A stretch of 64,000 nucleotides of DNA from Terriglobia bacterium (GTDB lineage Bacteria > Acidobacteriota > Terriglobia > Terriglobales > Acidobacteriaceae), in contig JAIQFO010000026.1 in NCBI GenBank assembly GCA_020073215.1, positions 1-64,000 on the forward strand, read 5' to 3'. The position numbers and the translations under genes are program-made. Below are positions 1 through 64,000 of this stretch, piece after piece. The notes below the pieces were generated by a model. That model did no database searches. It was not told the origin of the DNA and saw only the letters and a list, made by a program, of their open reading frames with translations. How positions within the stretch are numbered: the first letter of the stretch is position 1; every line of letters starts with the position of its first letter.

Positions 1-34
1 TCAAACCCGGGTTCGATTCCCGGTAGCGCTACCA
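1..34 (+). tRNA. tRNA gene, 3' end only
   Basis: The first bases form the T stem-loop (CCGGG TTCGATT CCCGG), the 3' half of an acceptor stem (TAGCGCT), an A discriminator base and an encoded CCA ending at 34. The D arm and anticodon lie before the window, so the amino acid cannot be read. The last 23 bases recur exactly at 1722-1744, which marks this gene as the attachment site of an integrated element. Confidence 0.8.
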
Positions 35-84
35 AACCTTCCTAAGCTGCTGAATCCAGCAAGGTTCCCAGCCTGCCGAAACGC

Positions 85-105
85 TTGTCCCAAATTTGTC
101 CCAAA
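85..105 (+). repeat. Two tandem TTGTCCCAAA direct repeats next to the tRNA
   Basis: TTGTCCCAAA occurs at 85-94 and again at 96-105, an 11-bp period, about 50 bp inside the putative island from the tRNA end. Direct repeats close to an att core are typical of integrase arm-type binding sites, but they could also be a remnant of an integrase gene end. The sequence alone cannot separate these. Confidence 0.35.
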
Positions 106-136
106 AATCGAAGGCTGTGCCCCAAGAAAGTGAGTA

Positions 137-664
137 TTACAGGGTACCGCCCTTTGTACGACCAGCGATCTCCCGCAATTGTTCTGAGGTAAGGCCGTAG
201 AGCGGCGGCACACTGACACCGAGCACTCCGAGGTAGGCGTAGAGTTCGCCGCGATGGTGAACTTCGTGCTCCACCATCGAGCGCAAGAGCTTCCAAGTGG
301 TCATCGGGGCTCCATCCGCCGACTGGCACTTCTGCTGCAATTGGTCGTCGCTTAGCCGCGCCAGCATTTTCATGGATTCGCTGTGCATCCGCTCCATGAA
401 TCGCAGCACCTCGTCGCGGCCTTCCGCCAGTTCGCGTCCGCATCCCGCATAGCGGTTGCGCCCACCACACGCGCATTCCGCAAAGACATTTCGTTCGGTC
501 GTGGCAATGTGTCGAGCAAGATCGCCAAGCGTAAACTTCTCTGCCGCCGCACGCCATTCGATTTTGTCGGGTGGAATACAGGCAACAACCCGCATGGTGC
601 GCTCACGGATTTTGCTGAAGTAATCAAGAAACGACTGGATAGTGCTGATTTCCATGGGAATCAT
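137..664 (-). CDS. DinB-like metal-binding protein
   Basis: About 175 aa with the DinB/YfiT-like four-helix layout. A His in the motif GDLARHIA (near residue 52) and the late HEVHHRGE cluster (residues about 133-137) are the expected metal ligands. DinB-superfamily proteins are often thiol transferases or are damage-induced; the substrate here cannot be predicted. The start at 664 (or 655) is preferred because homology-like sequence begins there; the frame stays open to a start at 724, but no clear ribosome site separates the choices. It is the first gene inside the tRNA-flanked segment, transcribed towards the tRNA. Confidence 0.7.
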   Translation of the reverse strand: MIPMEISTIQSFLDYFSKIRERTMRVVACIPPDKIEWRAAAEKFTLGDLARHIATTERNVFAECACGGRNRYAGCGRELAEGRDEVLRFMERMHSESMKMLARLSDDQLQQKCQSADGAPMTTWKLLRSMVEHEVHHRGELYAYLGVLGVSVPPLYGLTSEQLREIAGRTKGGTL

Positions 665-765
665 GGTACCGCACACGGATTCTTCGTTGCTTGTTTCCTG
701 CGCGACGTTCGGTAGCGTCCGCACATGGGGAGATTATGGCAGATCGGGTGGCATCGCCACTTGCT

Positions 766-1392
766 CTAGGTCACTACTTGATGGTGTTCAATCCACCACT
801 GAAGCACGGCTTTCGCTTCAAGAATGCAATTAATCACCTTCTGTTTCTGCTCCTCGAAGTCGTCCACCGTGATGAGTATATCCACCGTCGTGCGGATTGC
901 CGCTGACTTGTGGGTTTTCACGATCTTCATCCTGTCGAGCCGAATTTGTTTCTGGAACAGCTCTTTCAGTTTGCTGACCTGCGTCCCCATTCTGGCAAAT
1001 CGAAGGTCAATTTGGCCTCGGTTTACTTTATGGACGAATTTGATACCGCTAGTCGCGGGTGGATTGAAGTAGAGGAATCCGCCACTATGGGGCTCAGGAG
1101 TCGGCATATACAACTCCGGTGCAATCTCTTGCACTAATCCATAGTACTTAAACCAGAACTCGGTGATCGCCTTGCTCTTTTCTCTCAGGTTTTCTTTCTT
1201 GCGTATCGCGGCATTCAGGACGCCCACTTTGCAGACACGCCGTAGGCCCAGCGACTTAGAATTCTCGAACCAGCTTCGGATGTTCTCATAAGTGATGCTG
1301 GAGTCGAAACCATTACGCGCCGTGCCGACGCACTTTGCAGGAGCAGTCAGGACAGTAACGAAGGCGTTGCAGAGGTATTGCTTTTTGTACAA
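766..1392 (-). CDS. Hypothetical protein in the tRNA-flanked segment
   Basis: About 208 aa, not recognised. It is Lys/Arg-rich in its N-terminal half, has a central stretch with PEPHSGGFLYFNPP, and a C-terminal half with a possible helical region and a TVDILITVDDFEEQ segment. The apparent start is a TTG at 1392 and the frame continues open upstream, so the N-terminus may be artificial or joined at a recombination point. Its low-GC, Lys-rich codon use contrasts with the surrounding genes, which fits acquired DNA. Confidence 0.45.
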   Translation of the reverse strand: MYKKQYLCNAFVTVLTAPAKCVGTARNGFDSSITYENIRSWFENSKSLGLRRVCKVGVLNAAIRKKENLREKSKAITEFWFKYYGLVQEIAPELYMPTPEPHSGGFLYFNPPATSGIKFVHKVNRGQIDLRFARMGTQVSKLKELFQKQIRLDRMKIVKTHKSAAIRTTVDILITVDDFEEQKQKVINCILEAKAVLQWWIEHHQVVT

Positions 1393-1418
1393 CTCGCCCC
1401 TGCTCGCATAGCGTAGCC

Positions 1419-1736
1419 GCGACGGAGTTCGCGCCCAGCTATCGCCGAGCCACTATCATGCAGGCGAGTTTGGCGGTTTTGGGACTACTGTCCTCCATCG
1501 CAGCATGGCTCGCCGGGGCGACATTCTGGTGGCTGGTTGCTGGAGCCCTTCTGGGCAGCGTTATCCCGTTCACGCTGTTCGTGATCCTGCCCACAAATAA
1601 GCTGTTGCTCAGCCCGACACTGGATAGGCAGTCAGTCGAAGCGAAGCGTCTGCTCGCACGCTGGGCTGCTTTGCACGCCGTGAGAAGTGTGCTCAGCGGA
1701 GTGGCACTGCTGGGTCACAACTTCGATTCCCGGTAG
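1419..1736 (+). pseudogene. DUF1772-like membrane protein, damaged at both ends
   Basis: The translation carries the DUF1772 (anthrone-oxygenase-like) signatures: EFAPSYRRATIMQAS upstream of the first ATG (1458), a hydrophobic pair, then PFTLFVILPTNK and WAALHAVRSVLSG. The family normally has another N-terminal membrane segment with an HPAR-type motif, which is missing. The homologous part starts before the only ATG, and the frame ends LLGHNFDSR, where the last residues come from the duplicated tRNA end. I infer a gene truncated by the recombination that made the island boundary. Confidence 0.55.
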
Positions 1737-1744
1737 CGCTACCA
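1722..1744 (+). repeat. Distal att copy (tRNA 3' end duplicate)
   Basis: These 23 bases are identical to 12-34 (T loop to CCA) in the same orientation. The bases just upstream (GGGTCACAAC) do not continue the tRNA, so only the 3' end was duplicated, as expected for an att core. Confidence 0.75.
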
Positions 1745-1812
1745 TAGCTTCTACTTGGTGTGAATCCTCGGCTGTTAGAGCGTTGGCTTTCGGGCAGCAT
1801 AAGCGCGTCGCT

Positions 1813-2781
1813 TCAGAACAGGTGAACAAACGCCGGCTCGTGGTCGAGCCGAGAGAGCCCGGCCGAACAAAACGCATCAACCGCCTGCTCGAGTTCGCTC
1901 GGGCTAATGCAGCGGTTGATCTCGGGATATTGCTTTTCGGTGACGCGGCAGGCGGGACGGTATTGCGCCATTAGATTGACATAAGTTTCAGGACCGAGTT
2001 CGCCGCGGATCCAGTTCATGATATCTGGTGTTCCGGCGACACCGCCGGGCATTATAAGGTGGCGTAGCAGGACGCCGCGCAGCGCCACACCTTGCTCGTC
2101 GACGACGAGCGGACCGACCTGCCTGTGCATCTCCTTGATGGCGCGGCGTGCCGTTTCGGGGTAATCCGGAGCTTTCGCATAGCGGCGCGCGCTCTCGGAG
2201 CCCCAGAACTTGAAATCAGGCATGTAGATGTCCACTATGCCGTCCATCAAAGCAAGGGAATCCAGCGAGTCGTAGGCACTGGTGTTGTAGACCAGCGGCA
2301 GGCGTAAGCCGCGCTCCACAGCAAGCAGGAGCGCTTCCAGAATCTGGGCTACCACGTGTTCCGGAGTTACCAGGTTGATGTTGTGGCAGCCCTGTTCCTG
2401 CAAGCGCAACATCATCCCGGCCAATTCTTCCGGTTCGGCGGGGCGGCCTCCTCCCAGCCAGCTGATTTTGTGATTCTGGCAGAAGACGCAGCGCAGGTTG
2501 CACCAGCTGAAAAAGATCGTCCCCGAACCACGGTTGCCGCGCAGGCATTGCTCCTCGCCGAAGTGGGCAAAATGGCTGCTGACGATCGCGTAACGCCCAG
2601 TCCTGCAGACTTTGGTCTTGTTCTCCAGGCGGTTCACGTGGCAGTTGCGTGGGCAAAGGACGCAGTCGGCAAGCTTCTCCAAGCCATGCTTGACGCGACG
2701 CGCCAATTCCCCGGATTGCCACAGCTCGAGATATGCGGGCTGGAAGTTCGTGCGATTAGCGGCAGTGGGACGCTCCGGCAT
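1813..2781 (-). CDS. Radical SAM protein, PflA-like COG1313 family
   Basis: 322 aa. The cluster motif is CNLRCVFCQN, the C-x3-C-x2-C that binds the radical SAM 4Fe-4S cluster. An N-terminal Cys set (CVLCPRNCHVNR, then KVCRTG) precedes it, the hallmark of COG1313 proteins annotated as pyruvate-formate-lyase-activating-enzyme homologues. The true substrate of this family is unknown and no PFL-like glycyl radical enzyme is visible here. It follows the EF-P-like gene on the same strand after 27 bp, so the two are probably cotranscribed. Confidence 0.85.
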   Translation of the reverse strand: MPERPTAANRTNFQPAYLELWQSGELARRVKHGLEKLADCVLCPRNCHVNRLENKTKVCRTGRYAIVSSHFAHFGEEQCLRGNRGSGTIFFSWCNLRCVFCQNHKISWLGGGRPAEPEELAGMMLRLQEQGCHNINLVTPEHVVAQILEALLLAVERGLRLPLVYNTSAYDSLDSLALMDGIVDIYMPDFKFWGSESARRYAKAPDYPETARRAIKEMHRQVGPLVVDEQGVALRGVLLRHLIMPGGVAGTPDIMNWIRGELGPETYVNLMAQYRPACRVTEKQYPEINRCISPSELEQAVDAFCSAGLSRLDHEPAFVHLF

Positions 2782-2808
2782 CTTTATTCCCGTGGCAGGG
2801 GTAGGTCG

Positions 2809-3390
2809 CTACGCGGTCCGTTTGTGCTCGACCCGAGCGCGCTCTACGTAGCGACCGTCCCTTACATCCACACGCACGACTTCCCCGGGAGCGATAAACG
2901 GAGGCACACGAACGTGAACCCCGTTATCAAGGGTCGCGTCTTTCCAGGCGCTATCCTGTTGTGAGTGTACCGGTGGTGCGGTGTCGGCAACTCGGGCCTC
3001 GACGATGTCCGGGAACACCACACTGAGAGCCCGGCCTTCAAAAAACTCCACCGGCAGTTCCATTCCAGATTGGAGGAACGCGCATGCCGGTCCCAGGATG
3101 GGGCGTTGAATCGCAATCTGCTCGAAGGTGCGGGGATCCATAAAGGTGCAGGTTTCCCCATCGCCAAACAGAAACTCCATCGCGCGCCGCTCGACTTCCA
3201 CGTCTTGCAGGCGCTCTTGCGGCCGAAAGTGTGGCTCCCACATCCGGCCACTGGTGACATTGCACAATTTGGTCTTCACCACTCCGCCCAGCTTGGCAGA
3301 CCCAGCCTTCGACTCCGCATCGAGAACTTTGTAGATTTCCCGCTCGATGCGCAGGAACATTCCCGGTCTCAACTCCGACGCAATTACCAT
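2809..3390 (-). CDS. Elongation factor P-like protein
   Basis: 193 aa with the three-domain EF-P architecture: KOW-like N-domain (SELRPGMFLRIEREIYKVLD), central OB fold, and a C-terminal OB fold with DNGVHVRVPPFIAPGE and GRYVERAR. EF-P rescues ribosomes stalled at polyproline. The domain-I tip normally reads PGKGQA, with a modified Lys or Arg; here the equivalent stretch is KAGSAKLGG. That makes it a divergent paralogue rather than the canonical factor. It starts divergently from the adenosine-kinase gene and is followed by a radical SAM gene. Confidence 0.8.
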   Translation of the reverse strand: MVIASELRPGMFLRIEREIYKVLDAESKAGSAKLGGVVKTKLCNVTSGRMWEPHFRPQERLQDVEVERRAMEFLFGDGETCTFMDPRTFEQIAIQRPILGPACAFLQSGMELPVEFFEGRALSVVFPDIVEARVADTAPPVHSQQDSAWKDATLDNGVHVRVPPFIAPGEVVRVDVRDGRYVERARVEHKRTA

Positions 3391-3593
3391 GGGGGCCCTC
3401 CCGGTTCGGGCTACTGTCCACCCTTATTGATAGACCCCGGTGTCTTCCCTCCGCAGTGACGAAGGTCACGATGAACGGCCAAGCGGTGAATTGGGCCCGC
3501 CGTGCCGCAATTGGGGTTGACGACCCCATTTTACAGTCACATCTGGGTCCGTCGAAACGAGCTAGAATTTGTCAGGAGACCGGGAGGCTACTC

Positions 3594-4079
3594 ATGCTTG
3601 AGATGGAAGCGGTCCGCATGGAAGTTCCAACCGACGCCAACGTTATTGTAGGTCAAGCACATTTTATTAAGACGGTCGAAGATCTCTACGAAGCCGTCGC
3701 GACGACAGTGCCGCAAGCTAATTTTGGTTTAGCTTTCAACGAGAGCTCGGGAGCGTGCCTGACGCGGTCAGAAGGGAACGATCCAACCCTTCGTGATACC
3801 GCCATACGTAACGTCCAGGCGTTGGGCTCCGGCCACACCTTTGTGTTGGTCATCCGGAACGCCTATCCCATCAATATCCTGCACGCGATCCGCAACGTGC
3901 CCGAAGTGTGTTCGATTTTCTGCGCGACGGCCAACCCACTGGAGATCGTTGTGGCTCGGACGGAACAGGGTCGAGGGGTGCTCGGTGTCATCGATGGCAG
4001 CTCCCCAAAAGGTGTAGAGGGCGAGACCGACGTGGTCTGGCGCCACGACCTCCTGCGAAAGATCGGCTACAAGCGATAG
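3594..4079 (+). CDS. Adenosine-specific kinase family protein (DUF355)
   Basis: 161 aa. It matches the DUF355/COG1839 pattern almost throughout: VIVGQAHFIKTVEDLYEA, FGLAFNESSG, GHTFVLVIRNAYPIN, VPEVCSIFCATANP, TEQGRGVLGVIDG and a C-terminal LLRKIGYKR. Archaeal members bind adenosine and AMP and are called adenosine-specific kinases, though the physiological reaction is uncertain. The start at 3594 is chosen because GGGAGG lies 6 bases upstream and homology begins there; the frame is open further 5' without support. The family is mainly archaeal, so transfer is possible. Confidence 0.85.
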   Translation: MLEMEAVRMEVPTDANVIVGQAHFIKTVEDLYEAVATTVPQANFGLAFNESSGACLTRSEGNDPTLRDTAIRNVQALGSGHTFVLVIRNAYPINILHAIRNVPEVCSIFCATANPLEIVVARTEQGRGVLGVIDGSSPKGVEGETDVVWRHDLLRKIGYKR

Positions 4080-4381
4080 GAGATCGACAAGCCGCCGCAG
4101 GTCCAACCGGGGCGATGCGGCCTTCGGCACACGCGACTGACTTGCGGACGTCCGACGAAGTCCCGGGCTCTCAGTCCACGCTAGAGTCATGTAACCAGAG
4201 CTGGAACCGACACCGGAACTTCGGCACTTTTTCGCGGCGCTGCCTCGATGAGCGTTCGCTCACAACCGCTTGCCTTGCTGCAGAATCACAGCAAGTTTAT
4301 TGGGGATGAACCCTTTTTGTGGTATCGTTTGTCTGTTCGAACCGCGGCTGCGTCCGGTTGCCATGTGTAACTCAGTACGCG

Positions 4382-4411
4382 CCCGAGTGGGCCAGTTGTC
4401 ACTGGCTCGGG
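4382..4411 (+). promoter_or_regulatory. Stem-loop in the cstA leader
   Basis: The 373-base gap before cstA (4080-4452) contains no gene. Near its end CCCGAG...CCAG pairs with CTGG...CTCGGG around a TTGTCA loop, leaving a 4-base bulge. It sits about 28 bases before the cstA ribosome site, so it may act in the mRNA leader. No recognised riboswitch is seen in the rest of the gap. Confidence 0.3.
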
Positions 4412-4452
4412 ACTCCTGCATCCGGACGACACGCCTTCCAAGGAGCTTCCTC

Positions 4453-6504
4453 ATGAACATTCGGCTCTCCATTCTCATCCTGGTTCTGATTCCGGCCATT
4501 GTCGTAGGCGGATATGCGGTAACCCAACGGCCGATGACCGCACCGGTGGTGGTGGTGCTGGGTGCGGTCATGATTTACCTGGGCTATACCCGTTACGCGC
4601 GGCACATTGATCGCGAAGTCATTCGACCCGACGACAAGAAGTCGACGCCCGCCAAGATGTACATGGACGGAGTCGACTTCATGCCCACCAGCCGCAACAT
4701 TCTCTATGGATATCACTTCAAGTCGATCGCGGCGGCGGGACCGATCGTCGGGCCGATCGCGGCGGCCACCCTGTGGGGTTGGATGCCCGCATTGCTATGG
4801 CTCACCCTGGGCGTCACGTTCCTGGGCTGGGCCAGCGACTACTCCGCCATCATGGTCGCGGTCCGGAACGACGGCAATTCGCTTTCGGCCATTGCTCACC
4901 GGCTGATATCCCCGCGGGCGCGGGTCATCCTCTTTGTATTTATCTTTTTCTATCTGTTGCTGCTGGCCGGCGCTTTTGTGGGCATCATGGCGGGCATCTT
5001 CGATCCTCGCGCGGACGTGCCCTTCGGCATCTTCATGCTGGCCATCATGGGCCTGCTGATGGGGCAGATGCTCTACCGCTGGAAGATGGACCTGATCCTG
5101 GTAACTTTCGTGGCCGTGGCGGTGACGCTCGGTTCGATGGCCATAGGAGCTAAGGGCATCGTCCCCACAAAAGGCACAACTCCGGATGGCAAGCCCGCCA
5201 TGGCATTGGTGTTCGCCGGCCGGGTCAACTCGGCGGTGGAACGGCTTAGCGATGGAATCAATGGCCTGAGCGGGCGGCAGCCGTTGTACACGGTCGTCGA
5301 TCCTACCCGCTCGGACCCGCGGCTGGTTGTGACGATGGTCAACTCGGACGGCAAGATCGTACCCAAGTACGTGGACCAGAGCGGCGCCATCAGGATGTTG
5401 CCCTCGTTCATCTTTTGGTGCCTGTTTATCTTCGCCTTTTCTTACCTGGGCACCGTGCTGCCCATCTGGCGGTTCGCGCAACCGACCAACTACATCGGTT
5501 TCTGGGTCACTTTCCTGACGATCGGGTTGACCGCCTTGGGCGCAGTACTGGGCGGGATCCGGGCTCTGCTGGGCAATCCGGAGATGATTAGGGCGGTGAC
5601 CTTCCAGACCAAGGCTTTCGCTTCGTGGATGCCCATCACCCAAGCCAAGGACGCTGCCGGCAACCTTCTGCAGGCCCACCCCGCGATTCAACCTTTGTGG
5701 CCGATGCTGTTTGTGACCATCGCCTGCGGCGCCATCTCGGGCTGGCATTCGCTGGTCGGATCGATCGGGACGGCGCGCCAACTGGAGTATGAGACCGACG
5801 GGTTGCCGGTGGGTGGCGGCGGCATGTTCTCGGAAAATGCGCTGGCTCTGCTCTCCCTGATTGCGGTGTCGATCGCGGGCGGCGTCGGAGCGGGAGCCTT
5901 CGCAGCCGGAGTGGGCAAACTGCTGGGCATTATCACTTTCGGTGGGATCCCTCCGGCCTACGGCACAGCCCTGGGCTTCGGGGTATTCGTGGTCATCGTG
6001 CTGACGATGGTGCAGCTTGTGTTTCGGGTCATGCGCGTGACTTTGGGCGAGTGGCTGGGCGACACCTGGGTGGGTTTCAAGAACCCGCACATCTCGGCCA
6101 TTCTCTCCATGGTCTTGACCATGCTCCTGGTGTTGAGTGGAACCTGGATTTACCTCTGGCAATTATTCGGAGCGTCGAACCAGTTGATGGCCGCACTGAG
6201 CCTGCTCATCGTCAGCATCTGGCTGAAGTCGATCGGCCGCAACCCGCGCTATGCATTCTGGCCCATGCTGTTCATGTATGTGACCACAATGGCAGCGATC
6301 ATAGTGACGGCCTATAACTTGTACGCCAGCATCTTGTCGAATCCGAAAATTGCCGCGCAGCCCATCAACAGCATTGGCGCTATCGCCATGATCCTGGTGT
6401 CGGTGCTCTTGTTCATCGCGGCGTTGATCATCGCTTACGACGCCTGGCACGCATGGCAGAAGCCGCTGCCCGCCGGCAAGGTTGCGCCTATGCCGGCGGA
6501 TTAG
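4453..6504 (+). CDS. cstA: Carbon starvation protein A, peptide/pyruvate transporter family
   Basis: 683 aa, close to the usual CstA length, with about 16 hydrophobic segments across the inner membrane. Recognisable CstA sequence includes FMPTSRNILYGYHFKSIAAA, GPIVGPIAA, WASDYSAIMVAVRNDG, GAISGWHSLVGSIGTARQ and GEWLGDTW. CstA proteins import peptides, and some paralogues import pyruvate. The start at 4453 has AAGGAG seven bases upstream; the open frame extends to 4270 without support. Residues about 240-310 form a variable soluble loop. Confidence 0.92.
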   Translation: MNIRLSILILVLIPAIVVGGYAVTQRPMTAPVVVVLGAVMIYLGYTRYARHIDREVIRPDDKKSTPAKMYMDGVDFMPTSRNILYGYHFKSIAAAGPIVGPIAAATLWGWMPALLWLTLGVTFLGWASDYSAIMVAVRNDGNSLSAIAHRLISPRARVILFVFIFFYLLLLAGAFVGIMAGIFDPRADVPFGIFMLAIMGLLMGQMLYRWKMDLILVTFVAVAVTLGSMAIGAKGIVPTKGTTPDGKPAMALVFAGRVNSAVERLSDGINGLSGRQPLYTVVDPTRSDPRLVVTMVNSDGKIVPKYVDQSGAIRMLPSFIFWCLFIFAFSYLGTVLPIWRFAQPTNYIGFWVTFLTIGLTALGAVLGGIRALLGNPEMIRAVTFQTKAFASWMPITQAKDAAGNLLQAHPAIQPLWPMLFVTIACGAISGWHSLVGSIGTARQLEYETDGLPVGGGGMFSENALALLSLIAVSIAGGVGAGAFAAGVGKLLGIITFGGIPPAYGTALGFGVFVVIVLTMVQLVFRVMRVTLGEWLGDTWVGFKNPHISAILSMVLTMLLVLSGTWIYLWQLFGASNQLMAALSLLIVSIWLKSIGRNPRYAFWPMLFMYVTTMAAIIVTAYNLYASILSNPKIAAQPINSIGAIAMILVSVLLFIAALIIAYDAWHAWQKPLPAGKVAPMPAD

Positions 6505-6546
6505 CAAACCGGGGCGAGAGCGGCGCTTGCAGTACAGCAGCGCGAG

Positions 6547-7173
6547 CTAAGAACCCTCAGTGATGCGCAGCAAGGTTTCAAAGACGGCGCGGGCTGAATG
6601 TGTGCGGAGCGGATCGAAGCGCCACTGCACCTCGAGATTCGGCTCGGTGCGCCGGACGAGCAGGCGCTGCAGGGGACAGCCGTCGAGTGCGGCCCTGGAC
6701 AGCAGTTTCGAAGCGGCGGGCAGGTTGCCGGGCGCATAGGCGATTAGAGGCGGTGCTGCGGAGAGCGGTGTCCAATAGTTTTTGGCTCGATCCGTGAGTT
6801 CCTGCGGCGGCCAGGAAGCGGGGTCCAGCGCCTCCAGTTCGACCTCCGGTTGGGTACGCAGGGCGGCTCGAAAAATAAACAGGTCGCGCCGGCCGCGGAG
6901 GTGAGCCAGGCCCCAGAGCGGCGCTACATCGCGTGGTTCGAGCACGACCAGAACTTCGGCATGGCGGAAAGGCGGCTTGGCCTGCTGGATCTTCAATTCG
7001 AGGACCGAAGATCCCAGCCAGCGCAGGGTGGTCTTTTCGCCCACCAGGGGCAGTCCTTCCTGGAGCCAGCGCAGGGCGGCATGGCCCTTACGGACGTTGT
7101 AGTGGGTGCCGACGGCGAACCAGCCTACAATGAAGATGACGACGAGGATGAAGGCGGCAAGACCTGGTGACAT
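6547..7173 (-). CDS. Hypothetical protein with one N-terminal membrane helix
   Basis: 208 aa. Residues 5-22 (AAFILVVIFIVGWFAVGTHY) form a single membrane anchor, followed by a soluble domain rich in Leu, Arg and Pro with no motif I recognise. The frame continues open far upstream over the next genes, but ATG 7173 is the sensible start because the hydrophobic N-terminus begins there. It ends 42 bp after the convergent cstA stop. Confidence 0.65.
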   Translation of the reverse strand: MSPGLAAFILVVIFIVGWFAVGTHYNVRKGHAALRWLQEGLPLVGEKTTLRWLGSSVLELKIQQAKPPFRHAEVLVVLEPRDVAPLWGLAHLRGRRDLFIFRAALRTQPEVELEALDPASWPPQELTDRAKNYWTPLSAAPPLIAYAPGNLPAASKLLSRAALDGCPLQRLLVRRTEPNLEVQWRFDPLRTHSARAVFETLLRITEGS

Positions 7174-7287
7174 GGTAGGGTGTTCAACCCGCGGGCGGTT
7201 AGGCCCGGCTGCATTATGGCACAGCGAGTGCCGCCGCGGGTCGCAAGGAAGTTGAGAATGAGGGGCGCGGAATGAGGAGTCAATCTC

Positions 7288-7560
7288 GTGGAAGGTAGCA
7301 GGCTCCGAAGAATCCGCGAGTTTTTCTACGGCTTTTATGCCTACGAGTTCGAGCTCCAGGCGTTGGAGATGCGGGGAGAGCTGGAGTCGGCCTTCATGCT
7401 CATCACTTTCGGTGACATGCTGGGCGTGCCGATAATGCCGCCGATTTACTCTCTGCGCATCCTTCCCTTCCTCGTGCCCGAGATTGCAAAATGGAAGCGG
7501 CGGGTCATGCGGGAGCGGGACATGGTGGACAAGCAGGAGATGCATTTGCACGGCGTGTGA
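7288..7560 (+). CDS. Small conserved protein, first of a tandem pair upstream of ArsA-like ATPases
   Basis: 90 aa from a GTG start preceded by GAGGAG. The core reads MLITFGDMLGVPIMPPIYSL, then RILPFLVPEIAKWKRRV and a charged tail. The same core recurs in the next gene, so the two are paralogues from a tandem duplication. The middle is hydrophobic enough for a short re-entrant or single membrane segment, with basic residues after it (KWKRR). Function is unknown; tight linkage to two Get3/ArsA-like ATPases suggests a membrane partner or substrate of them. Confidence 0.7.
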   Translation: MEGSRLRRIREFFYGFYAYEFELQALEMRGELESAFMLITFGDMLGVPIMPPIYSLRILPFLVPEIAKWKRRVMRERDMVDKQEMHLHGV

Positions 7561-7605
7561 CCGCGTCGAGGCGGTAAGCCAAGTCAGAAAATTAGGAGAA
7601 CCAAT

Positions 7606-7881
7606 ATGGCGGACGAACCCAAAGAGGACAAGCAGGGATTCCTTAGCCGAATCAAAGAAATTGCCTATGGCATGAGTGCCCACGACATGTCTCGTTATGC
7701 CATGCGCACGCGAGCCAGCATGGAACACCTTTTCATCCTCATCACCATGGGCGATCTGATTGGCGTCCCCATCTTGCCGCCCTATTACTCGCTGCGGCTG
7801 TTGCCCTATGTGGTGCCCAACATCGCTACCTGGAAGCGCCGCATGTTGCGTGAGAAGGACGTATCGGACGCGATGTTCTAA
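7606..7881 (+). CDS. Small conserved protein, second of the tandem pair
   Basis: 91 aa. It shares with the preceding gene the frame GD(M/L)xGVPI(M/L)PPxYSLRxLP, then VPxIxxWKRRxxRE(R/K)D. The N-terminus (MADEPKEDKQGFLSRIKEIA) is charged and probably helical. AGGAG lies upstream of the ATG. It is separated by 45 bp from its paralogue and 54 bp from the first ATPase, which supports one operon. Function unknown; two non-identical copies alongside two non-identical ATPases suggests paired subunits. Confidence 0.75.
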   Translation: MADEPKEDKQGFLSRIKEIAYGMSAHDMSRYAMRTRASMEHLFILITMGDLIGVPILPPYYSLRLLPYVVPNIATWKRRMLREKDVSDAMF

Positions 7882-7935
7882 TCGCTCCGCGCGTGGCTGC
7901 GAAGAAATTTCAAACTGCATTCCTATGAGGAAATC

Positions 7936-8919
7936 ATGTCGCTGAAAGATACTTTCGAACAGAACAAGCAGAGGCGTTACATCATGTTCGGCGGCAAGGG
8001 CGGGCTGGGGAAGACTACCTTCTCCGCTGCCACCGCCTTCTGGCTGGCGCAGCAGGGACACAAAGTCCTGGTCTTCTCCGTGGACCCACAGGCTTCGCTC
8101 AGCGACATCTTTCAGAAGGACATTTTTGGCAAGGGCCCGGTGAAGATCATGGACAACCTCTGGGCCCAGGAAATTGACGCCGACAGCCACATCCGGGCGT
8201 ACCAGGACCAGATCCGCAAAAAGATTCTCGACATGTACGGGCTGGAGGCGGTGCCGGAGGAGGTCGAACAGTACATCCAGGCAGCCTCGGCCGAGCCAGC
8301 CATGGAAGAGTCAGCCATCTTCGACGCAGTGGTGGATATCGTCGTAGGCGGCGAATACGACTATTACATCTACGATCTGGTTCCGCTGGGGCACGCGCTT
8401 TATTACCTCTCGATGGCCAAGGTTTATGACGAGTGGATCAATCGCATTACCAAGCTGCGGGAAGAGATGCGTGAGCACGAGGAGATGGTGGCGCGCATCA
8501 AGCGCCAGAAGACCACGGAAGAAGACCACATTCTTACCGAACTGCTGTACATCAAGAACCGCATTAACCAGTCTTCCAGCATCCTGACCGACCGCGAAAA
8601 AACCGCGTTCTTCTTTGTGGTTGTGCCCGAGGAGATGATCATCCTCGACACGGCCAAGGCGGCCCAACTGTTTGCCAAGTTCGATGTGCCCATTGCCGGC
8701 TACGTGGTCAACCGGGTACTCCCGCCGGACTTGGAGGGAAAAGACATTCCGCCCTACCTTCGCAATCGCATCAAGATGCAGGGGAACTATCTCACCGAGA
8801 TTGACAAAACCTTCGGCAACCAGGTTGTCGCTCGGGTACTCGAGTTGGAGCGGGACATCACAGGGCTGCCGATGATTGAGAAACTGGCCGGGATGATGTA
8901 CGGCAATGGGAGGCAGTGA
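7936..8919 (+). CDS. Get3/ArsA-like ATPase, subunit 1 (degenerate switch II)
   Basis: 327 aa, SIMIBI-class P-loop NTPase. The deviant Walker A is GGKGGLGKTT (residues 19-28) with the signature Lys21. Switch I is SVDPQASLSDIF and keeps the catalytic-type Asp50. The switch II motif, DTAPTGH in Get3 and ArsA, reads YDLVPLGHALYYL: Asp147 remains but Thr-Ala is lost. A conserved EPAMEESAIF segment and a Lys/Glu-rich helical insert follow. It overlaps the ribosome site of the next ATPase gene. Family members energise arsenite efflux or chaperone tail-anchored proteins; no ArsB, ArsR or ArsC is nearby, so arsenic resistance is unlikely. Confidence 0.85.
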   Translation: MSLKDTFEQNKQRRYIMFGGKGGLGKTTFSAATAFWLAQQGHKVLVFSVDPQASLSDIFQKDIFGKGPVKIMDNLWAQEIDADSHIRAYQDQIRKKILDMYGLEAVPEEVEQYIQAASAEPAMEESAIFDAVVDIVVGGEYDYYIYDLVPLGHALYYLSMAKVYDEWINRITKLREEMREHEEMVARIKRQKTTEEDHILTELLYIKNRINQSSSILTDREKTAFFFVVVPEEMIILDTAKAAQLFAKFDVPIAGYVVNRVLPPDLEGKDIPPYLRNRIKMQGNYLTEIDKTFGNQVVARVLELERDITGLPMIEKLAGMMYGNGRQ

Positions 8920-8920
8920 G

Positions 8921-9922
8921 ATGTCAGAGATCAAACAGTCTTTGACTGATTTTGTGGTGGCGCACCCCAAGCTCAAGTTCATGTTTTTTGGGGGCAAGGG
9001 CGGTGTCGGCAAGACGGTGATGGCAGGCGTCACCGCCATGCAAATGGCGCAGCAGGGTCGGCGCACTATTCTGGCGTCCACAAATCCGGTTCACAGCCTG
9101 AGCGGCCTGCTCGACCAGAACGTCTACGGGCAGGCGACGCCAGTCAAAGATGTGCCCAATCTCTGGGCTTATGAAATTGACACCAAAGAGACGATCGAAC
9201 GCTCCAAGCAGGACATCAAGACGAAAATTCGCTGGTTCCTGAAGTTCGCCGAGATCTCCACCCAGGCGGACGCGTTCGTGGAGAGCGCCACCATGAACCC
9301 GGCCTTCGAAGAGTCGGCGATGTTCGAGAACATGGTGGACCTGATGTTCAAGAACGAATACGACGTCTACGTCTTCGACACCGCGCCCACCGCCAATGCC
9401 CGGCGCCTCTTAGGCATGAGCAAGGTCTACTCCATGTGGGTGAACAAAATGGTGAAGTCGCGGGAGGAAGCGCAGTCGCTGCGTGACCTGTTCTCCTTCA
9501 CCAAGAAGAAGGAAGCGGACCCCCTGATGGAGTATCTGCTGTCATTCCGCGAGCGCATCAGCCACGCCCGCGAGTTACTGACCGACGTCGAGCAGACAGC
9601 GTTTTTTTTCGTGACGCTGCCCGAGGCACTGCCCATCGCGGTCATTAAGCGCTTCATCAACTGGTTCCACGATTTTGGAATTCCGGTGGGTGGTGTGGTG
9701 GTCAATATGGTGATCCAGAAGGATCAACTGCGCCCCGACTCGCCCGAGTTCGTCAAGAACCGGGTCGCGATGCAGGATGCTTACATGGAGGAGATTTGGC
9801 GTGATTTCGACAATGTGCGCGCCGTGCTGCCGCTATTCGATAACGAGGTGCGCGGCACTGAGGCCCTGAAAATGATGGCCCAGCACGCCTTCCCGCAGGT
9901 GGGGACTCCCGCCGGCGGGTAG
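8921..9922 (+). CDS. Get3/ArsA-like ATPase, subunit 2 (switch I Asp replaced by Asn)
   Basis: 333 aa. Walker A is GGKGGVGKTV (residues 24-33). Switch I reads ASTNPVHSLSG, so the catalytic Asp of the family motif (DPAHSL) is Asn55, codon AAT. Switch II is intact: FDTAPTANARRLL (Asp153). The MNPAFEESAMF segment matches EPAMEESAIF in subunit 1. The start at 8921 follows GGGAGG and lies one base after the upstream stop, so translation is likely coupled. Compared with subunit 1 it lost the opposite active-site element, consistent with a heterodimer. Confidence 0.85.
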   Translation: MSEIKQSLTDFVVAHPKLKFMFFGGKGGVGKTVMAGVTAMQMAQQGRRTILASTNPVHSLSGLLDQNVYGQATPVKDVPNLWAYEIDTKETIERSKQDIKTKIRWFLKFAEISTQADAFVESATMNPAFEESAMFENMVDLMFKNEYDVYVFDTAPTANARRLLGMSKVYSMWVNKMVKSREEAQSLRDLFSFTKKKEADPLMEYLLSFRERISHARELLTDVEQTAFFFVTLPEALPIAVIKRFINWFHDFGIPVGGVVVNMVIQKDQLRPDSPEFVKNRVAMQDAYMEEIWRDFDNVRAVLPLFDNEVRGTEALKMMAQHAFPQVGTPAGG

Positions 9923-10000
9923 GGTGTTGCAGTCAATAGTACCCGCGGGCGGTCCAGTGCTTCCTGGCAGTGGACGGTGGCGGAAGAGAAATCTCGGATC

Positions 10001-10048
10001 GAAACCCAGTCTTTATTGAAACCCAGTCTTTATCGAAACCCAGTCTTA
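10001..10048 (+). repeat. Tandem 17-bp repeat, 2.8 copies
   Basis: The unit GAAACCCAGTCTTTAT(T/C) is repeated at 10001-10017, 10018-10034 and partly at 10035-10048. The last copy runs into the stop codon of the convergent GTPase gene. It occupies the gap between two convergent genes and looks like recent slippage amplification. Confidence 0.8.
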
Positions 10049-11377
10049 GTGTTTCGCCTCCGCCGGCGCTTCAACCTGCGCGAGGATTTCCGCCAGCCCC
10101 GGATGAGTGAGTTCTTCCACCTCGTAAGTAACCCGCAAGCTGGGTTTGTTGAGCTTGATGACGCGCGCCAGATCAATCGGCGTGGCGATCAGAACCAGGT
10201 CGCAGGGCACGCGGTTGATGGTCTCTTCCAGTTCATGCCGTTGCATCACGCTGTAACCCATGGCGGGAAGAAGATGTTCGAGGTGCGGGTAGCGTTCAAA
10301 CGTGCCGCGAATGGACCCGACCGCAAACGGCTTGGGGCCCACCAACTCGGCCGCTCCCCAATTGCGCGCCGCGACGACTCCGGCGCCATAGGGCATTTCG
10401 CCGTGGGTCAGGGTGGGGCCGTCTTCGACGACCAACACGCGCTTTCCCTTCACCAGTTCCGGCGTAGGCGCGGAGACCCGGCAAGCGGTCTCAACAATTT
10501 TTGCCTTGGGATTACTTGCCTGGATGTTGCGCCGGACCGTCTCGATGTCCTGCCGCGTCGCCGTATCGACCTTGTTGATGACCACCACGTCGGCGCGTCT
10601 CAGGTTGACCTCTCCCGGGAAATACGACAGTTCGTGTCCGGGGCGCAGCGGGTCGGCCACCACGAGTTCCAGATCGGACTTGTAAAACGGAGTATCGTTA
10701 TTGCCTCCATCCCAGAGAATGATGTCGGCTTCCTTCTCGGCCTGGCGCAAAATTCTCTCGTAGTCCACGCCGGCATAGACGACGGTTCCCTGACGGATGT
10801 GTGGTTCGTACTCCTCGCGCTCTTCGATGGTGCATTGCTGCAAATCGAGATCGTCGATGGTGGCAAAGCGCTGCACCGCCTGTGCGACCAGGTCGCCGTA
10901 GGGCATGGGATGACGGATGACGACGGGTTTCCAGCCTTGGCGGCGCAGCTCGGAAGCCACCCGTCTCGACAGCGGACTCTTGCCGCAGCCGGTCCGCACC
11001 GCGCAAACCGAAACCACCGGGACTGTCGATTTGATTTGCGTACGCTCGGTCCCCAATAGCCAAAAGTCCGCGCCGGCAGCCACCACGCGCGATGCGAGGT
11101 GCATCAGGTTCTGGTGGGAGATATCGCTGTAGGCGAACACCACCGCCTCGACGCGCTCGTCGCGAATTAGTTTTTCCAGATCCTTCTCTTCAAAGATGGG
11201 GATTCCCACGGGATACTGCGAACTGCCGGCGAGTTCCGGCGGGTAGCGGCGGCCGGCAATATCGGGGATTTGGGTGGCGGTGAAGGCAACGACTTGGTAA
11301 TCAGGATTATTGCGAAAAATGACGTTGAAATTATGAAAGTCCCTGCCCGCCGCACCTAAGATGAGAATCCTCTTCAT
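10046..11377 (-). CDS. Cyclic 2,3-diphosphoglycerate synthetase-like GTPase (COG2403)
   Basis: 443 aa. A Rossmann-like N-domain (KRILILGAAGRDFHNFN) precedes a P-loop domain with AVRTGCGKSPLSRRVA (Walker A), DGGNNDTPF, VVINKVDTA (G4, NKxD) and VEDGPTLTHGEMPYGAG. This layout matches COG2403, which includes methanogen cyclic 2,3-diphosphoglycerate synthetase and bacterial proteins of unproven function. A bacterial member near Get3-like ATPases might be a GTPase chaperone instead. It converges on the ATPase operon. Confidence 0.8.
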   Translation of the reverse strand: MKRILILGAAGRDFHNFNVIFRNNPDYQVVAFTATQIPDIAGRRYPPELAGSSQYPVGIPIFEEKDLEKLIRDERVEAVVFAYSDISHQNLMHLASRVVAAGADFWLLGTERTQIKSTVPVVSVCAVRTGCGKSPLSRRVASELRRQGWKPVVIRHPMPYGDLVAQAVQRFATIDDLDLQQCTIEEREEYEPHIRQGTVVYAGVDYERILRQAEKEADIILWDGGNNDTPFYKSDLELVVADPLRPGHELSYFPGEVNLRRADVVVINKVDTATRQDIETVRRNIQASNPKAKIVETACRVSAPTPELVKGKRVLVVEDGPTLTHGEMPYGAGVVAARNWGAAELVGPKPFAVGSIRGTFERYPHLEHLLPAMGYSVMQRHELEETINRVPCDLVLIATPIDLARVIKLNKPSLRVTYEVEELTHPGLAEILAQVEAPAEAKH

Positions 11378-11703
11378 GAATGCCTCCGCATACCATTGTA
11401 TGGTCTCTTGGGGCCGGGAGGGGTGGCAGTGCTGCTCGTCACCGGCGGGTGTGATCGCGTCCTGAGACGATGCGTAGCATTGACGCGGTCCCGCAAGCTA
11501 TGAGTCCCAGTCATATATCCGGCGCATCTCCCAGCTAGCAAATGTCATTGTTTAACTGAGAACTGAAAAAGAAGAGAACTCGATCTCAACACCTCTACCG
11601 CGTCAGTCTCAAGGTGTCCGCGTGGCTAACATCATTCGGGGGCCGGCAACTGCTGGAGGTGGCTAAACGCGAGGCCGCGTTTGTGATCTCGGGGCCGAAT
11701 GCT
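11378..11703. other. Intergenic stretch without a convincing gene
   Basis: About 330 bases upstream of the GTPase gene. A frame from 11614 to 11925 is open on the plus strand but reads into sequence antisense to the YqgE-like gene, and apart from the duplicated 28-codon fragment it shows no recognisable protein. I see no RNA gene or clear terminator here. Confidence 0.4.
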
Positions 11704-11787
11704 GAGATATGGAAAGACGAGATTGATCGGGCGCTTCGGGAGAAGCGGTCGCGCTGGGCGCTTAGTTATGGGCTGGTGGAGGTAGGG
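11704..11787 (+). repeat. Duplicated 28-codon gene fragment, copy 1
   Basis: 84 bases, 73 identical to 12727-12810 in the same orientation. In the shared frame they encode a peptide containing EIDRALRE, RSRWALSYGLVEVG. Nine of eleven differences fall on third codon positions and eight are synonymous, a sign that the sequence evolved as protein. The surrounding open frame (11614-11925) diverges from that of copy 2, and the 3' end lies antisense to the YqgE-like gene. I infer a remnant of a duplicated gene. Confidence 0.6.
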
Positions 11788-12637
11788 TCAGGGCTGCTAC
11801 CTGGCGACTCCAGAGGTCTCCCGCCGCCGACCCACTTGGATCTGCGTCCGCGGGCTTGCTCCGCGCCAAGTGTAGTTCCGTTTTGCGAATCATTCGCGGC
11901 CACAGGGAATCCGGATCGGAATTGAAAACTGTTCCGGCATCCGCCCGAAAAATGAACCACGCGCCCAGATCCACTTCCTTCCGCAGTTGATCCGCATTCC
12001 ATCCGGCGTAGCCCAGATAAACGTGAAAAGTGTCAGGGTCAGGTCGAGCCGAGATGGTCTGTTCGAAGAGGGCCTTCGTAGAAATCAGGTAAACCGCACC
12101 GAATATGTGCTGAGCTCCTTCAACCTTCGCCGGCGACTGAAGCAATGCAAACACCGCGGGAGTTTCGACCGGACCTCCGAGATAGACTTTGTCGGAACGG
12201 CCTTTCGCCGCCTTGGGCTCCTTCAGCACTCGTGAAAGCGGGACTTCCGAGCGCCGGTTGAGAATCAGTCCGACCACACCTTCTTCATCGTAGTGAACCA
12301 GCAGGATGACCGTTTCAGCGAAATTCGGATCGCCGAGGTCTCGACTTGCGACCAGCAACTTTCCGGCGCCCAGATCCTTGGCGTTCTTGGATTGGACAGG
12401 AAGAAAAACGGGGATTTCACTTTTGGCGCGGAACGCCTCGACCCCGTGCGATCGGTCTGGCGGGTTCGCCGGCTCGCCCATGTAGGAGAGCGACGCGTGG
12501 GGGACAAGCGTATCGTTCGGCCGCGAATTCGGCGCCGGCACATCAAATTGGTTGATCGGAACGTTGAACCTTCTCACCGCAACGAAGGCAACAATCGTGG
12601 CCAGAATTGTGAAAAAGCACAGTTTGCGCAAAGACAT
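11762..12637 (-). CDS. YqgE/AlgH-family (UPF0301) protein with N-terminal membrane anchor
   Basis: 291 aa. Residues about 5-22 form a membrane helix or uncleaved signal. The UPF0301 domain follows from residue about 90: GKLLVASRDLGDPNFAETVI, HYDEEGVVGLILNRRSEVPL, YLGGPVE, FHVYLGYAGWNADQL. The family is usually about 187 aa and cytoplasmic; the anchor plus linker and the C-terminal Pro/Ala tail are additions. Function of the family is unsettled. A TATAAT on the minus strand at 12691-12696 could be its -10 element. Confidence 0.82.
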   Translation of the reverse strand: MSLRKLCFFTILATIVAFVAVRRFNVPINQFDVPAPNSRPNDTLVPHASLSYMGEPANPPDRSHGVEAFRAKSEIPVFLPVQSKNAKDLGAGKLLVASRDLGDPNFAETVILLVHYDEEGVVGLILNRRSEVPLSRVLKEPKAAKGRSDKVYLGGPVETPAVFALLQSPAKVEGAQHIFGAVYLISTKALFEQTISARPDPDTFHVYLGYAGWNADQLRKEVDLGAWFIFRADAGTVFNSDPDSLWPRMIRKTELHLARSKPADADPSGSAAGDLWSRQVAALTLPPPAHN

Positions 12638-12726
12638 GCTGCTCTCCCCACTGGCCCTCTTTGTTGCAAATGCCCTGGCGCCCGAGTGGAATTATAGTCC
12701 GTGGGCGGCGGGGAGGTGTGTTTTCG

Positions 12727-12810
12727 GAAATCTCGAAAGAAGAGATTGATCGGGCGCTTCGGGAAATGCGGTCGCGCTGGGCGCTTAGTTACGGACTGGT
12801 GGAAGTGGGT
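12727..12810 (+). repeat. Duplicated 28-codon gene fragment, copy 2
   Basis: Partner of 11704-11787. It encodes the same peptide with Ser for Trp, Glu for Asp and Met for Lys changes. Its frame is open from 12661 to 12855 and ends shortly after in a short tail (RERISLSQLRVKGR). The two copies flank the YqgE-like gene as direct repeats, so recombination between them would delete that gene. Confidence 0.6.
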
Positions 12811-12851
12811 AGGGAGCGCATCTCCCTAAGTCAGCTGAGGGTTAAGGGTCG

Positions 12852-13520
12852 TTAATCTCCTTCGGCCCCGCGTTGAGCCTTGCATGGGTTCGGGGGCGGC
12901 GGTGGCGGCGGTAATTGCTGCCACCAATTTAGCTGTTCACGCGGAATCTCATAGACTTGAGCGTGAATCCAGACAAACAGTGCAATAGCAATGAGCAGAA
13001 CGGTGCCAGCGGCACCGCCGATAAGCTTAGGCGATGGTCTGTGAGTCGCTGCAAGTCTTTCTCCAACAAAAAAGAACGATCTTATCGGCAAAACTAGCGC
13101 AATCAGCATGAGTGAGAAGGACAGAATGAACCGCATCCAAATTCGGGAAGGTCCCGGCTCATAGATCGCGTTGAAGATAAACTCAGGGAACGAGAGGGGC
13201 TGAGTTAGCGGGAATATCGGCCGTACAAAGATCGGGAATGCCCAGGCCCATGCGATGACAAACATCACAAGCCACGCGGAACGAGCGCGCCGAACGTACC
13301 CTGTCCATATAACGATCAGCCCGATGAGAATGATTGCTACGCAAGCGATCCCGAGGTAATGCATCGTATGGGGTTCCATTGGGAAGCCTATGTCGCTCAG
13401 TGCTAGCGCCCTCTGGTCCCTTTCGTTGAGGGCATACCGCAACACGGGTGGAATGAGGCGAAGCAGCGCGATTGTAAAGAGCACGCTCGATAAGAAGACC
13501 GAGTCGGCACGGATTTTCAT
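12852..13520 (-). CDS. Hypothetical multi-pass membrane protein
   Basis: 222 aa with about five hydrophobic segments, among them FLSSVLFTIALLRLIPPVL, IACVAIILIGLIVIWTGYV, WLVMFVIAWAWAFPIFV and FILSFSLMLIALVLPI. A short periplasmic or cytoplasmic tail carries eight prolines in a row. ATG 13520 is preferred: AGGAGG lies 6 bases upstream. The frame is open to 13598 without support. No family recognised. Confidence 0.7.
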   Translation of the reverse strand: MKIRADSVFLSSVLFTIALLRLIPPVLRYALNERDQRALALSDIGFPMEPHTMHYLGIACVAIILIGLIVIWTGYVRRARSAWLVMFVIAWAWAFPIFVRPIFPLTQPLSFPEFIFNAIYEPGPSRIWMRFILSFSLMLIALVLPIRSFFFVGERLAATHRPSPKLIGGAAGTVLLIAIALFVWIHAQVYEIPREQLNWWQQLPPPPPPPNPCKAQRGAEGD

Positions 13521-13661
13521 GGCGGTCCTCCTAACGAACACACCTGCCAGCCCCATTCTTACGCCAAAGGGCCAAGACTTGCCACCTGGCTGACGCAAAC
13601 TAACTATCCCGAATTGCGCCGCTACTTCTTAAAACATCAGTTCCCTATTACCATCCAAGCG

Positions 13662-15293
13662 ATGACTTCTCGCTTCGCACAATGGCTGCGCGATCCGCTT
13701 TTTCTTTTGTGTCTGACGGCGGGGCTGCTTGCGTTCGTTGTGCAATCGGGCGAGTTGGGGACGGCCGACACGGCGCACCGGCTGCAAACCACGCATTGGC
13801 TCTGGACCTCGGAGCCGCAGGTTTTCCCGTACGAGTATCCCGAGTTTGGACTGCATGGGCGGGGCGGGCGGCTTCATAGCTGGTATGGCATTGGACAGTC
13901 GCTGCTGATGCTGCCCTCCGATCTTCTGGGGACGTGGATTGCGCACTGGTCCATCTTTTCGGAATACGAAGACGATCCTGCCGTTCGCAGCATCGTGGTC
14001 AGTTACTTCACCAGTATTTTGGTGAACGTGCTCACGGCGCTGGTCGCATTCCGGTTCCTGCGGCAGTTGCGCTTTGGCATGAAAGAGTTGGTGGCGAGCG
14101 TGCTGGCACTGATGTTCTGCACGACTCATCTTCACTACACGCAGAACATGATGGAGAACAACTACATCATGCTGCTGACGCTGACGGGATTTTCATTTCA
14201 GTACGAGTGGTTGCGCACCGGGAGCCGGCGCGCGCTTTTCTGGGGAGCCGGCGCGCTGGGACTGAACCTGCTTACGCGGCTTACGACTGGGATGGATCTT
14301 ATCGCGACAGGAATCTTTGTCTTGCTCGTGTCTTGGTTTGAAGCTCGCGGAGCGACGGGCGCTTCGCACATCTCGCAGTTTGGCGGCCGGGCGGGGGCGC
14401 CCGGCTCTCCACCGGCAAACCTGTTGTTGCAACGGCTCATCGATTACTGCAAAGTCGCGGCGCCCGTTTACGTATTCTTTTTCGTCGTCGATCGTGCCTA
14501 TCAGTTTTATCGCTTCGGGTCTTTCACCAATACCTACGTAACGTTATTCGCGCGGGAATATCAGCAACGGGATCCTACGCTGCCGGCGAACTTTCCCTGG
14601 AGCACGCCTTTTCATGCGGGCGTTCTCGGCGCGCTGTTCCAGCCGGAGAAGTCTATTTTTCTGTTCGATCCACTTCTGGTGCTGGCGATTTTCCTGCTGA
14701 CTTGGCTGTGGAAGCGCCTGACTCCAGAGGTGCGCGCTTATGGGTTGACCTCGCTTCTGCTGCTGCTCGGATACATCTGCTTTTACGCGCGCTACACCTT
14801 CTGGAGCGGCGACTTTGCCTGGGGCGACCGCTATGTCTCGACCACGGTGGAACTGGTGGCGCTCATTGCCGTACCGCTGCTGATGGGCCTTCGGGAGGTT
14901 CTGGGAAAAGCGATCTGGCGCGCGGGATGCGCGCTGATCGCGGTCAGCCTGGTGATTCAGTTGGCATCGCTCGCCTTCTGGCTGCCGCTCGAGATTTACC
15001 AGATGGAAACGCTGGGGCATCCGACGTTTGTGATTGCCCTGCGCTGCAAGAACATCGTTGCCTTTGTGTTGGGCAAGATGGATGCCTGGGGATTGATCAC
15101 CGGAGCCATGACCCAGGACACTTGGGATTACGTTCACATTACGACCTGGAATTTTCTGCCGTTTCTGCTGCGCCGGGTTGGAGTGACTCCGGGCTGGGTG
15201 GGGGATACGGCGCTGGCTATCTGGGTTGCGGGGATTGCAGCGCTCGGAGCGGCTTTGTTGCGGCTGCGAAGTTGCTTGCGGGCGTTGGCGTGA
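13662..15293 (+). CDS. Multi-pass membrane protein, GT39/PMT-like glycosyltransferase fold
   Basis: About 543 aa with ten or more hydrophobic segments. The long first loop after helix one holds FPYEYPEFGLHGRGGRLHSW, the place where GT-C enzymes carry acidic catalytic residues. I therefore suggest a polyprenyl-phosphate-sugar transferase of the GT39/PMT or ArnT type, without a diagnostic motif. Start 13662 is the first ATG before the first helix; the frame is open to a TTG at 13614. Residues near 240-260 (GRAGAPGSPPAN) come from a palindromic repeat (14381-14408) lying in frame in a cytoplasmic loop. Confidence 0.55.
   Translation: MTSRFAQWLRDPLFLLCLTAGLLAFVVQSGELGTADTAHRLQTTHWLWTSEPQVFPYEYPEFGLHGRGGRLHSWYGIGQSLLMLPSDLLGTWIAHWSIFSEYEDDPAVRSIVVSYFTSILVNVLTALVAFRFLRQLRFGMKELVASVLALMFCTTHLHYTQNMMENNYIMLLTLTGFSFQYEWLRTGSRRALFWGAGALGLNLLTRLTTGMDLIATGIFVLLVSWFEARGATGASHISQFGGRAGAPGSPPANLLLQRLIDYCKVAAPVYVFFFVVDRAYQFYRFGSFTNTYVTLFAREYQQRDPTLPANFPWSTPFHAGVLGALFQPEKSIFLFDPLLVLAIFLLTWLWKRLTPEVRAYGLTSLLLLLGYICFYARYTFWSGDFAWGDRYVSTTVELVALIAVPLLMGLREVLGKAIWRAGCALIAVSLVIQLASLAFWLPLEIYQMETLGHPTFVIALRCKNIVAFVLGKMDAWGLITGAMTQDTWDYVHITTWNFLPFLLRRVGVTPGWVGDTALAIWVAGIAALGAALLRLRSCLRALA
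14381..14408 (+). repeat. Palindromic repeat inside the GT39-like gene
   Basis: GGCCGGGCGGGGGCGCCCGG plus CTCTCCAC closely matches the intergenic copy at 18835-18861 (GGCCGGGCGAGATGCCCGG, then CGCTCCAC). The element is in frame and encodes a Gly/Ala/Pro-rich loop between two membrane segments. Confidence 0.55.
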
Positions 15294-15298
15294 GGACA

Positions 15299-15364
15299 GC
15301 CCCTGAAGGGGCGGTTGATTTCGGAGACTTGCGGTATCGCTAAAGCGATACCCTGATACGAAAC
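15299..15364 (+). repeat. Double-hairpin repeat (family E), copy 1
   Basis: Hairpin 1 is GCCCC TGAA GGGGC; after a linker with TCGGAGACTT comes hairpin 2, GGTATCGC TAAA GCGATACC, and the tail CTGATACGAAAC. It begins 5 bases after the stop of the GT39-like gene. Other copies: 22699-22769, 34212-34281 (inverted) and 63460-63526. It could end transcription or stabilise the mRNA 3' end. Confidence 0.8.
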
Positions 15365-15477
15365 TTCAGATGCAAAATCTGACCTTTCCGCGGCCCAGTC
15401 CATCCGCGACGGTTCTGCTATGATCGCGGTTGGGCCGGGAAAACCGGCGGATTTCATCTCTTACGAGGAGTTTTATC

Positions 15478-15690
15478 ATGGAAATGGCCGCTCTTCCTCT
15501 AGGCTCCCGCCGCAATGAAGACATCGCACTTGACCTTATGAAATTTATCGCTATGACTACCGGGTACGGCAAGACGGCCGGGGCTGGCGTCGGATTCCAG
15601 GGTAGCACCGCGGCCGACAAGCCGGAGGAATACGCCGCTCATCTGCTGGAGCTCTACGGGCGGTGCTTGCAGTCGGTGGGCGGGAAGTAG
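15478..15690 (+). CDS. Small conserved hypothetical protein
   Basis: 70 aa, starting at ATG 15478 with GAGGAG seven bases upstream. The sequence is mixed helical with a Gly-rich centre (TTGYGKTAGAGVGFQG) and a C-terminal helix (PEEYAAHLLELYGRCLQSVG). GYGKTAG resembles a phosphate-binding loop but no Walker B or fold supports an NTPase at this length. Function unknown. It stands alone between two repeat elements. Confidence 0.6.
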   Translation: MEMAALPLGSRRNEDIALDLMKFIAMTTGYGKTAGAGVGFQGSTAADKPEEYAAHLLELYGRCLQSVGGK

Positions 15691-15731
15691 GCTGGAATCG
15701 CGAATACGGAATTACTGTCAGCGCCGGCGGC

Positions 15732-15779
15732 TGCCGAGCTTTGCTCGGCTTGGACGGGCGAGGCGCCCATCCCCACACT
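15732..15779 (+). repeat. GC-rich double palindrome (family F), intergenic copy
   Basis: GCCGAGC TTT GCTCGGC is followed by TTGGACGGGCGAGGCGCCC and ATCCCCACAC. The same two-part layout with a compensated first stem (GCGGAGC TGC GCTCCGC) lies inside the molybdopterin oxidoreductase gene at 20671-20717. Confidence 0.7.
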
Positions 15780-15831
15780 CCCATCCCACACCAGCTTGAC
15801 TACGGTAACCCCTTGCCGCTGAACCTCTTCG

Positions 15832-15861
15832 TTGACAAGGGTGTCGCGGCTGGGCTATTCT
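15832..15861 (+). promoter_or_regulatory. Sigma-70 promoter of rplM-rpsI
   Basis: TTGACA at 15832-15837 and TATTCT at 15856-15861 with an 18-bp spacer. The predicted transcript would begin near 15868, leaving a leader of about 110 bases before rplM, long enough for ribosomal-protein feedback control, though no known leader structure is recognised. Confidence 0.7.
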
Positions 15862-15980
15862 AGAAGCCTTTGGAAGTCCTGCGGCTGCCCGCCGGGAACA
15901 CCTTGCGCGCGTTCTGCGTGGATTGATTTGGGCATTCAGCGGTCTTCATTTAACGTTCTTTAAGGTCTGGGAGATTTCCG

Positions 15981-16412
15981 ATGTCAACCTATTTCCCGAA
16001 AGAGGGAGATATTGCGCGTAAGTGGTTTGTGGTGGACGCGAGCGGGCTTGCGCTCGGACGCCTGGCCTCGCGCGTAGCCCGCATTCTGATCGGCAAAGAG
16101 AATCCGAAATACACGCCTTTTATCGATACCGGCGATCACGTGGTCGTCATCAACGCCGACAAGGTCAAGATCACCGGCATGAAGGCCGACCAGAAGGTCT
16201 ATCAACACTACACCGGATATCCTGGCGGATTGCGCTCGGAAGACCTGAAGAAGCGCATGGTCCGGAAGCCGGAACTGGTGATCGAAGACGCCGTGTCACG
16301 CATGCTTCCCAAGAACAAACTGGGCAAGAAGATGTTTACCAAGTTGAAGGTGTACCGGGGCGACAAGCATCCGCACGAGGCGCAGAAGCCGGAAGCGAAG
16401 GTGTTTGCGTAG
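15981..16412 (+). CDS. rplM: 50S ribosomal protein L13
   Basis: 143 aa, normal length. Diagnostic stretches: [73 protein letters not shown] and [20 protein letters not shown] lies before the ATG. It is followed by rpsI, the conserved L13-S9 pair, in an operon driven from 15832. Confidence 0.97.
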
Positions 16413-16419
16413 CAAACAA

Positions 16420-16530
16420 GGTCTTAGGTGTCAGGTCCTAAGGTCTTAGGAACCCGGCGCCGCAGAATCTTTCGAAAGGTTAAGAGCACCGAGTTAGCTG
16501 AATGCTGACGGCTGAGTGCTGAAGGCTGAC
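16420..16530 (+). repeat. Short-word repeats between rplM and rpsI
   Basis: Two word families fill this gap: CTTAGG/CCTAAG (16423-16442) and a run of imperfect GCTGA-type words (16496-16530) that ends directly at the rpsI ATG. A related GCTGA run follows rpsI at 16937-16972. The words displace any normal ribosome-binding site before rpsI. Confidence 0.6.
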
Positions 16531-16926
16531 ATGGCAGAAATTGTTCAATACTACGGAACCGGACGGCGCAAGGCGGCGATCGCGCGGGTTTTTCTTCGTC
16601 CGGGCAGCGGCGAGTTCAAGGTCAACGGCAAGACGTTCGAAGAGTACTTTGTGACGCCTTCGCAGCGCATCAGCGCGAAGTCGCCGCTGGTCTCAACCGA
16701 GAGCGCAGCCACCTTCAACGTGCTGGCGAACGTGTGCGGCGGCGGAGTCGCGGGACAAGCCGATGCCGTACGCCTGGGCATCACCCGCGCACTGATGGAG
16801 TTCAACGCGGAACTACGCAAGAAGCTCAAGGCCGAAGGCATGGTGACGCGTGATCCTCGTGCCAAAGAGCGCAAGAAGTATGGACAGAAGGGTGCACGCA
16901 AGCGGTTCCAGTTCAGCAAGCGGTAA
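16531..16926 (+). CDS. rpsI: 30S ribosomal protein S9
   Basis: 131 aa, full length: [53 protein letters not shown] and the basic C-terminus [17 protein letters not shown], whose terminal Lys-Arg reaches the P-site tRNA. ATG 16531 is chosen by homology; no Shine-Dalgarno sequence lies in front of it because a GCTGA-word repeat abuts the start, so translation may be coupled to rplM. Confidence 0.97.
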
Positions 16927-16992
16927 GCTTTTGCGTTTGGCTGAAGGCTGAGAGCTGATGGCTGACAGCTGCTTTTAAAATTCATCCCCCCA

Positions 16993-17011
16993 CCTCCCCG
17001 AGATGGGGAGG
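16993..17011 (+). terminator. Stem-loop before rpsB
   Basis: CCTCCCC GAGAT GGGGAGG gives a perfect 7-bp stem with a 5-base loop between rpsI and rpsB. No U-tract follows, so it could be a pause, processing or attenuation hairpin rather than a true terminator. Confidence 0.4.
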
Positions 17012-17070
17012 ACGGGAATGGCAATCCGGGGCCTGTCAGTGTCCGGATGCAGACCAACTGAGGAGGTTAA

Positions 17071-17994
17071 TTGGCAAACATTACGATGAAGGAGTTGCTC
17101 GAAGCTGGCGTTCACTTCGGGCACCAGACGAAGCGGTGGAACCCAAAGATGAAGGAGTTCATTTTTGGCGAGCGCAATGGTATCTACATCATCGACCTGC
17201 AGAAGACGCTGAAGATGTTCAAAGAGGCGTCGAAATTCGTGCAGGACCTGGCGGCCGAGGGCAGAATCGTGCTCTTCGTGGGCACCAAGCGCCAGGCGCA
17301 GGACGCGATCGCCGAAGAGGCGCAGCGCTGCTCGATGTTCTACGTGAACCAGCGCTGGCTGGGCGGCCTGCTGACCAACTGGGTCACGGTACAGAAATCG
17401 GTGAAGCGGCTCAAGGAACTCGACGAAATGGCCACCGATGGCCGTTACGATCTGCTTCCGAAGAAGGAAGTGATCAAGCTTGAGCGCGAGCGCAAGCACC
17501 TGCAGGCGAATCTCGCCGGCATCAAGAACATGACGCGGTTGCCGGACGCGATCTTCGTCATCGATTCTAATAAAGAGCAGATCGCGGTGCGCGAATCGCG
17601 CAAACTGGGCATCCCGGTGGTCGCTGTGGTCGATACCAACTGCGACCCCAGCGAAGTGGATTACGTGATCCCGGGCAACGACGATGCGCTGCGTGCGATC
17701 CGGCTGTTCACCTCGAAGATTTCGGAGTCGATCGCCGAAGGCGTACACGCCAGGGACGACAAGCAGATGGCGGACATTCAAGCAGCGGCAGAGCCGGAAC
17801 CGGTGGCCGCAGCCCCGATCGCTGAGGAGTTGGCTGCCGAAGCAGTGGCCGAGGGCGGAGTTGCCGCTCCCGCTGCGGGGCCCGAGGGTGAAGAGATCCG
17901 CATGGAAGACGTGCTGGGCAAGGGCACGCGGAAGCGTCCCTCAGCCGCCACGGAAGACCTCGACGAACTCCAGGCCGAGACGCGCCGGTTCTAA
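17071..17994 (+). CDS. rpsB: 30S ribosomal protein S2
   Basis: 307 aa from a TTG start with AGGAGG just upstream. S2 signatures: [56 protein letters not shown] and [20 protein letters not shown]. The conserved domain ends near residue 235; the remaining 70 residues are an Ala/Glu-rich, probably disordered tail. Followed by tsf, the classic S2/EF-Ts pair. Confidence 0.97.
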
Positions 17995-18002
17995 CCAAAA
18001 CG

Positions 18003-18115
18003 CAGGTTTCGAGGTTTCAAGGTTGCAAAGTTTCAGGGTTGCAACCTTGATTGGTCCTGTGATTGGCCCCCCGAGTGACCCTTGGAACTCTGAAGCCTTG
18101 AAACTTTGAAACCTG
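18003..18115 (+). repeat. Inverted repeat of GGTTTCAA words between rpsB and tsf (family B)
   Basis: The arms 18003-18038 and 18080-18115 are built from GGTTTC, CAAGG and AAGTTTC words and pair at roughly three of four positions. Similar words follow etfA at 34169-34203. The structure would sit in the rpsB-tsf transcript and could tune the ratio of the two products. Confidence 0.65.
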
Positions 18116-18128
18116 AGGTCTGATTCTA

Positions 18129-18809
18129 ATGAGCACGACTATGGCAAACATTTCTGCCGCACAAGTAAAAGAGCTCCGCGAGAAAACCGGAGCGCCTATG
18201 ATGGATTGCAAGCATGCCTTGACCGAAGCCAAGGGCAACTTGGAAGACGCGATTGTCCTGTTGCGCAAAAAGGGTGTGTCGGTGGCAGCCAAGAAAGCGG
18301 CGCGTGTGACGAGCGAAGGTTCGGTCGGCCACTACATTCACGCCGGCGGCAAGATCGGAGTTTTGGTCGAGGTGAACTGCGAAAGCGATTTCGTGGCGCG
18401 CACCGAAGACTTCAAAGAGCTGGTCCACGACATCGCCATGCACATTGCGGCAAGCGATCCGAAGTATGTTCGGAAAGAGGACGTCAGCCCGGAAGCCTTC
18501 GCGCGCGAGAAAGACATTTATCTCGCGCAGGCGATCGCGAGTGGCAAACCTGCGAACATTGCTGAAAAAATGGTCGCCGGCAAGATGGAAAAGTTCTATG
18601 AAGAGGTTTGCCTGCTGGAGCAGCCTTTCATCAAGGACCAGACCATCAGCATTTCGCAGCTGATCGCCGCCAAGGTGGGCAAGCTGGGCGAGAACATTGC
18701 GGTGCGGCGCTTTGCCCGGTTTAAGGTTGGCGACGTCGGCGCTACCGTCGCGTTCGTCAGCGCCAAGCCAGACGAGGGCGGCGAGGCGTCGGCACCGGCT
18801 GCCAAGTAG
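18129..18809 (+). CDS. tsf: Elongation factor Ts (short form)
   Basis: 226 aa, nearer to the short Thermus-type EF-Ts than the 280-aa E. coli protein. The UBA-like N-domain reads VKELREKTGAPMMDCKHAL; the core has GSVGHYIHAGGKIGVLVEVN and CESDFVARTEDFKELVHDIA, with the TDFVA-type element that contacts EF-Tu. It recycles EF-Tu-GDP. ATG 18141 (MANISA) is an alternative start. Confidence 0.96.
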   Translation: MSTTMANISAAQVKELREKTGAPMMDCKHALTEAKGNLEDAIVLLRKKGVSVAAKKAARVTSEGSVGHYIHAGGKIGVLVEVNCESDFVARTEDFKELVHDIAMHIAASDPKYVRKEDVSPEAFAREKDIYLAQAIASGKPANIAEKMVAGKMEKFYEEVCLLEQPFIKDQTISISQLIAAKVGKLGENIAVRRFARFKVGDVGATVAFVSAKPDEGGEASAPAAK

Positions 18810-18834
18810 CAGCCGAATAATTCAGGGGCGCTGC

Positions 18835-18884
18835 GGCCGGGCGAGATGCCCGGCGCTCCACTATTCCAGGCCTGAACGGCCTGG
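18835..18884 (+). repeat. Palindromic repeat (family F variant) plus hairpin before pyrH
   Basis: GGCCGGGCGAGATGCCCGG with CGCTCCAC (18835-18861) is nearly the element found inside the GT39-like gene. It is followed by a perfect hairpin CCAGGCC TGAAC GGCCTGG (18866-18884), which may end the upstream transcript before the pyrH -10 element. Confidence 0.6.
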
Positions 18885-18893
18885 TTGCGGTGC

Positions 18894-18899
18894 TACACT
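18894..18899 (+). promoter_or_regulatory. -10 element eight bases before the pyrH start
   Basis: TACACT with only eight bases before ATG 18908 and no Shine-Dalgarno sequence. If active, transcription would start at or next to the start codon, giving a leaderless message. Confidence 0.4.
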
Positions 18900-18907
18900 G
18901 CTTTTTC

Positions 18908-19624
<717 letters not shown>

Positions 19625-19627
19625 AAT

Positions 19628-19706
19628 CAGTACCCAGTACCCAGTCGCCAGTACCCAGAAGAACACGCGTCTGCTGGGTACTGGCGACTGAGTACTGGGT
19701 ACTGGG
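19628..19706 (+). repeat. Large hairpin of GTACCCA words between pyrH and frr (family A)
   Basis: The arms 19628-19658 and 19674-19706 pair over about 31 bp with a single mismatch around a 15-base loop. Each arm is a run of CAGTACCCAGTACCCAGT-type words. A second member lies between etfB and etfA (33101-33163). Directly after it TATAAT (19709-19714) may be the frr -10 element. Confidence 0.85.
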
Positions 19707-19752
19707 TTTATAATTCACGGTTCCATATCGCTATGTTTGGGAGCTGAGAGAG

Positions 19753-20325
19753 ATGGCTCATCCTGCCCTGAAAGAAGTCTACGTAACCCTCAAGACTCGA
19801 ATGGACAAAGCGGTGGAAGACTTCCGCCGCGAAATGGCGGCCACGCGCACCGGGCGTGCGAACGTTCACATGCTGGACACGGTTTCGGTCGACTATTACG
19901 GGTCGCAGATGCCGCTCAACCAGATCGCGCAGATTCATGCGCCCGAGCCGCAGATGATCACGGTGCAGCCGTTCGATCCGTCGCAACTCGGGGCGATCGA
20001 AAAAGCCATCCGCAGCGCCGACCTCGGGCTCAACCCCATGAACGACGGCAAACTGGTGCGCGTGCCCGTGCCTGCGCTCACCGAAGAGCGCCGCAAGGAC
20101 ATGGTCAAGCACCTGCACCGCATTCTCGAAGAGCACCGCACGGCGATTCGTAACGTTCGTCGTGACGGCAATGACGCCATCAAGAAGGCGGCAAAGGACA
20201 AGAAGATCACCGAGGACGACGAGAAGCGCGCGCTGGACGAAATCCAGAAGCTCACCGACGACGAGATCAAGAAGATGGAAGAGATGAGCAAGGCGAAAGA
20301 AAAGGAAGTTCTGGAATTCAAGTAA
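19753..20325 (+). CDS. frr: Ribosome recycling factor
   Basis: 190 aa, standard length. RRF signatures: FRREMAATRTGRANVHMLD, YYGSQMPLNQIAQI, AIEKAIRSADLGLNPMNDG, VPALTEERRKDMVK and the long C-terminal helix. It splits post-termination ribosomes with EF-G. GAGAGAG precedes the ATG. It closes the translation block that began with rplM. Confidence 0.97.
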   Translation: MAHPALKEVYVTLKTRMDKAVEDFRREMAATRTGRANVHMLDTVSVDYYGSQMPLNQIAQIHAPEPQMITVQPFDPSQLGAIEKAIRSADLGLNPMNDGKLVRVPVPALTEERRKDMVKHLHRILEEHRTAIRNVRRDGNDAIKKAAKDKKITEDDEKRALDEIQKLTDDEIKKMEEMSKAKEKEVLEFK

Positions 20326-20329
20326 GTTT

Positions 20330-20394
20330 CGTAGAGATGCGGCTTGCCGCGTCTCCTTCCGCGGCGGGAGACGGGGCAAGCTTCGTCTCTACGG
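20330..20394 (+). repeat. Hairpin repeat (family G) after frr
   Basis: CGTAGAGATG...GCGTCTCC pairs with GGAGACG...CGTCTCTACGG across the whole gap before the next gene. Related CGTAGAG/CTCTACG arms occur at 61479-61519 and a half-copy at 54580-54609. Its position after a convincing operon end suggests a terminator-like role. Confidence 0.6.
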
Positions 20395-20401
20395 AATCCT
20401 T

Positions 20402-20407
20402 TATAAT
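20402..20407 (+). promoter_or_regulatory. -10 element six bases before the oxidoreductase start
   Basis: TATAAT with six bases to ATG 20414; no ribosome-binding site can fit. A transcript from this element would be leaderless. No matching TTGACA-like -35 is seen. Confidence 0.45.
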
Positions 20408-20413
20408 CCGCGC

Positions 20414-22666
20414 ATGAAGCGCGTCGTCCACGCCGCCTGCCCGCACGATTGTCCGGACGCCTGCGGCGTCTTGATCACTATCGAAGACGGGCGCGCCACC
20501 GGGATTCAGGGCGATCTCGAGCACCCAGTTACCCGCGGGTTCCTTTGTGCGAAAGTCGCCAAATATCTTGACCGCGTGTACTCACCGGAACGGGTGCTGT
20601 ATCCGATGCGGCGGGTGGTAGCTAAGGGACCGGCGGCGTACCCGGGCGAGGGCGCCCGCGCCACACTGGAGCGGAGCTGCGCTCCGCATGGACGGGCGGG
20701 GGCGCCCGTCCCCACACGAGCTTTTGAGCGCATCTCATGGGGCGAGGCGCTTGACGAAATTACGCATCGCTTGCGGCGGATCGTCGCCGAATACGGCTGC
20801 GAATCCATCCTGCCCTACTCTTACGGCGGCACGCTGGGGGCGCTCAACGGCGCTTCCATGGACCGCCGTTTCTTCCACCGCCTGGGCGCCTCGCAACTGG
20901 AGCGCAGCATCTGCTCCTCGGCGGGCGAAGAAGGCCTGAAATCGGTGATCGGCGCCAAACTCGGGACCGAGCCGGAACAGTTTGCCCATTCTCGCTACAT
21001 CATCGCCTGGGGCTCGAATATTCACGGCAACAACGTTCATCTCTGGCCGTTTATTGAAGAAGCTCGGCGCAAGGGTGCGAAGCTGGTGGTCATTGATCCG
21101 TATCGCACGCGCACCGCGAAGTGCGCCGATTGGTACCTGCCGATCAATCCCGGCACGGATGCCGCGCTCGCTCTCGGCCTGATGCACGTCATCATCAACG
21201 AAAGTCTTTTCGACGCCGATTACGTTTCGCGCTACACCATAGGGTTCGATGATCTGAAGGCTCGCGCACAACAGTATCCGCCGGAGAAGGTGGCTCACTG
21301 GACCGGCATATCCGCCGACGATGTGCGCAAGCTTGCGCGCGAGTACGCCACCGCGCGTCCGTCGGTGATTCGCGTGAACTACGGCATCCAGCGCTCGGAA
21401 CGCGGCGGCATGTCGATGCGCGCCGTCACCATGTTGCCCTGTTTGATCGGGTCGTGGAAGGAGGTCGGTGGCGGACTCCAGCTCTCGCTCAGCGGAGCTC
21501 ACGGTTTGAATAAGGGCGCGCTCGAAATGCCGGAACTGATGCAGAAGGCGCTCGGACGGCCGGCTCGCATCGTCAACATGGTGCAACTCGGCAAGGCGTT
21601 GAACTCGCTGGCCGCGCCGCCCATTCAGGCGCTGTTCGTGTACAACTCGAATCCGGCGGCGGTGTGTCCCAATCACAATGAAGTTGTCCGCGGACTGAAG
21701 CGGCCCGACCTTTTCACCGTGGTGCATGAGCAGTTCTTTACCGACACGACCGACTACGCCGACATCGTGCTGCCGGCGACCACGTTTTTCGAGCACAAGG
21801 ACTTGCAGACCGCGTACGGCCACTACCACGTTCAGGTCTCGAACCAGGCGATAGAACCTGTGGGCGAATGCCGGTCCAATGTCGAGATGTTCCGCGCGCT
21901 TGCCGAGCGCATGGGTTTTGAAGAGGAATGTTTTCGCGAAACGGTGGATTCCATGATCGACCGCGCACTGGACGCGCCCAATCCTTGGCTTCGAGGGATT
22001 ACGCGTGAACGGTTGGAACGCGAGCACCGCATCCGGCTGAACTTCGGTGCCTCGAATCGTGCGGGGACGAGCGTCTCGCCCGTCCAAGCCGAGCACACCG
22101 GGGCCCCTGACAAGCCCGGTTTTGGCTTGACGGGGTGGAAGAACTCGGCAGCGCCCTTCCTCCCCTTCGCGGAGGGCAACTTCCCCACTCCGAGTGGGAA
22201 AGCCGAGTTCTATAGCGAAGCGCTGAAGCGCCGGGGGCTCGATCCGGTCGTCGCCTTCACCCCGCCTGACGAATCACGACATGGATCAAAATCCGCCGGC
22301 TTCCCGCTCGAACTCCTTGCCCGCAAGGCTGACAACCATCTCAATTCGTCGTTCGCCAACTTGCCCTCCGTTCGCAAGATGGAACCAGGGATCGGGAATC
22401 TGGAGATGCATCCGACTGACGCTGAGGCTCGTGGCATCCGCGATGGCGACCGCGTTCGCGCCTTCAACTCCCGCGGTGAGATCGTCCTCCAGGCGCGGGT
22501 TGATGGTGCGGTGCCTGCGGGAATGGTCGCCGCCCGGCTTGACTGGGCGCGGTTCAGCCCCGGCGGCGCCAATATTAATGTGCTCACCTCAGAAAAACTT
22601 ACGGACATGGGCAACGCGGCGACGTTTTATTCCGTCTGTGTTGAGGTGGAACTCTTTCGGGCGTGA
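20414..22666 (+). CDS. Molybdopterin oxidoreductase, formate dehydrogenase/BisC-like
   Basis: 750 aa. The N-terminal 4Fe-4S site is CPHDCPDAC followed by GFLCAK, then the molybdopterin domain (RISWGEALDEI, ICSSAGEEG, VVIDPYRTRTA, INPGTDAALALGLMHVI, VHEQFFTDTTDYADIVLP) and the C-terminal dinucleotide-binding domain. No SelC/Cys active-site assignment is certain, so the substrate is open. No signal peptide, hence cytoplasmic. Two in-frame insertions unlike the family coincide with palindromic repeats: residues about 77-102 (before FERISW) and about 545-580 (before PFLPFAEGNFPTPSGK). Confidence 0.88.
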   Translation: MKRVVHAACPHDCPDACGVLITIEDGRATGIQGDLEHPVTRGFLCAKVAKYLDRVYSPERVLYPMRRVVAKGPAAYPGEGARATLERSCAPHGRAGAPVPTRAFERISWGEALDEITHRLRRIVAEYGCESILPYSYGGTLGALNGASMDRRFFHRLGASQLERSICSSAGEEGLKSVIGAKLGTEPEQFAHSRYIIAWGSNIHGNNVHLWPFIEEARRKGAKLVVIDPYRTRTAKCADWYLPINPGTDAALALGLMHVIINESLFDADYVSRYTIGFDDLKARAQQYPPEKVAHWTGISADDVRKLAREYATARPSVIRVNYGIQRSERGGMSMRAVTMLPCLIGSWKEVGGGLQLSLSGAHGLNKGALEMPELMQKALGRPARIVNMVQLGKALNSLAAPPIQALFVYNSNPAAVCPNHNEVVRGLKRPDLFTVVHEQFFTDTTDYADIVLPATTFFEHKDLQTAYGHYHVQVSNQAIEPVGECRSNVEMFRALAERMGFEEECFRETVDSMIDRALDAPNPWLRGITRERLEREHRIRLNFGASNRAGTSVSPVQAEHTGAPDKPGFGLTGWKNSAAPFLPFAEGNFPTPSGKAEFYSEALKRRGLDPVVAFTPPDESRHGSKSAGFPLELLARKADNHLNSSFANLPSVRKMEPGIGNLEMHPTDAEARGIRDGDRVRAFNSRGEIVLQARVDGAVPAGMVAARLDWARFSPGGANINVLTSEKLTDMGNAATFYSVCVEVELFRA
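20671..20717 (+). repeat. Family F palindrome inside the oxidoreductase gene, copy 1
   Basis: GCGGAGC TGC GCTCCGC then ATGGACGGGCGGGGGCGCCC and GTCCCCACAC. It has the same two-part build as the intergenic element at 15732-15779. It is in frame and supplies residues between KGPA and FERISW that homologues are expected to lack. Confidence 0.65.
22059..22099 (-). repeat. Family F palindrome inside the oxidoreductase gene, inverted copy
   Basis: Read on the minus strand it gives GTGCTCGGCTTGGACGGGCG then AGACGCTCGTCCCCGCAC, matching the second half of the 15732 element. It is followed on the plus strand by another hairpin (CAAGCC...GGCTTG, 22111-22129). Together they form a second in-frame insertion in the same gene. 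Confidence 0.6.
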
Positions 22667-22698
22667 GATCGGGAGTGCGGGAAACTTCGGTACTTGAT

Positions 22699-22769
22699 GC
22701 AGCCCCGAAAGGGGTGTCCGGATTCGGATGATGCGCGGTATCGCTAAAGCGAAACCCCGATGCGAAACC
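22699..22769 (+). repeat. Double-hairpin repeat (family E), copy 2
   Basis: CCCC GAAA GGGG, then GGTATCGC TAAA GCGAAACC (one mismatch) and the tail CGATGCGAAAC, 32 bases after the oxidoreductase stop. A run of six T follows at 22772-22777, so this copy could act as a terminator. Confidence 0.7.
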
Positions 22770-22811
22770 GGTTTTTTCCGCCGCCTGCCAAGGGAGAAAG
22801 TTCTTCCAGCC

Positions 22812-22841
22812 TTGGACGGTTCTCAATCTCTACCGTATAAT
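22812..22841 (+). promoter_or_regulatory. Sigma-70 promoter of bamA
   Basis: TTGGAC at 22812-22817, an 18-bp spacer and a perfect TATAAT at 22836-22841. The predicted start near 22848 gives a leader of about 50 bases before the bamA frame at 22901. Confidence 0.65.
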
Positions 22842-22900
22842 TACCGTTTTCCTAACTCTAGTGGTTCGAGGTAGTTGCGATTCATCTTCGTCATCATGCT

Positions 22901-25879
22901 ATGCCCGTGTGCCGCCCGCGACTCGGCCACGATTTGGGCCCACGGCGAGACCGTTTTTGGTCTCCATCTCCTTCAACTCAAAGAGGTTGGGGACACAGAT
23001 CTGGTTGGAACGGGCTCCTGGGTCTGCTGGCTTTTCTGCTTTTGGCGATGCCCGCTCTCGCCCAGCAGGATCTGATCGTCGGCATCACCGTCCACGGCAA
23101 CCGGCGTATCCCCGCCGACACGGTCCGGGCCCGCATCTTCACCAAGGTCGGCGACGTCTACGACACCGCCTCCATCGAACGCGACTTCAACGCCCTGTGG
23201 AACACTGGCTACTTTGAGGACATACGCTTTGAACGCGAGCAGACCGCCAAAGGCTGGATTCTTCACATCTACCTCAAGGAGCGGCCTACCATCCGCGAGA
23301 TCAACTACACCGGCCTGAATGCGGTTTCCACCAGCGACGTGCTCGACCGCTTCAAGGATCGCAAAGTCGGACTCGCAGTAGAGAACCAATACGACCCGAC
23401 CAAGATTAAGAAAGCCGAAGTCACGCTGAAACAACTGCTCTCCGAGCACGGGCGTCAGTTCGCTACGATTCGCACCGAGGTGCGCCCGATTCCGCCCAAT
23501 GCGGTCGGCATCACCTTCGTGGTTCGCGAAGGGCCGAAGGTTAAGGTGGGACGGATACGCTTCCGGGGCAACAAACACGTCAATGACCGCACCCTCCGCG
23601 CGGCCATGAAGAACCTGAAGCCCATCGGCATTCCGCACTCGATTTTTCTGGAAAACCTCTTCTCCAAGACCTACGACGCCACCAAGCTTGAAGAAGACAC
23701 GGAACGCGTCCGCGCCGAGTTCCAGAACCGCGGCTATTTCAAGGTGCTGGTTGACGACCCCAAAACCGAGATCCACGACACCGGACACGCCGGCGTCCAC
23801 GTCCCGCTGATCCAGCCGGGGCTCGGCAAGGCCGTCGATATCACCATGCCCATCGAAGAGGGCGACCGCTACCGACTGGGCACCATCACCTTCAAGAACA
23901 ACAAGGCGATCTCAAGCCAGGCCGCCCTGCGCAGCCTTTTCCCGATGAAGGACGGCGATATTTTCAGCCGGGAAAAGGTCGCGAAAGGACTCGAGAACCT
24001 GCGCAAAGCATACGGCGAAGCCGGCTACATTAACTTCACCTCTGTCCCCGACACCAAATTCGACGACGAGAAGAAGACCGTGAATCTGGAAATCGACGTG
24101 GACGAAGGCAAGCAGTTCTACGTGCGGCGCATTGAGTTTCAGGGCAATACCACCACCCGCGATAAAGTCATCCGCCGGGAAATCGCGCTGGAAGAAGGCC
24201 AGATCTATAACTCGCGTTACTGGGAGCTGAGCCTGCTGCGCCTGAACCAGTTGGGGTACTTTGAGCAGCTCAAGCCCGACGATCAAAACACCACCGAACG
24301 CCACCTGGACGAGAAGGCGGGCACGGTCGATCTCACCCTGAAGGTGAGGGAAAAGGGCAAGAACAGCATTGGACTGCAAGGCGGGGTCAGCGGCCTGGCC
24401 GGCGCGTTCGTTGGCGTCAATTACTCAACCAACAACTTCCTTGGACTGGGCGAGACGCTCTCCGTGCAGGCCAGTATCGGCGCCTACCAGCGCGACATCA
24501 TGTTCGGGTTCACCGAACCCTACTTGTTTGACCGGCCCATCCAGGCCGGCTTCCAGGTCTACCTGCGGAAGACCAACTTCAACGAAGCGCGGCAGTATGC
24601 GATTTCCACCGGACAGAATCTGAACCTGCCGTCGGCCTACCTGCAGAATCTGCAGGACTACTCACAGTCCAGTACCGGCTTGAGCCTGAGCGTAAGCTAT
24701 CCGCTGCACCGTTCTTTCAAGCGACTCGGAATCGCCTACTCGCTCGACCGTTCTTCGCTGATCGCCGTCAGCGCCGCCTCCAAGCTATTGTTCAACAATC
24801 TTAACTTCAGCGGCATCACCGGCCCCAACGCGCTTAACGGCATCGTTACCAGCAAGATCACGCCCAGCTTCTCCATGAACACTCTGGACGCGGCCTACGC
24901 GCCGCACCATGGCAAGAGCCTGTTTATTGGCGGGGAGTTCGCGGGCGTCGGCGGCACCGTTCACACCATCCGGCCGATTGTTCAGTTCAAGCAATTTTTC
25001 CCCATGCAGAAGCGCCGCAATGCGTTTGGCTACAACATTCAGGGATCGTTTATCACGGGATACGGCGGGATCGTCGCGCCTCCCTTTGAACGAGCCTACC
25101 TGGGTGGTGAGAACGATGTCCGCGGTTTCGACTTCCGCACCATCTCTCCCATTGCCTATCTGCCCAGCGCACAGACGGTGAACCTCAGAAACGGTGATGG
25201 AACGTTTGTTCCCGCCAATCCACACTTCCCGGTGCAGACCAACCCCAGCACCGGAGCCTGTATCAGCAACTGCGTGAATATCCCGGTTCCGTACCTGCAG
25301 TTGGTAACACCCGGCGGCGACTTTAGTTTGAACGCCAACGCTGAATACCGCATCACCATCGCCGGGCCAGTCGCCATCGCGCCCTTTCTCGACGCGGGCC
25401 TCGATCCGATCCTGCGCAACTCACAGTTGCAGGTCAACCCGACCCAGTTCAACACCCTGTTGAGTACGAAGTTCGGCTGCCCAATTCCGCCGAACGCTGA
25501 CAATGGTTACACCTGTCAAGGCGGGACAAGACTTCCGCCGGGTACCTTCTCGCCAAATCTCAGCCCGGTTTCTGGCACGAACTGGGTTGTGCGAATGTCC
25601 ACTGGAATCGAATTGCAGACCATGCTTCCGGTCGTGAATGCGCCCTTCCGCATTTACTATGCCTATAACGCCAGGCGCCTCGACAGCAGCGCGGCGCCGC
25701 CGATCCAGATCACCCGCGGCATGTTCCCTTGTCCTGTCGCGGGTGTTAACGGTTGTACCAATGGAGACAAAGGCGCTGGCGACTACACCTATAACCTGAC
25801 AAAGTCTACCCTGGGCTCGAACTACACACTCCGGGAACCACGAAAGACCTTCCGCTTCTCCGTAGCGACAACGTTTTAA
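22901..25879 (+). CDS. bamA: Outer membrane protein assembly factor BamA
   Basis: Up to 992 aa. A hydrophobic signal segment (GLLGLLAFLLLAMPALAQQ) ends in an ALA-QQ cleavage site, then five POTRA domains (ITVHGNRRIPADTVRARIFT, IREINYTGLNAVSTSDVLD, IRFRGNKHVNDRTLRAAM, LGTITFKNNKAISSQAALR, VRRIEFQGNTTTRDKVIRRE) and the 16-strand barrel with GLGETLSVQASIGAYQRDIM, YLGGENDVRGFDFRTISP (the VRGF lid-lock motif) and a terminal Phe. It inserts barrel proteins in the outer membrane. The exact start is unsure because the signal has an unusually long polar N-region; a later start is possible. Confidence 0.93.
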   Translation: MPVCRPRLGHDLGPRRDRFWSPSPSTQRGWGHRSGWNGLLGLLAFLLLAMPALAQQDLIVGITVHGNRRIPADTVRARIFTKVGDVYDTASIERDFNALWNTGYFEDIRFEREQTAKGWILHIYLKERPTIREINYTGLNAVSTSDVLDRFKDRKVGLAVENQYDPTKIKKAEVTLKQLLSEHGRQFATIRTEVRPIPPNAVGITFVVREGPKVKVGRIRFRGNKHVNDRTLRAAMKNLKPIGIPHSIFLENLFSKTYDATKLEEDTERVRAEFQNRGYFKVLVDDPKTEIHDTGHAGVHVPLIQPGLGKAVDITMPIEEGDRYRLGTITFKNNKAISSQAALRSLFPMKDGDIFSREKVAKGLENLRKAYGEAGYINFTSVPDTKFDDEKKTVNLEIDVDEGKQFYVRRIEFQGNTTTRDKVIRREIALEEGQIYNSRYWELSLLRLNQLGYFEQLKPDDQNTTERHLDEKAGTVDLTLKVREKGKNSIGLQGGVSGLAGAFVGVNYSTNNFLGLGETLSVQASIGAYQRDIMFGFTEPYLFDRPIQAGFQVYLRKTNFNEARQYAISTGQNLNLPSAYLQNLQDYSQSSTGLSLSVSYPLHRSFKRLGIAYSLDRSSLIAVSAASKLLFNNLNFSGITGPNALNGIVTSKITPSFSMNTLDAAYAPHHGKSLFIGGEFAGVGGTVHTIRPIVQFKQFFPMQKRRNAFGYNIQGSFITGYGGIVAPPFERAYLGGENDVRGFDFRTISPIAYLPSAQTVNLRNGDGTFVPANPHFPVQTNPSTGACISNCVNIPVPYLQLVTPGGDFSLNANAEYRITIAGPVAIAPFLDAGLDPILRNSQLQVNPTQFNTLLSTKFGCPIPPNADNGYTCQGGTRLPPGTFSPNLSPVSGTNWVVRMSTGIELQTMLPVVNAPFRIYYAYNARRLDSSAAPPIQITRGMFPCPVAGVNGCTNGDKGAGDYTYNLTKSTLGSNYTLREPRKTFRFSVATTF

Positions 25880-25885
25880 GAGCAG

Positions 25886-26037
25886 CATTTAGCACTTAGC
25901 CCTCAGCAATCAGCCAAGCCGGAGTTGATGAATTGCGTCGGGATTCCTTGCTGGATGGCATCCAGGCAGGTTCTTTAGGTTTTTCTGAAGGAACAGAAAC
26001 TGAATAGTGAGCACTAAGTGCTAAGTGCTAAATGCTG
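25886..26037 (+). repeat. Inverted word repeats between convergent genes (family C)
   Basis: GCATTTAGCACTTAGCCCTC at 25886 pairs with AGTGCTAAGTGCTAAATGC near 26015-26033. The words resemble the GCTGA/AGTGCTAA runs around rpsI. The structure lies between bamA and the radical SAM gene and may terminate both. Confidence 0.6.
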
Positions 26038-26041
26038 GCTG

Positions 26042-27079
26042 CTACTCGATGTGCACCAGGCCGCTGGCGGGCTCAGATGCCGGCGCCGGTCTTTGCGGGG
26101 CGCGCCAGGCATCCAGAACCGATACTTGGTGCACACATGACACCGTGCAATGGGGCGCGCACGGCTTCTCCGTGTGGAACTCGCGGCGCAAGTCGGCAAT
26201 CGTGTATTTCTCCAGTGGAATGCCCGGATACCCCCGCTGCTGTGAACAGTAATGCACCAGCCCGTCTTCGCAAATATAGAGATAGCGTGCCCCGGCGCGG
26301 CAGCGCCACTGATTAGGCCGCCCTAGCGCAATGTTGTCCTGGAAGGCATTCACGCGAGTGAAGCTGCGTTTCTCCAGTCCCTTCATTTCGTGGTACACAC
26401 GCCGTTCCTCGTCGTTCAAGGGCTGCACCTGTCCCGAGTCGTCGTGAATGATTCCCACGGTCGAACTGAAGCCCAGTTCCAGCGCGCGCCGGCCGATGGT
26501 GAGCGCATCCTGCGGATGGCTCACCCCTCCGCCCACCACTGAATTGATATTCACGTGAAAATCGGCGTGCTCGGCCAGCAATTGCAGCTTGCGGTCGAGC
26601 ACCTTCAGGCTCTTTTTCGAGACCTCGTCGGGATTCACGTTATCAATGGAAATCTGCAACCACTCCAGGCCGGCGCGGTTCAGCCGCTGGATGCGGTCCG
26701 CGGTCAGCAGATAACCATTGGTGATCAGGCCCGAGACAATCCGGCGCTTCCGCATGCGGTGGATAATGTCATCCAGTTGCGGATGCAGCAGCGGTTCACC
26801 GCCGCTGATCGTGACCACGGAAGTGCCAAGGTCGCCGAGCAGATCCACTCGCCGCAACATCTGCTCGGTGGGCACGGGCTTAGAAAAGTCATCGAACTCG
26901 TTGCAGTACGTGCAGGCCAGATTGCAGCGCCGGATGGGGATCAGATGGGCGAGCAGGGGATGGTCGGTCGACACCACGGCCTTGAGGATTTGCCATAATC
27001 CATGAACGTTGCGTTCTGCCGCCCTGAGATTGCGGCGTAGTTTGACGAGCGAGGAAGCCATAGGAATCTGATCTTTCAT
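26042..27079 (-). CDS. Radical SAM protein with SPASM-like C-terminus
   Basis: 345 aa. The cluster motif is [13 protein letters not shown] (C-x3-C-x2-C), followed by [14 protein letters not shown] and LITNGYLL, the GGE and strand-4 motifs of the family. The C-terminal third holds [29 protein letters not shown] and [12 protein letters not shown], enough Cys for an auxiliary cluster. Such proteins often modify peptides or act in cofactor assembly; no precursor peptide is visible nearby, so the substrate is unknown. Confidence 0.85.
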
Positions 27080-27171
27080 TTGAACATCTCGGCCCGGTCT
27101 GCGTCCAATTTCGGCCAGTATTCGGCGGAAAAGGAGGGTTGAACGGCAATTCCCGCAGGGCGCTTCGGAAA

Positions 27172-27573
27172 TCAGCCGACGTTTTCGTGTCTTGCCGCAG
27201 CCAGGGCCAACACCGCCTGCTCCAGGTTCTGGCGTTTGATCAGCACGTAATCCGTATCAAAGGTCGAAATCGCGAAGATCGGAATCCCGGCTTCCGCCAG
27301 CGGTTGCACGAACGAGGCCAACACTCCGGTCATCGAAAACGGAAACGGCCCTTCGAGTTTCAGCGCCACCCATCCGCGTTCGACCGGCGCACCGTCCGGG
27401 ATTCGATCTGCGGTGCAGACGTCTTCCCGGCAGACAATCGAAAGTTCGTCGCGGGTACGCACCACGCAGAAGAATCCGCCCTCGAGCGCCCAGGCTGGGA
27501 TGCGGGCCTCAGACGGGAGACGGCAGACAGCCAACTGCTCCCCAAGAACGCGGTATTTCAAATTGTGAGGCAA
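27172..27573 (-). CDS. ACT-domain amino-acid-binding protein
   Basis: 133 aa, two ACT-like halves as in COG3603/CASTOR-type proteins. The second half has [40 protein letters not shown] and [17 protein letters not shown], the classic beta-alpha-beta pattern with a Gly-Val-Leu ligand turn. It probably senses an amino acid; target unknown. The start is TTG 27573 by length; no clear ribosome site is visible. Confidence 0.75.
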
Positions 27574-27609
27574 TGCAAAAAGGAAGGTTACTACATCAGC
27601 CCGCGAGGT

Positions 27610-28182
27610 CTACTGCATGGTCCCGCCCATGGGCACGTAGCGGAACCTCTTCCCATCGAAGAACACGGCAGAGCTCTCTCCAAAATCGCTGGCTTCTTCG
27701 ATGTAAATCGCTTGGATGGTTTTCTTTCGCAGGTTCATCTTTCGGACGGAGAGGGTCTTATACGGCAAATTCACAATCACGTACTTGGCTTTCGGCGTGG
27801 CGGAGCGCCAGCCGCCGGTCTCGGCGCCATAAATGATCAGGACCACCAATCCCCGCCGCTGCGGATCGGGCTCGCTGAAGGTGGTGGTGACCTTGGGGTC
27901 GCCATAGCCAAAGAAGTCGTAGTAAGGATCCATGACGGTGTAATTGTGCTCGGCCTGATTGGGCAGCGGATTCTTGCAACGCGCCGCAATGACCACATCT
28001 TCCACGCCATCGCCATCCAGATCGCCGAACACGGCTGCCACCTCGGGCACCAGCGTGAAGTCCATGCCAAACTGCTGTTGCACGAAATCGTTGTCGATTT
28101 TGCGAGCTGCCGGATTCCCCTGTCCGAAAGCTGGAAGCAAGATCGCGGCACCGAACGCCAGGAGTAACAGTACTTTTCTCAT
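27610..28182 (-). CDS. Secreted hypothetical protein with an FG-GAP-like calcium motif
   Basis: 190 aa. A clear signal peptide (MRKVLLLLAFGAAILLPAFG) precedes FGDLDGDGVEDVVIAAR, the D-x-D-x-D-G calcium loop of FG-GAP/VCBS propeller repeats. Only one such repeat is present, so it is not a full propeller. The rest (VIVNLPYKTLSVRKMNLRK, SSAVFFDGKRFRYVPMG) is beta-rich. No function assigned. Confidence 0.7.
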   Translation of the reverse strand: MRKVLLLLAFGAAILLPAFGQGNPAARKIDNDFVQQQFGMDFTLVPEVAAVFGDLDGDGVEDVVIAARCKNPLPNQAEHNYTVMDPYYDFFGYGDPKVTTTFSEPDPQRRGLVVLIIYGAETGGWRSATPKAKYVIVNLPYKTLSVRKMNLRKKTIQAIYIEEASDFGESSAVFFDGKRFRYVPMGGTMQ

Positions 28183-28379
28183 GGGTCTACTCTAGCCTGG
28201 GGGGAGTGACCAGGGGCAGGTAACGAAAGTCACCAGCGGGGGCGGAATAAGTCGGGAATCGAGGCTCCTTAGTGGTATTGCTTTTTGCGAGGTCACCTTT
28301 TAGAATTCACCGTTGCTTGATTGGCAAGGATTTATCTAACAAGCGGCAGGCCGGAACCTCCCCCATAGGAGCGATGAAA

Positions 28380-29051
28380 ATGAAGCGAAGCTATATCGGG
28401 CTCGCGTTGAGTGCGCTGTTTGCGGTGGGAGCGGCGTTGAGCCTGCCGAGTTGCGGAAACCAAAAGCAGCTGGTGAGCCTTCAGGTTCAGCCGTCTGGTT
28501 TTACCTTTGCTTTGCCCACTCCGGGGGCGGCCGGACAGTTCACTGCGATCGGAACTTTTATCCATCCTCCCTCAACGGAAGACGTCACCAGCAAGGCCAC
28601 TTGGGCGGTTGACGATAACGTGGTTGACATCAGCGGCGGTCTGGTGACAACGAACGGCAACTGCGGTTCCGCGAATGTCTCCGCAACCATGCCGAAAGGC
28701 ACGGGTGGTCGATCCAACATCGTAATTGGCTATTCGTTTGTGACAGTAGAGAATCCCAACGACCCGAACTGCCCCGGGGGCAGCGCGACCAGCGGGACTT
28801 TAGTGGTAACGCCGGCGGGAGCTGGCGTGGGAACGGTGGCGAGTCTGCCCACAGGGATCAATTGTCCCGGGACGAGTTGTGGCGCCCAGTTTACGGCGGG
28901 AGTCGTGGTCACCTTGACCGCATCCCCAGGCGCGAACTCAAGCTTTGGCAGTTGGGCGGGATGCACTCCTTTGTCGACTGCGAACGAATGCACAGTAACG
29001 ATACCCGGGGGCGGCGTCGTGAATGTGACAGCTACTTTTACTTCGCCGTAA
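28380..29051 (+). CDS. Lipoprotein with Ig-like and InlB-repeat-like domains
   Basis: 223 aa. The signal ends LSLPSCGN, a plausible lipobox with Cys25. An Ig-like (Big_2-type) region follows (SLQVQPSGFTFALPTPGAAG, VTSKATWAVDDNVVDISGG), then a bacterial repeat of the InlB-B type (GVVVTLTASPGANSSFGSW, CTVTIPGGGVVNVTATF). ATG 28380 has AGGAG eight bases upstream and fits better than ATG 28374. Probably anchored in the outer membrane; ligand unknown. Confidence 0.7.
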   Translation: MKRSYIGLALSALFAVGAALSLPSCGNQKQLVSLQVQPSGFTFALPTPGAAGQFTAIGTFIHPPSTEDVTSKATWAVDDNVVDISGGLVTTNGNCGSANVSATMPKGTGGRSNIVIGYSFVTVENPNDPNCPGGSATSGTLVVTPAGAGVGTVASLPTGINCPGTSCGAQFTAGVVVTLTASPGANSSFGSWAGCTPLSTANECTVTIPGGGVVNVTATFTSP

Positions 29052-29129
29052 GCGCCGACCCGGCGGATTGGAACATTCTTCCGAAAGTCTAGAGGGAAGC
29101 CTTCGGGAAAAACTGAAGCCGTCGAGCAG

Positions 29130-29294
29130 TTATTCGTCTGCGAGAAGCTTGCCGAGCGTGGGCTTGTGTTTCTCCGGCTTGGTTGTTTTTGCGGCGACGA
29201 GTTGGGACGCCTTGGGACTGCCGACGCGTTCGCGGGCCATCTCGCGGACAATCTTCGCGGCTGAGAAAACCTTTTTCTTGCGCTTGCGGGGCAT
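29130..29294 (-). CDS. Small basic hypothetical protein
   Basis: 54 aa, starting MPRKRKKKVFSAAKIV and ending KHKPTLGKLLADE. One third of the residues are Lys or Arg. The basic N-terminus and short amphipathic helix could bind nucleic acid. The frame is open further upstream, but ATG 29294 gives the most sensible product. Not recognised with certainty; a similar basic start and LGKLL ending are familiar from acidobacterial small proteins (recollection, not verified). Confidence 0.5.
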   Translation of the reverse strand: MPRKRKKKVFSAAKIVREMARERVGSPKASQLVAAKTTKPEKHKPTLGKLLADE

Positions 29295-29434
29295 GGTCGT
29301 AATCCTCGCATCTTCGCACATTCCATCCGCAAAAGTGCAATAATCGGAGGTTGGCGTGGAGGCCCACTCCTTCGCAAAAAGACGCGAATGAGTGGGGCAC
29401 CCGCCGCGTTAGCCCTAATTCCGAGGCCTAATTC

Positions 29435-29710
29435 ATGGATGAGCGCGAATTTTTCGACGAGCGGTCCGATAAGAAGCCGGCAAATTTAAGCTGTCCGCAT
29501 TGCCATCAGTCGGCGGAGTACGAGATCCAGTGGCTGGTGCGCATGAAGAAGAAGAGTCTGCCGCCGCGCGCGGACGATCGCGACCGCGCCAAGTTCGCCA
29601 AGGCCCAGTCGTACATGCTGCGCCGGGACGACATGATGATGTGCAAGAACATGCGCTGCCGCAAGCGATTTGAGATCACAGGCGTGCAGAGCGTCGCGTT
29701 TCTGCAGTAG
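29435..29710 (+). CDS. Zinc-ribbon hypothetical protein
   Basis: 91 aa. CPHCHQSAEY near residue 20 and CKNMRCRKRF near residue 70 provide a C-x2-C...C-x4-C set for one zinc ion. The region between is strongly basic (RMKKKSLPPRADDRDRAKF). It could be an RNA- or ribosome-associated ribbon; no family recognised. Confidence 0.65.
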   Translation: MDEREFFDERSDKKPANLSCPHCHQSAEYEIQWLVRMKKKSLPPRADDRDRAKFAKAQSYMLRRDDMMMCKNMRCRKRFEITGVQSVAFLQ

Positions 29711-30055
29711 TCGGGTTGTGGTTCGCAGCTTCCGCAATGACATTTCCATCGCACCTTGAAGGTGGGCAGGCAATTCCCTAACTCGCTTTTCACAGTTTCT
29801 TCGCCCTCGATTCCTCTGCTGTTGCGTTCCCACAAAGGTTGCCCGTTGAGTCAAGAATTTTACAAGGTCAATCCTGTACCGCGAATTTTCCGTTCGAATG
29901 TAGAATTTGCCCGCCGCGGAAATCTCGAACCTACCCACCATTTGTTGCAAGCTGCTGAACCTGCCCGAGATATCGCCACCCAGAATTTCTTTGGCAGAGC
30001 GGTTGCACCCGGATCACGGATGAGCCACATGCTCATCACAGGAGGTTTTGTGGAC
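29711..30055. other. 345-base leader without a gene
   Basis: Between the zinc-ribbon gene and the three-repeat secreted protein. It is less GC-rich than its surroundings and contains a TAGAAT hexamer near 29900 that could be a -10 element. The frame of the downstream protein is open through part of it but shows no protein-like sequence before the signal peptide. Confidence 0.35.
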
Positions 30056-30937
30056 ATGGCAACCAACAAAACGAGACGCCGATACGCCCGCGCTTGGTTG
30101 GCGCCGCTGCTCGCGTTGGCAATGCTGTTCTGGGTTGGCACGCCGGCGAGTGGACAGAATTCAACTTCTGCGATGCCGACTCAAGACAACGACACCACCC
30201 GCAGGGAACTGGCGAATATGGACCAGTTCCTCGACAGCCATCGGGAAATCTCCGAACAGCTGCGCAAGGATCCTTCGCTGATCGACAACCGCCAGTGGAC
30301 CGACAAGCACCCGGCGCTGCAGGAGTTTCTGCAGACGCACCCTGGCATACGTGAAGAGTTCCGTGAGAACCCGAACGCCTTCATGCGGGAGGAGGAACGC
30401 TTCGACCAGCGAGAGGGCGATCGAGACACAACCCGTTGGCAACTGGCGAGCATGGACCGATTCCTCGACAACCATCAGGAGGTCGCGGAACAGTTGCGCA
30501 AGGATCCCTCACTGATCGACAACCGCCAGTGGGTCGAGAACCATCCTGCCTTGCAGCAGTATTTGCAGGCGCATCCTGAAGTGCGTGAGGAGTTCCGTGA
30601 GAACCCGAATGCCTTCATGCAAGCGGAGATGCGCTTCGACCAACGAGAAGACCAGCGCAACGGACGGGGGGAGATGGCAAGCTTTGGCCAATTCCTCAGC
30701 GGCCATGCCACGGTGGCGGAGCAACTCTCCAAGGATCCTTCGTTGGCCAACAACAAGGAGTTTCTGGCGAGTCATCCAGAACTTGGCGAGTACTTGAAGG
30801 CTCACCCCGGAGTGACGCAGCAGCTGGCGGCGAACCCGCAGGCAGTCATGAGTTTGAGTTCGGTGACTCAAGCAAGCGGCACAACGACAACCACGAAGAC
30901 TTCCACGCCGAAGGTGAAGGTCGATCCCAATCGGTAG
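30056..30937 (+). CDS. Secreted protein with three 70-residue helical repeats
   Basis: About 293 aa. A signal peptide (ARAWLAPLLALAMLFWVGTP, then ASGQ) is followed by three repeats. Copies 1 and 2 share DPSLIDNRQW, HPALQ, LQ(T/A)HP, REEFRENPNAFM and RFDQRE, about 75% identical; copy 3 (FLSGHATVAEQLSKDPSLAN) is more diverged. Each repeat looks like paired helices with HP-turns. The C-terminus is Thr-rich. AGGAGG at 30040 serves GTG 30050 or ATG 30056. Not recognised; likely periplasmic. Confidence 0.75.
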   Translation: MATNKTRRRYARAWLAPLLALAMLFWVGTPASGQNSTSAMPTQDNDTTRRELANMDQFLDSHREISEQLRKDPSLIDNRQWTDKHPALQEFLQTHPGIREEFRENPNAFMREEERFDQREGDRDTTRWQLASMDRFLDNHQEVAEQLRKDPSLIDNRQWVENHPALQQYLQAHPEVREEFRENPNAFMQAEMRFDQREDQRNGRGEMASFGQFLSGHATVAEQLSKDPSLANNKEFLASHPELGEYLKAHPGVTQQLAANPQAVMSLSSVTQASGTTTTTKTSTPKVKVDPNR

Positions 30938-31075
30938 CGAATCGGGGGTTGGTGCGAACGGGGAGGCCGGGCGACCGGTCTCCATCTTTCTCTCTGATTC
31001 CGATTTTGCGCTCGGGATTTTGTTTGCGATTCATTCGTGGTGTAACACCAGGGTGAAATAACCAAGGGAGGTGCT

Positions 31076-31600
31076 ATGAATGTCAAAACATCACTCATCG
31101 TTGTGCTGTCGTTGCTGCTGGCTGCCTCCTCCATTGCGGAAGGCAAGAACAAGAAGAAGCAGCCCCAGAGAGGCATGTTAGAGAGTATGCAGGCGGTACC
31201 TTGTGGCGCCAAACAAAGGGGCCTCTCGGGTTTGGGCAGCGTGTTCGGATCCATTGGGGTGGAGCACGTGAACTCACATGAACAGTTGTGCCCCCAATAT
31301 CTGTTCCGAACCGACGAAATGGAGTATCACATTCGTCCCTTGGACCTGAAGCACGCCGTGCTTCTGCCCGTCGGCCATGAGGGTGAATTCAAACTCAAGA
31401 AGGACCGGCTGGTCCTGAAGGTGCCTGACGGCGATAAGAAGGCGCGAGCCTACCAGGTGGTTGCAATGCAACCGACAAATTCCGAAGGTAAGGTTGAGAG
31501 CAGCGCGTATCGTCCGGCGGAGAAGCCGGCCGAATCTCGGCCTCCAATGCGGGATGGGAGCAAAGTCGTCGGCCAGAGCAACGGTCCTCCCCCGCGGTAA
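31076..31600 (+). CDS. Secreted hypothetical protein
   Basis: 174 aa. Signal peptide TSLIVVLSLLLAASSIAEG, then a basic stretch (GKNKKKQPQRG), a central domain with two Cys (VPCGAK, EQLCPQYLFRT) that may pair, and a disordered Pro/Arg-rich tail. GGGAGG precedes the ATG. No family recognised. Confidence 0.65.
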   Translation: MNVKTSLIVVLSLLLAASSIAEGKNKKKQPQRGMLESMQAVPCGAKQRGLSGLGSVFGSIGVEHVNSHEQLCPQYLFRTDEMEYHIRPLDLKHAVLLPVGHEGEFKLKKDRLVLKVPDGDKKARAYQVVAMQPTNSEGKVESSAYRPAEKPAESRPPMRDGSKVVGQSNGPPPR

Positions 31601-31710
31601 ACCGCCGGTGGCGGCACGTTCGGCGGGTAATTCGGCCGAGGGTCATTCAGGGTAGAAATTCCGGAAAACCGATAGACCCCACGACAGCTAGCTCTTTTAC
31701 GGAGGAGCGG

Positions 31711-32160
31711 TTAGCGACGAGCGACGAGCGAGGCGGCGAGGCGGCGGACACTGTGGAGGAGCAGACCCAGGGCTTCCGAGGCCGGTAAAGTAAGAGGAGA
31801 TGACTTGGTTGGTGGCGCATCGCCGAAGCCCTCTTGCTCCATTCGTTTGGCCGCGGCGGCCAAGCGCGCCGCACTGGCGTCTTCCATGGCCAGGAAGCGG
31901 AAGGCTTGGGCCAGCGGGACGCCATCGGCGCCGGTCTGAAGAAATTCGATATGAGCGCTGACTTTGCCGAAGACCGTTTTCATCACCACCTCACCCATGG
32001 TCCCGTGGGCAATCGGACCCTTGGAGAGAACGGCGGAACCTCCGGTAAGAGAGAGGCGCTGAAGGACGCCCACGAAGTGGGTAGCGTCGACGGTAAATAG
32101 CGCGCGCTCGCCGTTGGGAACGCGGATGCGAGGCGGGCGCGACTTCTGAGACTTCTTCAC
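31711..32160 (-). CDS. PilZ-like domain protein
   Basis: 149 aa. The N-terminal 90 residues follow the PilZ beta-barrel (VGVLQRLSLTGGSAVLSKGP, GTMGEVVMKTVFGKVSAHIE, LAQAFRFLAMED). The cyclic-di-GMP arginine motif (RxxxR) is not clear (RIRVPNGERAL), so nucleotide binding is uncertain. The C-terminal helix ends SVRRLAASLVARR. Regulates an unknown target. Confidence 0.55.
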   Translation of the reverse strand: MKKSQKSRPPRIRVPNGERALFTVDATHFVGVLQRLSLTGGSAVLSKGPIAHGTMGEVVMKTVFGKVSAHIEFLQTGADGVPLAQAFRFLAMEDASAARLAAAAKRMEQEGFGDAPPTKSSPLTLPASEALGLLLHSVRRLAASLVARR

Positions 32161-32326
32161 GATGAGTCAGCATCGCAAGCGGCAAGAGCGCAGTCAAGGT
32201 TACGGCGGTACTAGCGGTATCGCGCAGAGATAAGCGGCGGACACTGCTGTCCTCGTCCCATCCGCTCGTTTATACTAGCCAGTTTGGTCTGTGCCAGTTG
32301 ACGATGCCAGGGATGGGAGCCGATCG

Positions 32327-33097
32327 GTGAAGATTCTGGTTTGCATGAAGCAGGTGCCGCAGAAAGACGCTCCGCTGAAGCTGAATGATGCGGGGACGTG
32401 GATTCGCGAAGATAGTTCCTACGAAGTGAATGAGCCGGACGCATTCGCGCTCGAAGCGGCGTTGCGGCAAAAGGAAAAGCATACGGGCGAGGTGGTAGTC
32501 ATCACCGCCGGGCCGGCGCGCGCGATGCAGGTATTGCGCGAGGCGCTGGCGAAAGGCGCTGACCGGGCCATCCATCTCGAGGACAACGCTTTTGTCGGGC
32601 TCGATGCCTACAACACCGCGCGAGCCATCGCGGCGGCCATCAAGGACGAAAAGTTCGACCTGATCTTTACCGGCTTGCAGTCGGACGATTACGGATATGC
32701 GCAGACGGGCGTGATTCTGGCCGAGATTCTGGGATGGCCGCACGCGACCATCATCATGCAGATCGAAAAGACTGACACCGGCATCCGGGTGAAGCGGGAA
32801 CTGGAAGCCGGCTTCTTCCAGTTTGTCGACATGCCTGTGCCGGCGGTGCTCACCATCCAGTCGGGTATCAACAAGCTACGCTATGCGACGCTGATCGGGA
32901 TCAAGCAGGCCAAGAACAAGCCGCTGCGCAAGGTGACCATGGCCGAGGTGCAGACAGCCGTGGGCGCGAATTTGCAGAAGATTGAGAAGCTGTACGTCCC
33001 GCAAAAGACAAAGAATACAGAGTTTCTGGAAGGTCCACCGGCGGAAGTGGCCAAGAAGCTGGTGGAAAAGTTGAAAAATGAAATGCGGGTTATTTGA
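32327..33097 (+). CDS. etfB: Electron transfer flavoprotein, beta subunit
   Basis: 256 aa. Start GTG 32327 with GGGAG seven bases upstream, giving VKILVCMKQVPQKDAPLK, the typical EtfB N-terminus. Other signatures: YEVNEPDAFALEAALR, FTGLQSDDYGYAQTGVILAE, RELEAGFFQFVDMPVPAVLT and TIQSGINKLRYATL. The subunit binds AMP and helps pass electrons from acyl-CoA-type dehydrogenases to the quinone pool. A TATACT at 32271-32276 may be the -10 element. Followed by etfA. Confidence 0.94.
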   Translation: MKILVCMKQVPQKDAPLKLNDAGTWIREDSSYEVNEPDAFALEAALRQKEKHTGEVVVITAGPARAMQVLREALAKGADRAIHLEDNAFVGLDAYNTARAIAAAIKDEKFDLIFTGLQSDDYGYAQTGVILAEILGWPHATIIMQIEKTDTGIRVKRELEAGFFQFVDMPVPAVLTIQSGINKLRYATLIGIKQAKNKPLRKVTMAEVQTAVGANLQKIEKLYVPQKTKNTEFLEGPPAEVAKKLVEKLKNEMRVI

Positions 33098-33100
33098 AAA

Positions 33101-33163
33101 GTACCCAGTACTCAGTACCCAGCGAAAGACTGGGGCATTTGCTGGGTACTGAGTACTGGGTAC
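33101..33163 (+). repeat. Perfect 23-bp hairpin between etfB and etfA (family A)
   Basis: Arms 33101-33123 and 33141-33163 pair perfectly around a 17-base loop and are made of GTACCCAGTACTCAGTACCC-type words. It ends 13 bases before the etfA start, so in the etfBA message it would lie next to the etfA ribosome site. The same word family separates pyrH and frr. Confidence 0.85.
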
Positions 33164-33176
33164 TGGGTACTTATTT

Positions 33177-34163
33177 ATGGACACAATTCTTGTCGTCGTT
33201 GAACAGCGTGAAGGAAAACTGAACCGCGTCTCCTGGGAGACGATTGCCGCCGGGCAGGCGATTGCCGCTCAGACCGGATGGGCGCTCGAGGCAGCGGTGG
33301 CCGGCTCAGGCGTAGCTGCGATCGCGGGCGAGGTAGCGGCAAAGAAGGTTGCCAAGGTGTATGACATCGAGTCGGCCAGACTCGAGCCCTACACTCCGGA
33401 CGCGTTTGCGTATGGGTTGAAACAGTTTCTGGAGAAGCATCCGGCGAGGCTGGTGTTGATGCCGCATACGTATCAGGTGCGGGATTTTGTCCCCAAGCTG
33501 GCGACGGCCTTGCAAAGCACGGCCATCAGCGACGTGATCGGCGCTCGGTATGAGGGCGGGAAGCTGCTGTTTACTCGGCAAATGTTTCAGGGGAAGTTTG
33601 TCGCCGACGTGAGTTTCGCCGGCTCGGGCCCGTGCTTTGTGACCTTTCAAAACGGCTCGTTCCGCGCCGATAAAGTCGAAGCGGGCGCAGCGGCGGCGCC
33701 GGTTGAGACGGTCAGCGTCGACGTTCCGGATGGCATCGTGCGCAACCAGCCGCGGGAGGTCTTCAAGGAAGCCAAGCAGTCGGTGGATTTGACGCAGGCT
33801 GAAATTATTGTGTCGGTGGGGCGCGGGATCAAAGAGCAGAAGAACATCGAACTGGCGAAGCAGTTGGCCGATGCGCTGGGCGGTGAGCTCGCCGCATCGC
33901 GTCCCATCTGCGATAACGGATGGTTGCCGATGGACCGCCAGGTCGGGTCGTCCGGACAAACCGTTGCCCCGAAGCTCTATCTGGCGCTGGGAATTTCGGG
34001 GGCGATCCAGCACCTGGTCGGCATGAAGGGCTCGAAGAGCATCGTCGCCATCAACAAAGATTCCGAGGCGCCGATTTTTGAGATTGCGGACTGTGCCATC
34101 GTCGGGAACTTGTTCGACATCGTGCCGCCGCTGATCGAGGAAGTGAAGAAGGCGAAGGCTTAG
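33177..34163 (+). CDS. etfA: Electron transfer flavoprotein, alpha subunit
   Basis: 328 aa. The C-terminal FAD domain carries [60 protein letters not shown] and [20 protein letters not shown]. Partners EtfB in a heterodimer. The ribosome site before ATG 33177 is weak because of the hairpin. Confidence 0.95.
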
Positions 34164-34168
34164 AAGCC

Positions 34169-34352
34169 AGGATTTAAGGTTTCAGAGTTTGAAGGTTTCA
34201 AGGAGACTAAGGCTTCGTATCGGGGCATCGCTTGAGCGATGCCGAAATCTCCAAAATCAAAACCCTCCTTTAGGGGCTGGGCGTCATAACCGCTTCCTCC
34301 ACAAGTATCCACGCCACACAACAGCAGGTCCTTCGCTTCGCTCAGGATGACA
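34169..34352. repeat. Stack of three repeat families after etfA
   Basis: GGTTTCA-type words (34169-34203), an inverted family E double hairpin (34212-34281; second stem GGCATCGC TTGA GCGATGCC, 34224-34243) and a family D unit (GGTCCTTCGCTTCGCTCAGG plus ATGACA, 34324-34352). They fill the gap between convergent etfA and the M23 peptidase gene and probably terminate both. Confidence 0.75.
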
Positions 34353-34387
34353 ATTTTGGTGGAAGGTTATGGGGAAGAGACTGCTGA

Positions 34388-35299
34388 TTACGAGCCCGCC
34401 GCAAATCCGCCAAGGTGGGCCAGGGTCAGCCGCAGGTACTTGTAGGGATTGACCGGGACGTCATTGATGCGGACTTCGTAGTGCAGATGCGGCCCGGTGG
34501 AGCGTCCGCTTAGGCCGACGTAGCCGATGGTGTCGCCGCGCTGGATGTGCTGTCCGGAGATGACGGCGAAGCTGGAGAGATGTCCGTAGCGCGTCGAGAT
34601 GCCGTGTCCGTGGTCGACGATGACGGCGCGTCCGTAGCCGCCCATGAAGTCAGAGAAAGTAACGACGCCGTCGGCCGGAGCGACCACCGGCGAGCCGACA
34701 TAGGAGGAGATGTCGACACCGGAGTGGAAGGCGCCTTCTCCGTTAAACGGATCGATGCGCTCGCCGAAGGAACCGGTAATCTGGCCTTCGACCGGCCATA
34801 GGTTGGGAGCGGAATTGGCGCGAATCCAGTCCGCGGTGGTCGAGTTCCTGGTGAGGCCCAGTGAGATGCCGACGCTGGCGGCGCCGGTCAGCGCCGTGTG
34901 CCTAAGCGCATAAAGCTGGTCGAGCGACGAGTGCACCTGCGCTTCCTGAATCTGTTCGGTCGAGGCCACCACCATTGCCGGATCGGACTTGAGTCCGTAA
35001 AGCGCGGAAACCTCGCTGGCCAGGGAACCGAGAGAAGCGACCTGGATGTCACGTTCCTTGGCGACCAGTTCCAGACGCGAATAGCGGTCCTTGAGCTGGG
35101 CTTGCTCGGTACGGAGCTGGTTGTAATGGGAGACCTTTGCCAGCATCCGGGTATACGAGCTGGCGATGCCCGTGAGGCAAAGCGCGCCGATCACCAAACC
35201 GGCCAAAAGAACGTAGGCGTACTGGACGGGAATGGAGATTTTGCGAAGCTGCCCGGCTTCGTCGCGAGCTACGAAAAATATGTAAAAACGCTTGCGCAA
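34388..35299 (-). CDS. M23 family cell-wall endopeptidase, membrane-anchored
   Basis: 303 aa. A short cytoplasmic N-terminus, one membrane helix (residues about 27-47), a coiled coil (60-85) and a C-terminal M23/LytM domain with His192-x3-Asp196 (FHSGVD), YGHLS (His240) and GPHLHYE (His273), the zinc and catalytic residues. All key residues are present, so it should cleave peptidoglycan cross-links in the periplasm or, as an MepM/EnvC-like factor, act in division. Confidence 0.9.
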   Translation of the reverse strand: MRKRFYIFFVARDEAGQLRKISIPVQYAYVLLAGLVIGALCLTGIASSYTRMLAKVSHYNQLRTEQAQLKDRYSRLELVAKERDIQVASLGSLASEVSALYGLKSDPAMVVASTEQIQEAQVHSSLDQLYALRHTALTGAASVGISLGLTRNSTTADWIRANSAPNLWPVEGQITGSFGERIDPFNGEGAFHSGVDISSYVGSPVVAPADGVVTFSDFMGGYGRAVIVDHGHGISTRYGHLSSFAVISGQHIQRGDTIGYVGLSGRSTGPHLHYEVRINDVPVNPYKYLRLTLAHLGGFAAGS

Positions 35300-35509
35300 T
35301 GGCTACTTCCGGATCAAAAAATTTTGTTCGGAATCCTGCCGGAGCGGTACTGTCATGCTCGGGCTCGGAATCCTGATTCCACCAGTCCCGTCAGGAGCAG
35401 ACTGGCCCTTCCATCAAACACGGAACCAGGCAGGCCGAAATCCAATTTACCCGCAACTGATTCAGGTTGCGGCACTTGGTTCGGCAAATTAAGTGTGAAC
35501 GGCGAGTTA

Positions 35510-35538
35510 AACGTAACAAACTTGATTCCCCCTGTCAA
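35510..35538 (-). promoter_or_regulatory. Promoter for the M23 peptidase gene
   Basis: On the minus strand TTGACA (complement of 35533-35538), a 17-bp spacer and TACGTT (complement of 35510-35515). The leader would be about 200 bases, longer than usual here. Confidence 0.45.
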
Positions 35539-35705
35539 CCGCGCTACGCACTTTTGGAAGGTTACCAAGGCAGGGTAATCTGCGGTGCCCAATCGGCCAA
35601 ATTACCGTGGTAAGGCCATCTCCATGGTTCATGGTGCCCCTTTCTAGTGCCCTTCGAGAAGTGGGGCCTTTGGCGGCGATTACCTCGGGGCACTGGCCCC
35701 CGGGG

Positions 35706-35711
35706 TATAGT
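35706..35711 (+). promoter_or_regulatory. -10 element seven bases before the thiL start
   Basis: TATAGT with seven bases to ATG 35719 and no Shine-Dalgarno sequence; another candidate for leaderless initiation. GTG 35710 overlaps the hexamer and is less likely as start. Confidence 0.4.
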
Positions 35712-35718
35712 GATCGAC

Positions 35719-36699
35719 ATGCCGCTTGCCGAGAAGAAGCTCATTCAGCAGATCCGCCGCTCTGCCCGCGGAGGCAAGTCGGTGGTAATCGGCATCGGCG
35801 ATGACTGTGCGGTGCTGAGGGTTCCTCCCGGACACGAACTGCTCGTAACCACCGATTTCACCCTCGAAAAGGTGCATTTCCGGCGAGATTGGCATCGTCC
35901 AGAGTTGGTGGGGCGGCGGTGCCTGACGCGCGGGCTGAGCGACATTGCGGCGATGGGTGGCGAGCCGCGGGCGGCCTTTTTGTCGCTGGCCGTTCCGAGC
36001 GACGTTCCGCAGAAGTGGGTTCGCCGCTTCCTGAAGGGATTGCTGGATCTGGCGGCAGAATTCAAGCTTCCGCTGGCAGGTGGCGACACGGCGCAGTCGG
36101 CCGGCGGGGGCGGGATTCAAGCAGACATCGTGGTGGTGGGCTCGGTGCCGAAGGGAAAGGCGGTGCTGCGGTCGGGGGCGAAAGCGGGCGAGGGGATTTA
36201 TGTGACGGGGGAATTGGGCGGGTCGGCGGCGGAGCTGGCGCGCCTGGCGGAAGCGACGCCCGTGGGCGCGGAGTCTCTCCGGCACATTTGGCGTTTTTCT
36301 GGGCAATCTCGTCCACAGGCGCGGGTGGCCGCGGGCCAGTGGCTGCGACAGCACCGGGTGGCGTCGGCCATGATCGACTTGAGCGACGGGCTTTCCACCG
36401 ACCTCGAACACATCTGCAAGGAAAGCCACGTGGGCGCGGAGATTGAAGCCGAGGCGATTCCGCGGGCGCAGGCTGGGCCGGGTAAGAAACGGGTCGCGCT
36501 CGAATTGGCGTTGCACGGCGGCGACGATTATGAACTGCTGTTCACGTCCGCGGCGGTAGTCCCCAGCCACATCGCGGGAGCTCGGGTGACGCGGATCGGC
36601 CACACCACACCCTCCGCAGGGATGCGGCTGATCGGGCCGGATGGGAAGAAGCGCCCGCTCCATGCCGGGGGATGGGAACACTTCAAAGGGGATTCGTAA
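35719..36699 (+). CDS. thiL: Thiamine-monophosphate kinase
   Basis: 326 aa. ThiL signatures: VIGIGDDCAVLRVPPGHELL, TTDFTLEKVHFR, CLTRGLSDIAAMGGEPRAAF, LPLAGGDTAQS, AMIDLSDGLSTDLEHICK and LHGGDDYELLFT, with the metal-binding Asp residues of the PurM/ThiL fold intact. It phosphorylates thiamine phosphate to the diphosphate. No other thiamine genes are next to it. Confidence 0.94.
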   Translation: MPLAEKKLIQQIRRSARGGKSVVIGIGDDCAVLRVPPGHELLVTTDFTLEKVHFRRDWHRPELVGRRCLTRGLSDIAAMGGEPRAAFLSLAVPSDVPQKWVRRFLKGLLDLAAEFKLPLAGGDTAQSAGGGGIQADIVVVGSVPKGKAVLRSGAKAGEGIYVTGELGGSAAELARLAEATPVGAESLRHIWRFSGQSRPQARVAAGQWLRQHRVASAMIDLSDGLSTDLEHICKESHVGAEIEAEAIPRAQAGPGKKRVALELALHGGDDYELLFTSAAVVPSHIAGARVTRIGHTTPSAGMRLIGPDGKKRPLHAGGWEHFKGDS

Positions 36700-36738
36700 T
36701 CTGCGATTCTCTGGCTCTGCCCCGGCGGCCGAAAGTCG

Positions 36739-37410
36739 CTATGGACCCGGCGCGATCTGTAAAGGCTCGGGCGTCTGCAGTCTCTGGCGAAGGATGGCGT
36801 TCCTGGCGGGAATTTCGGCAATGGCATCGGCGTGGATCACATATCCGCCGTGGGGCAGCGTGTTGCCAAAAGAAATTTCAACGTTGTTGGCGCCGGCTTT
36901 CAGCGCGAAGCGCTCGTAACCGATTGCGGTCGCTCGCCCGTTTTCGGCGACGGCCACGATGACGACGGTGAGGTCGAAGGTTTCCTTGGAGCTGTTCGAA
37001 ACCTGAACCGAGCCGTCGATTCGGTTGTCGTGGACTCTTGGCGCTTGAAGCCATTCGAGCAATAGCGGAGCAGAGACGACTGCCGTGAACTCTTTGCTAA
37101 TGGTGTGCGCGGGATGGCCGGAGTCTTCAACTTTTATGGTTAGCGTGACCGTGCCGGGCTTGGTGGGGCGCCCGCTCAGCAGGCCTTCCGGGGCGAGGGT
37201 GATGCCTTCGGGAAGGTCGCCACTGGCTACGCTCCAGACATAGGGCGGAACGCCGCCGCTGGCATGAAGAAGAGTGTGAAATTCCACCCCGGCTTCGAGT
37301 GGGGGCAAAGATCCCTCGCTGATGGCGAGTGGAGGAGCCTGCGCGGCGGCCATCCCGAAACAGCAAATCAGGATCGCGCCGAGTCGTAGGATTGGAGTGA
37401 CACCCATCAC
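36739..37410 (-). CDS. Secreted protein with putative Ig (He_PIG) domain
   Basis: 223 aa with signal peptide (LRLGAILICCFGMAAAQAPP). The next 90 residues match the He_PIG pattern: GVPPYVWSVASGDLPEGITL, PEGLLSGRPTKPGTVTLTIK, VEDSGHPAHT. A second beta-rich domain follows (VQVSNSSKETFDLTVVIVAV). A TAAAAT lies ten bases before the GTG start. Likely an exported adhesive or structural protein. Confidence 0.75.
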   Translation of the reverse strand: MMGVTPILRLGAILICCFGMAAAQAPPLAISEGSLPPLEAGVEFHTLLHASGGVPPYVWSVASGDLPEGITLAPEGLLSGRPTKPGTVTLTIKVEDSGHPAHTISKEFTAVVSAPLLLEWLQAPRVHDNRIDGSVQVSNSSKETFDLTVVIVAVAENGRATAIGYERFALKAGANNVEISFGNTLPHGGYVIHADAIAEIPARNAILRQRLQTPEPLQIAPGP

Positions 37411-37453
37411 AGTTCGTTTGATTTTACGCTGGGCAGGGCGTAAAAACTGCCAT

Positions 37454-40400
37454 ATGTCTTATCGTTGGTCGCATGCGGTCGTTGCCTTCGGACTCGTCTC
37501 CTCGTTTGTCTGCTTGATGAGCGCGAAAAGTCTGGCGCAGGCTCCAGTTCCCTCCAGGCAGAAGACGGCTAACGCCGAAGAGGCCGCGGTCTTCGAGCGC
37601 ATCTTCAATCACGTGCGTTTTGAGAATGACGGATCCGAGGTGAGCGAGACCGAGGCCGTGATTCGGATTCAGAGCCAGGCGGGCGTGGAAGCATTTGGCC
37701 AACTGGTTTTCGGCTACTCATCGGCGACCGAAAAGTTGCAGGTGGAATACGTCCGGGTGCGCAAGCCGGATGGGCGGGTAGTGGTGACGCCGGAATCGAC
37801 GGCACAGGATTTCGCTCCCGATGTGCTGAAAGAAGCTCCGATGTACAGCGACTACCGCCAGCGCCATATTTCCGTGGCTGGGCTGCAACCGGGAGACACG
37901 CTGGAATACCGCACGGTCACGCGGGTTCTCACGCCGCTGGCCGCGGGAAACTTCTGGTATGAATACACGTTTCCGAAGGGGGTCGCGGTCACTGAAGACC
38001 GGCTGGAGATTGACATCCCAAAGGCCCGCGAGGTGAAGCTCAAGACGCCGAAGCGCCAGCCCGACATTCAGGACACTGGCGACCGCCGTATTTACACCTG
38101 GGTGGTGAAGGATATCCGGCCGGACCGCGACAAAGAGAGAGACGCCGATGAAGAGACCGGCCCCGAGGTGCAGTTGACGACCTTCACCGACTGGAAGCAG
38201 ATCGCGCAATGGTATGCCAAGCTGCAGGGCGAGCGCATGACGGTGGACGACAGCGTGCGAAAAAAAGCCGCGGAACTCACCCAGGGCGCTAACACTCCCA
38301 CCGAGAAGGCGCGGCGGCTCTACGATTTTGTGGCGCGGTCGGTGCGTTACGTGAGCATTTCGCTCGGAGTTGGACGTTATCAGCCGCACGCCGCCTCCGA
38401 CGTCCTGCAGAACGGCTACGGCGACTGCAAAGATAAACACACGCTGCTTGCAGCGCTGCTGCGGGCGGAGGGAATTCAGAGCTATCCGGTGCTGATCGGC
38501 AGCGATCGCAAATTGGATGTGGACATTCCCTCGCCGGCACAGTTCGATCACGCGATTACGGCGGCTCGACTGGGGACGGGAACGGGGCTCACCTGGCTGG
38601 ATACGACTCCTGAAGTGACGCCCTTTGGGCTGATTCTTTATCAACTGCGCAACAAGCAGGCGGTTGTGGCCTCGGACGACAGCGAGGGTGGCTTGCAGCG
38701 GACGCCGTCGGATTCGCCGGTCAAAACCTTCATGCACTTTACACTCGACGGCAAATTCAGCGAGTTCGGCGCGCTCGACGCGACACTCGAGGTCACCGCC
38801 CAGGGAGATCGCGACTGGCCGATGCGGGCGAGCTTCCGGCGATTTTCGCAGGCGCAGTGGAAGGACTTTGTGAAAGCGCTCTCCGCGAGTTGGGGCTTGC
38901 CGGGCGACGTCGAAGACGTTCAGCTCGATCCCATCGAAGATACGAGCAAGCCTTTTCATCTGAAGTATCGCCTGCACGTGGATCGATATTTCGTGGTGCC
39001 GTCGGCGAGCGTGAATTTTCGCCCCATCCCGCCGCTGGGAATGCCCGCGATTCGAGCCTCGGAAAAGAGCAGGGAACCTCTGGACATCGGCCCCGCGGGT
39101 GACATGGACTACCGCGTCCGCTTGCAGTTTCCTTCCAACTACACGGTGCGCACACCGACTACGGTGAAAATGTCGCGAGACTACGGCGACTATTCATCGA
39201 CCTATTCGCTGAGCAAGGGCGTTCTGGAAGGCGAGCGCAAACTTGTGGTGAAGGTGAACGAAGTGGCGGCGGCGCGGCGGGCGGACTACGAATCGTTCCG
39301 CAATGCAACGCAAAGCGACCAGGACCAATTGTTGTCGTGCACCATCCTGACACCGTCGGGGCAAGCGGCGCAGACAGCTTCGAAGATGGAAGGAACTCCG
39401 GCGGAGTTGCATAAGGCGGGAGTGAAAGCGCTGCAGAGCAAGGACTATCGCACGGCAATTGACCTGCTGAAACGCGCGGTGGACGGGGATTCCAGCCTGG
39501 CGAATTCGGGAATGAAAGACGGCTGGTACGACCTGGGGCTGGCCTACGCCAGAGCCAACGATCACGCGGAAGCAATCGCGGCGTTCCGCAAGCAGCTCGA
39601 ACTCGATCCGAATCATAAGCACGCGAACGCCGACCTGGCCCTGGAGCTGCAGCAAACGGGGAAGACCGACGAGGCGATCGCGGCTTATCGCAAACAACTG
39701 GAAACGACTCCATACGAGAAAGCGGCGCACAAGAATCTCGGCTTGCTGCTGGCGCAGTTGGGACGCGATGCCGACGCGCGCACGGAACTGGAAGCGGCCG
39801 CCGCGATTCCTCCGGACGATTCGGAAACGAAGATGGCTTTGGCGCAGGTGTATGGGCGATTGGGAGAGAAGACAAAAGCGCAGGAGTTGATGAAGGGACT
39901 GACGGGCAGCACGGGCGCGGACTCGGGCCAGGATATTTACGCCTCGGCGCTGAAAGACGACATTGATCCGGCACAGACCGAGACCGATGCGCAGAAGGTT
40001 CTCTACGACATTGGAGATCAGTTCGACTCGGGCGAGTTGGATCGGCTGGGGCCGTCGGCATTTTCATCAATGCGATTAGTGGCGCTGGCTTGGGCGCGCA
40101 TGGGATGGGCGAAATTTCAGTGCGGCGAAAATCTGGCGGCGATGCAGTTTCTCATTTCGGCCTGGCAATTGAGCCAGGCTGGGACGGTGGCCAACCGACT
40201 GGGGCAGGTGCTCGAAAAGCAAGGGCAGAAGGAGAAGGCGCGTCAAATGTATGCGCTGGCCGTGGCGGCGGGAGGAAGCGAAGTGGCGGACTCGCGGGCG
40301 CGCCTGGCGACGCTGGCTGGAGATCCGGCGGCGGCCGAGAAAGACGCCGCACAGGCGCCGATGGAGTTAGTGCAGGCACGCACGGTGAAGCTCGCTCCGG

Positions 40401-41026
40401 TCGTAATTAGTAGCAAGCCTGTTTCGGCGCGGTTCAATCTCGTGTTCGACAGCTCGCCTCGTCCCGAGCGCGCTGAGTTTGTTGACGGCGACGAAGGCCT
40501 TCGCTCGGCGGGTGAACAACTTCGCGAAAAAGATTTCCCCGTGAGATTTCCGGACGTGTCGTCGGTGAAAATCGTTCGGCGAGGGGAGGTCAAGTGCGCG
40601 GTTTCCGGGTGTGCGATTGAGCTAATACCGGTCGAGACAGAACAGTCGGGGCAACCGCTTATAACGCTCGTTAGGCAAGACTCTGCTCTAGCTGCGGGCG
40701 GCGGTCAATCTCCCTACTGTCGCGGCGCCGAAGCCGATTCCTCCAACTGTGTACGCCCGCCGCAGACGGCCTACTCTCCCGATCCCGAGTATCCCGCAAA
40801 AGAGAGGAACGCAGGTCGCGAAGGGACGGTCGTGTTACATCTTGTTGTTGGTACCGACGGCGTGCCACACGACATCACAGTTTTTCGCCCACTTAGCCCC
40901 GAGTTTGATGCAGCCGCCGTCGAGGCTGTGAAAACGTGGAAGTTTTCCCCCGCAACCAAGGATGGCAAGCCCATCTCGGTGCTAATTGCCATTCAAGTGG
41001 CTTTTCACCTTTCTCGTGATAGATGA
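37454..41026 (+). CDS. DUF3857-transglutaminase-TPR protein fused to a TonB C-terminal domain
   Basis: 1190 aa. Signal peptide ending SLAQA; DUF3857 (residues about 50-230); transglutaminase-like core with Cys325 (NGYGDCKDKHTLL), His366 (FDHAI) and Asp383 (TWLDTTPEV), a complete triad; TPR repeats at about 650-815 (YDLGLAYARANDHAEAIAAF and following); and at the end a TonB C-terminal domain (PEYPAKERNAGREGTVVLHL, AAVEAVKTWKFSPATKDGKP). The first parts form a known acidobacterial/Bacteroidetes type of exported protein; the TonB end is an addition. It has no TonB membrane anchor, so it does not act as a classic energy transducer. Confidence 0.85.
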   Translation: MSYRWSHAVVAFGLVSSFVCLMSAKSLAQAPVPSRQKTANAEEAAVFERIFNHVRFENDGSEVSETEAVIRIQSQAGVEAFGQLVFGYSSATEKLQVEYVRVRKPDGRVVVTPESTAQDFAPDVLKEAPMYSDYRQRHISVAGLQPGDTLEYRTVTRVLTPLAAGNFWYEYTFPKGVAVTEDRLEIDIPKAREVKLKTPKRQPDIQDTGDRRIYTWVVKDIRPDRDKERDADEETGPEVQLTTFTDWKQIAQWYAKLQGERMTVDDSVRKKAAELTQGANTPTEKARRLYDFVARSVRYVSISLGVGRYQPHAASDVLQNGYGDCKDKHTLLAALLRAEGIQSYPVLIGSDRKLDVDIPSPAQFDHAITAARLGTGTGLTWLDTTPEVTPFGLILYQLRNKQAVVASDDSEGGLQRTPSDSPVKTFMHFTLDGKFSEFGALDATLEVTAQGDRDWPMRASFRRFSQAQWKDFVKALSASWGLPGDVEDVQLDPIEDTSKPFHLKYRLHVDRYFVVPSASVNFRPIPPLGMPAIRASEKSREPLDIGPAGDMDYRVRLQFPSNYTVRTPTTVKMSRDYGDYSSTYSLSKGVLEGERKLVVKVNEVAAARRADYESFRNATQSDQDQLLSCTILTPSGQAAQTASKMEGTPAELHKAGVKALQSKDYRTAIDLLKRAVDGDSSLANSGMKDGWYDLGLAYARANDHAEAIAAFRKQLELDPNHKHANADLALELQQTGKTDEAIAAYRKQLETTPYEKAAHKNLGLLLAQLGRDADARTELEAAAAIPPDDSETKMALAQVYGRLGEKTKAQELMKGLTGSTGADSGQDIYASALKDDIDPAQTETDAQKVLYDIGDQFDSGELDRLGPSAFSSMRLVALAWARMGWAKFQCGENLAAMQFLISAWQLSQAGTVANRLGQVLEKQGQKEKARQMYALAVAAGGSEVADSRARLATLAGDPAAAEKDAAQAPMELVQARTVKLAPVVISSKPVSARFNLVFDSSPRPERAEFVDGDEGLRSAGEQLREKDFPVRFPDVSSVKIVRRGEVKCAVSGCAIELIPVETEQSGQPLITLVRQDSALAAGGGQSPYCRGAEADSSNCVRPPQTAYSPDPEYPAKERNAGREGTVVLHLVVGTDGVPHDITVFRPLSPEFDAAAVEAVKTWKFSPATKDGKPISVLIAIQVAFHLSRDR

Positions 41027-41217
41027 TCCTGAACCGCCAGGCCATCGTGGGTGGCGACGTAGCCCCGAAACACCACTTGCAAGAGCAACCCCCGGAGCCG
41101 GACTTTGACCATGTTCTTCTGATCCTGGTTTGAGGTCACATGTTCGTGAGGGCTTGCGCTCGACGCATCCGCATGGAGTCCGATAATCTAGTGTGTTCTC
41201 TCAGGGAGGTCCAGCCC

Positions 41218-41775
41218 ATGCGGGAGGCCGTCGAACGACTGTGGCCGGAAATTCAGTGGATCAAGGATGCCAAGCTTCGTGCACAGGTGACTGAAACCTG
41301 GATCAAGGCGCTGGAGCGAAGTCCGCTGAAGCCTGATGACTTGAATCGGATTCCCTTTACGTTGCTGGTTCCGAATTGTCCGATCACCTTCATGGAGCAC
41401 AAGCGTTGCGTGGTGCACATTGCGCGCGACAGTGCGAAGGCGATGATGGACTTTATGGGCCGAGCGCTGCCGATCGACGCCGACGTGGTGATTGCGGGCG
41501 CGATTCTGGCGGACGTCGGCAAGTTGCTGGAATATGAAATCGGTCCGGACGGCAAGAGCCGGCAAAGCGAGCGGGGAGAAGCGTTGCGGCATCCCTTTAC
41601 CGGAGTCGCGCTGGCGATGGAGTGCGGCGTGCCCGAAGTCGTGTGCCACATCATCGCCGCGCACGCCGCCGAAGGCGACCTCGTAAAGCGCACGACCGAA
41701 GCTTTCATTGTGCATCACGCCGACTTCATGGCGTTTTTGCCGTTTAAGAATCCGAAGAACGTGAAAGCGAAGTGA
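41218..41775 (+). CDS. HD-domain phosphohydrolase-like protein
   Basis: 185 aa from ATG 41218 with GGGAGG nine bases upstream. HD-fold features: FMEHKRCVVHIARDS, AILADVGKLLEYE (the second motif reads ADVG where most have HDxG), LRHPFTGVALA and CHIIAAHAAEGD. The replaced His suggests altered or lost metal binding at one site. Substrate unknown. It lies just before the citrate-lyase-like cluster but is separated by repeat family D. Confidence 0.75.
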   Translation: MREAVERLWPEIQWIKDAKLRAQVTETWIKALERSPLKPDDLNRIPFTLLVPNCPITFMEHKRCVVHIARDSAKAMMDFMGRALPIDADVVIAGAILADVGKLLEYEIGPDGKSRQSERGEALRHPFTGVALAMECGVPEVVCHIIAAHAAEGDLVKRTTEAFIVHHADFMAFLPFKNPKNVKAK

Positions 41776-41813
41776 AGAATCGAATTCTTGAATGGTTTGT
41801 CAGTTTGAATGAT

Positions 41814-41892
41814 TGTCATCTTGAGCGAAGCGAAGGACCTGCTTCCTCTCATCCGCCAGGAAAGCAGGTCCTTCGCTTCGCTCAGGATGACA
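41814..41892 (+). repeat. Inverted family D repeat
   Basis: TGTCATCTTGAGCGAAGCG and AAGGACCTGCTTCC (41814-41846) pair with GGAAAGCAGGTCCTTCGC and TTCGCTCAGGATGACA (41859-41892), a stem of about 30 bp with a short loop. Other family D copies: 34324, 45936, 57888 and 60612. Confidence 0.85.
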
Positions 41893-41985
41893 AATCAATT
41901 TAGGAGTCCATGCAATTTAGAAGTCGATGCAACTTGAAGTCGATGCACTCAAGCAGTTCATACATGAATATGTGAGGAGAAGCGC

Positions 41986-43458
41986 GTGTCCACTGGGATA
42001 CCAGGCAATGCCAAAGAAACCATCACCGCAACCATGTCCCGCTGGGCAGCGGGACTCGAATATAAGCAGCTCTCGCAAGACGCGGTATACCAGGCCAAGC
42101 GCTTTCTGCTCGACTCGGTGGGCTGCGCTCTCGGCGGATATAAGCAGCATGACGTGATCCTCGCGCTCGACGTGCTGAACGAGATTGCCGGGCGCGGGCC
42201 GACGACCGTGATCGGCACCGGCAAGAAGATGGACCCGGTTTCGGCGTCGCTGGCGAATGCGTTGATGATCCGCTGCATGGACTACAACGATATTTACTGG
42301 AAGCAGGATCCGTCGCATCCTTCGGATATTTTTCCCGCCGCAATGGCGTGTTGTGAACGCGCCCGAAGCAACGGCAAGGAATTGATGGTTGGACTTGTGC
42401 TCGGGCATGAGTTCGAAATGCGCTTGTGCGAGGCGGCGTTTCCGGGCATCCGCGAGCGCGGCTGGCATCACGCGACGCTGACCGCGTTTGTCTCGCCGAT
42501 TGTGGCGGGGCGTGCGCTGCGTTTGAGCTGGGAACAAATCCAACATGCCATCGGGATTTCCGCTTCGCGGCATTGCACCATGGGCGCGGTAACCGCGGGC
42601 AAGCTCACGATGATGAAGAATACGGTCGATCCGATGGCCACGCAAAGCGGAGTGCTTGCGGCGCTCTTGGCCGAGCGCGGCTACACCGGCCCCGAGCACG
42701 TAATCGACGGCAAAGAAGGATTGGTGCACTGCTACGGTCCGGAGTGGAAACAGGATGTGCTGACCGACGGACTCGGCGAATCGTGGCGCATCACACAGTG
42801 CGGGATGAAATTTTTCCCGACCGAGGCGCTGACGCACGCGCCGATTTCGGCGGTGCTTGACCTGGTCAAGAGCAACGACCTGCATCCGGATCGCGTCGAG
42901 AAGATTCAGATTCGGTCGCTGGCGCGCGCGGCCGACATTCTTTCCGACCCCAGCAAGTACGATCCGCATACCAAGGAAACGGCGGACCATTCGCTGCCTT
43001 ACGTGATTGCCGCGGCGCTGGTGGACCGGCAAGTGACGCCGGCGCAATTCGAGATGAAAAGGATCATGGACCCGACGATTCGCGCACAGCTGAAAAAAGT
43101 GGAAGTCGTGGCCGATCCCGAGATCGAGAAGGTTTTCCCGGCATTGCAACGCGTGATTGTGAACATCAGGACCACCGATGGGCGGAACTTCTCGGAACAA
43201 CTGGACTATCCCAAGGGCGATCCGCGAAATCCGCTGAGCGATGCGGAGATTGAAGAGAAATTCCGGGCGCTGGCCGAAGGCGTCCTTTCGGCGAAGGCGC
43301 AGGACAGGTTGATGGACGCGATCTGGAATTTGGAGAAGTGCGCGTCGGTCACGAAGCTGATGGCGTTGATGAAGGCGGATGTGAAGAAGAAGGCGGCGCA
43401 TGGAAAGTCGAAGGCTGCGAAGCCCAAGACCAAGGTGAAGAGTAAGAAGCGGCTTTGA
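41986..43458 (+). CDS. MmgE/PrpD family dehydratase
   Basis: 490 aa from a GTG start with GAGGAG upstream. Family signatures: AKRFLLDSVGCALGGYKQHD, ALMIRCMDYNDIYWKQDPSH, PSDIFPAAMA, LVLGHEFEMRLCEAAFPG, GWHHATLTAFVSPIVAG and FFPTEALTHAPISAVLDLV. Relatives dehydrate 2-methylcitrate or act on cis-aconitate/itaconate. The tail of about 35 residues is Lys-rich and atypical. It opens the cluster with an aconitase-type hydratase, a dehydrogenase and citrate-lyase-like subunits, so a tricarboxylate substrate is likely. Confidence 0.88.
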   Translation: MSTGIPGNAKETITATMSRWAAGLEYKQLSQDAVYQAKRFLLDSVGCALGGYKQHDVILALDVLNEIAGRGPTTVIGTGKKMDPVSASLANALMIRCMDYNDIYWKQDPSHPSDIFPAAMACCERARSNGKELMVGLVLGHEFEMRLCEAAFPGIRERGWHHATLTAFVSPIVAGRALRLSWEQIQHAIGISASRHCTMGAVTAGKLTMMKNTVDPMATQSGVLAALLAERGYTGPEHVIDGKEGLVHCYGPEWKQDVLTDGLGESWRITQCGMKFFPTEALTHAPISAVLDLVKSNDLHPDRVEKIQIRSLARAADILSDPSKYDPHTKETADHSLPYVIAAALVDRQVTPAQFEMKRIMDPTIRAQLKKVEVVADPEIEKVFPALQRVIVNIRTTDGRNFSEQLDYPKGDPRNPLSDAEIEEKFRALAEGVLSAKAQDRLMDAIWNLEKCASVTKLMALMKADVKKKAAHGKSKAAKPKTKVKSKKRL

Positions 43459-43468
43459 GGAGTGCAGG

Positions 43469-43936
43469 ATGGCGGATCTGGGAGCAACAATCGCATCGAG
43501 CCTGGCAGCGCGTTACAAGAAATTGGCTGGCGTGGTTCACGAGTTGGCGGCACCGCTGAGTAATGAGCAGTTTTGGGCCAAGCCATTTGCATTTGGCAAC
43601 AGCTTTGGTCACCTGGTGCTGCATCTCACGGGCAACTTGAATTACTACATCGGGGCTCAGATTGCGGCGACGGGCTATGTGCGGGATCGGCCGCTGGAGT
43701 TTTCCGACGCGACGCGGCCATCCAAGGTAGAAGTGTTGAGGAAATTTGATCAGGCGATTGAGATGGTGATCGGCGCGATCAACAGTCAGTCGGCGGAAGA
43801 CTGGTCGAAGGAATACACGGCAGTGGGCGTGGACGCGCGCGACCGGTTCGCTGTGCTACTGCTATGCGTAACACATCTGCATCATCACATTGGGCAGATG
43901 ATGTATCTGGGGTTCGAGTTAAAGCGGAAAGGCTGA
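43469..43936 (+). CDS. DinB-like protein in the tricarboxylate cluster
   Basis: 155 aa, starts 10 bp after the MmgE/PrpD stop. DinB-fold metal ligands: FGHLVLHLTGNLNYYI (first His) and THLHHHIGQMMY (C-terminal His pair). DinB-superfamily enzymes can be thiol-dependent transferases or isomerases; its place in a catabolic cluster suggests a metal-dependent step or detoxification, but there is no direct evidence. Confidence 0.75.
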   Translation: MADLGATIASSLAARYKKLAGVVHELAAPLSNEQFWAKPFAFGNSFGHLVLHLTGNLNYYIGAQIAATGYVRDRPLEFSDATRPSKVEVLRKFDQAIEMVIGAINSQSAEDWSKEYTAVGVDARDRFAVLLLCVTHLHHHIGQMMYLGFELKRKG

Positions 43937-43952
43937 GTGATCGGGAATCATC

Positions 43953-45899
43953 ATGGGCCAGACCATCGTTGAAAAGATCGCGCAGAAACACATGACCGAA
44001 GGGCCGGCGCGGCCGCTTCGAACGGGAGATTTCGTCACGATTCGTCCGCATCGCTGCATGACACATGACAACACGTCGGCGGTGATGAGCAAGTTCAAGG
44101 GCATCGGCGCGAAGAAGGTAAGAGATTCGCAGCAACTTACGTTCGCACTAGATCACGACATCCAGAATCGGGATGAAGCGAACCTGAAGAAATACCGCGC
44201 GATTGAAGCGTTCGCGAAAGAGCAGGGAGTGGATTTCTATCCTGCGGGATCGGGGATCGGGCACCAGATCATGGTCGAGCGCGGGTATGTGGTTCCAGGA
44301 TCGTTCGTGGTGGCCTCGGATTCGCATTCCAACATGTATGGCGCGCTGGGCGCGATCGGGACGCCGATCGTCCGCACGGATGCAGCCGCGGTGTGGGCGA
44401 CGGGCGAATTCTGGTGGCAGGTTCCGCGCTCGATTCAGGTCGTGCTCGAAGGCAAGTTGCCGGACGGCGCAACGGGCAAGGACGTCATCATCACTTTATG
44501 CGGGCTCTATAACCACGACGAATGCCTGAATGCGGCGGTCGAATTCACAGGGCCGGGAGTGGCGTCGCTATCGATGGACGCCCGGCTTTCAATTTCGAAT
44601 ATGACAACGGAGTGGGGGCCGCTGGTAGGTTGGTTTCCGGTGGACGCGGTTACGATCCGGTATTTGCACGGCGTTCACCAGCGGCTGAAAGCGATTGGGG
44701 CGGAGAGGTTTTCCGAAAAAGACATTGATGGTTGGGAAAAACATCCCTTGGCGCCCGCCGCGGATGCGGTCTACGCGGCGCGGATTGCGCTCGATCTCGC
44801 GCAAGTGACGCCGCATGTGTCGGGGCCGGACACCGTGCAGGCGATGCAGTCCTTGGCTGAGATTGAGAAGAAGAGAGTTGCGATTCAGAAGGCGTATCTG
44901 ATTTCGTGCGTGAATTCGCGACTGGATGATCTGGCGGCGGCGGCGAAGGTGCTCAAAGGTCAGAAAGTTGCCTCAGGCGTGAAGTTCTACTTAAGCGCGG
45001 CCAGCAAGTGGGTGCAGGAAGATGCTGAGAGGCGTGGCATTTGGCAGACGCTGCTGGATGCGGGCGCGCAGCCGCTGCCTTCGGGTTGCGGGCCGTGCAT
45101 TGGGCTGGGCGTGGGATTGCTGGAGGCGGGCGAGGTTGGCATCTCGGCGACGAATCGAAACTTCAAAGGCCGCATGGGATCGCGCGATGCCAAGTGTTAC
45201 CTGGCGAGCCCGGAAGTGGTGGCCGCGTCGGCGGTTGCCGGTTACATTCGCGGGTCGCATGAGTTTCGGAATCGGGCGCCGCAACGGGCTTACACCGAAC
45301 TGGCATCGGCGTCGGGCGGGGCGGAGAAAGTTGAAATTCTGGCGGGCTTTCCGCAGCGCGTGAAAGGGCGACTGGTGTTCATGCCGCAGGATAACGTCAA
45401 CACCGACGCGATTTATGGCAAGGACTACACCTATCGCGACGACATGACTCCGGAAACGATGGCAAAGGTGGTGATGGAGAATTACGATCCACAGTTTGCC
45501 GCGCGCACGCAAGCGGGCGATGTGATCGTCAGTCAGTTCAACTTTGGCACGGGGTCGAGCCGCGAACAGGCGGTTACGTGTCTGAAGGCGAAAGGCATTC
45601 CGTTGGTGATCGCGGCCAGTTTCTCACAGACTTATCTGCGGAACGCGTTCAACAATGGATTCTTGTGTATTGAAGTTCCGGAGTTCGTGGCGCGCGTGCG
45701 CGAGCAGTTTGCCCACGAGATCGCGGCGAAAGAGAAGACAGTGATCCCCGGCGACGAGATCGACATTGATTTCACGTCAAGTACGATCAGTTGGCGTGGC
45801 GAGAAATTTCCGTTCCCGGCGCTCGGCAGCGTTCCGCAGTCGCTGGTGATTGCTGGCGGAGTGGAGAATCTGGTAGCGAAGCGGCTGGGCGTGGCGTAG
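43953..45899 (+). CDS. Aconitase-family hydratase, large and small subunits fused
   Basis: 648 aa. The N-terminal two thirds are LeuC/aconitase-like: RPHRCMTHDNTSAVMSKF, ALDHDIQNRDEANLKKYR, VASDSHSNMYGALGAIGTPI, AYLISCVNSRLDDL and LPSGCGPCIGLG, whose Cys residues hold the 4Fe-4S cluster. The last third is the swivel (LeuD-like) domain: MPQDNVNTDAIYGKDYTY and FNFGTGSSREQAVTCLKAKG. The fused layout resembles homoaconitase or mitochondrial aconitase rather than bacterial LeuCD. The substrate could be citrate, homocitrate or an analogue. Confidence 0.88.
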   Translation: MGQTIVEKIAQKHMTEGPARPLRTGDFVTIRPHRCMTHDNTSAVMSKFKGIGAKKVRDSQQLTFALDHDIQNRDEANLKKYRAIEAFAKEQGVDFYPAGSGIGHQIMVERGYVVPGSFVVASDSHSNMYGALGAIGTPIVRTDAAAVWATGEFWWQVPRSIQVVLEGKLPDGATGKDVIITLCGLYNHDECLNAAVEFTGPGVASLSMDARLSISNMTTEWGPLVGWFPVDAVTIRYLHGVHQRLKAIGAERFSEKDIDGWEKHPLAPAADAVYAARIALDLAQVTPHVSGPDTVQAMQSLAEIEKKRVAIQKAYLISCVNSRLDDLAAAAKVLKGQKVASGVKFYLSAASKWVQEDAERRGIWQTLLDAGAQPLPSGCGPCIGLGVGLLEAGEVGISATNRNFKGRMGSRDAKCYLASPEVVAASAVAGYIRGSHEFRNRAPQRAYTELASASGGAEKVEILAGFPQRVKGRLVFMPQDNVNTDAIYGKDYTYRDDMTPETMAKVVMENYDPQFAARTQAGDVIVSQFNFGTGSSREQAVTCLKAKGIPLVIAASFSQTYLRNAFNNGFLCIEVPEFVARVREQFAHEIAAKEKTVIPGDEIDIDFTSSTISWRGEKFPFPALGSVPQSLVIAGGVENLVAKRLGVA

Positions 45900-46052
45900 T
45901 TTTTTCACCGCCGAGACGCAGAGCACGCCGCGATAGAAGCAGGTCCTTCCCCTTCGACTACGCTCAGGGTCAGGATGACAAAGTTCCTAAGTATATTATG
46001 AATTTCTCGGCGCCCACGGCGCCTCGGCGGTAGACATTCTTAAGGAGCAATA
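45900..46052 (+). repeat. Repeat-filled gap in the tricarboxylate cluster
   Basis: A family D unit (45936-45980, here with GGTCCTTCCCCTTCGACTAC) lies between complementary arms CACCGCCGAGA (45906) and CTCGGCGGTAG (near 46024-46035). It interrupts an otherwise same-strand gene row without changing gene order. Confidence 0.65.
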
Positions 46053-47240
46053 ATGGCGAAATATACAGTTATCACCATGCCGGGAGACGGCATCGGAAAC
46101 CAGGTACTGCCAGAATCATTGCGGGTTTTGAAAGCAGTCGGCTTTGACGCTGAGTACATTCATGCCGATATCGGGTGGGACTGCTGGCGCGCGCAGGGCA
46201 ATGCGTTGCCTGACCGGACGATCGAGTTACTAACCAGGTATAAGTTGGGTTTGTTTGGCGCCATTACTTCGAAGCCGAACAAGGCGGCGCAGGCGGAACT
46301 GAAACCCGAACTGCAAGGAAAGGGTTACGTTTATTACTCGCCAATCGTGACCATGCGGCAGAAGTTCAATCTCGATATCTGCATGCGTCCATGCGTTGGG
46401 TTCACAGGCAATCCGCTAAATTACATTCGTAAGAAATCAGATGGCGGTTTCGAAGAACCGAGAATCGACACCACCGTGTTCCGGCAAAATACCGAGGGCA
46501 TGTACGCCGGCGTGGAATGGACCAACCCTCCTGAGAACGTGCGCGCCGCGTTGAATAGCCACACCAGGTTCAAGGCGTTTGCCAACGTGCCGGGACCGGA
46601 GCTCGCGGTTAGTTGCCGTATCATCACTCGCAGGGCCGCCCAGCGCATCGTGACCGCGGCTTTTGAATATGCGAAGAAGCGCGGATTCAAGGGCGTGACG
46701 ATTTGCGAGAAGCCGAATGTGGTGCGCGAGACTTCAGGCATGATGGAAGAAGTAGCCAAAGAAGTGGCGAAGAATTATCCGGGAATCGCGCTCTGGTCAA
46801 CGAACATCGACGCGCAACTGATGTGGTTGAATAAGAATCCGGAGGACTATAACGTAATCGTATCGTCCAATTTGTTCGGCGACATTCTTTCCGACGCATT
46901 CGCCGGACTGGTGGGAGGGCTGGGATTCGCGGCGTCCGGCAACATTGGCGATGACGTCGCGGTCTTCGAGCCTACCCATGGGTCCGCACCGAAGTATGCC
47001 GAACTGAACCCGCCCATCGTGAATCCGATTGCGATGATTCTTTCGGCGGCAATGATGCTCGATCGTGTGGGCGAAGGCGAGAAGGCGAATCGCATCCGCA
47101 AGGCAATTGCGGACGTGGTACGTGAAGGCAAGGTCCGGACGTACGATATGATGCGACTTGCGGGCGGTCCGAAAGCGATCAGTCAGGGCGCGGCTTCTAC
47201 GGTGCGGATGACAGATGCAATTTTGGAAACAATGAAATAA
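46053..47240 (+). CDS. Isocitrate/isopropylmalate-type dehydrogenase
   Basis: 395 aa. Beta-decarboxylating dehydrogenase signatures: ITMPGDGIGNQVLPESLRVL, LFGAITSKPN, RQNTEGMYAGVEW, TICEKPNVVRETSGMM, VIVSSNLFGDILSDAFAGLV and EPTHGSAPKYAELN. It oxidises and decarboxylates a 2-hydroxy-3-carboxy acid such as isocitrate, isopropylmalate or homoisocitrate; cofactor unknown. AAGGAG precedes the ATG. Next to a fused aconitase-type hydratase it forms a hydratase-dehydrogenase pair. Confidence 0.88.
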   Translation: MAKYTVITMPGDGIGNQVLPESLRVLKAVGFDAEYIHADIGWDCWRAQGNALPDRTIELLTRYKLGLFGAITSKPNKAAQAELKPELQGKGYVYYSPIVTMRQKFNLDICMRPCVGFTGNPLNYIRKKSDGGFEEPRIDTTVFRQNTEGMYAGVEWTNPPENVRAALNSHTRFKAFANVPGPELAVSCRIITRRAAQRIVTAAFEYAKKRGFKGVTICEKPNVVRETSGMMEEVAKEVAKNYPGIALWSTNIDAQLMWLNKNPEDYNVIVSSNLFGDILSDAFAGLVGGLGFAASGNIGDDVAVFEPTHGSAPKYAELNPPIVNPIAMILSAAMMLDRVGEGEKANRIRKAIADVVREGKVRTYDMMRLAGGPKAISQGAASTVRMTDAILETMK

Positions 47241-47317
47241 CCACAGGGAGCACAGGGGATCATAGGCACTTCGCTCTGGATCTTGTGCTGGTTCGAGGAA
47301 ATCTGGTTGAGGAAATT

Positions 47318-48532
47318 ATGAGCAGCGCTGTCGAGACTACGTCGCCGCATTCTGCCGAGGTGGGCCATTGGGGCCCGGAAGTGCGATCGGACTTGCACGT
47401 TGCCTTTGAAGCGCGGGACCGGGGTGGGGTCGAGATTTCACTGGAGTCGCGGGTTGCGCCCTATTACGGTTCGGCGATCATGGAACAGACGCGGGACGTT
47501 CTTGCCGAACTCGGCGTGAAGAACGCGCGAATTACCATTCATGATGAAGGCGCTCTACCTTTTATTATCGCGGCTCGCATCGAGGCTGCGGCACGGCGTG
47601 CCGGGATCGCGCTCGGCAAACGGTCGCTGCCGGAGCAGCATCCGCTGCCGCCGACGTCGCCCAAGGACCGGATGCGCCGATCGCGGCTCTATCTGCCCGG
47701 CTCCGAACCGAAGTACTACGTCAATGCCTCATTGCACGCGCCCGATGCCGTGATTCTCGATTTGGAAGATTCCGTGCATCGCGCAGAAAAAGATGCCGCC
47801 CGCATCCTGGTGCGAAATACGCTGCGGGCCGTCGAGTTCGGATCATGCGAGCGCATGGTGCGCATTAATCAGTTGCCATTAGGGCTCGAAGATCTGGCGG
47901 AAGTGGTGGGCGAGAGTCCGGACCTGATTCTGATTCCGAAGGTCGAGCGGCCCGAACAGGTGCGGGAAGTGGATCGCATGATCGGCGAGATCAAGGCGCG
48001 CCACGGAATCATCCGGCCGATTTGGATTATGCCGATCCTCGAATCCGCGCTGGGGATCGAAAACGCATTTGCGGTGGCGACGGCGAGTGACAACGTGGCG
48101 GCGCTGACGATTGGGTTGGAGGATTACACGGCCGATCTGGGCGTTGCGAAAACCGTGGAAGGGCGCGAATCGCAATATGCGCGGTCGCGCGTGGTGAACG
48201 CGGCGCATGCCGCCGGAGTGCAGGCGATTGACTCGGTCTATGGCGATATCGGCGACGTGGATGGGCTGCGACGATGGGGAGAAGCCTCGCGGGCAGCGGG
48301 ATTTGAAGGCATGGGGTGCGTTCATCCCGGGCAGATTCGCGTGATCCACGAGGCATTTCAGCCGACGGCGGTCGAGATCGAAAAGGCGCGGAAAGTGGTG
48401 GCCGCGTTTGAAGAAGCGCAAAGCAAGGGGTTGGCCGTGGTGAGTTTGGGTTCGAAGATGATCGATCCGCCGGTGGTGCAGCGGGCCTTGAAACTGGTGG
48501 AGCGGGCGAAGGCGATGGGAGCGATCTCGTGA
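47318..48532 (+). CDS. Citrate lyase acyl carrier (CitD) fused to lyase beta subunit (CitE)
   Basis: 404 aa. Residues about 15-105 match CitD: VRSDLHVAFEARDRGGVEIS, then SRVAPYYGSAIMEQTRDVL and DEGALPFIIAARIEAAARRA. Ser24 before Asp25 is the likely attachment site of the phosphoribosyl-dephospho-CoA arm. Residues about 125-400 are CitE/HpcH-like: RRSRLYLPGSEPKYYVNASL, DAVILDLEDSVHRAEKDAAR, RMVRINQLP, DLILIPKVERPEQV and GCVHPGQIRVIHEAFQP. Separate genes in enterobacteria are joined here. ATG 47318 has AGGA upstream. It overlaps citF by four bases. Confidence 0.87.
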   Translation: MSSAVETTSPHSAEVGHWGPEVRSDLHVAFEARDRGGVEISLESRVAPYYGSAIMEQTRDVLAELGVKNARITIHDEGALPFIIAARIEAAARRAGIALGKRSLPEQHPLPPTSPKDRMRRSRLYLPGSEPKYYVNASLHAPDAVILDLEDSVHRAEKDAARILVRNTLRAVEFGSCERMVRINQLPLGLEDLAEVVGESPDLILIPKVERPEQVREVDRMIGEIKARHGIIRPIWIMPILESALGIENAFAVATASDNVAALTIGLEDYTADLGVAKTVEGRESQYARSRVVNAAHAAGVQAIDSVYGDIGDVDGLRRWGEASRAAGFEGMGCVHPGQIRVIHEAFQPTAVEIEKARKVVAAFEEAQSKGLAVVSLGSKMIDPPVVQRALKLVERAKAMGAIS

Positions 48533-50100
48533 GTGATATTTTGGTCGAGCGAGTGGAACTGGCGCAGAACGCGGTGGGGCGCGCGGTGCCGACGATGGTG
48601 AACGGCAAACCGCAGACTCCGTTTCTGGGCGCGGGAAAATATCAGCCGCGTGGGCGGAAGGCCGCGCCGGCAATCCCTTCGAACAAAGATTATCCGGAGA
48701 ACGGCGACAAGCGCGTTGCCGACTTGGAGACGGCGCTTCGCAAGTGCGGGCTGCGCGACGGGATGGTGATCTCGAACCATCATCATCTGCGCGATGGCGA
48801 TAAAGTGGCGCTGATGGCGCTGGAGGCGGCGGCCAGGATCGGCGTCAAAGATCTGATGTGGTTTCCGAGCGCGTCGTTCCCTTCCCAGGAGGGTGCGATC
48901 GAGTTGATGGAAAAAGGCGTGATCCATCACATCGAAGGCTCGATGAACGGTCCGCTGGGCGATTACTGCACGCAGGGGAAGATGCGCGGCATGGGCGTGC
49001 TGCGTTCCCATGGCGGCCGCTACCAGGCGATTCAGGATGGAGAAGTACACATTGACATCGCAGTGATTGCGGCGCCGACCGCCGATTTTTTCGGCAATGC
49101 GGATGGCTCGCACGGCAAGTCGGCCTGCGGCTCGCTGGGTTTTGCGCTGGCGGATTCTACTTACGCCGACCGCGTGATTGTCGTCACCGATAACCTGGCG
49201 CCATTCCCCTGTGTGCCCTGGCAGATTCAAGGCAACAATGTGGACTTTGTGGTGGAAGTGGAATCGATTGGCGATCCGGCGAAGATTGTTTCCGGCACAA
49301 CACAGATTACGCGTTCGCCAGACCGGCTGCGGATCGCGGAGCTGGTGGCGCTATTTCTGCGTGCTGCGGGAATTATGAAGAACGGATTTTCGTTCCAGGC
49401 GGGAGCGGGCGGGATCGCGCTGGCCTTCGTCGAGTATCTGAAGCAGATGATGAAAGAGGATGGAGTCAAGGCGCGCTTCGTTCGCGGCGGGTCGACGAAA
49501 TTTCTGGTTGAGTTGCTGCAGGAAGGGCTGACGGATTACATCCTGGATGGACAGACGTTTGATCTCGACGGCGTGAAGTCGATCGCGAATGATCCGCGGC
49601 ACGTGGCCACTTCGCCGTTCACTTCGTACAACTACCACGGCAAAGGAAACTTCGCTTCGCTGATCGATGCCGTTGTACTGGGCGCGACGGAAGTTGACGT
49701 GAACTTCAACGCCAACGTGGTGACGCATTCCGACGGGCGGCTGCTGCACGGTATTGGCGGGTGGCAGAACTGCCTGTTTGCGGGCTGCGCCATTCTCGCG
49801 CTGCCCTCGTTCCGCGATCGCATTCCCGTGATCGTGGACGAGGTTACGACGATGACGGGGCCGGGCGAGATGGTTGACGTAGTCGTGACCGAGCGCGGAA
49901 TTGCGATCAATCCGCGACGCACGGACCTGCTCCATAACTTGATTGGATCGAAGTTGCCGATTCGTCCGATTCAGGACATCAAAGTGGAAGTCGAGAAGAT
50001 CTGCGGCAAGCCGGCGCGGCCGAAGTTGGGCGATCGTCCGTGCGCGGTGGTGAAGTGGGTGGATGGGACGGTGCTGGACACGGTTTGGCAGGTGAGCTGA
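48529..50100 (+). CDS. citF: Citrate lyase alpha subunit (acyl-carrier transferase)
   Basis: 523 aa. CitF features: FHHHLRDGD-like NHHHLRDGDKVALMALEAAA, IGVKDLMWFPSASFPSQ, SMNGPLGDYCTQGKMRGMGV, RSHGGRYQAIQDGEVHIDIA and FNANVVTHSDGRLLHGIGGW. It exchanges acetyl for citryl (or an analogue) on the acyl carrier so that CitE can cleave it. GTG start overlaps the CitDE stop (GTGA), showing tight coupling. No citC, citX or citG, which activate citrate lyase, is visible in the window; they may lie elsewhere or the enzyme may act with acyl-CoA. Confidence 0.88.
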   Translation: MSDILVERVELAQNAVGRAVPTMVNGKPQTPFLGAGKYQPRGRKAAPAIPSNKDYPENGDKRVADLETALRKCGLRDGMVISNHHHLRDGDKVALMALEAAARIGVKDLMWFPSASFPSQEGAIELMEKGVIHHIEGSMNGPLGDYCTQGKMRGMGVLRSHGGRYQAIQDGEVHIDIAVIAAPTADFFGNADGSHGKSACGSLGFALADSTYADRVIVVTDNLAPFPCVPWQIQGNNVDFVVEVESIGDPAKIVSGTTQITRSPDRLRIAELVALFLRAAGIMKNGFSFQAGAGGIALAFVEYLKQMMKEDGVKARFVRGGSTKFLVELLQEGLTDYILDGQTFDLDGVKSIANDPRHVATSPFTSYNYHGKGNFASLIDAVVLGATEVDVNFNANVVTHSDGRLLHGIGGWQNCLFAGCAILALPSFRDRIPVIVDEVTTMTGPGEMVDVVVTERGIAINPRRTDLLHNLIGSKLPIRPIQDIKVEVEKICGKPARPKLGDRPCAVVKWVDGTVLDTVWQVS

Positions 50101-50239
50101 CGGCGTGCCGCGCTCGCAGCAGTCTTGATGAACCGCAGAGATCGCGGAGTGCGCAGAGAAACGTAGGTTTGGTGAGGATGGCGTGTTCACGGGCAGACAG
50201 GTATCCTGATCTGCCCGATTTTATTTTGTGGAGGTGCGC

Positions 50240-50989
50240 GTGCGCGGGCTGAAAGCGAAGAGAGTTCTGATCACCGGCGGGGCCAGCGGCATAGGAGCGG
50301 CCACGGCAGCGCGATTCCTTGAAGAAGGGTCGGTGGTGTGCGTGCTCGACCGCGACGCAGAGGCGCGGCGGAAGATCCTACGCGAACTGCCCAATCTGGC
50401 CGGGGCACTCGATGCCGACGTTTCGAATCTGAAACAAGTACAGTCCGCCTTTGCCGAAGCGATTCGCCTGATGGGCGGCGTGGATGTGGTGGTGAATAAC
50501 GCCGGCATCAGCATCCGTCATAATTTTCTCGACATCACGCCGGAAGAGTGGGACAAAGTGATGGCCGTGAATCTCACCGGGGTGTTCTACGTCGCACAGA
50601 CGGCGGCACGTCACATGATGGAGCGTGGCGGCGTAATTCTGCAAACGGCGTCGACCAACGGCGTCATGGGATATCCATTTTATGCGGATTACAACGCCAC
50701 CAAGGCGGGCGTGATCGAGCTGACGAAGTCGATGGCGCTGGAACTTGCGCCGAAGGTGAGGGTGTGCGCCGTGGCTCCAGGATACGTACTGACGCCGATG
50801 CAGCACGCCGAGTACACGGATGCAATGCTCGAAGAGATCAACCGGAAAATTCCTTTGCGGCGTCATGCGCAGCCGGAAGAAATTGCGGCGCTGTTCGCAT
50901 TCCTCGCCTCGGACGATGCGCAAAACATCACCGGCCACGTTTATACCTGCGACGGCGGAGAAACCGCGGGAGGGCTGGCCAGCCGGTAA
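50240..50989 (+). CDS. Short-chain dehydrogenase/reductase, first of pair
   Basis: 249 aa. NAD(P)-binding TGGASGIG, NNAG, and the catalytic Ser (TASTNG) with Y-x3-K (YADYNATKAG). ISIRHNF, ELTKSMALELAPKVRV and PGYVLTP complete the SDR pattern. GTG 50240 with GGAGG five bases upstream is preferred to 50228. Probably oxidises or reduces an intermediate of the tricarboxylate route. Confidence 0.87.
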   Translation: MRGLKAKRVLITGGASGIGAATAARFLEEGSVVCVLDRDAEARRKILRELPNLAGALDADVSNLKQVQSAFAEAIRLMGGVDVVVNNAGISIRHNFLDITPEEWDKVMAVNLTGVFYVAQTAARHMMERGGVILQTASTNGVMGYPFYADYNATKAGVIELTKSMALELAPKVRVCAVAPGYVLTPMQHAEYTDAMLEEINRKIPLRRHAQPEEIAALFAFLASDDAQNITGHVYTCDGGETAGGLASR

Positions 50990-50992
50990 GCT

Positions 50993-51766
50993 ATGCCGCT
51001 TGTAGGAAGAGTCGCGGGGAAAGTTGCGCTGATCACGGGCGGCACGTCCGGCATCGGCGAAGCTGTCGCTGAATTGTTTGCGCGCGAGGGCGCGAAGGTC
51101 GCCATCACCGGCCGCAATGAGTCGCGCGGCCACGCGATCACGGCACGCGTTCTCGAGGCTGGTGGGAAGGCCATTTTTCTGCGTACGGACGTTCGCAAGG
51201 CCGTCGAGTGCCAGCGGGCAGTAGACGAGACGCTGCGCTCGTTCGGGCGTCTCGACATCTTGTTCAACAACGCCGGAGTCTTCTTTCCACAGACGGCGCT
51301 CGAATGCTCGGAAGAGGAATGGGACCTGCAGATCGACATCAATCTGAAGGGAACGTTCCTGATGTCAAAGTACGCGCTCACTCCGATGATCGCGCAGGGT
51401 GGTGGAGTGATTATCAACAACAGTTCGGGCTGGGGCCTGGTCGGTGGCGACAAAGCGGTGGCGTATTGCGCCTCGAAGGGCGGAGTGGTTCTGCTCACCA
51501 AAGCGATGGCCATCGATCACGGACGGCAGGGCATCCGCGTGAATTGCATTTGCCCGGGCGATGTGGATACCCCCATGCTGCCCGAAGATGCACGACTGCG
51601 CGGCCTGGACTGGAAGACCTATCTGGCGGGTTGCGAGAACCGGCCAATGGGACGGATTGGTACCGTCGACGAGATTGCAAGAGCTGTGCTATTTCTGGCG
51701 TCGGACGATTCGTCGTTTATGACCGGAGCTGCGCTGGTAGTCGATGGCGGCGGTACGGCGGACTAG
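50993..51766 (+). CDS. Short-chain dehydrogenase/reductase, second of pair
   Basis: 257 aa. TGGTSGIG, NNAGVFFP, catalytic Ser (NNSSGWG) and Y-x3-K (YCASKGGV) are intact. Starts 4 bp after the first SDR stop. The two are about a third identical and belong to different branches, so they are not a recent duplication. Substrate unknown. Confidence 0.88.
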   Translation: MPLVGRVAGKVALITGGTSGIGEAVAELFAREGAKVAITGRNESRGHAITARVLEAGGKAIFLRTDVRKAVECQRAVDETLRSFGRLDILFNNAGVFFPQTALECSEEEWDLQIDINLKGTFLMSKYALTPMIAQGGGVIINNSSGWGLVGGDKAVAYCASKGGVVLLTKAMAIDHGRQGIRVNCICPGDVDTPMLPEDARLRGLDWKTYLAGCENRPMGRIGTVDEIARAVLFLASDDSSFMTGAALVVDGGGTAD

Positions 51767-51819
51767 CGATCAACTTGATTCTTCTCTGCCCTCAAATTCG
51801 ATAGGGGCGAAGAGGTGGC

Positions 51820-52611
51820 ATGAGCACGATCGTTTTTCTCGGCGGAGGGCGGATCACGTCGGCGATACTGGCGGGCCTCCGCCTGGGAAAGAGTAAGCAC
51901 CGCCTGGTCGTGCATGATCGCAATCCGGACAAGCTGCGCGATCTGAAGAAACGTTACGCGGTCGCGGTTGAGCCCGACCTGTTGAACGCCGTCCAGCAGG
52001 CGGACATGCTGATCGTCGCGGTTCGTCCGGGTTCGGTTCGCGAACTTCTGGGCATGGTCGGGAAAGTGAAACGCAGATCGCTCGCGGTCAGTCTGGCTGC
52101 CGGCGTACCGCTGCGTGTACTGAGCCGGGAGGCCGGCGCGCCCATGCGATGGGCCCGTGCCATGCCAAGTCCGGTGTGCCGCAGCGGGCGCGGTCTGACG
52201 GCGGTGGCTTTTCCCCGGAGTTTGCCGCGTGCGGATCGCAAACGCGTCCACGATCTTTTCTCGAGCTTCGGCCAGGTTGTCGAGATCCCGGAAAGCAAGT
52301 TCGATGCATTCACCGTGACCTACTCATGCAGTCACGGCTATCACGCGCTCGCGACGCTGGCGCGAGTTGGGCAAGAGGCCGGTCTTGATCGCAACACGGC
52401 GCTGCTGGCAAGCGCGCATGCCTTGGCAGACGGGATCATCGCCTGGCGCAATGGCAAGCTTTCCCTGGAGTCGCTGCTCGAAGAGGCCGCCACTCCTGGC
52501 GGCATTGCCGCAGCGACTGCAACCGCAATGGACGCCGCCGGATACGGGCGCGCCGTGCGGCAAGGCGTTGCCGCCGGACTGCGGCGTGCTCGTGCCAATG
52601 CCGGCAAATGA
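51820..52611 (+). CDS. Pyrroline-5-carboxylate reductase-like protein
   Basis: 263 aa. The ProC-type N-terminal Rossmann motif reads IVFLGGGRITSAILAGL, followed by LIVAVRPGSVREL, RWARAMPSPVCRSGRGLTAV and a dimerising C-domain (ATPGGIAAATATAMDAAGYG), near the TSPGGTT-like motif of ProC. True ProC usually has more conserved ends, so it may reduce another imine. GAGGTG precedes the ATG. Confidence 0.72.
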   Translation: MSTIVFLGGGRITSAILAGLRLGKSKHRLVVHDRNPDKLRDLKKRYAVAVEPDLLNAVQQADMLIVAVRPGSVRELLGMVGKVKRRSLAVSLAAGVPLRVLSREAGAPMRWARAMPSPVCRSGRGLTAVAFPRSLPRADRKRVHDLFSSFGQVVEIPESKFDAFTVTYSCSHGYHALATLARVGQEAGLDRNTALLASAHALADGIIAWRNGKLSLESLLEEAATPGGIAAATATAMDAAGYGRAVRQGVAAGLRRARANAGK

Positions 52612-52712
52612 TTTTTCGGGAACGGATAACTATCCGCTGGCGTATTCGTCTAACCACAGGCCTATCTGTGAGTGTGCGCTTCAACGCCAACAAATTTTCA
52701 TCTGGAGCTTCC

Positions 52713-54521
52713 ATGCGAGTTTTGATCTGCCTGCTAGCCGCTGCCTTGCTGATACCGGCCACCATGGCCGCCGCGAATCCCCCTGCCGATCTCGAAGCGC
52801 GGCGCAAAGCGCTGAATGATCTGCTGCACGAGCAGTGGGAATACACCATGCGCACCAGTCCAATCTACGCCTCCATCCTGGGCGACAAGCGCTACAACGA
52901 CAAACTAGACGACTTCTCCCAGAAAGCCATTGATGACGATCTGGAACAGACTCGCCGCTTCGTCGGCCGCTTCGAAGCGATCGACACCACCGGATTTCCC
53001 GAGCAGGAAGCTTTGAATAAGCAGCTCATGGTTCGCGACCTGAAAATGAACCTGGAAGGCGCGCGCTTCAAGCCGTGGGAGATGCCGGTGAACCAGGCGA
53101 GCGGAATTCACATCGATGCGCCGCAACTGGTCAGCATTCTTTCATTTGAGAATGTGAAGGACTACGAAGACTATATTACGCGGCTCAAGTTGCTTCCGCG
53201 GCTGTTTGACCAGACCATCGAGCAGATGCGTAAAGGCTTGGCCGAGGGGCGGGTTCCGCCTAAAATTCTGCTGGAAAAAGTGGTGACACAGGCGAACGGA
53301 ATCGCCACGACGGCTCCCGATCAAAGCCCTTTCGCTCATCCTTTTGACAAGTTCCCCGACGCCGTTCCCGAAGCCGATCGTAAACGGCTGCGCGAAGCGG
53401 GTCTGGCGGCGGTCAAGGATTCGGTGATTCCGGCTTATGCCAAGTTCACGGCGTTCGTCCGCGACGAATACGCGCCGAAGGGAAGAGCGGAGCCGGGAGC
53501 CTGGTCCCTGCCCGACGGCGCGGCCTGGTATGCGTTCCGCGTAAAAGAAAGTACGACCACGAATCTGTCACCCGAAGAGATCCATCAGATCGGGCTCGAG
53601 CAGGTGAAGGAGATCGAAGGCCGGATGCTGGGAGTCGCTCACCAACTCGGATATCCCGACCTGAAGACCTTCTACGCGGCCCTGAAAACCGATCCCAAGC
53701 TTCATCCGCACTCGCGCGAAGAAATTCTTGACCTCTACCGGAAGCACATCGACGAGATGTATACAAAACTTCCGCAGCTGTTTGGCCGTTTACCCAAGGG
53801 CAAGCTGGAAGTGATGCCCGTGGAGGAGTTTCGCGAGAAGGAAGCGTCCACGCACTATGTGCAGGGAACGCCGGACGGATCGCGCAAGGCACACGTTATG
53901 GTAAACACCGGCGATTTCGCGAAGCGGACCACCCTCGACATTGAGACAACTGCCTATCACGAAGGTGTTCCCGGCCATCATCTGCAGATTGCCATCGCAC
54001 AGGAGTTGCCCGAACTGCCGCCCTTCCGCCAGCAGGAGAACTACACCGCGTACACCGAAGGCTGGGCGCTTTATGCGGAGCGTCTCGGGAAGGAAGCCGG
54101 CTTCTTTCAGGATCCGTACAGCTACTACGGCCACCTGCAAGATGACATGTTGCGCGCCATCCGTCTGGTGGTCGATACCGGCTTCCACTACAAACACTGG
54201 TCGCGGCAACAGGTGGTTGATTTCTTCCACGATCACTCGGCGATTGACGAACCCGACGTGCAGAGCGAGACTGACCGCTACATGGCGTGGCCGGCGCAGG
54301 CCCTCGGCTACAAAATCGGGCAACTTGAGATTTTGAAGCTCCGCCGGTACGCGAAAGACCAGCTGGGCGGAAAATTCGATCTGCGCGCCTTTCACGATGA
54401 AGTGCTGGCGGGCGGCGCGCTTCCCATGGACGTGCTCGGCACTCGCATCCACGAATGGGTGGGACAGCAGACAGGGCAGGCGTCAGGATCGAGCGCTGCG
54501 TCGAGCGCGAATCAAAACTAA
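52713..54521 (+). CDS. DUF885 family metallopeptidase-like protein
   Basis: 602 aa, exported (signal ending AAALLIPATMAAANP). DUF885 signatures: LHEQWEYTMRTSPIYASILG, PVNQASGIHIDAPQL, LSPEEIHQIGLEQVKEIEGR, and the zinc-type site TTAYHEGVPGHHLQ (His416-Glu417, His421-His422) with NYTAYTEGWALYAERLGKEA as the second glutamate segment. Likely a periplasmic peptidase. ATG 52713 has GGAG upstream; the frame is open to 52608, overlapping the ProC-like gene, without support. Confidence 0.85.
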   Translation: MRVLICLLAAALLIPATMAAANPPADLEARRKALNDLLHEQWEYTMRTSPIYASILGDKRYNDKLDDFSQKAIDDDLEQTRRFVGRFEAIDTTGFPEQEALNKQLMVRDLKMNLEGARFKPWEMPVNQASGIHIDAPQLVSILSFENVKDYEDYITRLKLLPRLFDQTIEQMRKGLAEGRVPPKILLEKVVTQANGIATTAPDQSPFAHPFDKFPDAVPEADRKRLREAGLAAVKDSVIPAYAKFTAFVRDEYAPKGRAEPGAWSLPDGAAWYAFRVKESTTTNLSPEEIHQIGLEQVKEIEGRMLGVAHQLGYPDLKTFYAALKTDPKLHPHSREEILDLYRKHIDEMYTKLPQLFGRLPKGKLEVMPVEEFREKEASTHYVQGTPDGSRKAHVMVNTGDFAKRTTLDIETTAYHEGVPGHHLQIAIAQELPELPPFRQQENYTAYTEGWALYAERLGKEAGFFQDPYSYYGHLQDDMLRAIRLVVDTGFHYKHWSRQQVVDFFHDHSAIDEPDVQSETDRYMAWPAQALGYKIGQLEILKLRRYAKDQLGGKFDLRAFHDEVLAGGALPMDVLGTRIHEWVGQQTGQASGSSAASSANQN

Positions 54522-54615
54522 TCGCGCCATTTACGCGGCCGGTCGCCCGATTTCAGTCACGGATACGCTCTGGACGCGGCGGAAGACGCGACACGCCGCG
54601 TCTCTACGGGGACGT

Positions 54616-54621
54616 TATAAT
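54616..54621 (+). promoter_or_regulatory. -10 element eight bases before the PASTA gene start
   Basis: TATAAT with eight bases to ATG 54630 and no ribosome-binding site. It follows a CGCGTCTCTACGG half of the family G repeat. Confidence 0.45.
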
Positions 54622-54629
54622 CCTCAGCA

Positions 54630-55400
54630 ATGCGACAGTTCTTCCGCATGCTGCTTCTGGTTCTGGTCCTGATGACGGTGGCGCTGATCTCGGCGCTCAC
54701 GGCCATGCGGCTGGCCATCCACGGGCGCGAGGTGACTATCCCCAAACTGGTGGGTATGACCCCGTTTGAGGCGGAGCGCGCAGGCGCGGCTTCGGGCCTG
54801 CAAGTTGTAGTCGAGCGGCAGTTCTACAGCGCTGACATTCCGGAAGGAAGAATCATGACCCAGATGCCGCCGCCGGAGACCAGGGTGCGGCGAGGCTGGT
54901 CCGTCCGCGTGGCGCAAAGTCTGGGGCCGCAGCGGGTGGCGATTCCCAACGTGATGGGAGGGAGTGAGCGCGTCGCGGAGTTGAACATACGTCGCCGCGG
55001 GCTCAGTCTGGGTTCGATTGCGCACCTACATTTGCCGGATGCGCCGCTGGACCAGGTGATCTCGCAAAGTCCGCCGCCGAACGCCAGTGGCGTATCAGCG
55101 CCAAAGATTAGTCTGCTGGTCAGCGATGGCCCCGAGCCGCCAGTCTATGTAATGCCGAACCTCACTGGACAACCGTTGGGCAGCGCCATGCTGGCGCTAC
55201 AGGATGCCGGCGTCAAGGTCGGGAAGGTGAGCGTGCTTCCACCGTCATCGGCATCGTCGTTGCTCGGCGAGGCGCAAACCGCACCAGTTGCGCCGTCCGC
55301 AGTCCCTGAACCCAGCGCGGCGAGCATGATCGTGACCCAGGCTCCTGCGCCTGGACAGAAAATTGCGGCGGGCAGCGCGGTGAATTTCGAAGTGCGCTAG
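54630..55400 (+). CDS. Membrane-anchored PASTA-domain protein
   Basis: 256 aa. One membrane helix (LLLVLVLMTVALISALTAM) then three PASTA repeats: IPKLVGMTPFEAERAGAASG, IPNVMGGSERVAELNIRRRG and MPNLTGQPLGSAMLALQDAG, each ending in a Pro-rich strand (MPPPETRVRRG, SPPPNASG, APAPGQKI). PASTA domains bind peptidoglycan or muropeptides and usually sit on Ser/Thr kinases or PBPs; neither is attached or adjacent. Periplasmic sensor or scaffold. Confidence 0.87.
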   Translation: MRQFFRMLLLVLVLMTVALISALTAMRLAIHGREVTIPKLVGMTPFEAERAGAASGLQVVVERQFYSADIPEGRIMTQMPPPETRVRRGWSVRVAQSLGPQRVAIPNVMGGSERVAELNIRRRGLSLGSIAHLHLPDAPLDQVISQSPPPNASGVSAPKISLLVSDGPEPPVYVMPNLTGQPLGSAMLALQDAGVKVGKVSVLPPSSASSLLGEAQTAPVAPSAVPEPSAASMIVTQAPAPGQKIAAGSAVNFEVR

Positions 55401-55459
55401 AACTGGCGAGCTTCGCTCGCGTGCACAGCCGGGGGCGGCTGTGCCTACGTGATCATGGA

Positions 55460-56839
55460 CTATCGCCGCTCAATCAGCGCGGCGAAAAAGCCGTCGCAAG
55501 GATGCACACCGGGAATTGTTCTCAGATAGGGTCCAGCCAGCAGTGACGCAACATCCTCCCAGCTCATTTCTCCGGACTGCTGCAGTTGCTCCAATTCTCC
55601 CTTGCAATCGACCACCTTGAATTCCGCCGTGGCATCGAGCGCAGCTTCCACCACCGCTTCGTTCTCTTCAGGTTCCATCGAACACGTGGAATACACTAGC
55701 CGCCCGCGAATCGCAAGCTGGGCAAAAGCGGACTTCAAGATGGCGACCTGCCGCGACTGAAGATCGTAAAGGTCTTCCGCTTTGAGCCGCCACTTGATCT
55801 CGGGGTTGCGGGCTAGAGTGCCGGTGCCGGAACATGGAACGTCGGCGAGGATGCGGTCGAAGGCGTGTGCGAAAGGCAGATGACGCGCGTCCGCCGCGAT
55901 TACGTGAACATTCGGCGAGCGACTTAGGCTCTGCAGCAAGCGCGCGCGGTGAGGATGCAACTCTGTGGCAAACACTTTGGCGTGCGGGTTGCGCCTGGCG
56001 AGCAAGGCAGTCTTGCTGCCGGGTGCGGCACAGCAATCCAGGATCAATTCTCCACCGCCGGCCAGCAACCCGACCAGTTGCGACGCTTCGTCCTGAATGG
56101 AGATGCGGCCTTCCCGATAGGCGCGCGTTCCAGTCACGTCGCCCGCGAGAACGCGTCGCGCCGTTGATAGCAGTCGGCCCGGCGCGAGCTGTACGCCGGC
56201 TTCCGCCAGTTCGGCTTCAGATTGATCATCACGAAATTGATCGTCGCGAAATCGGCCGTCATCAGATCGGTAGCCGTGAACGTAAATGGCCATGCCGGGC
56301 ACCGTCTGATCATGGGCGCAGATCTGCCGCGCTGCCTCTAGTCCATAGTGTTCGACCCAGCGTGCCACCAGCCACTGGGGATGAGCCGCGGTCTGGGCCA
56401 GCGAGATCGCGTCGGACGAATTGCCGACTTGCGTGAAGATGTCTTCCGCGCCGGTTTCTGCAATTTTCCGGAGAATCGCATTCACGAACGAGGCTGCCGA
56501 CCGCTTTCGCGCCGCTTTGACCAGTTCCACGCTTTCGAAGATTGCGGCACGTGCTGGAACTCTGGAGAGAAACTGCAATTGATACACGCCAAGACGCAAT
56601 GCGGCCAGAACCTCGCCATCCAGCCGTTCGAGCTTTTGCGACGATGCGGCGGCCAGCCGTTGGTCGAGCACAGACTGCCAGCGGAGAACACCCATTACCA
56701 GCTCAGTGGTGAGCCCGTGATCACGATCGGAAAGCTTCGCGAAGGAAGCGGAATGGAGCAGTTCGGAGGCGTAGGAGTCTTCGCGCTCGACGCGCAGAAG
56801 AATTTCGAAAGCCGCGGCGCGAGCGGGAGAAACGGGCAT
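55460..56839 (-). CDS. rsmB: 16S rRNA m5C967 methyltransferase RsmB
   Basis: 459 aa. N-terminal NusB-like domain (AFEILLRVEREDSYASELLH, LTTELVMGVLRWQSVLDQRL) then the SAM methyltransferase with LDCCAAPGSKTALLARRNPH (motif I), DVPCSGTGTLARNPEIKWRL (Cys that releases the product) and VYSTCSMEPEENEAVV (nucleophile Cys). A short tandem stretch (RFRDDQFRDDQ) is inserted in the linker before the motif domain. It starts 6 bp after fmt. Confidence 0.93.
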   Translation of the reverse strand: MPVSPARAAAFEILLRVEREDSYASELLHSASFAKLSDRDHGLTTELVMGVLRWQSVLDQRLAAASSQKLERLDGEVLAALRLGVYQLQFLSRVPARAAIFESVELVKAARKRSAASFVNAILRKIAETGAEDIFTQVGNSSDAISLAQTAAHPQWLVARWVEHYGLEAARQICAHDQTVPGMAIYVHGYRSDDGRFRDDQFRDDQSEAELAEAGVQLAPGRLLSTARRVLAGDVTGTRAYREGRISIQDEASQLVGLLAGGGELILDCCAAPGSKTALLARRNPHAKVFATELHPHRARLLQSLSRSPNVHVIAADARHLPFAHAFDRILADVPCSGTGTLARNPEIKWRLKAEDLYDLQSRQVAILKSAFAQLAIRGRLVYSTCSMEPEENEAVVEAALDATAEFKVVDCKGELEQLQQSGEMSWEDVASLLAGPYLRTIPGVHPCDGFFAALIERR

Positions 56840-56845
56840 CGCAGT

Positions 56846-57799
56846 CTATTGTCCCAGACGATCGCCCGACTTGGGGCGGTAGCCGTTGATGAATTCCTGC
56901 GCGGTCATGCGGCGCTTGCCCTCGAGTTGAATCTCGAGGAGCTCGATCGTCGTGTTAGTCCTACTTTCTTTATCCTTGCCGCAACCGACGAGCAGGCAAG
57001 CTCCTTCGATTGCGACTTGTCCGGGCGACAATGTCGCAGCAGATTGCGCAGGTCGAGCGCGGTGCACTTGCAGCGTCTTGCCTCTAAAGATTGTGAACGC
57101 GCCGGGCCACGGCTGAAAACCGCGCAGCCGATTCAGCAAGTGTTTCGCCGAGCGAGCGAAGTCCATGCGGCCGTCTTCTTTTTTTAGAATCGGCGCGAGC
57201 GTGGCCTGCGAATGATCCTGTGGAGCCGGCCGAACTTGCCCGCTTTCGAGCCCGCGCAGCGTCTCGACCATCAGATCCGCGCCTATCGATGCCAGCTTCG
57301 GGCCCAGCGTCTCGGCGGTATCGTCCGGGCCAATCGGAGTTTCGCGCTGCATGAGGATGTCGCCGGTGTCGAGTCCCGCGTCGATGCGCATGGTCGTTAC
57401 CCCGGTGACAGCTTCACCATTGGCGATCGCCCACTGGATCGGCGCTGCGCCGCGATACTTTGGCAGCAGAGATGCATGCAGGTTCAAATTTCCGAGGCGG
57501 GGAAGATCGATCATCCACTGCGGAATGATGCGGCCGTAGCCCACTACGATGATTGCGTCCGGGGCAATCGCGGTAAGCTGGTCGCGGAATTCGGCGTTGT
57601 TCTTGATGGCCGCCGGCTGCAGCACGGAGAGACCCAAGCGGATTGCCGCTTCCTTCACGGGAGAGGGAGCCATTTCCATGCCGCGCCCGCGAGGTCGATC
57701 GGGCTGGGTGACTACGAGCGAGACGGTATGACCGGCCTCGGCCAACTTCTCTAAGGTTGGAACAGCGAAACTGGGCGTGCCACTGAAAACCAGAATCAT
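56846..57799 (-). CDS. fmt: Methionyl-tRNA formyltransferase
   Basis: 317 aa. VFSGTPSFAVPTLEKLAEAG, VVTQPDRPRGRG, NLHASLLPKYRGAAPIQWAI (catalytic core) and TTMRIDAGLDTGDILMQRET are all present, followed by the C-terminal OB-like tRNA-binding domain. Formylates the initiator tRNA. The ATG at 57799 begins the recognised N-terminus; the frame is open to 57922 through a repeat. Partner of def in the same transcript. Confidence 0.95.
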   Translation of the reverse strand: MILVFSGTPSFAVPTLEKLAEAGHTVSLVVTQPDRPRGRGMEMAPSPVKEAAIRLGLSVLQPAAIKNNAEFRDQLTAIAPDAIIVVGYGRIIPQWMIDLPRLGNLNLHASLLPKYRGAAPIQWAIANGEAVTGVTTMRIDAGLDTGDILMQRETPIGPDDTAETLGPKLASIGADLMVETLRGLESGQVRPAPQDHSQATLAPILKKEDGRMDFARSAKHLLNRLRGFQPWPGAFTIFRGKTLQVHRARPAQSAATLSPGQVAIEGACLLVGCGKDKESRTNTTIELLEIQLEGKRRMTAQEFINGYRPKSGDRLGQ

Positions 57800-57840
57800 A
57801 GATATGCGGCCGCTATTGATGGATTCTAATTCGCGAGATT

Positions 57841-57963
57841 TTGTCATCCCGGGCAGAGCGATGGCAGCGTTGTAATTCGCGGCGAACAGCAGGTCCTTCG
57901 CTCCCCCACCCCATCGCGCCAAAAGCGGGCGCGCTGGGGACCCCGGTTCGCTCAGGATGACAA
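57841..57963 (-). repeat. Family D repeat interrupted by a second palindrome
   Basis: The usual unit GGTCCTTCGCTTCGCTCAGG is split: GGTCCTTCG (57892-57900) and CGCTCAGGATGACA (57949-57962) are separated by about 48 bases that themselves fold (CCCCACCCC...CGCGCC AAAAGC GGGCGCG...GGGGACCCC). This looks like one repeat family inserted into another, between def and fmt. Confidence 0.6.
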
Positions 57964-57979
57964 TTCATGAGAAGGGTGG

Positions 57980-58489
57980 CTACCACTCTCCCGCCTTCAC
58001 CAGTTTCCTGATCTTGCGCTTGATGAGGTCGCGCTTCAGCGCGCTGACGTGTGCGATGTAGAGCTTGCCGTTTAGGTGATCGGTCTCATGCAGCAGGGCC
58101 CGCGCCAGCAGGTCTTCTCCGGTGTGCTCGAAAAACTTGCCGGTCACGTCCTGTGCGCGCACGGTTGCGGTTTTGGCGCGGGTGACGTCTTCACGAAATT
58201 CGGGGATGCTCAGACAGCCTTCGCTGCCCCGCTGGCGGCCTTCCTTGTTGATGATCACTGGATTGATCAACACCAGCTTGGCGCCGGGGTCTTCCTTGAA
58301 GGTCACATCCACGACGGCGATTCGTTTCGAAATGCCAATCTGCGGGGCCGCCAGGCCGACGCCACGAGCCGCGTACATCGACTCGAACATGTCTTCGATG
58401 AGCTTCTTGAGATCGTCGTTGAAGCTGGTCACCTCGGCTGCTGGTTTGTCGAGCACCGGATTGCCGAATTTCACAATTGGATAAATCAT
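57980..58489 (-). CDS. def: Peptide deformylase
   Basis: 169 aa with all three motifs: GVGLAAPQIGIS, EGCLSIP and HETDHLNG, giving the Cys-His-His metal site and catalytic Glu. Removes N-formyl from nascent proteins. It begins 6 bp after aroC on the same strand and precedes fmt, the usual partnership. Confidence 0.97.
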   Translation of the reverse strand: MIYPIVKFGNPVLDKPAAEVTSFNDDLKKLIEDMFESMYAARGVGLAAPQIGISKRIAVVDVTFKEDPGAKLVLINPVIINKEGRQRGSEGCLSIPEFREDVTRAKTATVRAQDVTGKFFEHTGEDLLARALLHETDHLNGKLYIAHVSALKRDLIKRKIRKLVKAGEW

Positions 58490-58495
58490 CTCGAA

Positions 58496-59671
58496 TTAGT
58501 AGTTCTTCAGTTGTTCCAGGTAGCCTTGGAAGTTTCGTTTCGTTTCCTTCATCGAGTCGCCGCCGAATTTTTCCAGCGCACAGCGCGCCAGCGTGAGCGC
58601 AACCATAGACTCGCCGGCCACTCCGGCGGCGGGCACCACGCATACATCCGAGCGTTCGTACGCCGCCTTCACCGGCTCGCGGGTCGCAAAATCCACCGAC
58701 TGCAAGGGACGCCGCAGCGTGGAGATCGGTTTCAGATAACCGCGAACCCGAACTTCCTGCCCGTTGGAGACGCCGCCCTCCAGCCCTCCGGCATTGTTGC
58801 GCGTGCGCGTGAAGCCGGCGAACCCCGCCTCGCGCTGATAACCGATTTCGTCATGCACGGCCGACCCCGGCGAATGGGCCGCTTGAATCCCGCTTCCAAT
58901 TTCGACCGCCTTCACCGCCTGCAACGACATGACCGCCGCGGCCAGTTGTGCATCCAGCCGCTCGTCCCACTGCACGTAGCTGCCGAGCCCGGGCGGAACA
59001 TTGTGCGCCACCACCTCGAAAACTCCGCCCACCGAATCCCCTGTGCGGAGAACGTTCTCGACTTCTTCTTTCATGCGCTGCTCGGCCTCAGCATCGGCGC
59101 AGGACAGCAGTATCTCGTCCTTACGCGACAGCGGCTCAATTTGCTCCCATGCGATTTCCCGGTCCGCAATCGAAACCGCGCCGACGGCGATCACATGGCT
59201 CAGGACTTCAACGCCTAACTCGCGCAGCAGCAGCTTGGCGAGTGCGCCAACCGCAACCCGCGCCGCCGATTCCCGGGCCGAGGCGCGCTCCAGCACATAG
59301 CGCGCTTCCGTGAAATCGTATTTCAAAGCTCCCGCCAGATCGGCATGGCCGGGGCGCGGCGACGCCACGCGCTTGTGCTTCTCCGGATCGCCCGTCTCCA
59401 CCGGCAACGACTCTTTCCAATTCTGCCAGTCGCGATTCTCGAGCAGCACCGCGATGGGCGAGCCGATCGTCTGGCCGTGATGCACCCCCGAGAGAAAATG
59501 CGCCCGGTCGCTTTCGATCTTCATGCGCCCACCGCGTCCAAAGCCCTGTTGGCGGCGCCAGAGTTCGCGGTCCACAAATGCCTGATCGACCACGAGCCCA
59601 GCCGGCAGCCCGGAAAGAAACGCAACCAGGGCCTCGCCGTGGGATTCTCCGGAAGTGAAGTAGCGCAGCAT
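58496..59671 (-). CDS. aroC: Chorismate synthase
   Basis: 391 aa. FTSGESHGEALVAFLSGLPA, RQQGFGRGGRMKIESDRAHF, SGVHHGQTIGSPIAVLLENR, RPGHADLAGALKYDFTEARY, ARESAARVAVGALAKLLLRE and ETKRNFQGYLEQLKNY fit AroC throughout; FMNH2 and EPSP sites are intact. Final step of the shikimate pathway. A TACAAT (complement of 59683-59688) lies eleven bases before the ATG, so the leader would be very short. Confidence 0.96.
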   Translation of the reverse strand: MLRYFTSGESHGEALVAFLSGLPAGLVVDQAFVDRELWRRQQGFGRGGRMKIESDRAHFLSGVHHGQTIGSPIAVLLENRDWQNWKESLPVETGDPEKHKRVASPRPGHADLAGALKYDFTEARYVLERASARESAARVAVGALAKLLLRELGVEVLSHVIAVGAVSIADREIAWEQIEPLSRKDEILLSCADAEAEQRMKEEVENVLRTGDSVGGVFEVVAHNVPPGLGSYVQWDERLDAQLAAAVMSLQAVKAVEIGSGIQAAHSPGSAVHDEIGYQREAGFAGFTRTRNNAGGLEGGVSNGQEVRVRGYLKPISTLRRPLQSVDFATREPVKAAYERSDVCVVPAAGVAGESMVALTLARCALEKFGGDSMKETKRNFQGYLEQLKNY

Positions 59672-59873
59672 GTCGAAGAGGCATTGTAAATGAAGAACAA
59701 ACGTTCAGCTCTCCTTGATTCTTGTGCCCGAGATTCTAGTGCCGTAAGGTTTTTTTGCGGTGAAGGCGGGTCGGTGCGGGTACAATAAAGGATCACTTTG
59801 TACGGAAGTCGTCGGACGACCCATTTTGAAGGCTCATTGCGCTACTTCGTCCTAGTACGCGAGGCCTTTCTCC

Positions 59874-60581
59874 ATGTTGACGACTAAAGCTGGTCCGTTG
59901 CCTTCGGACGTTGCTGAGCGCATTCGCTGCGTGATCGCAGACGATCACGAGATGCTGCGCTATGGCGTGCGCCGCCTGCTGGAAGACGATCCCGATTTCG
60001 CCGTGGTGGGTGAAGCGGACGATGCCGCCGAGGCGCTCAGACTTGTCCTGCAGCACCGCCCCGACCTGGTGCTGCTCGATATCAGCATGCCCGGCATGTC
60101 GTCGTTCGAAGCCGGACGCCTCATCCAGGAACATTGCGCCGGCACGCGCATCGTGTATCTCACCATGCATGACGATCAGGAGTATGTGCAGCAAGCCCTA
60201 CGCTCGGGCGCCAGCGGGTACCTGCTGAAAGATACTCCCGCGCCGCTTTTGTTAAGCGCGCTGCGCGAAGTGCACCGCGGCGAGCAGTCATTGAGTCCCC
60301 AGGTCAAAAGCAAATTGACAGACGGCGCGATCCTGCGGAATCAGGCGTTGCGGACGCCGCTGCGGAGGAGTACCCTCACTCTGCGCGAGCGCGAAGTGAT
60401 GAAATTGCTCGCCGAGGGACAGACCGTAAAGCAAGCGGCGGCAGTTCTGGGAGTCAGCGTCAAGACGGTGGAAGCGCACAAGTTCAACTTGATGCGCAAA
60501 CTCGACATTCACAACAAAGCCCAACTGGTGACGGTCGCCATCCAGAAGAGAATTCTTCCCCTGCCGGTCCCGATTAACTAG
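59874..60581 (+). CDS. NarL/FixJ-type response regulator
   Basis: 235 aa. Receiver domain: acidic pair in CVIADDHEMLRYGVRRLLED, phospho-acceptor Asp in LVLLDISMPGM, Thr in VYLTMHDD and Lys in GYLLKDTPAP. DNA-binding LuxR-type helix-turn-helix: LTLREREVMKLLAEGQTVKQ, AAVLGVSVKTVEAHKFNLMR. No histidine kinase is next to it, so it is an orphan here. TACAAT at 59781-59786 may be its -10 element. Confidence 0.92.
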   Translation: MLTTKAGPLPSDVAERIRCVIADDHEMLRYGVRRLLEDDPDFAVVGEADDAAEALRLVLQHRPDLVLLDISMPGMSSFEAGRLIQEHCAGTRIVYLTMHDDQEYVQQALRSGASGYLLKDTPAPLLLSALREVHRGEQSLSPQVKSKLTDGAILRNQALRTPLRRSTLTLREREVMKLLAEGQTVKQAAAVLGVSVKTVEAHKFNLMRKLDIHNKAQLVTVAIQKRILPLPVPIN

Positions 60582-60611
60582 AGCCGTGTCCGTAAATTTC
60601 CGGCATGAACG

Positions 60612-60684
60612 GGTCGTCATCCTGACCCTGAGCTTGTCGAAGGGGAAGGACCTGCTTTTTTCAGCAGTGGAGGAAAGCAGGTCC
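60612..60684. terminator. Bidirectional terminator-like family D hairpin
   Basis: GGACCTGCTT (60648-60657) pairs with AAGCAGGTCC (60675-60684), with a run of T inside the loop. It separates the convergent response regulator and HAD genes and belongs to family D (GTCATCCTGACC...AGCTTGTCGAAGG). Confidence 0.6.
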
Positions 60685-60706
60685 GCCGCTAGTAGCTGCG
60701 CCAAAG

Positions 60707-61426
60707 TCAGTCTTGCGTACGGGTGATAGCGGCGGCGGCGAGGCTGGCAAGATCGGGAATCTCCAGGTCCGGTTGTTTTTCCGAGGTGGGCGCCGCGGAA
60801 GCTCGAACCGCGCCGATTCCGGGACGGGCCGACTTCCGGTTCACCCACACCGTCGAGATGCCCAGCGACCGCGCCGGGACCACGTCGTGATACACGCTTT
60901 GCGCGGCGTGCAACAGTCGATCCGGAGAAATTGCCAGCGTGCGTAAGGCCATCTGAAAATTGTCGAGCGAAGGCTTGTAGCTTCTCGCCTGTTCCGCCGT
61001 GATCACGGCGCTGAAGTCCACATCCAGACGCTTCCGCGTCTCCGCAAATAGATCGTCGTCAATGTTTGATATCACGGCTATCTCGTAGCGCTTCCGCAGC
61101 TCGCCGAGCGCAGCCACCGTATCCGAAAATGGCGGCCAGGTGCGGACGGATTCGTCGAGCGAGCGGATCTCGGCGGTGCTGGCCTGGAACCGGAAGCGAT
61201 CTGCAAACGCCCGCACGACCGCGTGCAGCACTTTGCGGTAGCTTTGGTACGGCCCGCTCTCCGCCTCGGCCTCAAATTCCCCGTAGAGCTCAAGGATGGC
61301 GGCGTCCGGCAGGCTTTCGCCGTGGTTCGCAAGCACCGCGCGCAGTACGGGTAGAATCCCCGACTCCCAATCAATCAGAGTGCCGTAACAGTCAAAGCTG
61401 ATGGTGGTAAAACGCGAGAAATCCAT
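60707..61426 (-). CDS. HAD family hydrolase, haloacid-dehalogenase type II-like
   Basis: 239 aa. Motif I ISFDCYGTLIDWESG, motif II VISNIDDDLF, motif III Lys in SYKPSLDNFQMAL and motif IV SVYHDVVPARSLGISTVWVN are in order, with a helical cap after motif I. The F-D-C-Y-G-T-L start is shared by haloacid dehalogenases and phosphatases; the substrate cannot be told. Confidence 0.87.
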   Translation of the reverse strand: MDFSRFTTISFDCYGTLIDWESGILPVLRAVLANHGESLPDAAILELYGEFEAEAESGPYQSYRKVLHAVVRAFADRFRFQASTAEIRSLDESVRTWPPFSDTVAALGELRKRYEIAVISNIDDDLFAETRKRLDVDFSAVITAEQARSYKPSLDNFQMALRTLAISPDRLLHAAQSVYHDVVPARSLGISTVWVNRKSARPGIGAVRASAAPTSEKQPDLEIPDLASLAAAAITRTQD

Positions 61427-61478
61427 ACCATCGAAAACAGTCGGTTCAATAGAAGGGTGCGAAACGAAAAGAGGCGAG

Positions 61479-61519
61479 CGTAGAGGCGCAGCTTACCGCA
61501 TCCTGGCTGCACCTCTACG
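61479..61519 (+). repeat. Hairpin repeat (family G)
   Basis: CGTAGAGGCGCAGC (61479-61492) pairs with GCTGCACCTCTACG (61506-61519) with one mismatch, just past the end of the lipoprotein gene. Confidence 0.6.
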
Positions 61520-61525
61520 CGACGC

Positions 61526-62233
61526 TTACCTTGCCGGGTTCACTTCCAGCGGAGACTTGAGCCTGAAGCTGAGCGCGGACTCAGCGGGAAAAACAATCTC
61601 CTTATTGCCGGTAAATGCAGCGCCGCCCACGCCTGCGCCGCCGCCGGCTGCAGCGCCAATCGCTGCGCCTTTGCCGCCGCCGGCCAGCCCGCCGATGAGC
61701 GCGCCAAGGGCTGTGCCGCCGCCCGCTATCACCGCCGTCCGCTTGCCCTTGCCCTTTATCGTGCGGCTTATGGCCGAGGTTTCAATCGACTGCTCGGTCC
61801 CGTTTACCGTAATTGAGTTCAGCCTAAGCTCCAGGGAAGCGCCGCCCTTGAACTTGCCCAAGGGCTTCGCGTCGACCACCGTGCCGCGGGCCGAGGCGCC
61901 CGCCGGAATCACGGTATTACCGTCCACGGTGATGGCGGAAGCGAGCTTGGCGCTGAAAGAGTCACCCGGCGAACTGATCTTCGATCCCACCGAATTTCCC
62001 AGTCTCACGGTCAGGGTTGTACCTGCGGGAACGACCACCGGCTGCGGCTCGGGCACTTTGGTCTGCGCCGCCGGGGATGCCGAAGAACCCATCGCGTTCC
62101 CGCCCGCGGCGTTCGAGGGCGCTGCCGCGTTCTGGCTGGCGGCGTCGGAAGCCGTATCGGATGGCTTTTTCGAGCAGGCCGCGAGTGCAAATAACAGGAA
62201 AATGGACAATGCAAACAGCGCGCGAGAGCGCAT
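61526..62233 (-). CDS. Lipoprotein with glycine-zipper region
   Basis: 235 aa. Lipobox LFALAAC (Cys20) after a short signal; an Ala/Ser/Asn-rich linker; a beta-rich domain (VVVPAGTTLTVRLGNSVGSK, NTVIPAGASARGTVVDAKPL) and a Gly-rich hydrophobic segment (TALGALIGGLAGGGKGAAIG) typical of glycine-zipper outer-membrane proteins. GGAGGG lies before ATG 62233. Probably outer-membrane anchored; function unknown. Confidence 0.8.
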   Translation of the reverse strand: MRSRALFALSIFLLFALAACSKKPSDTASDAASQNAAAPSNAAGGNAMGSSASPAAQTKVPEPQPVVVPAGTTLTVRLGNSVGSKISSPGDSFSAKLASAITVDGNTVIPAGASARGTVVDAKPLGKFKGGASLELRLNSITVNGTEQSIETSAISRTIKGKGKRTAVIAGGGTALGALIGGLAGGGKGAAIGAAAGGGAGVGGAAFTGNKEIVFPAESALSFRLKSPLEVNPAR

Positions 62234-62341
62234 AACGTATCCCTCCGAAGTCAAATTTGGTTGTGGCCAGAACTGTAATCGAAGCGCGCAAAGTGCGCAA
62301 ACGCGTCCAGGCAATTCGAGGTTCAGACGCGGAACCCATGT

Positions 62342-63430
62342 CTATGCCTTCTGTTCGCTGAACAGGTCAACTGGCGCGGCGGAAGTTGTCCGTTCAGGCG
62401 CTGCGGCTGTGGCCGTTGGGGTACCGGAACCTGGAGCATCAGCTTTCGCCGCCTGCGTTTTCTTCCCTTGCAGGAATTTCCTGGAATCGAGCAGCGGGCG
62501 CCCCAGCGAAGCGTTGTAGCTGGTCCACGGCCCTTCCAGTTCGGCCTCGCGCTCGAAGTGGGCGCGCATGGCCTCCATCTTGGAATCCAGATCGTCGAGA
62601 TAGTGCAGCATGAGCGCTTCGGGAAACATCGGCAGCTTGGGCGATCCGAATTCGTACTGCCCGTGGTGGCTGATGATCAGATGTTCGAGCAGGGCTTTCA
62701 GGTCCGGGGGAAAGTCGGGCAGCTTGGAGAGCTTGGCTTGCAGCATCTCCAGTTCGATGATCATGTGCCCAAGCAACTGGCCGCGCGTGGTGTAAGAGAA
62801 CGCACGATTGTAGGTCAGCTCCTGAGTCTTGCCGATGTCATGCAGAAACGCTCCCGTCAGCAGCAGGTCGCGGTTGATTTGCGGATAGTTCCGGCATATC
62901 AGATCGCAGGAGCGGAACAGGGATACGACGTGATCGAGCAAGCCGCCGATGTAGGCATGATGAAGGGTCTTCGCCGCGGGAGCGTTGCGGTAGCGCTCGG
63001 CGATCTCCGCATCCGCCATGAACAGTTCGACCAGCGCCTTCAGGTGCGGATTCTGGAAGGTGGCGACGAATTCCGTCAGCGTCCTCCACAGTTCGCCGAC
63101 ATCCTTGCTGGTCTTGGGAAGGTAGTCGGTGAAGTCGATCTCAGCCTCTTCCATGCGCCGCAGCTTGTGAATGGTGAGCTGAAAACGATTCTTGTATTTG
63201 TTGATGAGCCCTTTGATCTTGAGAAAGTCTTCCTGCTCGAAGATGTCGATAAATTCTTCGACGTTGTCCCACATCTTGGCTTCGACCTGACCGGTGCGAT
63301 CGGCCAGGGTCAACGCCAGGTAAGGCTCGCCATTTTTCTTTGCCTTCACCTGCTTCGACGCCACCACGAAGCTGGAGGTGATGACCTTGTTTTCGTGCTG
63401 GAAACATTCGGAGATAAAAAACTCTTTCAT
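62342..63430 (-). CDS. YhaM-like 3'-5' exoribonuclease (OB fold plus HD domain)
   Basis: 362 aa. OB-fold N-domain: VASKQVKAKKNGEPYLALTL, ADRTGQVEAKMWDN, DFLKIKGLINKYKNRFQL. HD domain: HHAYIGGLLDHVVSLFRSCD, GAFLHDIGKTQEL (HD pair) and HLIISHHGQYEFGSPKLPMF, DDLDSKMEAM. Matches the YhaM/CBF1 family of nucleases. A disordered Ala/Thr tail of about 40 residues ends the protein. Confidence 0.9.
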   Translation of the reverse strand: MKEFFISECFQHENKVITSSFVVASKQVKAKKNGEPYLALTLADRTGQVEAKMWDNVEEFIDIFEQEDFLKIKGLINKYKNRFQLTIHKLRRMEEAEIDFTDYLPKTSKDVGELWRTLTEFVATFQNPHLKALVELFMADAEIAERYRNAPAAKTLHHAYIGGLLDHVVSLFRSCDLICRNYPQINRDLLLTGAFLHDIGKTQELTYNRAFSYTTRGQLLGHMIIELEMLQAKLSKLPDFPPDLKALLEHLIISHHGQYEFGSPKLPMFPEALMLHYLDDLDSKMEAMRAHFEREAELEGPWTSYNASLGRPLLDSRKFLQGKKTQAAKADAPGSGTPTATAAAPERTTSAAPVDLFSEQKA

Positions 63431-63459
63431 GAGCCTCCGCGAAATCGGCCTGCCGCATC

Positions 63460-63526
63460 CAGCGCCTGAAGGCGCATTATCGTCACCACGCTTGCGGCAT
63501 GCCTGAAGGCATGCCCTGATACGAAC
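63460..63526 (+). repeat. Double-hairpin repeat (family E), copy 4
   Basis: GCGCC TGAA GGCGC, a linker, then GGCATGCC TGAA GGCATGCC and CTGATACGAAC. Compared with copy 1 both stems have changed on both sides (third pair C-G to G-C; GGTATCGC to GGCATGCC), keeping perfect pairing. Confidence 0.8.
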
Positions 63527-63550
63527 CTTACTGCTCCACGGAAGATTAGC

Positions 63551-64000
63551 CTAAAACACGCCCAGCTTCTTCTTCTTTTTCAGTCTCTTCGCGCTGGCTT
63601 CTTTGGCCGTGGTTTCGACCGGCTTGGTCTGCTTGGCGCTTGCACCCGAGTCGACATAACCGCTTTTGTAGTCAATGAACGCTTCTTCGCGCAGCGTGGT
63701 CAGATATGCCCGCAGCGCCGGCTGCAGTTTCTGCATATACAACGCATCCTGGATGCGCGGCTCCACTTCCTTGAGAGTGGGAATGCCTGCCAGCTGGTGC
63801 TGGGTCACTTGCAGGAATACGAAACCCTGCTTGGTGCGAACTACATCCGTGACTTCGCCCGCCTTTAGCGCAAACACCTTGTCTTCCAGCTCTTTCGAGA
63901 GCGTGCCGCGCTTGAAAGGACTGCCGAGGTCGCCGCCGTCTTTCGCCGACGGTCCATCGGAATACTTTTTTGCCAGGTCCGCAAACTTTGCGCCCTTGCG
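63551..64000 (-). CDS. Parvulin-type peptidyl-prolyl isomerase, C-terminal part
   Basis: Cut by the window end; the visible 149 residues hold the end of a rotamase domain: FADLAKKYSDGPSAKDGGDL, GSPFKRGTLSKELEDKVFAL, KAGEVTDVVRTKQGFVFLQV. After it come a helical segment (EVEPRIQDALYMQKLQPALR) and a Lys-rich tail (KRLKKKKKLGVF). This matches PpiC/PrsA/SurA-like periplasmic chaperones. The N-terminus is outside. Confidence 0.85.
   Translation of the reverse strand, partial: RKGAKFADLAKKYSDGPSAKDGGDLGSPFKRGTLSKELEDKVFALKAGEVTDVVRTKQGFVFLQVTQHQLAGIPTLKEVEPRIQDALYMQKLQPALRAYLTTLREEAFIDYKSGYVDSGASAKQTKPVETTAKEASAKRLKKKKKLGVF

Follow-up and report, generated by a model that had tools for sequence, protein, structure and literature searches.

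Two adjacent genes encoding ATPases of the Get3/ArsA family, designated here A and B, form a fixed pair in which the switch-I position is aspartate in every readable A and asparagine in every readable B. The D/N asymmetry, found in the window (the whole 64,000-nt stretch of DNA that was analysed), is confirmed as an old, fixed trait that is strictly kept among relatives; A and B make up two separate clades, and the pair is linked to a CstA family transporter and to at least two CstX-like small proteins. We put at about even the chance that A and B constitute a heterodimeric ArsA/Get3-type ATPase acting on the neighboring CstA through the two CstX-like proteins; dimerisation, the identity of the hydrolysing site and the coupling to CstA are what we infer here from sequence. 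The module consists of the CstA transporter, a CstY-like protein, two CstX-like small proteins, A and B, with the following features.

4453..6504, + strand: CstA family transporter (PF02554, E=2.5e-95)
6547..7173, − strand: CstY-like one-helix protein (208 aa), the CstY name being given from size and place only
7288..7560, + strand: CstX1-like small protein (90 aa; NF041419, E=8.4e-9, below its cut-off)
7606..7881, + strand: CstX2-like small protein (91 aa; NF041419 cory-CC-star, E=1.8e-8, below its cut-off)
7936..8919, + strand: ATPase A, Get3/ArsA family (327 aa; PF02374, E=4.4e-73; TIGR00345, 6.5e-69), likely the hydrolysing subunit
7990..8016, + strand: deviant P-loop of A, GGKGGLGKT (Lys21, Lys26); both Lys in 135/135 readable A
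8077..8100, + strand: switch I of A, SVDPQASL, catalytic Asp50 retained; Asp in 135/135 readable A
8374..8394, + strand: switch II of A, DLVPLGH, vs DTAPTGH; LVPLGH in 133/139, MPPFGH in 6/139
8921..9922, + strand: ATPase B, Get3/ArsA family (PF02374, E=2.7e-68; TIGR00345, 1.2e-65), likely the ATP-trapping subunit
8990..9016, + strand: deviant P-loop of B, GGKGGVGKT; both Lys in 137/137 readable B
9077..9100, + strand: switch I of B, STNPVHSL, Asn55 replacing the catalytic Asp; Asn in 138/138 readable B
9377..9397, + strand: switch II of B, DTAPTAN, Ala-Asn for Gly-His; TAPTAN in 134/141, TAAVAN in 6/141, one cut off

Both ATPases belong to the Get3/TRC40/ArsA superfamily, as they score 246.6 (A) and 230.9 (B) bits against PF02374 (cut-off 24.3) and 232.7 and 222 bits against TIGR00345 (cut-off 135). 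Four other PF02374 matches are present in the window's genome, all of them short and with weak scores of 23 to 27 bits. Two start codons are candidates for B, at 8906 (overlapping A) and at 8921; B is numbered here from the latter. When aligned by HMMER with the archaeal Get3 structures 3ug6 and 3zq6, the switch-I Asp of both structures falls on the Asn of B and their DTAPTGH falls on the DLVPLGH of A. The AlphaFold model of A (pLDDT 79.8, pTM 0.78, with values below 50 at 150-152 in switch II) is matched over its whole length by Get3 and ArsA structures: 3zq6_D is the best match (Z 29.1, rmsd 3.7, 299 aligned), and the Get3 D57N complex 9ns5_A (Z 27.6, rmsd 4.9, 296 aligned) and 6bs3_B (Z 23.1, rmsd 4.7, 282 aligned) match as well. 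This model is silent on dimerisation.

The relatives come from a named-genome scan (best 80 of 314 loci) and from phylum samples, the matches read in the latter being those that had been given loci. The seeds of the scan, YDYYIYD and RRYIMFGG, end before the tested positions or fall elsewhere, save for the first D of switch II. The motif tally spans loci L007 to L252 and comprises, window included, 139 different A proteins and 141 different B proteins; the bins carry the labels of at least seven phyla. Most sequences belong to metagenome bins, and bin labels may be wrong. Left out of it were 35 ATPase segments neither clearly A nor clearly B, each standing alone in its locus, 30 of them with the switch-I Asp and five unreadable by the pattern. 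Switch I, tallied without the fragments lacking this stretch (4/139 A and 3/141 B), is Asp in 135/135 A and Asn in 138/138 B. Switch II is D(LV/MP)P(L/F)GH in 139/139 A and DTA(P/A)(T/V)AN in 140/141 B, the remaining B being cut off there; the alignment gives FDTAAVAN for the B proteins of clade II, the smaller of two deep clades of pairs. An alignment of both families had been proposed by the first-pass annotation as a check, and it bears out that the Asn of B and the altered switch II of A are invariant. These states recur in every readable relative and are thus not due to chance.

The frequency of the pair varies between samples; the figures count the centre genome, which was picked for having the pair except in the window's own phylum. 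There, 12 of 297 genomes carry it (rows at ≥73% identity, one being a fragment). The corresponding figures are 34/251 for the Chloroflexi-labelled sample (35 matches minus G723), 19/198 for Deltaproteobacteria, 24/95 for Rokuibacteriota (including a B piece, L243), 4/43 for Armatimonadetes, 1/200 for Gemmatimonadetes (the centre alone) and 5/296 for Actinobacteria (one being a fragment). The two later samples, labelled Gemmatimonadetes and Actinobacteria, yielded no new complete pairs: those in G301, G298, G338, G483 and G507 are loci already tallied, and G363 is a fragment. Within the A/B family, the loci read from seven phylum samples include no pair with both motifs intact in both subunits. 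The one intact pair encountered lies outside the family: the split ArsA-like pair of L322 has TTDPAS or STDPAS and DTAPTGH, so adjacency of two ATPases does not by itself bring the motif changes. Among loci L288-L325 the motif pattern gave no reading in L311, L319, L320 and L323. Lone Get3/ArsA-like ATPases of the Gemmatimonadetes-labelled sample (L288-L306) keep STDPAHS and read TAPTGQ in 10 loci and TAPLGH in 6 loci.

With regard to catalysis, A had been described in the first-pass annotation as combining SVDPQASL with DLVPLGH, and both are read at that place in ORF 7936-8919. The signature Lys claimed for both subunits is likewise there, and no readable A or B protein lacks either of the two P-loop lysines. 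For B, the Asn in STNPVHSL stands, while the switch II taken as intact from FDTAPT does not, Gly-His being replaced by Ala-Asn in 140 of the 141 proteins. The Asn was rightly equated with the D57N change of yeast Get3, by which hydrolysis is lost: the mutant protein binds ATP without hydrolysing it and is used for trapping the ATP-bound state (PMC12506534). The matching change in human TRC40 has been called presumably ATPase-deficient (PMC6633398). What is not supported as worded is the idea that the two subunits have undergone a complementary loss; this is too strong because B has lesions in both switches, whereas A retains the Asp and the D..P.GH frame.

One of the substitutions in A, Leu for Thr at the fifth place of DTAPTGH, is also found in 6 loci of other relatives with the switch-I Asp, and it is therefore no sign that A has lost activity; in 10 loci of such relatives the switch-II His is replaced by Gln. 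As A retains both the Asp and Gly-His, and such departures in an odd switch II occur in other Asp relatives, A is probably active; in our reading, hydrolysis falls to A and the holding of ATP to B, and the two are not a pair of half-broken enzymes. If A and B dimerise, the dimer would have two unequal nucleotide sites. On the other hand, no member has an unaltered switch II in A, and A could therefore be inactive too. In that case both sites would hydrolyse ATP very slowly or not at all, and the pair would act on CstA as an ATP-sensing clamp or inhibitor, reporting the energy state. That neither subunit keeps DTAPTGH in any readable member and that CstA is part of carbon starvation physiology speak for such a clamp; we nevertheless judge it improbable, at roughly one chance in six, as drift would hardly preserve the Asp of a dead site in 135 of 135 A proteins, and A has also kept D..P.GH, with the Thr-to-Leu change recurring in the 6 loci of Asp relatives.

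A and B are found together in 186 loci, some of which overlap one another, and one of them is found alone in 8 loci. In seven of these eight, the contig or the stretch ends at the site where the partner is expected. The eighth, L241, contains a B that lacks the first 74 residues and no A, about 1.5 kb of upstream sequence being present. L243 has just the C-terminal third of B, within a contig of 121 kb, and no A despite upstream sequence. Both are likely the result of decay or misassembly, and the data support A and B as a fixed pair. Taking into account that Get3 proteins are homodimeric, and that a partial B occurs without A in L241 and L243, A and B might each form a homodimer of its own, in which case B would be a paralogue that does not hydrolyse ATP and serves another purpose. 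We hold this to be quite unlikely, no better than one chance in ten: single subunits are few next to the 186 joint loci and mostly explained by sequence ends, the opposite motif states have become fixed in step, and the Lys that acts in trans is kept by both proteins.

In a tree of 68 proteins, rooted at the midpoint, A forms one branch that takes in clades I and II together (support 100/99), B forms another (100/98), and the two are joined as sister clades (100/97) against 28 other relatives, all of which have the switch-I Asp and a switch II of the form D(T/S)AP(T/S)GH. The pattern or the duplicate filter left out of the tree 8 of the 18 non-family loci from the sample of the window's phylum (L020, L026, L027, L030-L033 and L036). 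If the root lies outside A and B, their asymmetry is older than the split between clades I and II. The simplest account of these branches is a single duplication, after which each copy fixed its own set of changes ahead of the divergence of clades I and II.

The genes upstream of the pair are conserved as well. A CstA homologue is present in 47 of the 53 pair loci that have at least 5.5 kb of upstream sequence (none was seen in the other six), a CstY-like homologue in 43 of them (none seen in ten) and at least two CstX-like ORFs in all 53, two in 41 loci and three in 12. With at least 2.5 kb upstream, 64 of 66 loci have at least two CstX-like ORFs and two have a single one. Of the 251 genomes in the Chloroflexota sample, 32 have both an A/B-profile match and CstX, three the A/B-profile match only and one CstX only; three of these four exceptions are cut by contig ends, the sequence starting inside A in G704 and G798 and ending inside A in G736. 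The fourth, G723, contains another kind of ATPase, alone, next to what we take to be gas-vesicle-like genes. In the window, the two CstX-like proteins are related to each other, and the protein encoded at 6547..7173 gave no Pfam or NCBIfam match at 0.01. The structure model of CstX is weak (pLDDT 66.0, pTM 0.37). Four Chloroflexota-labelled loci have a third CstX-like copy 3′ of B (L079 7972-8235, L089 8052-8336, L095 6649-6918 and L112 7937-8221), with 52-57% identity to the window's CstX2.

This kind of system is already known; the fixed D/N division between the partners is what is new. A CstA-ArsA-CstX module was predicted by Castillo & Saier (2010), who described single-domain ArsA homologues linked to CstA and CstX (clusters 14-18), with adjacent ATPase pairs in Pyrobaculum arsenaticum and Symbiobacterium thermophilum in cluster 15, and who proposed that the ArsA homologues energise CstA via CstX (PMC2963123). 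They also noted that in single-domain proteins the D of the SXD motif is replaceable only by N (PMC2963123). The window's module agrees with their description, having ATPases of about 330 aa clustered with CstA and with CstX-like proteins (NF041419 below cut-off). The portions of PMC2963123 covered here neither assign D and N to the partners of a pair nor report the switch II changes that go with them; heterodimer is a word absent from that text. Our literature search found nothing assigning D and N to paired partners, and no experiment on ATP-dependent energisation of CstA.

Several known systems resemble the pair in part. In ArsAB, the two nucleotide-binding halves of ArsA energise a carrier that can also use the proton motive force (PMC2963123); In ArsA, however, the halves are fused into one protein, which has cysteines for arsenite, whereas A and B are two genes, and the translated window sequences of both are free of Cys. 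The fused ArsA family was rejected for A and B, which are single domains and reach 108.9 and 110.1 bits with TIGR04291 vs the 650 required; a role in arsenic resistance was discarded too, the fused-ArsA models not being reached. Membership in the BagA/BagB families was discarded, since their models give 52.2/40.6 bits for A and 47.5/42.7 bits for B vs cut-offs of 400/521. To our knowledge, BagA/BagB has no link with CstA. In this mycobacterial system, whose members are termed bacterial Get3-like A and B, two different Get3-like ATPases are encoded in one operon (PMC10597346) and were solved together (6bs3). The actinobacterial operons of CstA, cory-CC-star protein (NF041419) and ArsA-like ATPase likewise have a transporter, a small partner and a Get3/ArsA-type ATPase in a row. 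Heterodimeric ABC transporters with a degenerate site have one catalytic and one ATP-holding site. Their working is comparable, but they belong to another protein family and offer an analogy only.

The actinobacterial operons have one ATPase and one CC-tailed CstX, whereas the window's module has two ATPases and two CstX-like proteins without the CC tail. The Actinobacteria-labelled sample contained 17 loci in which a single ATPase has a CstX-like member of the cory-CC-star family as its neighbor. All 17 ATPases (16 distinct proteins) have STDPA and D(T/S)AP(T/S)GH, and each of the genomes has one CstX match. CstA adjoins the one-ATPase locus in the nine wider stretches available (L180-L186, L190 and L193). 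The two forms also differ in their thiols: CstX ends in Cys-Cys in the one-ATPase form (L119-L135, 17/17), and this tail was found in none of the 51 pair-type CstX ORFs checked. The matched rise in ATPases and small partners over the one-ATPase form makes for a clean comparison.

Taking into account that the nearest solved relatives of A and B are archaeal Get3/TRC40 proteins, and that CstX and CstY have one membrane segment each (PMC2963123), the pair could also be a bacterial Get3-like targeting system that delivers these one-helix membrane proteins, or CstA itself, and does not energise transport. The CxxC motif by which Get3 binds zinc at its dimer interface is found in 0/139 A and 0/141 B, although some Get3 homologues lack it too (PMC10248533). 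In the region by which Get3 binds its clients, the best 15-residue hydropathy is −0.34 for A and −0.63 for B in clade I (14 rows each), compared to 0.78 and 0.39 for two archaeal Get3 proteins, with clade II intermediate at 0.21 and 0.25 (six rows each). Because CxxC is missing and the client region of clade I is polar, we rank tail-anchor targeting lower than transport and consider it unlikely, at some one chance in five.

Under the transport reading, A and B would each bind one ATP by their own P-loop, the signature Lys reaching into the site of the partner. The B site, with Asn for Asp and Ala-Asn for Gly-His, would retain its ATP unsplit and keep the dimer closed, and the A site, with its Asp, would hydrolyse, so that the dimer would open on one side only. 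CstX1 and CstX2 might then relay this directional movement to CstA, and ATP-coupled uptake would be made or regulated, as ArsA does for ArsB. The A/B pair may thus power or regulate the adjoining predicted nutrient transporter. In line with a role for small partners, E. coli CstA requires the small protein YbdD for pyruvate uptake (PMC5847655). As a counterpoint to energisation, an ATPase of this kind is not indispensable to CstA proteins: NCBIfam lists the E. coli type as a pyruvate/proton symporter.

With regard to origin, we offer a broader proposal with clearly less confidence, and we regard it as possible but rather doubtful. According to it, a homodimeric ATPase linked to CstA was duplicated and one copy fixed the ATP-trap mutation that is deliberately engineered into Get3 in the laboratory, resulting in an obligate asymmetric heterodimer; together with the matching pair of CstX adaptors, this would have converted a secondary carrier to ATP-driven uptake across a wide range of little-studied bacteria. 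The module spans several phyla known mostly from metagenome bins. If true, the pair would be the Get3/ArsA counterpart of transporters that have one degenerate ATP site, it would provide a natural test of whether a single hydrolysis event per cycle suffices for this family, and the 2010 idea of ArsA-like ATPases powering CstA would become directly testable.

Some further genes accompany the pair. In 37 of 80 loci, the genes near CstA include one for a protein of some 135 aa; its copy in L089 (2039-2533) is weakly thioredoxin-like (E=0.0013), and L017 has an ORF of similar size (407-883) that gave no match. After four clade II pairs, out of six, comes a gene for a protein of some 160 aa with Cys-His at its end (L178 8145-8639, L179 8295-8771, L284 4913-5416 and L285 76-555), downstream of which L178, L179 and L284 carry a CstY-like and a second CstX-like gene. 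In the window, the gene adjoining B (10046-11377, − strand) has only weak LpxK and CobW matches, and its product presumably resembles cyclic 2,3-diphosphoglycerate synthetase.
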